Shown piece by piece: positions 1 through 26,113 of a stretch of 26,113 bases of DNA; position 1 is the first letter of the stretch; each line of letters starts with the position of its first letter. Under the pieces are notes generated by a model. The model was not told the DNA's origin, searched no databases, and was given only the letters and a program-made list of their open reading frames with translations. Position numbers and translations under genes: made by a program. Source of the DNA: a virus; IMG/VR virus record IMGVR_UViG_3300037587_000045, positions 1 through 26,113 of that record; one strand, given 5' to 3'.

Positions 1-1017
1 GGCGTATTGATTGAGGGGGCTAGTACTAACTTACTCTTGAGGAGTGAGGAGTTTGATAATGCTGCTTGGACTAAAGTCAGGAATGCTATAACTGCAAATG
101 CAACTGTTGCGCCGGACGGGAATACAACGGCTGACGCAAGCATTTCAAGTGCTGATAATAATAATCACAGAACTCAACAACCCTTTACTTTTGCAGCCAC
201 AACTACTTATACGAAATCTTGCTTCGTTAAAGCTGCTGACAAAACTGTATGCTATTTAACTGTTGAATTCTCTGATCCAAATGCTAACACAGTTTATTTT
301 GATCTATCTACCGGAGCTGTGGGTACGGTTAAAGCAGGATTAGATGGCGCAACAATAGAATCATTTGGTAATGGCTGGTTTAGAATCACTGCTACCAGAA
401 CTACAACAACAGGCGGCGCGAGTTTTGCACATGTATCCTGGGCAGAAGCTGATGACGACCCCGTATTTGCAGGTGATGGAGCTACCATTGATGGTTATAA
501 TTGGGGAGCTCAACTAGAAGCAATTCAGTTCAGTTCAAGTTACATCCCCACCACTACAACCAGCGTAACAAAAGCACTTGATGACAATAGCGTAGCCCCG
601 TCTAACATTCCTGTGCCTACGGCAGATTATACAGTCCATACGGTTTTAGATGTCTTGGGCCTGGATTCAACCAAGAGTCAGATTCTGTTCAATGTCGATG
701 GCGAAACCGCAAGACGCATAGCGGTTAACACCACAACAGGATTGATCGAGGCTACACATGGGGCCGTAACATCAGTGTCAACTACGGCCATAACACCAGG
801 CACTCCGATGGAGATCACGTTCACGGTTGGTGGCACAAATCAAACGCTGTACATTGACAAGGCACAAGAAGATCAAGATGTGAAAGGCACAGTAACCGGG
901 ACGGCAACCAGAATCTCTCTAGGTAATAACGCCGGGGCTGATCAAATCTTTGCTAATTTCACGCCTATTACCATATTCCGTGAGGCATTGACGGATGCAC
1001 AGCAGGCAGCACTATGA
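1..1017 (+). CDS. Virion spike/fibre protein, 5' end cut by window
   Basis: This is the 3' part of a structural protein, about 338 residues visible. The frame is open from base 1 (reads G-V-L-I-E-G-A-S-T-N), so the TTG at 7 is probably not the start. The first half has the pattern seen in many phage head-spike or tail-fibre proteins: NLLLRSEEFDNAAWTK, then GWFRITAT, then WGAQLE followed by YIPTTTTSVTKA. This suggests a jelly-roll, carbohydrate-binding-like fold. The second half (about residues 205-338) looks like a LamG/concanavalin-type beta sandwich and ends in the common tail ALTDAQQAAL. The family assignment is from remembered motifs; no catalytic residues are evident. It overlaps the next gene by ATGA and so is likely translationally coupled to it. 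Confidence 0.7.
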   Translation, partial: GVLIEGASTNLLLRSEEFDNAAWTKVRNAITANATVAPDGNTTADASISSADNNNHRTQQPFTFAATTTYTKSCFVKAADKTVCYLTVEFSDPNANTVYFDLSTGAVGTVKAGLDGATIESFGNGWFRITATRTTTTGGASFAHVSWAEADDDPVFAGDGATIDGYNWGAQLEAIQFSSSYIPTTTTSVTKALDDNSVAPSNIPVPTADYTVHTVLDVLGLDSTKSQILFNVDGETARRIAVNTTTGLIEATHGAVTSVSTTAITPGTPMEITFTVGGTNQTLYIDKAQEDQDVKGTVTGTATRISLGNNAGADQIFANFTPITIFREALTDAQQAAL

Positions 1018-1370
1018 TTGACGTTCTGACGTTCTGCCTGGATAGAACAAAGCTAGGTCCAGAAGTTGCTGAGAGGTTCCCGGAGAAATTCGACATGGAG
1101 ACGGGGAAGTTCTTGGTGACTAAAATCCCCACACGAAAGAATGGAATCAACTCACTCTGTCTAATACGGTGCAGAGATCAGGGAGAACTGGATCAGTTAG
1201 GCGAGATTCAGGCGCTACAAGTGCTGGGGACGTATGAAGAGGTATTTGCAGATCAGTCCAAACTGGCCAAGTATGATAGTGTCTATGATAGATCACCGAG
1301 GATGATTGTAATGGAGGACGAGACCAGCTATGAATACATCCCTCCTGATTACATCGGTGTTTTTGCTTAG
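1014..1370 (+). CDS. Small phage protein, unknown function
   Basis: 118 residues, mixed charge, no signal peptide or membrane segment. The start codon overlaps the stop of the spike gene (ATGA), which fits translational coupling and supports this start. The C-terminus is aromatic and acidic (YEYIPPDYIGVF). I do not recognise the family. Its position directly behind a spike/fibre gene suggests a fibre-associated or chaperone-like role, but that is only inference from context. Confidence 0.6.
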   Translation: MIDVLTFCLDRTKLGPEVAERFPEKFDMETGKFLVTKIPTRKNGINSLCLIRCRDQGELDQLGEIQALQVLGTYEEVFADQSKLAKYDSVYDRSPRMIVMEDETSYEYIPPDYIGVFA

Positions 1371-1388
1371 GCGTTTCAACTAATAGGT

Positions 1389-1394
1389 TATAAT
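1389..1394 (+). promoter_or_regulatory. Possible -10 element (TATAAT)
   Basis: A perfect TATAAT lies in the 51-base gap before the gene at 1422. No convincing -35 is present at 15-19 bases; the best is TTGCTT at 1363-1368 with a 20-base spacer. The ATG inside the box opens only a two-codon frame (ATG CAG TAA), so it is not a gene start. It resembles the GGTATAAT at 9724-9731. Weak support. Confidence 0.3.
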
Positions 1395-1421
1395 GCAGTA
1401 ATTCAACTGAAGGAAATACAC

Positions 1422-1709
1422 ATGTCATTTACACAAACGCTATCAGCAGACGGTCAGACCTCTACATTCCTCATTAACGGAGATGTAAGGGTTCATCTAA
1501 ACGGAACCTTCGGCGGCGGGACGGTGACACTGCAGCAGAGCATTGATGGCACCTTCGAAGACTTGGTGGGTACTGCTCAAACAGCAGACTCGGATTATAT
1601 CTTCGAGAACCTAACAAAGAACGGCGGCGTCTTTAGATTCAACCTAACAGGTTCAACGACTCCGACGATTGCAATTACTGCCTTTGGTGCCGTACGAGAG
1701 ATCAGCTAA
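1422..1709 (+). CDS. Small beta-rich phage protein, unknown function
   Basis: 95 residues with alternating hydrophobic/polar strands and many Gly/Thr, for example VHLNGTFGGGTVTLQQS and FRFNLTGSTTPTIAITAFG, consistent with a small all-beta sandwich. A clear AAGGAA ribosome site lies just upstream of the ATG. Such proteins in phages are often minor virion or fibre-associated components, but I cannot name a family. There is a possible promoter at 1389. The next gene's Shine-Dalgarno (AAGGA, 1708-1712) spans this gene's stop codon. Confidence 0.6.
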   Translation: MSFTQTLSADGQTSTFLINGDVRVHLNGTFGGGTVTLQQSIDGTFEDLVGTAQTADSDYIFENLTKNGGVFRFNLTGSTTPTIAITAFGAVREIS

Positions 1710-1719
1710 GGACCGCAGC

Positions 1720-1875
1720 ATGTGCCCAGACTGCATTAAGGTCAAAGATAAGCCGCTAACCTATACCAAATGCAGGAAGTGCGAGGGATGGCGTGAGATG
1801 ACCCCAGCTGAGAAGGGGCAAGCAAGCAAGCCTTGGCGTTTCGATGGTAGTGGGGAAGCAACTAAGAAGTATTGA
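1720..1875 (+). CDS. Mini zinc-ribbon-like protein (CxxC...CxxC)
   Basis: 51 residues from the ATG at 1720, chosen because AAGGA at 1708-1712 sits seven bases before it. An upstream ATG at 1669 would lie deep inside the preceding gene. Cysteines C2-P-D-C5 and C18-R-K-C21 form two CxxC pairs spaced as in a zinc ribbon, followed by a tryptophan-containing helix-like segment (GWREMTPAEKG) and a basic end. The likely role is binding one zinc ion; nucleic-acid or protein binding is possible but unproven. No family recognised. Confidence 0.55.
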   Translation: MCPDCIKVKDKPLTYTKCRKCEGWREMTPAEKGQASKPWRFDGSGEATKKY

Positions 1876-1883
1876 GGTGGTCT

Positions 1884-2027
1884 ATGGAAGAAATGGACGT
1901 TCAATACCTAGAGTTCAAAGATGAGTTCTATTATTATCATGAAGAATCATGGTGGGTAGTGCTAGAGCAGGACGATGACGGATTGACCACAGGGGCAGAA
2001 GTAAGCGCTCCTTGGGTATTACACTAA
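1884..2027 (+). CDS. Small acidic phage protein, unknown function
   Basis: 47 residues, strongly acidic and aromatic (contains EFYYYHEESWWVVLEQDDD). The ATG at 1884 follows GAGGTGG at 1874-1880, a strong ribosome site, and the preceding stop codon is eight bases before it. It belongs to a run of short genes, each with its own Shine-Dalgarno. I do not recognise it. A DNA mimic or inhibitor would fit its charge, but nothing in the sequence shows that. Confidence 0.45.
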   Translation: MEEMDVQYLEFKDEFYYYHEESWWVVLEQDDDGLTTGAEVSAPWVLH

Positions 2028-2037
2028 ACCGTAGAGG
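2028..2037 (+). repeat. Repeated ribosome-site block ACCGTAGAGG (copy 1; copy 2 at 2229-2238)
   Basis: The ten bases ACCGTAGAGG occur right after the stop codon at 2027 and again at 2229-2238, five bases after the stop codon at 2223. Each contains the Shine-Dalgarno of the next small gene. This suggests the small-gene cassette grew by duplication or exchange of gene-plus-ribosome-site units. Confidence 0.6.
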
Positions 2038-2043
2038 TATAGT

Positions 2044-2223
2044 ATGGGCAAACCACCTAGATTTAGATTGGTACCTAATAACAGCGGCAGCTATACACTT
2101 GAGAAGTGGGCCGCAGACGTTTGTATGTATTTGTCTGAAGCGGTTCAAGTCACACCCGAACAGGCTGATGAGAAGATAAAGAGCCTGGATCGAGAAGTAA
2201 TCTATTACAGAGAAGGCAGTTAA
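2044..2223 (+). CDS. Small phage protein, unknown function
   Basis: 59 residues: a basic start (MGKPPRFRLVP), then two likely amphipathic helices (LEKWAADVCMYLSEA and PEQADEKIKSLDREV). The ATG follows GTAGAGG at 2031-2037. The product is soluble, with no membrane segment. The small helical fold could support protein or nucleic-acid binding, but I recognise no family. Confidence 0.5.
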   Translation: MGKPPRFRLVPNNSGSYTLEKWAADVCMYLSEAVQVTPEQADEKIKSLDREVIYYREGS

Positions 2224-2246
2224 CTATCACCGTAGAGGCGGGGAAG

Positions 2247-2393
2247 ATGAAAGAATCAAGCAAGTGCGTAGAGCCAACACACATTCTGGTTAAAAAATCT
2301 ATAGTAATCACCAAGTCAACAATCGAGTACATTAGTGCTTGGCATAGAGGAGAGTTCCCTTTCCCTAGGGTTGGCACAGATAACAAGCGCTAG
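2247..2393 (+). CDS. Small basic phage protein, unknown function
   Basis: 48 residues, lysine-rich, with a beta-like middle (THILVKKSIVITKSTIEYI) and a C-terminal FPFPRVGTDNKR. The ATG follows GAGGCGGGG, a strong purine-rich site. The next gene's ribosome site (AGAGGG) overlaps its stop codon. Not recognised; it is supported mainly by its ribosome site and its place in the cassette. Confidence 0.4.
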   Translation: MKESSKCVEPTHILVKKSIVITKSTIEYISAWHRGEFPFPRVGTDNKR

Positions 2394-2404
2394 AGGGCGT
2401 TAAG

Positions 2405-2728
2405 ATGATGAAGCAGATATTGAAAGACTTGGTAGAGAGCTATCAAGAATCAGAGTTCACAAACAGAGGCAGAGACATTGGCTACTTCAAAGCACGAAGA
2501 GAGCTACTATCTTGCGGCAAGGTGTACTTTTACGAGATAGAGACAACCTATCCCAAACACGTTACCGATAAGGGCTGTATCTCAGTCTTACCCAACCCGA
2601 TCATTGCTGACGTAGAAGGACGATTCCCAGAGGTAGACGGGGAGGGGTTATACAGAGTTCAGGTTGAGCAACAGAACGGTGACTACCTGTCCTGCATTGA
2701 TCCGGTTGATGCTGGGGCTTTGATATGA
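2405..2728 (+). CDS. Small protein with tailspike head-binding-like motif
   Basis: 107 residues. AGAGGG at 2392-2397 precedes ATGATG; either ATG could start. Residues 64-92 (NPIIADVEGRFPEV then LYRVQVEQQNG) align without gaps to residues 49-77 of the tailspike at 22799 (NPVIADASGVFADI then TYRVRLKDKNG), 13 of 29 identical by my count. That motif is typical of the N-terminal head-binding part of P22-like tailspikes. The first 50 residues are helical and charged and do not match. It may be an adaptor that docks at the same virion site, or a spike remnant. It overlaps the next short frame by ATGA. Confidence 0.6.
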   Translation: MMKQILKDLVESYQESEFTNRGRDIGYFKARRELLSCGKVYFYEIETTYPKHVTDKGCISVLPNPIIADVEGRFPEVDGEGLYRVQVEQQNGDYLSCIDPVDAGALI

Positions 2729-2793
2729 ACAGTAAACAACAAGCATTCGTAGAAGCGTATTGCTGCAATGGATTCAACGACAGAGGTCGGTAA
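2725..2793 (+). pseudogene. Remnant of a small-terminase N-terminus (22 codons)
   Basis: ATG at 2725 overlaps the previous stop (ATGA) and opens a 22-residue frame, M-N-S-K-Q-Q-A-F-V-E-A-Y-C-C-N-G-F-N-D-R-G-R. The first 18 residues resemble the opening helix of the Terminase_2 small-subunit family (K-Q-x-x-F-V-x-x-Y-x-x-x-x-N-A-T pattern). The frame then stops two bases before the ATG of the present, unrelated-looking small terminase. I infer a replaced terminase gene whose start survived. A leader peptide that couples translation is the alternative. Confidence 0.4.
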
Positions 2794-2794
2794 G

Positions 2795-3259
2795 ATGGGA
2801 GCAAAGAAGAAGGGTAGGCCGTCTAAATACACAGAAGCACTAGCAGTAGAAGTATGCGCTCGCCTTGCTCAAGGCCAATCTATGCGCAAGATATCCTTAG
2901 ACGACCATATGCCTAGCTGTGTGACGATGTTTGCATGGCTGAGAGAGAAAGAAGATTTTCTTAAGCAGTACGAGATGGCCAAGGCTGAATGCGCGGAGAT
3001 GTACGCCGAAGAGATAATCGAGATAGCCGACGATACCTCCAACGATTACGTCGACGTTACGGATGAGAATGGGGCAACAGGAGCAACCAGGCTTAACACT
3101 GAACATGTACAGCGGTCACGGTTAAGGATCGACTCGCGCAAGTGGGTAGCGTCAAAGCTCAAGCCTAAGAAGTACGGCGATAGGATTCAGCAGGATGTAA
3201 CACTGCCAGAGGGTGTAGTTTTTAATATGGCATTCAATGGGGAGAAGGGCGATGAATGA
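2795..3259 (+). CDS. terS: Terminase small subunit
   Basis: 154 residues, DNA-recognition subunit of the packaging motor. The N-terminus is basic (MGAKKKGRPSKYT), followed by a helix-turn-helix-like region (residues about 15-60, with SMRKISLDDHMPSCVTMFAWL), then an acidic helix (YEMAKAECAEMYAEEIIEIADD) and a C-terminal RLRIDSRKWVASKLKPKKYG. That layout is typical of phage terminase small subunits beginning with GRPSKYT. I chose ATG 2795 because AGAGGT at 2782-2787 precedes it; the in-frame ATG at 2768 lacks a good site. The large subunit follows after one small gene, as expected. Confidence 0.85.
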   Translation: MGAKKKGRPSKYTEALAVEVCARLAQGQSMRKISLDDHMPSCVTMFAWLREKEDFLKQYEMAKAECAEMYAEEIIEIADDTSNDYVDVTDENGATGATRLNTEHVQRSRLRIDSRKWVASKLKPKKYGDRIQQDVTLPEGVVFNMAFNGEKGDE

Positions 3260-3437
3260 AAAATTCATAAAAATGACAGATAACATGTATGTACGAGACG
3301 GCATTGTTTATGAAATAGACCGCGATACTATTCATGTGACCACGGGATCGACAGAGCTGTTTCTGTTTGGCGAAAGCACTACTGAAATAGAATATGAGGG
3401 CGACAAGAATCCATTTGAACGCATCCCTTCCAAATGA
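3252..3437 (+). CDS. Small phage protein between terminase subunits
   Basis: 61 residues from ATG 3252, which has GGAGAAGGG at 3241-3249; an earlier in-frame ATG at 3237 has no site. It overlaps the end of the small terminase and the start of the large one (ATGA), so it sits inside a coupled chain. The sequence is beta-like and acidic (YVRDGIVYEIDRDTIHV). Function unknown; small genes at this position are common in phages. Confidence 0.55.
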   Translation: MNEKFIKMTDNMYVRDGIVYEIDRDTIHVTTGSTELFLFGESTTEIEYEGDKNPFERIPSK

Positions 3438-5014
3438 AAACCATCCAATACATAGCATCACCCACAGCGGCGCGCTTCCACGCATCCGATAAGGTTGTGC
3501 GCGGCTTCCTTGGTCCGGTAGGAAATGGGAAGAGCGTATGTTGTGTCAATGAACTACATCGTTTAGCGGTCCTTCAAGAGCCTAATAGTGAAGGCATACG
3601 CAAAACGAAATGGGGCGTATTCCGAAATACTTACGATATGCTTGAGACCACCACGCTAGCAACATTCAGGCAGTGGATACCTGATGACGTTTGCTCGGTA
3701 ACACTCAAGCCAATGAGACAGCACCTTGATTACCCTTTGCCGGATGGAACCAGGGTGGAGGCGTTGTTTCTGTTCGTGTCTGTTGACCGTCCCGATGACG
3801 TAAAGAAGCTCCTATCCTTGGAGTTAACCGGGGTATTCCTGAATGAAGCTAAAGAGCTGCCGTATATGCTCGTCAAAGCAGCCAGAGAGCGCATAGGCCG
3901 CTACCCTGCACAGATCGATGGATATACAGATAAAGGTGACTACAAGGCTCCAAGGGACGCAGAAGGCAACTACCAGCCATGCACCCGCAAAGCCCTGATC
4001 ATGGACACCAACCCGCCAGAGGATGACCATTGGTGGTATCAGCTAGCAGAGGAGGGATGCTTAAGATCCAACACATCCGCTGAAGCCAAGAAAGCAGTAC
4101 GAGAGATATTTGATTTCTTTCGTGGGCCATCGCCATTCATTAAAAATGGCGAGGTGTACACAGACAACCCGAAGGCTGAAAACATCAAGTTCCTGCCGCA
4201 GGGGTACAAGTATTACAGGGATATGCTGGCCGGTAGTCAGGCTGATCACATCAACGTAATGATCATGGGTAACTACGGCACGATCAAGGATGGCAAACCT
4301 GTATATCCACAGTATAACGACCGCTTACACTGCCCTGAGAAGCCATTGGGTGTGATTGAAGACTTGCCTATAGGGTTAGGCTGGGATGGAGGGTTAACGC
4401 CTTCATGCATCGTTGGGCAGATGACAAACCGCGGACAGCTTAGGGTCATCGCTGAGCTAGTATCAGAGGATATGGGGGTGAGACAGTTTGCCCGAGATGT
4501 GGTGAAGCCATTCCTGCAGCGTAACTTCTACGGCATTGAGGTTGCATTCAGCTACATTGACCCGGCAGGCAAGGGGCGAGGCGAGGCTGAAGCTAAGAGC
4601 GCTATGGGTATCCTCAATGACGAATACATTGATGACAACGAAGACGGCGACATTATCCAGCCGCTCAACCTTGGCTTTGAAACCGAGCCAGCACCAACCA
4701 ACGACCCGACCAAGCGTATCGATGCAGTGAACAGTTTTATCATCAAGCTAGTTGACGGTGAGCCTGGTTATCTCGTCAGCCGCAAATGCCCTATGATTCG
4801 TAAAGGCAAGATCGGTGGGTATCAATATAAGCGCGTTCAGGTATCTGGTGAGGATCGATATAGAGATAAGCCGGATAAGAATAAATACTCTCACCCTGCA
4901 GACGCTGAGCAATATATGGCTTTAGGATTTAGCGGGGGATTCGTAGTATCATCTGATGATGATTGGGATGAATACGAAGACGACTTTGGCGAAGCTTCAG
5001 TAATGGGATATTAA
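3434..5014 (+). CDS. terL: Terminase large subunit (ATPase-nuclease)
   Basis: 526 residues, the motor that pumps DNA into the prohead and cuts it. Walker A is GPVGNGKS at residues 27-34. A Walker B-like strand ends LTGVFLNEA (residues 131-139), with N137-E138 where D-E is usual. A coupling-motif-like DTNPP lies at 191-195. The C-terminal RNase H-like nuclease shows candidate metal ligands D318 (GWDGG), D376 (YIDPAG) and D490 (SHPADAEQYMAL). The start has no visible Shine-Dalgarno but overlaps the previous stop as ATGA, so translation is likely coupled. Full length for the family. Confidence 0.95.
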   Translation: MKTIQYIASPTAARFHASDKVVRGFLGPVGNGKSVCCVNELHRLAVLQEPNSEGIRKTKWGVFRNTYDMLETTTLATFRQWIPDDVCSVTLKPMRQHLDYPLPDGTRVEALFLFVSVDRPDDVKKLLSLELTGVFLNEAKELPYMLVKAARERIGRYPAQIDGYTDKGDYKAPRDAEGNYQPCTRKALIMDTNPPEDDHWWYQLAEEGCLRSNTSAEAKKAVREIFDFFRGPSPFIKNGEVYTDNPKAENIKFLPQGYKYYRDMLAGSQADHINVMIMGNYGTIKDGKPVYPQYNDRLHCPEKPLGVIEDLPIGLGWDGGLTPSCIVGQMTNRGQLRVIAELVSEDMGVRQFARDVVKPFLQRNFYGIEVAFSYIDPAGKGRGEAEAKSAMGILNDEYIDDNEDGDIIQPLNLGFETEPAPTNDPTKRIDAVNSFIIKLVDGEPGYLVSRKCPMIRKGKIGGYQYKRVQVSGEDRYRDKPDKNKYSHPADAEQYMALGFSGGFVVSSDDDWDEYEDDFGEASVMGY

Positions 5015-5018
5015 AGCA

Positions 5019-7196
5019 ATGGCAATCATTAGCAGCGATGTAGAAGACCAAGAGCTAGACAAAGAGGAAGACCGGGACATAACCGATCTTGAAGGCGTTG
5101 AGCTTCTAGCTGATATGTTCCTGATAGACCAAGGTCCAGATGGGCGCACTATCTTCAGCCCTAAGCCTAACATCGCTGACATGTTCGATGATGACACTCT
5201 GTTAACTGTCGGGCGTCTAGCTAAGGAAGGTTACGAAGCCGACCAAGACTCAATGGCTGATTGGGCTGAGCTAGTAGACTTCGGGCTAGACCTAGTTAAG
5301 CAAGAGACACACGCCCGCTCTGAGCCTTGGGATGGAGCATCAAACTTCAAATCCCCTGAACTTATGAAAGCCGCGCTCAAGTTCTCCGACAGAGCATCGA
5401 CTGAATTGCTCCGTGGTTATGAGATCCTCAAGATTAAAGTGATCGGCAAGGACGAACAGAATCAGAAGTTTGAAAGAGGTGAACGTGTTGCTGAATTCCA
5501 GAACTGGCAGCTTAACGTTGAAATGTCTGAATGGCGTGATGAGCACGAGAAATTAATCTATGACATTCCCTACACTGGCACAGTATTCAAGAAGACTTTC
5601 TTCGATGCTCAACTGGGGCGACCTGATTCAAGGATGGTCACATATCCCAACTTCGCGGTTAGTCAAGACGCCACATCTATCACTCGCTTGCGCCGGTTTA
5701 GTGAAATCCACGACTTCAGCGCCAATGAAGTAGAGGAAAAGCAACGGCAGGGGCTATGGCTGGATGTTGAATTAAACCTAGGAGACCGAGTAGACGACTC
5801 AGATCAAGAAGCATCGAACGACAAGTTCACTAGTTTTATTGAGCAAGATGGTTATTTCGATCTGGATAAAGATGGTTACGAAGAGCCTTACACCATCGTA
5901 TTCCAAGAATCGACCGGCACAGTCGTAAGAATTACGCCAAGGTTCGAACCTAAAGACGTGCTGGTTAAGGATGATAAGAATCGGCGAGCGACCACGCTTG
6001 ATCGGCTGATGGCGGATGGCGGAGCATTGCCCGAAACCTCTGGTGATCGTGAAGTTGTGCGAATTGATGCACAAGAAAACATTACTAAATATGGATTCCT
6101 CCGCGATCCTCAAGGCGGATTCTTAGACGTTGGTTATGTCCACCTATTGAGCGCCATCATTTCAGGTATAAACGCGGTTACAAACCAGCTCTTTGATGCA
6201 GGCACATTGGCTAATTTACAAGGTGGCTGGGTAGCGCGAGGGTTCAGGAAAAGGATGGGTACCAGCTCATTCAAGCCTGGTGAGTGGAAGCAAACAGGGA
6301 TTAGCGCTCAAGACCTGCAGAACGGTATCCGGCCTTTACCATTCAAAGAGCCTAGCCCTACTCTCTTCGCGCTATTGCAGTTCATGATTGCTAATGCTAA
6401 AGACCTAGCCTCTTCAGCTGATCTCAAGGGTGCTTTGGGTGCTAACACTCCGGTAGGCACCACACTAGCGCTTGTCGATGAGCAGCTGGAAGCTACGGGC
6501 GCTATTGTTAAACGCCTGTATCGGGCTATGTCATCGGAGTTCCGCAAGTTACATGAGTTGAACGCTAAGTTTACCGATCCTCTGCAGTATCAGGAGATAC
6601 TGGATGATGAACAGGCAAACTTTGAAGTAGATTTCAACCTCACAGGAATGGATATCGTCCCGGTTGCTAACCCTGAGATTGCGACTAAAACACAGCGCAT
6701 CATCCAGGCTAACGCAGAGATATCACAGGCTCAGTTGGTAGCGTTCACAGGTGGCGATGTGCGGCCTATCATCAAGAACTTCTTTGAGGCTATCGGTTCA
6801 ACGGTAGGTGATGAGGTTTATCCAGAAGAGACCCCGGATCAGCAGTTGCAACGATTACTGGCAGAGAACCCACAGCTTGAGCAATTGATTCTAGGTGAGC
6901 AAGAGCGGCTTGATCTGATTGCAGCAGCACAGGCTGAAGCACTGGAGAGAGAGGAAGCACGGAAGGACGCTAAACTAGCGATGGACCTAGACAAGGGTGA
7001 TTCAGAGACAACCCTGAACGAAGCTAAGACTATTAAGACTCTCGAAGAGGCTGAGACGGAAGACACTAAGAACCTTTCGAATCAGTACACCACCGCACTC
7101 CAGCTAGACCAGCAGGAGTTGCAAAACCAACGAGCAGCACAGGAGCTGACAAATGTTACTAACCAAAGCGGATCTACAGAAGGTTCTCAGATATGA
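5019..7196 (+). CDS. Portal protein (P22-like podovirus type)
   Basis: 725 residues, matching the length of P22-type portals (P22 gp1 is 725). It forms the ring at the special vertex through which DNA enters and leaves. An acidic N-terminus is followed by WDGASNFKSPELMKAALKF, the aromatic/acidic body and the long helix-rich stem region (LVDEQLEATGAIVKRLYRAM near residue 490). A Q/E-rich coiled coil runs from about residue 604 to the end. It follows the large terminase by four bases. Its last 14 codons are shared with the start of an HNH endonuclease gene in another frame, so the C-terminal tail may have been changed by that insertion. Confidence 0.9.
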   Translation: MAIISSDVEDQELDKEEDRDITDLEGVELLADMFLIDQGPDGRTIFSPKPNIADMFDDDTLLTVGRLAKEGYEADQDSMADWAELVDFGLDLVKQETHARSEPWDGASNFKSPELMKAALKFSDRASTELLRGYEILKIKVIGKDEQNQKFERGERVAEFQNWQLNVEMSEWRDEHEKLIYDIPYTGTVFKKTFFDAQLGRPDSRMVTYPNFAVSQDATSITRLRRFSEIHDFSANEVEEKQRQGLWLDVELNLGDRVDDSDQEASNDKFTSFIEQDGYFDLDKDGYEEPYTIVFQESTGTVVRITPRFEPKDVLVKDDKNRRATTLDRLMADGGALPETSGDREVVRIDAQENITKYGFLRDPQGGFLDVGYVHLLSAIISGINAVTNQLFDAGTLANLQGGWVARGFRKRMGTSSFKPGEWKQTGISAQDLQNGIRPLPFKEPSPTLFALLQFMIANAKDLASSADLKGALGANTPVGTTLALVDEQLEATGAIVKRLYRAMSSEFRKLHELNAKFTDPLQYQEILDDEQANFEVDFNLTGMDIVPVANPEIATKTQRIIQANAEISQAQLVAFTGGDVRPIIKNFFEAIGSTVGDEVYPEETPDQQLQRLLAENPQLEQLILGEQERLDLIAAAQAEALEREEARKDAKLAMDLDKGDSETTLNEAKTIKTLEEAETEDTKNLSNQYTTALQLDQQELQNQRAAQELTNVTNQSGSTEGSQI

Positions 7197-7647
7197 TCCT
7201 GACACGGGTATATTTACCCGGCAAATATCTACTTCGGCCAACGCAAGGAAAGGAGATGCAGCAGGCTCGGCAGATAAAGACGGCTATTTAGTGATAAGTA
7301 TTGATCACAAACCATACCGCGCGCACAGGCTCGCATTCTTGTACATGACAGGCAGCTTTCCGGCTGATCAAACAGATCATATTAATCATGATCGGTCTGA
7401 TAACAGATGGGCGAATCTGCGGCCTGTGACGCGTGCAGAAAACGCAAGAAATGTAACGCTCCCCAAGAACAACAGCAGCGGCTTTTCTGGCGTCCATTGG
7501 CGCGGCGATACGGGGAAGTGGAGAGCCTATATAAACAAAGCTGGCAAAAGAGAATACCTAGGATATTTCAAGGATTTATCAGATGCTGTAAAATCCAGAC
7601 TGGATGCAGAGATCAAGCATGATTTTCATCCCAACCACGGAGTTTAA
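7153..7647 (+). CDS. HNH homing endonuclease with AP2 domain
   Basis: 164 residues, a free-standing mobile nuclease. The N-terminal part reads YDPDTGIFTR...DKDGYLVISI, then HR at 58-59, DHINHD at 75-80 and DNRWANLR at 83-90, the HNH metal-binding core. Residues about 110-152 (GFSGVHWRGDTGKWRAYI, LGYFKDLSDAV) are an AP2 DNA-binding domain, a common pairing in phage homing nucleases. ATG 7153 has AGGAG at 7141-7145 inside the portal gene, so it overlaps the portal by 44 bases in another frame. The ribosome site for the next gene lies in its own 3' end. No intron is evident. Confidence 0.9.
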   Translation: MLLTKADLQKVLRYDPDTGIFTRQISTSANARKGDAAGSADKDGYLVISIDHKPYRAHRLAFLYMTGSFPADQTDHINHDRSDNRWANLRPVTRAENARNVTLPKNNSSGFSGVHWRGDTGKWRAYINKAGKREYLGYFKDLSDAVKSRLDAEIKHDFHPNHGV

Positions 7648-7649
7648 CG

Positions 7650-7871
7650 ATGACGTTAACGAAAGAAGATTTACAGCAGTGGGGTAGCAATCCCGTAACC
7701 AGAGCAGTATTTAAGAAGATCAAGGAGGAGTTAGAAGGGGCTAGATCAGAATCTAGCATGATGGACACAGTGGATCAGACTGCGCTTAGAACGGCGTTTA
7801 AAGAGGGGTTTATCGAAGGTGCAGAAGCGCTTTTTATGGCCTACGAGGATGCCTTAGAGGAGGCTGAATAA
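7650..7871 (+). CDS. Small helical phage protein, unknown function
   Basis: 73 residues, almost all predicted helix, acidic at the end (EGAEALFMAYEDALEEAE). GGAG inside the tail of the HNH gene precedes its ATG. It overlaps the next gene by TAATG. It sits between portal and scaffold, where phages often carry small assembly factors, but I do not recognise the family. Confidence 0.6.
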   Translation: MTLTKEDLQQWGSNPVTRAVFKKIKEELEGARSESSMMDTVDQTALRTAFKEGFIEGAEALFMAYEDALEEAE

Positions 7872-8101
7872 TGAATAAAGTCGAATATGATAGCCAGCAA
7901 GAAGGCCCGACTACCACTTACCAAATGATCGATGAAGATGCTCGTGGATTGGTCTTAGACCAACCATATCTAGGCATTAGCATTGACGGCTCCCCATTTG
8001 TTCCGGTTCACGAGATTATAAATAGAGCTTTGGATAGTGCATCTTTAGTTCTGAAGCCTCTGGACATCCGAATGAGATCAAACGGGAGACCTATCTCATG
8101 A
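7871..8101 (+). CDS. Small protein with coat-like YDSQQEG motif, unknown function
   Basis: 76 residues. The start has GAGGAGG in the preceding gene and overlaps its stop (TAATG). Residues 6-17 (YDSQQEGPTTTY) match residues 69-80 of the coat protein at 11241 (YDSQQEGFTPKY) at 9 of 12 positions, with different codons. The rest (LGISIDGSPFVPVHEIINRALD) looks like a compact alpha/beta fold. Not recognised. It overlaps the GroES-like gene, suggesting co-expression with coat-folding and assembly factors. Confidence 0.6.
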   Translation: MNKVEYDSQQEGPTTTYQMIDEDARGLVLDQPYLGISIDGSPFVPVHEIINRALDSASLVLKPLDIRMRSNGRPIS

Positions 8102-8481
8102 TGAAGCAACCACCAGTATTACCACTCGGCTATAACGTCCTTGTTGAGATCATCCCGGTTCAGGTGAAATCAGCTTCCGGAATCATCCTAACATCTGATA
8201 ACGAAGAGAAACGAGAGCGCAAAGGGCGTGACATCGCCCGAATCATTGCGTTTGGTCCTACCTCGTTCATGGGTTATGCCGGATGTGAGACTCCAGCTGA
8301 TTGGGGTGTTGATCTAGGCGATATTGTGGAGCTGTCAACGCGGTATGATGGCAAGTTCACACGCGCCGGGGAATATGGGAAAGAGTTTGAAAACTACCGC
8401 TACGTTAACGACCAAGACATCATGGGTCTAGCTAACGGTGACTTCCTAGAGATGCTGCAGAAGCAGCTGGAGGATAAGTAA
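8098..8481 (+). CDS. Phage GroES-like co-chaperonin (Cpn10)
   Basis: 127 residues, longer than bacterial GroES (about 97). The Cpn10 layout is clear: PLGYNVLVEI (residues 9-18), then KSASGIILTS (24-33) matching the mobile loop whose G-I-V-L contacts GroEL, here G-I-I-L. Next come GRDIARIIAFGP (43-54), an enlarged roof region, GVDLGDIVEL (70-79) and NDQDIMG (104-110) near the end. Like T4 gp31 and other viral co-chaperonins, it would cap host GroEL and help fold the coat protein; no GroEL gene is visible here. The first ATG overlaps the previous stop; the second ATG (8101) is also possible. Confidence 0.85.
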   Translation: MMKQPPVLPLGYNVLVEIIPVQVKSASGIILTSDNEEKRERKGRDIARIIAFGPTSFMGYAGCETPADWGVDLGDIVELSTRYDGKFTRAGEYGKEFENYRYVNDQDIMGLANGDFLEMLQKQLEDK

Positions 8482-9306
8482 ATGGGTGAAGAGAACCTAG
8501 CTGAACAGATGAACGACGAACAGTTGCCGGAGGGGGTAGACCAGCAGCTAGAAGAGAGCCACGAAGAGGAGCAGCTTAACCTATCCCCTGTAGAGCAGCG
8601 GGCATATGATGATGGATGGCGTCCTGAAGACCAGTTCGAAGGCAACCCGGACAACTGGAAGACTGCGGGCGAATATAACCTGTATGGCGAGATGCAGACC
8701 CAGGTACGCGATGCTAAGGCAGAGACACGCCGGGCGCAGGACGACATGGATAGCCGAATTGCTAGCCTGAACAAGTTACACGCAGCACAACAAACAGCGG
8801 CCATTAACGATCTGAAGGCGAAACAACGCCAAGCAGTAGAAGAGGCTGATACAGCTCTTTATGATCAGCTTCAGACTCAGATTGAGAATACTGTTGTGGA
8901 GCCTGTCCAATCAGCGCAGCCGGCTAAAGCGCCTGAGATTACAGCGTGGGAAGCTAAGAATAGCTGGATTAATGACCCGACTGATGACCGCACAGTACAG
9001 GCGCAAATGTTCTACGGCCAGGCCTCTGCTAAGGCAGGAGCCACATATGAGTCGGTATTCAAGTTCGTTGATGATCAGCTTGCCAAGCTATATCCAGAGC
9101 AGCAATCCCAAACCAACCCTCGCAGAGAGAGTGCAACCATGACTGAGCAGAGCCGACAGCCGCGACAAAGACAGCGGAATAACAAAGAGCTATCGATGAG
9201 CGACCTTACATCACAAGAAGCGCGTGAATACGAGATGTTCGGCAAGGAGATGTTCAAAGATGAGAAACAGTTTCTGAAATCAGTACAAGACGCGAGGAAA
9301 TCATAA
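8482..9306 (+). CDS. Scaffolding protein
   Basis: 274 residues, very acidic N-terminus (about residues 1-37), then SPVEQRAYDDGWRPEDQF and DNWKTAGEYNLYGEM, a pattern common in podovirus scaffolds. A long coiled coil (about 70-135, ending QLQTQIENTV) follows, and the C-terminus is basic and Q/R-rich (SRQPRQRQRNNKE). Scaffolds direct coat assembly through a basic C-terminal helix and then leave. Position between portal and coat supports the call. GGAGG at 8468-8472 precedes the ATG, which abuts the previous stop. Confidence 0.8.
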   Translation: MGEENLAEQMNDEQLPEGVDQQLEESHEEEQLNLSPVEQRAYDDGWRPEDQFEGNPDNWKTAGEYNLYGEMQTQVRDAKAETRRAQDDMDSRIASLNKLHAAQQTAAINDLKAKQRQAVEEADTALYDQLQTQIENTVVEPVQSAQPAKAPEITAWEAKNSWINDPTDDRTVQAQMFYGQASAKAGATYESVFKFVDDQLAKLYPEQQSQTNPRRESATMTEQSRQPRQRQRNNKELSMSDLTSQEAREYEMFGKEMFKDEKQFLKSVQDARKS

Positions 9307-9722
9307 TGGAAAAGCGTAAGCCAGGGCGCCCAGCGCGCGGCGAAGAAGTACATCAGAACAAAAGTCGGCCAGCACGAGTTTCAATGAGCGCGGGGAATAA
9401 ATTAAACGTACCTGATTCTTTGAAAGAGGAAGGTTATCAATATTATTGGGCAATTACTGGACCCGATCACCCTGGCAAGCTTCAGCAAATGGAGGCCGCA
9501 TGGTGGGAGTTTGTATTGCATGGCGGTGAGAAGGTCGAGCAGCCAGCAGGCAAAGGCAATACCCATGTTCTAATGCGTTTGCCAATGGACTTGTACCAAG
9601 AAGATATGGCCGCGCAGCAGAAACGTAATATCGATGCGACTCAAAAGGATGTTCAGGCTTTGGGTGATTCTGAATACGTTCCGCTTTCACAGAAGTCAGT
9701 GGTCGAACGCGACATTATTTAG
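9306..9722 (+). CDS. Conserved-looking phage protein, unknown function
   Basis: 138 residues, starting with an AT-hook-like basic stretch (MEKRKPGRPARGEE) and followed by a W/Y-rich centre (EGYQYYWAITGPDHPGKLQQ) and LMRLPMDLYQEDMAAQQKRN. It overlaps the scaffold stop (TAATG). The C-terminal stop is natural, with no sign of interruption. Its place just before the coat module suggests a minor head or assembly role, possibly DNA-binding from its start; that is inference. Confidence 0.65.
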   Translation: MEKRKPGRPARGEEVHQNKSRPARVSMSAGNKLNVPDSLKEEGYQYYWAITGPDHPGKLQQMEAAWWEFVLHGGEKVEQPAGKGNTHVLMRLPMDLYQEDMAAQQKRNIDATQKDVQALGDSEYVPLSQKSVVERDII

Positions 9723-9723
9723 A

Positions 9724-9731
9724 GGTATAAT
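9724..9731 (+). promoter_or_regulatory. Possible -10 element GGTATAAT (leader A)
   Basis: TATAAT at 9726-9731 stands just after the stop at 9722, upstream of a hairpin and the gene at 9825. No good -35 is visible (TCGAAC at 9703-9708 is the best at 17 bases). Alternatively AGAGG-TATA-ATG is a ribosome site, but the frame ATG AAG CGT GGC TAG is only four codons. The same GGTATA with TAGG 17-18 bases later appears in leader B at 10452. Confidence 0.35.
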
Positions 9732-9734
9732 GAA

Positions 9735-9788
9735 GCGTGGCTAGGCTTAGCGGCTGAACAACAGGATTCGTTACCCTGTTTGCCACGC
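9735..9788 (+). ncRNA. Leader A hairpin upstream of homing endonuclease gene
   Basis: GCGTGGC (9735-9741) pairs perfectly with GCCACGC (9782-9788). Inside it AACAGG (9760-9765) pairs with CCTGTT (9775-9780). The 18 unpaired bases on the 5' side include TTAGCGGCTG, also present in leader B. It is not a tRNA: there is no anticodon arm or CCA context. Likely an mRNA 5' structure; function unknown. Confidence 0.5.
9747..9756 (+). repeat. TTAGCGGCTG shared by both leaders (copy 2 at 10537-10546)
   Basis: The ten bases recur exactly in the leader of the capsid operon. Together with GGTATA...TAGG at the 5' side and CGAGGATTC at the 3' side (9813-9821 and 10647-10655), this makes leaders A and B look like diverged copies flanking the homing endonuclease gene. 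Confidence 0.6.
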
Positions 9789-9824
9789 AATATCAGTAAC
9801 GATAATCCCTAACGAGGATTCATC

Positions 9825-10421
9825 ATGAAATCAAAAGCGATCAGATTGGTAGCTGGCATAGGCCGCAATGATGCTGACTATCAAGTCAACACGACTATAG
9901 GCGGCACAAACAAGCAATGTCCATTTTATAGAGCGTGGTTAAGTATGCTAGAACGCGCCTATTCACCGTTATTTCAAAAAAGATGCCCTACATATATCGG
10001 CTGCACAGTGTGTGATGAATGGCACTCATTCATGGCATTCCGAGAGTGGATGGCTAAACAATGCTGGGAAGGCAAACAACTAGATAAGGATATAATCAAA
10101 ATAGGGAATAGGGTTTATTGCCCTGATTATTGTTGCTTTGTAACCCAAGAAATAAACAAGTTGCTAAATAGCAGGCCATCAGTAAGGGGCGCATATCCAC
10201 AAGGAGTGCATTTGCATAAGCCTAATGGAATGTTCATGGCAGCGATAACGATAAGAAGCGAAAAGATTTGTTTAGGTTATTTCAAAACGCCAGGAGAAGC
10301 GGCTTCTATCTATCTAACGCGGAAATTTCGGCATCTGATCCAAATAGCACAAGAACAAGAGGATTATAGGGTGAGATCCGGACTGATTAATCATGCTCTT
10401 AAGTTGATTGAATCAATGTAA
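9825..10421 (+). CDS. Putative homing-endonuclease-like protein with AP2-like C-terminus
   Basis: 198 residues. The first part has the phage pattern FYRAWLSMLERAYSPLFQ (residues 34-51), CPTYIGCTVCDEW (54-66), then LDKDIIKIGNRVYCPDYCCF (86-105). This is a family I recall as commonly annotated HNH/homing endonuclease in phages. Residues about 127-170 (GVHLHKPNGMFMAAI, LGYFKTPGEAASIY) resemble an AP2 DNA-binding domain. A classical DHIN core is absent, so nuclease activity is uncertain. CGAGGA at 9813-9818 precedes the ATG. It lies between two similar leader regions, consistent with insertion upstream of the capsid operon. Confidence 0.7.
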   Translation: MKSKAIRLVAGIGRNDADYQVNTTIGGTNKQCPFYRAWLSMLERAYSPLFQKRCPTYIGCTVCDEWHSFMAFREWMAKQCWEGKQLDKDIIKIGNRVYCPDYCCFVTQEINKLLNSRPSVRGAYPQGVHLHKPNGMFMAAITIRSEKICLGYFKTPGEAASIYLTRKFRHLIQIAQEQEDYRVRSGLINHALKLIESM

Positions 10422-10450
10422 ACTTAATGCTGGTGTTATATCAAGGTTTT

Positions 10451-10461
10451 TGGTATAGAAT
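10451..10461 (+). promoter_or_regulatory. Possible promoter of capsid operon (TGGTATAGAAT)
   Basis: TGGTATAGA reads as an extended -10 (TG-n-TATAGA); TAGAAT at 10456-10461 is a 5/6 alternative. A start seven or so bases downstream would fall near 10466-10469, right at the first base of the leader hairpin (10471). No clear -35. A phage-specific or activator-dependent promoter is possible. Confidence 0.4.
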
Positions 10462-10470
10462 ACACACATA

Positions 10471-10603
10471 GGGACTCACGCCCAAAGAAAAGCCATGTAC
10501 GTCGATGGCAGGCGCACCCGGAGTCCCGATAGTCAATTAGCGGCTGGAATGTAGAAGCACTCAGCCCCTAATCAATACCAGGATAGATGTCCCGATTGAT
10601 TAG
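10471..10603 (+). ncRNA. Structured leader RNA of the capsid operon, switch-like
   Basis: Hairpin 1 nests three stems: GGGACTC (10471-10477) with GAGTCCC (10521-10527), CGCC (10479-10482) with GGCG (10511-10514), and GCCAT (10492-10496) with ATGGC (10505-10509). Hairpin 2: ATTAG-c-GGCTG (10536-10546) pairs with CAGCC-c-CTAAT (10562-10572). Hairpin 3: CTAATCAAT (10568-10576) pairs perfectly with ATTGATTAG (10595-10603). Hairpins 2 and 3 compete for CTAAT. A second GTCCCGAT (10589-10596) repeats the one at 10523-10530, so GGGAC also has two partners. Likely a cis-regulatory leader; a free small RNA is possible. I do not recognise the family. Confidence 0.6.
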
Positions 10604-10613
10604 TTAAATGTTG

Positions 10614-10634
10614 GCCCATTGTGGGCTTATTTTT
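10614..10634 (+). terminator. Terminator-like hairpin at end of capsid leader (possible attenuator)
   Basis: GCCCA (10614-10618), loop TTG, TGGGC (10622-10626), followed by TTATTTTT. The stem is only five base pairs, so it is a weak intrinsic terminator. It lies between the leader hairpins and the ribosome site of the gene at 10660, where an attenuator would act. Confidence 0.5.
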
Positions 10635-10659
10635 GATTACTCAATTCGAGGATTCTATT

Positions 10660-11229
10660 ATGTCTGGTGGATTCAGACCTACAAACGACCTTTCGGGTCA
10701 TTCGTATACAGGTAAAGTGCAAACCTTTGCCGTGGATGCGACCCACGCAACTCTGTTGGCAGTAGGTGATCTAGTCGTTGAGACTGGTAACCTAGAGGCT
10801 GCAACAGGTCTTTCCGAAGTCGATGCAATCACTGCTGGTACTGGTAATCTGATTACCGGGGTCATCGTCGCTATCGATTTCAACATCTCCAACCTTGAAA
10901 CCAAAGGTCTTGCGGCTTCCACTGCAGGCACCGTAAAAGTGGCTGTCGATCCCGACATGCTGCTCGAAGCTGAAACCCTTGGCGGCACCTTTGCACTGAC
11001 TGATGTAGGCGGCAACCTGCCTGTGACTGTCACTGCTGCAACCGCTTCAGGTAATTTGGTTAACTCCAACATGGTCGTTAATACCACCGGCAACGCTGCT
11101 AGCACTACTGAGCAGGTCCGGGTCGTCGGTGTTAAAGACTCAGGGGATATCACCTTCCCCGCTGCCGCCGGTACCACGTTGATCGTGCGTATCAATGAAT
11201 CAACCATTGGCGGCGCTGTAGGCGTTTAA
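10660..11229 (+). CDS. Putative capsid decoration/head protein
   Basis: 189 residues from ATG 10660, chosen for GAGGA (10648-10652) at proper distance; an upstream GTG at 10621 lies in the terminator-like hairpin. The protein is Ala/Thr/Val/Gly-rich and beta-dominated, with an N-terminus FRPTNDLSGHSYTGKVQTFA and no membrane segment. It is followed after 11 bases by the coat gene, where phages often encode a decoration protein. Preference for CTG and other abundant-tRNA codons, shared with the coat gene, suggests high expression. No family match is claimed. Confidence 0.65.
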   Translation: MSGGFRPTNDLSGHSYTGKVQTFAVDATHATLLAVGDLVVETGNLEAATGLSEVDAITAGTGNLITGVIVAIDFNISNLETKGLAASTAGTVKVAVDPDMLLEAETLGGTFALTDVGGNLPVTVTAATASGNLVNSNMVVNTTGNAASTTEQVRVVGVKDSGDITFPAAAGTTLIVRINESTIGGAVGV

Positions 11230-11240
11230 GGAGACTTATC

Positions 11241-12164
11241 ATGGCTGGTGTAATTGCAACTGGTAATATTAGTCGCCTCCTACAAGAAGGCGTCAAGAAT
11301 GTCTTCGGGCAGGCGTATGAAGAGCATACAACCCAATGGGATATGCTGTTTGATACAGAAAGCTCCAACAAGGCTTTTGAGCTTGATCAGCAGTTCGAAG
11401 GTTTCGGCCTGGCTCCTGTCAAGACTGAAGGCTCTGGTGTGGCTTACGATTCCCAACAGGAAGGCTTCACTCCTAAGTATCCCAACCTGACGTACGCTAA
11501 AGGCTTTATCGTCACCCGGGAAGCGATGGAAGATAACCTGTACAACCTGTTTACTCGTCGCGCTCGCGCTCTGGCTTTCTCGATGCGTCAAACCAAAGAG
11601 AATGTCGGCGCCAACATCTACAACCGAGGATTTAACTCTTCGTTTCTGATGACCGGTGGCGATGGTGTTGAGCTGTTCTCTACCGCCCACGTTAATGGGC
11701 CTTCCGACAGCACGACCTTTAGTAACGAGCTGGCAACCCCTGCAGCTTTGTCTGAAGCGAGCCTCGAGGATCTGTTGATTCAGATTCACGAAGCGACTGA
11801 CCCCCGGGGATTGCGTATCGCCATTCGTGGTGAGCGTCTGATTGTTCCGCCTAAGCTGGGATTTGAAGCAGAGCGCATTATGAACAGCGTGCTGCAGAAC
11901 GATACCGGCAATAACGCGGTCAATGCGATTCGGTCCACTGGCATGCTGCCTGCTGGTCACATGGTTAATAACTATCTGACCTCTGACACTGCCTGGTTTA
12001 TTAAGACCAACTCGCCGGACGGGGTTAAGTATTTCACCCGTCAGGAAGTACGCTTTGAGCAGGATAACGACTTCGGAACCTCGAACGCTCGTTTTAAGGC
12101 TGATGAGCGGTATGCCTTCGGCTGGACAGACCCTCGCGGGGCTTACGGTTCGGCTGGCGTTTAA
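11241..12164 (+). CDS. Major capsid protein
   Basis: 307 residues. The segment YDSQQEGFTPKYPNLTYAKG then FIVTREAMEDN (residues 69-101) is typical of HK97-fold coat proteins of the Mu-like branch, as is the C-terminal FKADERYAFGWTDPRG. The coat forms the icosahedral shell around the scaffold and is the expected client of the phage GroES-like protein plus host GroEL. AAGGAGA sits just upstream of the ATG. Codon use is shifted toward common codons compared with neighbouring genes. A strong terminator follows eight bases after the stop. Confidence 0.9.
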   Translation: MAGVIATGNISRLLQEGVKNVFGQAYEEHTTQWDMLFDTESSNKAFELDQQFEGFGLAPVKTEGSGVAYDSQQEGFTPKYPNLTYAKGFIVTREAMEDNLYNLFTRRARALAFSMRQTKENVGANIYNRGFNSSFLMTGGDGVELFSTAHVNGPSDSTTFSNELATPAALSEASLEDLLIQIHEATDPRGLRIAIRGERLIVPPKLGFEAERIMNSVLQNDTGNNAVNAIRSTGMLPAGHMVNNYLTSDTAWFIKTNSPDGVKYFTRQEVRFEQDNDFGTSNARFKADERYAFGWTDPRGAYGSAGV

Positions 12165-12171
12165 GTTAACC

Positions 12172-12195
12172 CCTCCTCTTCGGGGGAGGTCTTTT
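12172..12195 (+). terminator. Intrinsic terminator after coat gene, UUCG tetraloop
   Basis: CCTCCTC (12172-12178), loop TTCG, GGGGAGG (12183-12189) gives a seven-base-pair stem with one G-U pair and the very stable UUCG loop, followed by TCTTTT (12190-12195). It would end or reduce transcription after the coat gene, setting off leader-decoration-coat as one unit. Confidence 0.85.
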
Positions 12196-12262
12196 AGCCT
12201 TCGGGCAATGCTGGTGCATGTTTTAACTCGGCATGTACTGCTTCAAACTTTGAGGTGGCAAA

Positions 12263-13228
12263 ATGAGTGATTTCACAAACTATTCTAATGGCGTGGCTAG
12301 CTTTGGCATCCCCGCAGTGGGCGCTAGTGTTCCAACCACGTTCGGCGAGTACATCTGGGTAGATCCTGATTCTATAGGCGCTAATAGCGGAAAGAACCGC
12401 CGGGATGCGTTTCGGACAGTTGGACAGGCTGTAGACAAAGCGGTCACAAACACCAACACCGTCATTCTGATGGCTGGAAACTCAGAGCATTCAACATCAA
12501 CAACCAATGACGAACTTGATCTGACCAAAAGCCGCATTCACTTTGTCGGCCTGGGTGGTGGTTCACGTTATATCGGGCAGCGTACCCGCTGGACTATGGG
12601 CGTTACTACCGGCTCAGCTATCGCAATCGTTAAAAATACTGGGGTCGGGAACACCTTCACCAATATCAAATTCGATTCGGCTGATACCCTGTCAACAAGC
12701 CTCTATGCCTTTGCTGATGGTGGCGAGTTCACTCAGATGACTAACTGCGAGATGGTGAAGTCTACCGATCTGGACCAGGTAACGTCTGCGGTTCTCTTGT
12801 GTAACGGCGACTCTTCGTATTACCTGCGATGCTCTATCGGCTCGCTGGTGCATCAGGTGACTGTCAACCGGCCTAACGTGAAGTTCAACCGGACTACTAT
12901 TTCAGGCAAGGTTGCCCGAGACGTGATCTTTGAGGACTGCTTGTTCCCGATCAACACCACTTCGACAGCGGCTTCGATGCTTCACGGCACTGGCGCCACT
13001 GATATCGAGCGGATGCTGCTGCTTAAGAACTGCACATACATCAACGCGGTTCTGGGTTCAGCTGATCCTGCACAGGCTATCAAGTTTGACTCTGCTCAGA
13101 CTCAAGGCGTGATCGTTGTCCAAGGTGGCATGGAGGTGGGCTGTACTGCTCTATCTACTACCACAGGCGTATTCGTCAACGGCCCAGCGGCTAGTGCAAC
13201 GTCTATCAGCTCTGTGCAAGCATCGTAA
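12263..13228 (+). CDS. Beta-helix virion protein (decoration or spike)
   Basis: 321 residues. After an N-terminal segment (ASFGIPAVGASVPTTFGEYI), it shows WVDPDSIGANSGKNRRDAFR and QAVDKAV, then short strands alternating with Gly/Asn turns (VGLGGGSRYIGQRTRW, FTNIKFDSADTLS), the look of a right-handed parallel beta-helix. No catalytic pattern is seen. TGAGGTGG precedes the ATG. Lying just behind the coat gene, it is probably a head-surface or vertex spike, but this is inferred from position. Confidence 0.65.
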   Translation: MSDFTNYSNGVASFGIPAVGASVPTTFGEYIWVDPDSIGANSGKNRRDAFRTVGQAVDKAVTNTNTVILMAGNSEHSTSTTNDELDLTKSRIHFVGLGGGSRYIGQRTRWTMGVTTGSAIAIVKNTGVGNTFTNIKFDSADTLSTSLYAFADGGEFTQMTNCEMVKSTDLDQVTSAVLLCNGDSSYYLRCSIGSLVHQVTVNRPNVKFNRTTISGKVARDVIFEDCLFPINTTSTAASMLHGTGATDIERMLLLKNCTYINAVLGSADPAQAIKFDSAQTQGVIVVQGGMEVGCTALSTTTGVFVNGPAASATSISSVQAS

Positions 13229-13272
13229 GAGTTTCTCCCAGCCAAGGATGGCGCTCTATTCAGAGGTGATCT

Positions 13273-13389
13273 ATGTCCCGTCTACGTCAAACAGAACAGC
13301 AGCAGAAAGGCTCTCAGATTGAGCCTAATCAGCCACAGAATACAGGTGGCAAGAATGACAAGCGGAAGGCGAAGCGGAAGTCTAAGTAA
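13273..13389 (+). CDS. Very small basic protein, unknown function
   Basis: 38 residues, Q-rich then lysine/arginine-rich (KNDKRKAKRKSK at the end). AGAGGTG at 13262-13268 precedes the ATG, and the stop overlaps the next start (TAATG), supporting that it is translated. The 44 bases before it hold no other gene. The charge suggests contact with DNA or an acidic partner; family unknown. Confidence 0.5.
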   Translation: MSRLRQTEQQQKGSQIEPNQPQNTGGKNDKRKAKRKSK

Positions 13390-13649
13390 TGCGCCGCAAG
13401 AATCGCAGAAACAATCTAAAGCTAGGTGACTCAAACGCTATTGACGACATCACCGGGTTTAAGCATAAGCGTTCAGAGATGAGGAAACTTAGCGGCACAC
13501 AGAAAGGGCTGCTGACACACAAGCGCAATTGGAACCCAGCTCACCCACAGCTCAAGATTAAAGGGCGCACCGATAAGATTGCGGTAGAGGATACCCGCGT
13601 TCGCCCTGCTGATGACTTCTCTGATCCACCGACACAGGACGATCTGTAA
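13389..13649 (+). CDS. Small basic phage protein, unknown function
   Basis: 86 residues; basic N-terminus (MRRKNRRNNLKLGDS), a central KHKRSEMRKLSGTQKG, and an acidic proline-containing end (RPADDFSDPPTQDDL). It overlaps both neighbours by TAATG. It lies directly before the head-tail adaptor gene and may be a minor connector component. No family is recognised. Confidence 0.6.
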   Translation: MRRKNRRNNLKLGDSNAIDDITGFKHKRSEMRKLSGTQKGLLTHKRNWNPAHPQLKIKGRTDKIAVEDTRVRPADDFSDPPTQDDL

Positions 13650-14593
13650 TGGCTACATCTGGATCAGTAAATTTCTCCATGACAGCCGAGAAGGTCGTTG
13701 AAAAAGCCTTTGGAAAGATCGGCGTCAAGGTAGCAGAGCAGGCTTTACAGCCTTCAGAGCTTCAAGACGGCCTTGATGAGCTGAACATCATGCTCAAGGC
13801 CTGGCAGGGACAAGGCTTGCACCTCTGGTCAAAGCAGGAAGGCGTCATCTTCCTTGATAAGGGCAAGACAGACTATCTGCTAGGCGCTACAGGCGACGAA
13901 GCAACCGACCTTGATGACTTTGTAAGCACCACCACGACTAACGCTGAGGCAGCCTTAGCGGTCGTTATAGAGGTTGCCAGCACTGCGGGCATGACTGCAG
14001 CGGATAACGCGGGAATTGCCTTAGACTCAGGCATTCGGCACTGGACGACCATTGTTAGCGTTGACTCAACCACTCAGATCACCATAACCACCGGCATTCC
14101 TACAGTTTCAGCCGCCGGAAGCACTGTCTTTACCTTTACCGACTTGATTCAACGGCCATTAAGGGTGATCGGTGCGCGCCGTAAAACGTTTAATGTTGAT
14201 TCAGAGGTCGAAGTACCGTCAATGTCTCGGTTTGACTACTTCAACCAGCCAGCTAAAGAGGCGCAAGGGACGGTAGTCAACTATTACTATTCCCCCCAGC
14301 TAGGCAATGGCCGGTTTTACGTGTGGCAGACAGCCGACAGCATTGATGACTTCGTGAGGATCACTTACGAGCGCCCGATAGAGGATATTGACGACAAAGA
14401 AAACGATCTTGATATGCCGGTAGAGTGGTTGCAGGCGATCATTTATAACCTGGCGGCACGACTGGCTGATGATTATGATGCGCCGGTTGCCAAGGTCCAG
14501 AGCGTGATCAGCAAAGCGGCGGTGTTCCTTGAGAACATATTAGGCTTTGACGAGGAGCCTAGTTCGCTGCTTATCCAACCGGAGTTCGATTAA
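13649..14593 (+). CDS. Head-tail adaptor, P22 gp4-like
   Basis: 314 residues. The start (AEKVVEKAFGKIGVK, then LQDGLDELNIMLKAWQGQGL) matches the helical N-terminus of P22 gp4-like tail accessory factors, which bind the portal ring after packaging. The later FVRITYERPIEDI and MPVEWLQAIIYNLAARLADD fit the same family. P22 gp4 is about 166 residues; the extra length here includes a beta-rich insert at about 90-170 with many Thr/Ala. The gp10-like gene follows by TAATG overlap, as expected for the tail-tube stack. Confidence 0.8.
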   Translation: MATSGSVNFSMTAEKVVEKAFGKIGVKVAEQALQPSELQDGLDELNIMLKAWQGQGLHLWSKQEGVIFLDKGKTDYLLGATGDEATDLDDFVSTTTTNAEAALAVVIEVASTAGMTAADNAGIALDSGIRHWTTIVSVDSTTQITITTGIPTVSAAGSTVFTFTDLIQRPLRVIGARRKTFNVDSEVEVPSMSRFDYFNQPAKEAQGTVVNYYYSPQLGNGRFYVWQTADSIDDFVRITYERPIEDIDDKENDLDMPVEWLQAIIYNLAARLADDYDAPVAKVQSVISKAAVFLENILGFDEEPSSLLIQPEFD

Positions 14594-16065
14594 TGCCGCG
14601 CGTTCAGCTTGAAATAGGCACAGGCTTCTACGAGAGCGCCTCTCTGCCGTTATCGGCGCAAAGATGCATCAATCTATACCCTGTGATCCCACAAGCCTCA
14701 GCGCTCAACCAGAGGGCTTTGTTCGGATGCCCGGGCACTAAGACGTTCACCACTTCGGGCGATTCTATAGCCGGGTCTAATCGTGGCTCTCAAGTCATGA
14801 AAGGGGTTGGCTATTTTATAAATGGAAGCCGGCTGTATTCCGTAACTGCTGCCGGGGTGATTGTTGATATAGGAACAATTACAGGTGCAGGCCGGGTATC
14901 GCTTGCTAACAACGGTCAATTTCTAGTAATCGTAGTGCCGGGTGGTGATGCTTTTGCTTATGACAACGATGCAGACACGCTTGCTCAAATCACAGATGTC
15001 GATTTTATTACGGCTTCAACAGTCGTGTTCAAAGACGGCTTCTTTGTGTTCTCTGCAGCTGACGGAAGCGTATTTTTCAACTCTGCGCTCAATGATCCCT
15101 TTACCTATGACGCGCTCGACTTTGGAACAGCCGAGATAAATCCTGATCGCATTGTTGCTCTTCACGTTAACCACAATGAGCTGTTTGTTCCTGGTGAAAA
15201 AACGATAGAGTTATTTCAGAACGTTGGAGGTGCGGGCTTTCCATTCCAGCGAATACCAGGCGCAAACATTCAGAAAGGCGTCTATGCCAAGTTTAGTTTG
15301 GCCGAATTCGATAACACGTTTGTGTTTGTTGGGGGCGGCGAGAACGAAGAGGCGGCGATCTGGAAAGTAACCGGTTCAAGTTCGGTGCAGAAGATCAGCA
15401 CAAGCGCCATTGATAACGCCATTCAAAAGTTTAACGAGTCTGAGATAGAAAAGGCGTTCTCATGGACATACCAGGAAGGAGGCAACTTCTTTGTAGGGTT
15501 CACGTTTGAAAGCTCTAGGATTCCATCTAAGACGTTTGTTTACGATGCGACTACATCTGCATTGTCTGGCGGCTCAACATGGCACGAAAGGCAAACAGGA
15601 GTCACAGACAACAGGTGGCGCGTTAACTCTATGATCAGGCTAGGCGGAAAGCTGCTAGTCGGTGATCAGATCGACGGGCGCATAGGAGAATTGGACTTAG
15701 AAACATTCGATGAATATGGAGATGTTTTATTCTGGTTGAAATCAACATCCCCATTTTCTAACCAAGGTAAGCGATCTTTCTTTGGTGAAATAGAAGTATT
15801 CATGGAGGCTGGAGTTGGTTTAACAACGGGGCAAGGTTCTGATCCAATTGTAAGGATGGCATTCTCAGATGAAGGAGGAGCGCCAGGAACCTTCTCAAGT
15901 GAGTTCAGCAGGAACTATGGTAAAATCGGGAAACGGAAACAGCGAACAATTTGGCGCAGGCAGGGCGATATCCCGAATCAGAGAGTTTTACAGCTTAGCG
16001 GATCTGATCCAGTTAAGCGAAATATCCTGAAGCTTGAAGCCAATGCAGAGAGCGGCACACAATGA
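14593..16065 (+). CDS. Packaged-DNA stabilisation protein, P22 gp10-like
   Basis: 490 residues, close to P22 gp10 (472). The N-terminus GFYESASLPLSAQRCINLYP followed by GCPGTKTF is the mark of this tail-tube family (Phage_stabilise). The middle is a beta-propeller-like run with strands such as GVGYFINGSRLYSV and DGFFVFSAADGSVFF; the C-terminus is basic (KIGKRKQRTIWRRQG). The protein adds below the gp4 ring to close the head. It overlaps the next gene by ATGA. Confidence 0.9.
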   Translation: MPRVQLEIGTGFYESASLPLSAQRCINLYPVIPQASALNQRALFGCPGTKTFTTSGDSIAGSNRGSQVMKGVGYFINGSRLYSVTAAGVIVDIGTITGAGRVSLANNGQFLVIVVPGGDAFAYDNDADTLAQITDVDFITASTVVFKDGFFVFSAADGSVFFNSALNDPFTYDALDFGTAEINPDRIVALHVNHNELFVPGEKTIELFQNVGGAGFPFQRIPGANIQKGVYAKFSLAEFDNTFVFVGGGENEEAAIWKVTGSSSVQKISTSAIDNAIQKFNESEIEKAFSWTYQEGGNFFVGFTFESSRIPSKTFVYDATTSALSGGSTWHERQTGVTDNRWRVNSMIRLGGKLLVGDQIDGRIGELDLETFDEYGDVLFWLKSTSPFSNQGKRSFFGEIEVFMEAGVGLTTGQGSDPIVRMAFSDEGGAPGTFSSEFSRNYGKIGKRKQRTIWRRQGDIPNQRVLQLSGSDPVKRNILKLEANAESGTQ

Positions 16066-16325
16066 CGCATCTGATACCGCCAAGAAGGGGAGAGGTATTA
16101 TCCAATAAAGGCATTGGTACGACTCGCCTTATGGAATACCTTGAGCGTCTCACTGATACGGTTAATGACACAGCCGATACTGCGGACGCTCAAATTATTC
16201 AAAACCTGTCATCAGCAGTATTCGCGCTACAGGTTCAGATTGGTTCAGGTGATGCGCTAACATCGGACACGGATAGTTTGACAGTGGATTCTGACATTCT
16301 TTTTGTAGACCAGACAGAGGCATAG
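16062..16325 (+). CDS. Small phage protein, unknown function
   Basis: 87 residues; a short basic N-terminus (LIPPRRGEVLSNKG), a helix (TTRLMEYLERLTDTVNDTAD), then an acidic low-complexity tail (SGDALTSDTDSLTVDSD). ATGA overlap with the gp10-like gene supports the start. Its place between a tail-tube gene and a fibre gene suggests a trimerising or connector helix, but this is inference. Confidence 0.6.
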   Translation: MTHLIPPRRGEVLSNKGIGTTRLMEYLERLTDTVNDTADTADAQIIQNLSSAVFALQVQIGSGDALTSDTDSLTVDSDILFVDQTEA

Positions 16326-16326
16326 T

Positions 16327-17586
16327 ATGGCTCAACAGTTGATAAACATCGGCGCTGTTGCAAATGATGGCACAGGGGATTCCTGGCGCGATGCTATGGA
16401 TAAAACCAACGACAATTTCACTGAATTGTTTGATACAGGGAACCCAACGCAACGGCGCATTATAAACGCCCTGGCTGATTTCCCTACTCCTGTGTCAAAC
16501 GTGATTACCTTGGCTGACGACACCGAATATTTGCTGGGCGCTAATATCAGTCTTGGACTCAATGAACTGGTCATGGGTGATGGTTGCGCTGTTTCAGGAA
16601 TAGAATCAATCGCTATTACGCTGACCTATACCGGCACTGGTGATATGTTCACCATCCTAAACAATACGGCACGAATCAGCGATATATCGCTATCGTGTGC
16701 AAGTGGTCGGGTTATTAACTTCTCAGATAATACAGACACGTTATTCAGAATGAATGACTGTACTGTCAGTTGTGCGACTTTTGGTCTATTTAATAGTTCG
16801 GGGGCAAGTGGCTCAACAACGAGATTCACAAACGTAAGCCCAGCGTCAATAACCTCTAGCGGCTGTACGATCACAGGCGGATGGAATACTTGGCTTTGGG
16901 AGATTTCAGCAACAAACATAACAGGCGGGACATTATTCAACTTTGGCACAGCAACATTCGACGCAATAGCCTTGGATCTAGTATTGGCTAATCTTGGAGC
17001 CGGGACAACATTAATTAACGGTGCCGTATCATCTGCAAACATAAACGCAGGGGGAACGGCGATTATTACCCGAATGCTTACATCAGGTTCAGGGACTATT
17101 CTTTCTGGTGTGACTGTTGATGATGCGCTATGGAATTTCCACCATAACGATGATATCGCGGATACCCGTCCAGACGGTTTATTGTCAATGCAAGGAAATG
17201 CAGTTAATACAGTAATTGCAGTAGCAGGGACCCCTGTATTAATAGCAGGGACATGGGTTGTCGAAAGGGTGAGCCAATTCACTGGAACAACAGCAGGTAG
17301 ATTGACTTATGACGGAGGAAAGAATGCTACTCTGCCAATAACTGGCTCATTCACAGTTGAACCTGCTTCAGGAGGTGCTGTTAATATTTCTATAGAAGTG
17401 GCCATAGATGGGAGTGTGATTCCAGGCTCAAAACGCACAGGCAACACGTCTGCAGGAAACCCGATATCTGTTACAGTGCCTTGGCAAGAGATTTTCTCTA
17501 CCGCTACTTTTGTAGAATATTTTGTGACAAATGAGACAACGACGGTGGATATTCTTGTATCCAGCGCAGTTGGGAGAGTTAACTAA
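16327..17586 (+). CDS. Tail fibre/spike protein with beta-helix
   Basis: 419 residues. The opening LINIGAVANDGTGDSWRDAM followed by NDNFTELF is a recurrent N-terminal module of phage fibres. Then come beta-helix-like rungs (about 60-270, e.g. FRMNDCTVSC, SGCTITGGWNTW, ITGGTLFNFG) and a C-terminal beta domain (from about 300) with TYDGGKNATLPITGSFTV. No catalytic triad is evident, so it is probably binding rather than cutting, though this is not excluded. AGAGGCATAGT precedes the ATG. Confidence 0.75.
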   Translation: MAQQLINIGAVANDGTGDSWRDAMDKTNDNFTELFDTGNPTQRRIINALADFPTPVSNVITLADDTEYLLGANISLGLNELVMGDGCAVSGIESIAITLTYTGTGDMFTILNNTARISDISLSCASGRVINFSDNTDTLFRMNDCTVSCATFGLFNSSGASGSTTRFTNVSPASITSSGCTITGGWNTWLWEISATNITGGTLFNFGTATFDAIALDLVLANLGAGTTLINGAVSSANINAGGTAIITRMLTSGSGTILSGVTVDDALWNFHHNDDIADTRPDGLLSMQGNAVNTVIAVAGTPVLIAGTWVVERVSQFTGTTAGRLTYDGGKNATLPITGSFTVEPASGGAVNISIEVAIDGSVIPGSKRTGNTSAGNPISVTVPWQEIFSTATFVEYFVTNETTTVDILVSSAVGRVN

Positions 17587-17921
17587 TGGCGACTACTGTA
17601 TTAGTTAACAGCGTACAGAATTCACTATCAAACACTATACAGACGTTTTATACATCTCCTGCTGATGGTGCGGGGACGGTAATTACAGCATTCACGGCGA
17701 CGAATAACACAGGGTCGAATAGAACATATAAGGCGTACATATTCGCATCAGGAGCAACAAGTGTTGAAGCTGTCACGCCATTAAAGATTGTAATTCGTAA
17801 TCGTTTTGATCCAGGTAATGCAATCGTTAACCATGTTATTCCGCCTGGTGGGACATTGAGAATGGAGACAGATCTATTGGACACTATTGTTTATCGTGTA
17901 ACCGGAAACGAACTTTCATAA
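17586..17921 (+). CDS. Small beta-sandwich protein, probably fibre-associated
   Basis: 111 residues, all-beta look (TVITAFTATNNTGSNRTYKA, KIVIRNRFDPG, VIPPGGTLRMETDLL). TAATG overlap with the fibre gene. Proteins with this layout are seen next to phage fibre genes, but I cannot name a family. No signal peptide. It may be a minor virion protein capping or decorating the fibre. Confidence 0.6.
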   Translation: MATTVLVNSVQNSLSNTIQTFYTSPADGAGTVITAFTATNNTGSNRTYKAYIFASGATSVEAVTPLKIVIRNRFDPGNAIVNHVIPPGGTLRMETDLLDTIVYRVTGNELS

Positions 17922-17935
17922 GTAGGGGATAGGTT

Positions 17936-18691
17936 ATGGCAGAATCAACAGGCGGCAGGGGGCGAGGAGGGTTCAGCGGTTCTTCAGCGCCTGGTCGATC
18001 TTCCAGGGCATCCGCTGCGGGAAGGGCATCAAGAGGCAGAGATTCTGGCGGCAGAACTGGAAGCAGCTTATCTATAGATTTGGGGGGCGGTGTAACTGCG
18101 AACATCGATGCACGCACAGGTGACGCATTGGGTTTTTCTGGGCCTAACGCGCCAGGCGGTGTCATTGGTGCTGGGCTCAGGACTGGAGTTGCAGACGTTA
18201 GATCAGCATTCGGAAATTTTCTGTCAAACCTAACAGGTGAACAAATAGCGACTGCTGGAGGCGCGTTAGCTGGCACCCTGTTAGGGGTTGGGCCTGTGCC
18301 TGGAGCTGCATTAGCAAAAGCAGCATTTGGAACATTTGGACCACAAGAAGCGGACGCAACTCAAGGGCAGCTAGGTGATCTTCAGCCAGGGGGTTTTGCT
18401 GGACAGCAGGCCCCAGGCCAGCCTGCACAAGCAGCCCCAACGCAAGCGGCGCCAAGCCTGGCTGGGGTTTCTCCAGCCGGTCAAACATTAGCAGGCGGTC
18501 AGCTAGGCGGGGAAGGTAGGGGCGGAGTAATTAGTCAGCCTGCGCAACAGCTAGCAGCAACAGGGCGTCAGTCTGGTCTAGCTCCAGCGCAAACGCCCTT
18601 TCAGCAGCCTCAGAGCCAATTTCTAAATCGTCTAGGCCCATTGCCTACGGTTAACTTGCAAGCGTTCCCAAGCGCTTTAGGGAGGGTTTAA
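17936..18691 (+). CDS. Candidate internal virion protein, Gly/Ala/Gln-rich
   Basis: 251 residues. The N-terminus is Ser/Gly/Arg-rich and disordered-looking (GRGRGGFSGSS, GRDSGGRTGSS). A glycine-rich hydrophobic stretch at about 102-136 (IATAGGALAGTLLGVGPVPG) could insert in a membrane. The second half is Q/A/P-rich repeats (QAAPTQAAPS). It opens the set of four genes that occupies the place of P22 genes 7, 20 and 16, so an ejected internal protein is the best guess. AGGGGATAGG precedes the ATG. Confidence 0.55.
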   Translation: MAESTGGRGRGGFSGSSAPGRSSRASAAGRASRGRDSGGRTGSSLSIDLGGGVTANIDARTGDALGFSGPNAPGGVIGAGLRTGVADVRSAFGNFLSNLTGEQIATAGGALAGTLLGVGPVPGAALAKAAFGTFGPQEADATQGQLGDLQPGGFAGQQAPGQPAQAAPTQAAPSLAGVSPAGQTLAGGQLGGEGRGGVISQPAQQLAATGRQSGLAPAQTPFQQPQSQFLNRLGPLPTVNLQAFPSALGRV

Positions 18692-18692
18692 C

Positions 18693-19286
18693 GTGGTTGA
18701 TTTCCTAGATCCAACAGGGGCACAAGCAGCAGCCACAGAAGTAGGGCAGGTTCAAGCTCTAGGGGCTCAAGCAGCTATTCCTTTGCAGCTCAGTGCATTT
18801 GAGGGCGCAGAGCAGCGTTTAGGAGGCTTTGAGCAAGTGGGACAAGCGGCTTTGGGCAGTCGTGCGGCTCTAGCTGGTTTAGGGGGCATTGAAGGACAAC
18901 AAGCGGCCTTTGCTCAGATTGCTGAATCACCTGGTCAAAAGTTTATCCGTGATCGACAACAACGAGCATTGTTGCGTAATGCTTCGGCTATTGGTGGCTT
19001 AGGTGGTGGCAATATTCGCACAGCCTTACAAGAACAGGCTGCAGGGTTTGCGGCTCAAGACATAGGTGCGCAACGGCAGGAGCTTGCTCAATTGTCAGGA
19101 GGGGGTTTATCCGCTGGAACGACACTCGGCGCGTTTGGTATAGAAACAGCTCGTACAGTTGGCGACCTAACACAAGCAGAGGCACAGGCTAGGGCAACTG
19201 GTATACTGGGCGCACAACAGGCAGAAGCATCAGGCTTAGAGCAGGCTGTAGGGCTTGCAACCACGCTAGCAGATATTTTCGGGTGA
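18693..19286 (+). CDS. DNA ejection (transfer) protein, gp7-like position
   Basis: 197 residues, GTG start with GGAGGG at 18681-18686; no ATG fits as well. The core SPGQKFIRDRQQRALLRNAS then GGLGGGNIRTALQEQ (about residues 78-112) is a pattern I recall from phage DNA-transfer proteins. The rest is Ala/Gln/Gly-rich helix (LTQAEAQARATGILGAQQAE). Such proteins ride in the head and leave with the DNA to build a channel. It is two bases behind the previous gene. Confidence 0.7.
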   Translation: MVDFLDPTGAQAAATEVGQVQALGAQAAIPLQLSAFEGAEQRLGGFEQVGQAALGSRAALAGLGGIEGQQAAFAQIAESPGQKFIRDRQQRALLRNASAIGGLGGGNIRTALQEQAAGFAAQDIGAQRQELAQLSGGGLSAGTTLGAFGIETARTVGDLTQAEAQARATGILGAQQAEASGLEQAVGLATTLADIFG

Positions 19287-19290
19287 TCTC

Positions 19291-20610
19291 ATGGTATTAG
19301 CACCATTACAATTCAGCGGTCGAAGCTTAACGCCTGATGTGCTTGGGGGAATCCAGCAAGGGCAACAGGTTTCTCAGGGCGAGAATATTCTTCAGCAACA
19401 GAAGCTGGGGATACAGCAGACTCAGCAAGAACAAGCCCTTGCCCAGCAGCAGACCCAGCAGACGGCAGCGGCTCAACAGCAAGCAATCAGCTTATTAGAG
19501 CGCAGCCGGAAAGGTGCGCCAGCGGGTGATATAAACTCAGAAGTAATACAGCTACTGTTCAACAACCCAGAGATCGGCAGAGAACTGCACACTCAGCTTG
19601 GAGCAGACACCGAAGAAAAGAAGCTTAACGCTGCAAGGGTCGGGTTTAACATAGAGCAAGCAGCCGGGAATCGTGAAGCACAGGATCAGATACTTATTGA
19701 GAATATAAAAAGGGTTGATGCGAGAAATGGAGACTCATCGCATTCTCGGGAATTGCTAAACATGCCAGAAGATCGGCGTATTCAGGCTGCTAAGTTGATG
19801 CAGGTTGCGGCATTGAACCGGGAAGAGCTGGCCAATGCTATACAGGGAGGAGCGCAGGGGCTGGCATCTGCAAAGACCTTGATTAACCCTGATGGCTCTA
19901 CCATCCAGGCGTTACCTAGCGGAGAGGTTGAAGTTAGAAACCCGACTGGGGACATTGTAACTGATGACGCTCGATTGGCAGTGTTAAAACAAGCTGCAGA
20001 TTCTCAGCGTGAGCAGAAAGAACAAGATGCTGAGAGAGCTATTAAGCAAGCAAGAGGAATAGCAGGAGCTACGAATCGGGAGAAGCGCATATCAGCGAAG
20101 AAAACAGAGTTTGCTGATAGAATTCAAGGGGCTGCTCGTGAAGGCATACGGCTAAACGCTGCGCTTAATGCGGCGGCTAAGGCAGATCAAGGCCTGACAG
20201 GTACGCTAAAGGTTCAGCTAGCTAAGGTATTCCCGGATATAGATGTCACAAATGAGGCCACGCTTGATCAGGCTCTGGGTCAGCTTACTATCGACCAGCT
20301 TCAAAAATTCAAAGGGCCAACAACCGATTTCGAATTTGCAAAATCGCAACTAACAGTTGGCGCATTGGGTGATTCAAAGACGGCGAACGTAGCCCGATTA
20401 AAAGCTCTGCAGCGAAATTCCTGGTTTGTTAAACGTGAGTCTGAACAGTTCAACAGGCATATAAAGGATGGCGGGGATGTGGATAATTTCGCGTTTAACT
20501 TTAACGAGTTAATGAAGACCAAACGAGGCAATTTCACCCTTCAGCAGCTACAAGATACAGCTGCAGATGCAAATATCTCTATTGAAGAAACTATTAAGAG
20601 GCTTAACTAA
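19291..20610 (+). CDS. DNA ejection protein, Gln-rich coiled coil (gp20-like position)
   Basis: 439 residues, close to P22 gp20 (about 470) and in the same position. Residues 20-72 are a Gln-rich coiled coil (QQTQQEQALAQQQTQQTAAA). The middle is helical (ELHTQLGADTEEKKLNAARV), with a beta patch near 200 (DGSTIQALPSGEVEVRNPTG), then more helix to the end. No enzyme motif is seen. The Shine-Dalgarno is weak, so expression may depend on upstream translation. It overlaps the next gene by TAATG. Confidence 0.7.
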   Translation: MVLAPLQFSGRSLTPDVLGGIQQGQQVSQGENILQQQKLGIQQTQQEQALAQQQTQQTAAAQQQAISLLERSRKGAPAGDINSEVIQLLFNNPEIGRELHTQLGADTEEKKLNAARVGFNIEQAAGNREAQDQILIENIKRVDARNGDSSHSRELLNMPEDRRIQAAKLMQVAALNREELANAIQGGAQGLASAKTLINPDGSTIQALPSGEVEVRNPTGDIVTDDARLAVLKQAADSQREQKEQDAERAIKQARGIAGATNREKRISAKKTEFADRIQGAAREGIRLNAALNAAAKADQGLTGTLKVQLAKVFPDIDVTNEATLDQALGQLTIDQLQKFKGPTTDFEFAKSQLTVGALGDSKTANVARLKALQRNSWFVKRESEQFNRHIKDGGDVDNFAFNFNELMKTKRGNFTLQQLQDTAADANISIEETIKRLN

Positions 20611-22799
20611 TGGCTTCAATAATTGATCTTGAGACAGGGGAGTTGGTTGAGAAAGACACCTTTCAACAATCTCAAGAAGTTACAGGATCTGCGGGCCAGA
20701 ACAGGCAGATCATCGACTTAGATAGTGGAGAGTTGATAGAAAAAGCCCCATTAGCAGCGCAGCAGACACCAGATGTCACTCAACAGGCGGCGGCGGTTAC
20801 TCCTCAGTTACTAGAAACCCTACAGCCTCCAGCGGAAACAGGATTTGCCGCTGCTGGTGCCGGGGTTGTGAGAGGGCTAGAACGTACAGGGGCTGGCATT
20901 CTGCAGAGAGGAGCGCAGGCGCTTGAATCATTAGGCATTGATGTTGGTCAATTCAGGCAAGAGCTAGAGCAAAGCGAACGAATTCAGCAAGCGCAATTCC
21001 AGCCTACAAGAGAAGCGGCCCCTATCTCTGCTATAGGTGGTGAGATAGTCGGCATGGCTGCTGGGTTGCCTTTGCCTGCAACTACTCTCCGTGGCGCTGC
21101 AGGCACAGGCGCTGTTATTGGCTCGCTAGAGTTCGGGGAGGAAGGAACAGTAGGAGAATTCGCAAAGAATCTATTGCTAGGTGGAGCATTCGGCCTATCG
21201 GGGCAGTTTGTAGCTGATAAAGTCGTAGGTTTAATCAAGGAAGGAGCCAAAAAGTTAGGGCTAACTGATATCCCTGACACTCTATTCAAGCAGGATGGCA
21301 CATTAAAACCTGAAGGTGAGCAATTCCTACAGAAAGAAGGCATCAGTCTTGACGACCTATCGGACCGTGTAATCACAGAGGTGCAGGCGCAGCCGGAAGG
21401 CGCGGATTTAGCACAAGCATTGAGGGCGGCACAGGCTAAAGAGATTGGCATTACTGATTTAACGAAAGCGGATATTTCGCAAGAATTCTCCGATCAATCA
21501 GCAGAGTTTGCATTATCTCGACAAAGAGGCACGCCAGAAGCAGAAGCGTTACGACAACAGAAAGCAGCACAGAACCAACAGATTATTGCAGCTGGGGAGG
21601 AGATTGTAAGGGGTACTGGTGGCGATGCTGGTAAACTACAAGCAGGGCAGACAATTCAAGACGCGCTTAGAGGTGCCAAGACGCAACGGAGAGAGGCTAT
21701 CAACCAACTCTATAACATTGCTGAGCAAGAAGCCGGTGTAGCGTTGCCTGTAGAACAAGAAGGCATTGCAAACATCTTTGCAGATCAGGATTTCATATTC
21801 GGGTTAGATCCTGATATTGGAGGGCAGCTAAAAGCCGTCCAGAAACAACTGGAAGCCTTTTCAATTATGCCTCCTAAGTTGATCCAATCAGAAGCAGATT
21901 TGCGAAGGATTCGTCCGTTGACTATCGGAAGTGCTGAGCAGTTGCGGAAAAATATCCGGGCGCTCGTAAGTGATACAGACCCAAAGAGCCAACGCGCTCT
22001 GACTCCTATCATAAATTCTATAGATGACGCTATTGATGGGATCGCAATTTCTGATGAGTTAGGCGAAGTCGCACAGCAGGCGTTTCAGAAGGCACGACAG
22101 GCAAGGGCGCAGTTTGGGCGAGACTTTGAGGCTAAAGACGTTGTGCAAAACATTGTCAGTTTTAAGCCAGGAACTCAAACCGATCTAGTCCCGTCAAGCG
22201 TGGCATTCGATAAAATCATAAATTCACAAGCAAGATTTGAGAACACGCAAGCGATAAAGGAGTCATTGCTGGCGGCAGGGCCAGAAGGGAAGCAAGCATG
22301 GCAAAACTTCAAGGCAACAGCAGCAGCTGAATTGATGGGTAAAGCGTTAACAACTGGAAAAACAGCTTCTGGTGATCTTCGATTCTCTGGTGCGAACTTT
22401 AATAAGGCTCTAAAGAATATCGGAGACGACACCTTAAAAGAGATATTTGACCAGCCTGGGGAGTTAGCGCGAATTAAGCAACTAGGCCGCGTGACTAGGG
22501 ATATTACTATTTTGCAAGATGGCGTATTTACCCCGTCAGGCGCTCAAGTTGAAAACGCTCTTTCAAAGCTGTCAAATCTTCCTATATTCAGGCTGTCACC
22601 TGTTACTAACGCGGTCGTCAACGAAGGCGCAGAACAGCTAAGGAAAGGAGCAAGACGAAGGGAATTATCAAAAGTTTTAGACCCGAAAATTGATGTAAAT
22701 TTGGCTGACGAGTTAGGCACAATGTCGAATAGTGCTGTAAATATTCTGCGCCTTCTTGCTCTATCTGGACAGCGCAAACTAACAGAGGAAGAAAAATAA
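20610..22799 (+). CDS. Large DNA ejection protein (gp16-like position)
   Basis: 729 residues. The N-terminus carries a near-perfect repeat 30 residues apart: IIDLETGELVEK (4-15) and IIDLDSGELIEK (34-45). A small-residue hydrophobic region follows (about 145-205, with GGEIVGMAAGLPLPATTLRG and LLLGGAFGLSGQFV), fit for membrane insertion. The remainder is long Q/A-rich helix. In P22 the gene in this place encodes the ejected membrane-crossing protein gp16. No lytic or protease motif was seen. TAATG overlaps on both sides. Confidence 0.7.
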   Translation: MASIIDLETGELVEKDTFQQSQEVTGSAGQNRQIIDLDSGELIEKAPLAAQQTPDVTQQAAAVTPQLLETLQPPAETGFAAAGAGVVRGLERTGAGILQRGAQALESLGIDVGQFRQELEQSERIQQAQFQPTREAAPISAIGGEIVGMAAGLPLPATTLRGAAGTGAVIGSLEFGEEGTVGEFAKNLLLGGAFGLSGQFVADKVVGLIKEGAKKLGLTDIPDTLFKQDGTLKPEGEQFLQKEGISLDDLSDRVITEVQAQPEGADLAQALRAAQAKEIGITDLTKADISQEFSDQSAEFALSRQRGTPEAEALRQQKAAQNQQIIAAGEEIVRGTGGDAGKLQAGQTIQDALRGAKTQRREAINQLYNIAEQEAGVALPVEQEGIANIFADQDFIFGLDPDIGGQLKAVQKQLEAFSIMPPKLIQSEADLRRIRPLTIGSAEQLRKNIRALVSDTDPKSQRALTPIINSIDDAIDGIAISDELGEVAQQAFQKARQARAQFGRDFEAKDVVQNIVSFKPGTQTDLVPSSVAFDKIINSQARFENTQAIKESLLAAGPEGKQAWQNFKATAAAELMGKALTTGKTASGDLRFSGANFNKALKNIGDDTLKEIFDQPGELARIKQLGRVTRDITILQDGVFTPSGAQVENALSKLSNLPIFRLSPVTNAVVNEGAEQLRKGARRRELSKVLDPKIDVNLADELGTMSNSAVNILRLLALSGQRKLTEEEK

Positions 22800-24799
22800 T
22801 GGCTAGCCGATTCATTATGCCGACAGCTGACGTAGGTTCTGGAATAACGCCTTCTGATGGAGCAACGCTCACATTCACCCAAACGGGAACGGATACGCCT
22901 AAAGATACCTTTACCACTGAGGCGGCAACTGTAGCCAGTTCTAACCCTGTCATTGCAGACGCTAGTGGTGTATTTGCTGATATCTTTTTAACCGGCACAT
23001 ATAGGGTTAGGCTTAAAGATAAAAACGGCGTGCAGACTGGTTTCGGGGTTGCTGATCCGGTGGAAGAATTAGCACTAGCATCAGATACACCTAGTGTTGC
23101 ATTAAATGATGAGCGCTATGGACCTATATTCGCCACAGTCGCAGCAATGACGGCGGCTAACCCTGTCTCAGTTGACGGCAAGGTTGTTATTCCTGTTGCT
23201 GGGATGTCTGTAGAAATTCAAGGGTATTTCACATCTGGTGATGGGGGAGGGAAGAAAGGAATTATTGTTGCTTCTCAAGCGGCTGACGAGTTCGGAGATC
23301 ACACATTAGATAACGGCACTGTTTTCGTTCTTAGCGTTAACAATGTCATTAATGCGGTGATGTTTGGGATTATAGGAGGAGCCAGCCAGGAGAAAGACCG
23401 GGCTGATGCTTTGTATCTGAGGTCTAAAAACCTTTCTCTGCCTGTAAACTTCTCTCAAGGCGTAACCTCTACATCCTCTCTTGAGGCGCAACGACTTTCC
23501 TACTCAGAGAAGAACATCACGAACGTGGTGCCTAATGGACGCTTTCACTGGTGGAGACGGCTGGATGCCAGGGGAACCACTGGTATTTCTTATGTCGCTC
23601 CGACATTTGGAGATGCTGCCACATATGACGGGACGGGCGGGCTGAAAGTTTACGGGCCTGACATGTGGTCAGGTAAAATGTTCGGCAAGATCGGTGACGG
23701 ATCGCTAGATAGGATCAGCCCTTCTGGAACTGGTAGAGAGTCGACAGACTCCCAAGCATTTGTTAGATGGATAGCGACAAGTACAGTCCCGCCCGCGTCC
23801 GTGTTTGATTTTTCCCCTACTAATGTCACCAGTTTTGCTGTGTCGCCGGTTGTTGTATCTCAGGTTGCACACGGTCTAATCAACGGTGATTTTGTGTGGT
23901 GGGATAACGCCAGTTATAACGGCGGGTCTTTTGCCGAAAGTACATTCACTGTTTCAAATGTGACGGCGGATACGTTTGAACTGGCGATCACCCCCGATGC
24001 CGGGTTTACCTCATGGATTAGCTTTGGAGATATGACAGACGATCCAGATGCCACAGGCTTCCAGCATATCCATGATCCGGTATTAGGTACGATTAGAAGG
24101 AGTTGGATTCGTAACGGCACAGCAGGCCAGGAGCTTATCAACCGCCGCCCGCATGACCGAGCGTCGGGTAGTTATACGTGCAGGGTGAGGGGGAAACACG
24201 TTTCCGGCAATGGAAACTTCTTCATTCGGATTTTCCAGAACATGGGCGAGAATGGGACGGCCAATACTTCAACGACTCTGCCCGGTATGGACTTCGCAGC
24301 AGACGGAGGAGGGGTAAAAGAGTTTGTTCTTCCTATTGACCTTCCTGATATGTCTTCGTTCACATTTGGTCAGGGCAGCTTCTTGCAAGTTAGTCTGGTT
24401 AGTGCTGATCCTGAACTATCGCATCACATCGAAGTGACTGAAATTGATCTATATCAAGGCGACAACCTGCTACAGCAAGCTGATACTGACCACAACAAAG
24501 AGCTACCTTTGTTAGAGAGGTTTTACAGGACAGAACGAGCTGGGTTCCTAGCACCGGTAGAGTCAGGTAGATTCTATGGTATAAACGTCACATTTACTGG
24601 ACAGCCGATGGCAGGGGTTCCTACTCCCACAGTATTATCTACGCCGGTGAGTGCGAATCTAGCGTTCTCCTCAAACAGCGCTATTTCAGTTTATGGACTT
24701 ACTCATACTGTGGAAGCAGATGCGACTGTAACCGTTGGTCAATATGTGGCAATCCTAGAAATGGAATATGTCATTCCTACCAGCTTTGTAGGGGATTGA
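22799..24799 (+). CDS. Tailspike / receptor-binding protein
   Basis: 666 residues. Residues 1-91 form a head-binding domain of P22 tailspike type (SSNPVIADASGVFADIFLTG, TYRVRLKDKNG, ADPVEEL). A linker-like region follows (GYFTSGDGGGKKG, FGDHTLDNGTVF), then a large beta-rich body with aromatic clusters (VPNGRFHWWRRLDA) that looks like carbohydrate-binding modules rather than a canonical hydrolase. The C-terminal piece from about 565 (LLERFYRTERAGFL) is common in phage fibre tips. It gives host specificity. The N-terminal motif is shared with the small protein at 2405. Confidence 0.8.
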   Translation: MASRFIMPTADVGSGITPSDGATLTFTQTGTDTPKDTFTTEAATVASSNPVIADASGVFADIFLTGTYRVRLKDKNGVQTGFGVADPVEELALASDTPSVALNDERYGPIFATVAAMTAANPVSVDGKVVIPVAGMSVEIQGYFTSGDGGGKKGIIVASQAADEFGDHTLDNGTVFVLSVNNVINAVMFGIIGGASQEKDRADALYLRSKNLSLPVNFSQGVTSTSSLEAQRLSYSEKNITNVVPNGRFHWWRRLDARGTTGISYVAPTFGDAATYDGTGGLKVYGPDMWSGKMFGKIGDGSLDRISPSGTGRESTDSQAFVRWIATSTVPPASVFDFSPTNVTSFAVSPVVVSQVAHGLINGDFVWWDNASYNGGSFAESTFTVSNVTADTFELAITPDAGFTSWISFGDMTDDPDATGFQHIHDPVLGTIRRSWIRNGTAGQELINRRPHDRASGSYTCRVRGKHVSGNGNFFIRIFQNMGENGTANTSTTLPGMDFAADGGGVKEFVLPIDLPDMSSFTFGQGSFLQVSLVSADPELSHHIEVTEIDLYQGDNLLQQADTDHNKELPLLERFYRTERAGFLAPVESGRFYGINVTFTGQPMAGVPTPTVLSTPVSANLAFSSNSAISVYGLTHTVEADATVTVGQYVAILEMEYVIPTSFVGD

Positions 24800-24812
24800 T
24801 CTTGGAGTCATT

Positions 24813-25208
24813 ATGGGGGATTTAACTAAAAATATTAGTCGTCATGAACTTGCTTGCAGATGCGGGTGCGGCCTTGATTCGATGGATGTTAAAACTATCG
24901 AGATCGTTCAGGATTGCTGCGAACACTTCGCTGAGAAGCTCGGTGTTGATAGAGTTGTGCTCAATATCAGCAGCGCTGCCAGGTGTTTCGAGTATAACAG
25001 CAAGCCAGTCAGTCTTGGCGGAGTAGGGAGTACTGACGGCTCACAGCACCCAAGATGCCGGGCGATGGACTTCACCATAAGCAACGTAAGCCCTATTGAT
25101 GTCTATTCGTATCTTATAACGAAATATCCTGATCGGTATGGCTTTGGGAAATATGCCAGTTTCACGCACGTAGATACTCGGTCTAATGGGCCGGCGAGGT
25201 GGGGATGA
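24813..25208 (+). CDS. Endolysin, M15-family peptidase
   Basis: 131 residues. N-terminal ISRHELACRCGCG is typical of phage and bacterial M15 (VanY/D-Ala-D-Ala type) peptidases. Zinc ligands are H79 and D86 (in SQHPRCRAMDFT) and H119 in FTHVDTR; D121 is nearby, and the end PARWG is usual. It would cut peptidoglycan peptides at lysis. No signal peptide, so release probably needs the holin that follows. TTGGAG precedes the ATG. It overlaps the holin start by ATGA. Confidence 0.85.
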   Translation: MGDLTKNISRHELACRCGCGLDSMDVKTIEIVQDCCEHFAEKLGVDRVVLNISSAARCFEYNSKPVSLGGVGSTDGSQHPRCRAMDFTISNVSPIDVYSYLITKYPDRYGFGKYASFTHVDTRSNGPARWG

Positions 25209-25573
25209 TGATTGGTTTTATCAAAGGGCTTTTCGGTTCTGGAATTGTCGGCTCCATTGAACGTATCGCCAGCGAAGCCATCGAGACAGACATGGAGTCG
25301 GCAGAGGCTAAATCATTGTGGATCAAGACGCTAGACCCGAATGGCATCATGCGTAGGGAGTTGTCACGGTTCGCTTGCAAGGCTTACGGGTTCTATTTGA
25401 TAGTTACATCAATCCTTGTTCTGACGCACGCATTTGGGTTAGGCAATGCAGCAGAGTCTAAAGAAGCTATCGACGCAATGACAGATCTGTTTGTGCCGAT
25501 CACTACTGCTTGGGGTACAATTGTAACAGCGTCCTTTGGCGTCAATGCAACCAATTCAGTGAAGAACAAGTAA
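25205..25573 (+). CDS. Putative holin (3TM-holin-like)
   Basis: 122 residues. ATG at 25205 or 25208 after GAGGTGGGG; 25205 overlaps the endolysin stop. An amphipathic N-terminal helix (MIGFIKGLFGSGIVGSIERI) is followed by KTLDPNGIMRRELSRFACKA. Hydrophobic segments lie at about 61-78 (YGFYLIVTSILVLTHAFG) and 95-113 (LFVPITTAWGTIVTASFG), with a basic end. This resembles the 3TM holin family of phages and gene transfer agents. Position after the endolysin supports it. Confidence 0.75.
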   Translation: MMIGFIKGLFGSGIVGSIERIASEAIETDMESAEAKSLWIKTLDPNGIMRRELSRFACKAYGFYLIVTSILVLTHAFGLGNAAESKEAIDAMTDLFVPITTAWGTIVTASFGVNATNSVKNK

Positions 25574-25584
25574 GGATAAACATA

Positions 25585-25749
25585 ATGCCAAACGGCGCAG
25601 CTCAAAAACGGCAGTCAAATCCAGGCAAGGGCGGGAAGAAAGAGACAGCAAAGGCGGACCTTATTAAGAAGGCAGCAGCAAAGAAAGCATTGGAGAAGAT
25701 AGCAGCAGCAAAGAGAGCGGGCAAAAAAAAACAGATAAAAAAGGCATGA
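25585..25749 (+). CDS. Lysine/alanine-rich small protein
   Basis: 54 residues from ATG 25585, which follows AAGGA at 25572-25576; the frame is open further upstream but inside the holin gene. The body is Lys/Ala repeats (KKAAAKKALEKIAAAKRAGK), strongly basic like histone H1-type tails. It may bind nucleic acid or membranes. A run of nine A (25723-25731) near the end could allow slippage: the +1 frame would end at TAA 25752-25754, overlapping the next ATG as TAATG. Confidence 0.55.
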   Translation: MPNGAAQKRQSNPGKGGKKETAKADLIKKAAAKKALEKIAAAKRAGKKKQIKKA

Positions 25750-25753
25750 AGTA

Positions 25754-26113
25754 ATGTTCTATATTCACGGCCTCATGATTGCCGCATTAATGTACTGCGT
25801 TACTCGCAACGAAAATTTGCGATTCTATGTAGCGTGGTGCGTGCTTGTTGTGATTTCCGTCAATGTCGGGCTGTTCTACACATCCTTCTATAATGCGGCT
25901 GTAGGGCTTCTAGGCTTCCATGTGTATCAATCACTATTTGAGCTGGCGTTAATCCTCCTGTTAGCTCTCAGACCGTCTAAGCTGGGCATTCTCATGATCG
26001 GCGTGAGTATATCGGCTATATTTGTTAACATCTTCTCATATTGGATTGATTTCTATGGTGATAGTACGATGTTTTTCGAGGTGTGCATGTATTCGCTGTT
26101 GCTCATCCAGATA
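25754..26113 (+). CDS. Multi-pass membrane protein, 3' end cut by window
   Basis: At least 120 residues, open to the last base. Hydrophobic segments lie at about 2-15, 25-45 (FYVAWCVLVVISVNVGLFYT), 60-75 (SLFELALILLLAL), 80-97 (LGILMIGVSISAIFVNIF) and 105-120. The start follows a weak AAGG site. Position directly behind holin and basic protein suggests a lysis or envelope-related accessory role, but I recognise no family. Continuous hydrophobicity without stops supports a real gene. Confidence 0.6.
   Translation, partial: MFYIHGLMIAALMYCVTRNENLRFYVAWCVLVVISVNVGLFYTSFYNAAVGLLGFHVYQSLFELALILLLALRPSKLGILMIGVSISAIFVNIFSYWIDFYGDSTMFFEVCMYSLLLIQI

Follow-up and report, generated by a model that had tools for sequence, protein, structure and literature searches.

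A conserved leader with two competing helices in front of a phage capsid operon: a candidate translational switch preceded by an abiF-like RNA module

What does a strongly folded leader do in front of a phage capsid operon, when such operons are usually held to be governed by promoters and strong ribosome sites? The question is raised by the virus record IMGVR_UViG_3300037587_000045, whose positions 1 to 26,113 (26,113 nt) are the whole stretch of DNA analysed here, hereafter the window. A 221-nt leader, with the region 10471-10634 at its centre of interest, separates a stand-alone HNH ORF (9825-10421) from a 189-aa gene (Table 1). Its folding energy is -71.2 kcal/mol, against -52.7 kcal/mol in dinucleotide shuffles (z -4.5; 0/200). 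The 189-aa protein belongs to no family in Pfam or PHROGs and in Foldseek its low-confidence model is weakly similar to accessory chains of phage capsids (E above 0.05); with no family and a low-confidence structure model, a decoration function for it was dropped. Directly upstream of the HNH ORF, at 9734-9801, lies an int-alpA RNA (RF02996), and Vibrio phage 1.144.O (L195) carries a similar int-alpA-like stretch before a like-sized ORF annotated as DNA-binding. This unit of RNA and HNH ORF is missing from the relatives, which suggests a mobile insertion. A second HNH endonuclease ORF of the window (PF13392; 7153-7644) overlaps the end of a 725-aa ORF ending at 7196.

Table 1. Features of the capsid-operon leader and its first genes (window coordinates)
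Feature	Positions	Strand	Details	Basis
Promoter-like segment	10431-10467	+	extended -10 TGGTATAGAAT at 10450-10460	TGnTAWAR counts
P1	10471-10527	+	5' hairpin with abiF-antitoxin-RNA frame	shared frame; model R2
P2	10542-10566	+	hairpin GGCTGgaaTGTAGAAGCActCAGCC with U[AGAN]G tetraloop	swap test; loop motif
P3	10568-10603	+	state A, anti-sequestor; CTAATCAAT 10568-10576 / ATTGATTAG 10595-10603	pair counts; swap test
PB	10582-10659	+	state B, sequestor; 10582-10618 / 10622-10659, covers Shine-Dalgarno	predicted pairs; swap test
Shine-Dalgarno of 189-aa gene	10648-10652	+	GAGGA, paired in state B	sequence
First operon gene	10660-11229	+	189 aa, ATG 10660; decoration-like on position only	
Major capsid protein gene	11241-12164	+		PF25209, phrog_371

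Relatives were gathered by scanning with the 189-aa protein, which gave 30 viral loci, and with a profile, which gave more; two metagenome-assembled genomes were included. In all 33 distinct leaders the same gene and then the major capsid protein gene follow downstream. A DNA pattern of the core RNA, run independently of the protein, found genuine copies solely upstream of a 189-aa-type gene, and a model built on the 33 distinct leaders (R1) gave one strong site per genome in 19 related records and none in more distant capsid phages. Because pattern and R1 sites occur only in front of that gene, the leader can be regarded as its cis element. Its modules usually follow in the order promoter-like box, variable 5' slot (P1 in the window), P2, P3, GCCC/GGGC hairpin and ribosome site. 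The extended -10 motif TGnTAWAR occupies the promoter slot in 19 of 32 leaders (3.6 expected; shuffle maximum 9), from which we infer a transcript start near 10467; a scan of the leaders for the E. coli -35/-10 consensus was by itself not significant. CsrA-type GGA sites were inconstant among the leaders compared and were set aside.

The leader was unmatched among 50,697 phage records searched for cultured relatives, and the best capsid match in the cultured-phage search was 51% identical. The Rfam search proposed in a first-pass annotation of this DNA returned no family on the leader core: in Rfam 15 no family covers the P2-P3-PB leader, and it matches no riboswitch with a known aptamer. The metagenome-assembled genomes L193 and L194, named Colwellia and Hyphomicrobiales, carry the same phage-like locus with equally scoring leader copies, so at least one is mis-binned and binning yields no host.

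Two helices, P3 and PB, lay claim to one switch strand of this leader (about 10595-10603), and both are conserved. On the plain alignment, 93.2% of P3 cells pair, and four base pairs have both partners altered (17 cells), a result reached by 0 of 500 shuffles; the perfect nine-base stem that the first-pass annotation had singled out, at the position it gave, is thus conserved with compensatory changes. Given the 33 leaders aligned by sequence alone, RNAalifold gave no structure, which we ascribe to poor alignment outside the anchors and to two incompatible folds sharing one strand. Covariation was therefore assessed through pair counts and through swap tests, which are light on alignment and compare the pairing of a leader's own partners with that of partners exchanged between leaders. 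PB was examined by swapping because the Shine-Dalgarno region is rich in indels, and its own partners (switch strand and ribosome site) paired better than foreign ones, with z -6.1 overall and -5.6, -4.1 and -4.1 after thinning at 80, 65 and 55% identity (24, 14 and 10 leaders, respectively). P3 gave z -6.3, and -3.6 in the 10 leaders below 55% identity. None of the controls, namely switch strand with coding sequence, switch strand with P2, and P2 with ribosome site, was significant. Compensatory change in PB, the helix covering the ribosome site, is exemplified by L188 (CCAGAT/ATCTGG), L186 (CTAAAAA/TTTTTAG), L104 (CTGA/TCAG) and L192 (CGAATTGAT/ATCAATTCG), and the competing upstream helix P3 likewise shows it on the switch strand. 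The covariation check on homologous leaders suggested in the annotation thus found compensatory changes in P3 and swap support for both helices.

For 28 of the 33 leaders the folding models give the PB state as the ground state, in the other five state A is predicted to be more stable than B, and P3 is predicted in 32 of 33 prefixes cut before the ribosome site (37 C). The predicted accessibility of the ribosome site of the 189-aa gene (0.21) is merely the fourth lowest among 30 window genes, so a closed ribosome site is by itself not special.

The idea that the capsid-operon leader is an RNA with two states thus stands, with conserved competing helices, though the competitor of P3 is PB and not the pairing first put forward, in which ATTAG-c-GGCTG (10536-10546) meets CAGCC-c-CTAAT (10562-10572). 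The ATTAG/CTAAT pairing exists in the TTAG clade alone, with no compensation elsewhere; it fails the swap test once close relatives are removed (z -0.8 and -0.9). As an extension of P2 that would serve as a conserved alternative it was rejected on the 10 divergent leaders (z -0.9). The 8-mer GTCCCGAT does occur at both 10523-10530 and 10589-10596, but its repetition is by itself not above chance (by our estimate roughly 0.2 expected in 164 bases), and the second partner that it would offer GGGAC at 10471 (GTCCC at 10589) is not conserved, since GGGAC-10471 sits in the variable P1 module, which is absent in L088.

We consider it probable that the leader acts in cis to switch translation of the capsid operon on and off and that a distinct RNA module precedes the switch, a reading drawn from sequence comparison and folding models. 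Transcription would start just upstream of the leader, and P1, P2 and P3 would fold as they emerge. In state A, P3 would hold the switch strand, leaving the ribosome site initially free and translation on. Once the 3' part has been transcribed, the GCCC hairpin may nucleate PB, which would zip outward and displace the 5' strand of P3, and in state B the Shine-Dalgarno would be buried in PB and translation off. The change of state would thereby set translation of the capsid operon, triggered either by a factor on the P2 and P3 hairpins that holds state A or by folding kinetics alone.

The case for a factor comes from the loops. P2 is strongly supported by swapping (z -9.8; -4.4 in the 10 divergent leaders), and a U[AGAN]G loop recurs in P2 of most leaders, in P3 of the window clade (10583-10588 in the window, its second loop of this type) and in P1 of another clade, a recurrence that points to a putative bound factor. 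A phage or host protein on the tandem U[AGAN]G hairpins could stabilise or block state A, possibly as autoregulation by a structural protein; we know of no protein for the U[AGAN]G loop, which counts against this version, and we hold it only tentatively. Somewhat unlikely is a ligand-free timer, in which new transcripts pass through A and close spontaneously to B, giving one burst of translation per transcript. The folding predictions fit such a course, with P3 present in almost all prefixes lacking the ribosome site and B winning in most full-length leaders, and co-transcriptional metastable leader structures have been proposed, with opposite sign, for a bacterial toxin mRNA (PMC6733600), but the conserved P2 and its loop are left unexplained by kinetics alone.

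The terminal hairpin was at first read as attenuator-like. The hairpin and T-run (GCCCATTGTGGGC and TTATTTTT, 10614-10634) are where they had been placed; as a conserved intrinsic terminator they find no support, the stem being short and weak. The view that the GCCC/GGGC hairpin and its U-run stop most transcripts ahead of the capsid genes, with upstream folding setting read-through, is favoured by the T at 5-7 of the eight bases past the stem in most close relatives and by the covarying hairpin arms (z -4.4). Against this, the stem comprises 3-7 pairs, mostly at -2 to -8 kcal/mol across leaders; the hairpin was not found in L104, L180 or L185, three divergent leaders; and terminator-like sites are no commoner than in shuffles (3 in 2 kb, 1.7 expected). 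Furthermore, because the hairpin is intact in both A and B, the anatomy offers no control of it. Transcription attenuation is thus improbable in our judgement, and the hairpin (10614-10626) is best seen as mainly the tip of PB rather than a terminator.

The translational switch that we favour has partial counterparts. The T4 gene soc encodes an outer-capsid protein. Inhibitory helices at the T4 genes e, soc, 49 and I-TevI conceal the Shine-Dalgarno sequence, the start codon or both (PMC3014915), and the likeness to the present leader lies in a phage gene whose ribosome site is hidden by a helix. Gene e is the case that is well documented, and there the late transcripts do without the 5' half of the inhibitory helix (PMC3014915), whereas the leader described here has both rival strands in one RNA. 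Translational riboswitches and r-protein leaders share with it a sequestor and an anti-sequestor vying for one strand beside the ribosome site; unlike them, it is confined to one uncultured phage group and has no Rfam family and no known ligand or protein. In these terms it works like a bistable Shine-Dalgarno-sequestering leader, whose two states would differ in expression.

The 5' slot varies among relatives, P1 being absent in L088 and replaced by other hairpins elsewhere. In L091 and L093 it holds a type I hammerhead-like ribozyme and further structured RNA in place of P1 (ribozyme at 2696-2744 in L093 and about 2690-2740 in L091; RF00163, 25 bits, below threshold). Stem I of the ribozyme differs between the two yet pairs in both (CCTAAGA/TCTTAGG, CTACGC/GCGTAG), and the structured domain that follows is conserved, its core pattern occurring in only those two viral contigs.

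AbiF is a Cas13-related defence. AbiF systems, which are type III-like, have the abiF RNA (RF03085) as their antitoxin (PMC12373285), and the parts of this RNA follow one another as in window P1: an outer stem, one A, an inner CGC/GCG stem and a CACCNN bulge of 6 nt. In P1 these parts are the outer stem 10471-10477/10521-10527, A10478, the inner stem 10479-10482/10511-10514 and the 3' bulge CACCCG (10515-10520). P1 differs in its enlarged apical loop (29 nt against about 10), in that the window record has no AbiF gene, and in drawing no Rfam call, its score against RF03085 being below the gathering threshold. The Rfam scan of L082 P1 was likewise without a call, and the slot of L094 is an Rfam abiF match at 48 bits (threshold 37). 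The conserved apical loop CUCUYAACRAU is absent from window P1 and kept in part by L082 and L083. No PF07751 (Abi_2 toxin) gene occurs in the records of the window, L091, L093 or L094.

The frame of outer stem, A, CGCC...GCG, CACCNN and outer stem is common to window P1 and the chromosomal abiF RNAs adjoining Abi_2 genes in L196, L201 and L202. Required to have an outer stem of at least six pairs, it occurs at 22 sites in 2.8 Mb of both-strand sequence, and, with two exceptions, these fall in leader slots, at abi loci or in the capsid-linked abiF RNA of L044. A model built on canonical and variable-loop abiF-type hairpins with the leader sequences left out (R2) was run over 234 kb, and the six sites that it ranked highest were the P1 slots in L094 (E 7e-8), L082 (2e-4), L083 (4e-4), L085, the window and L087 (the last three 0.17-0.75). 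For window P1 this score over 234 kb is weak (12.8 bits, E 0.73); with R2 confined to 10400-10700, P1 is the top site (E 9e-4). Window P1 is most likely a diverged abiF-type RNA, an assignment that leans on the slot common to L082, L083 and L094, not on the window alone.

Orphan abiF RNAs also occur in other viral contigs. The 20-base consensus abiF core occurs in at least 80 viral contigs (L206-L285), and, with a positive control run, no Abi_2-like ORF was found in these listed contigs or in L044 within the sequence examined. Several viral abiF RNAs lie directly 3' of capsid or other structural genes, among them those 14-23 nt past the major head protein gene in L044 (RNA at 5912-5954), L209 and L280. 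A pattern scan of viral contigs further found abiF-type hairpins with apical loops of 5 to 35 nt, against 10, in L334, L344, L345, L348, L351, L362, L379, L389 and L394. In L344, L345, L351, L362, L379 and L389 the frame is constant, the apical loops vary strongly (24-35 nt), and no Abi_2-like gene was found within the sequence examined. The P2-P3-PB core RNA does not accompany the abiF-type RNAs of other phages.

The abiF RNA neutralises the AbiF toxin of C. difficile in cis and in trans (PMC12373285), and an anti-AbiF decoy is a plausible role for phage abiF-type RNAs; for P1, which would head the capsid-operon transcript, it would be the most likely one. PhiTE offers a likeness, its RNA antitoxin mimicry against ToxIN (PMC3475682) being a viral RNA resembling a type III antitoxin; the toxin family differs, and P1 as a mimic would form part of a capsid leader. 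A further-reaching proposal, which we regard as a long shot, is that P1, as a phage copy of AbiF-antitoxin RNA, titrates the host AbiF ribonuclease, that its free or toxin-bound state influences capsid-operon translation via P2-P3-PB, and, more broadly, that orphan abiF-type RNAs with freely varying loops are late-operon defence decoys. That the leader is instead a stand-alone small RNA ending at 10634, with the capsid genes downstream by accident, is unlikely and receives very little credence from us, for its own promoter-like box, terminator-like end and abiF-like P1 are countered by the occurrence of P2-P3-PB solely before a 189-aa-type gene and by the covariation of PB with the ribosome site.

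A conserved two-state RNA before the capsid operon suggests that capsid supply in these phages may be controlled at the level of translation. The abiF-type module in front of it, together with at least 80 listed viral abiF contigs without an AbiF-like gene in the sequence examined, suggests that phages may have made decoys from an antitoxin RNA.
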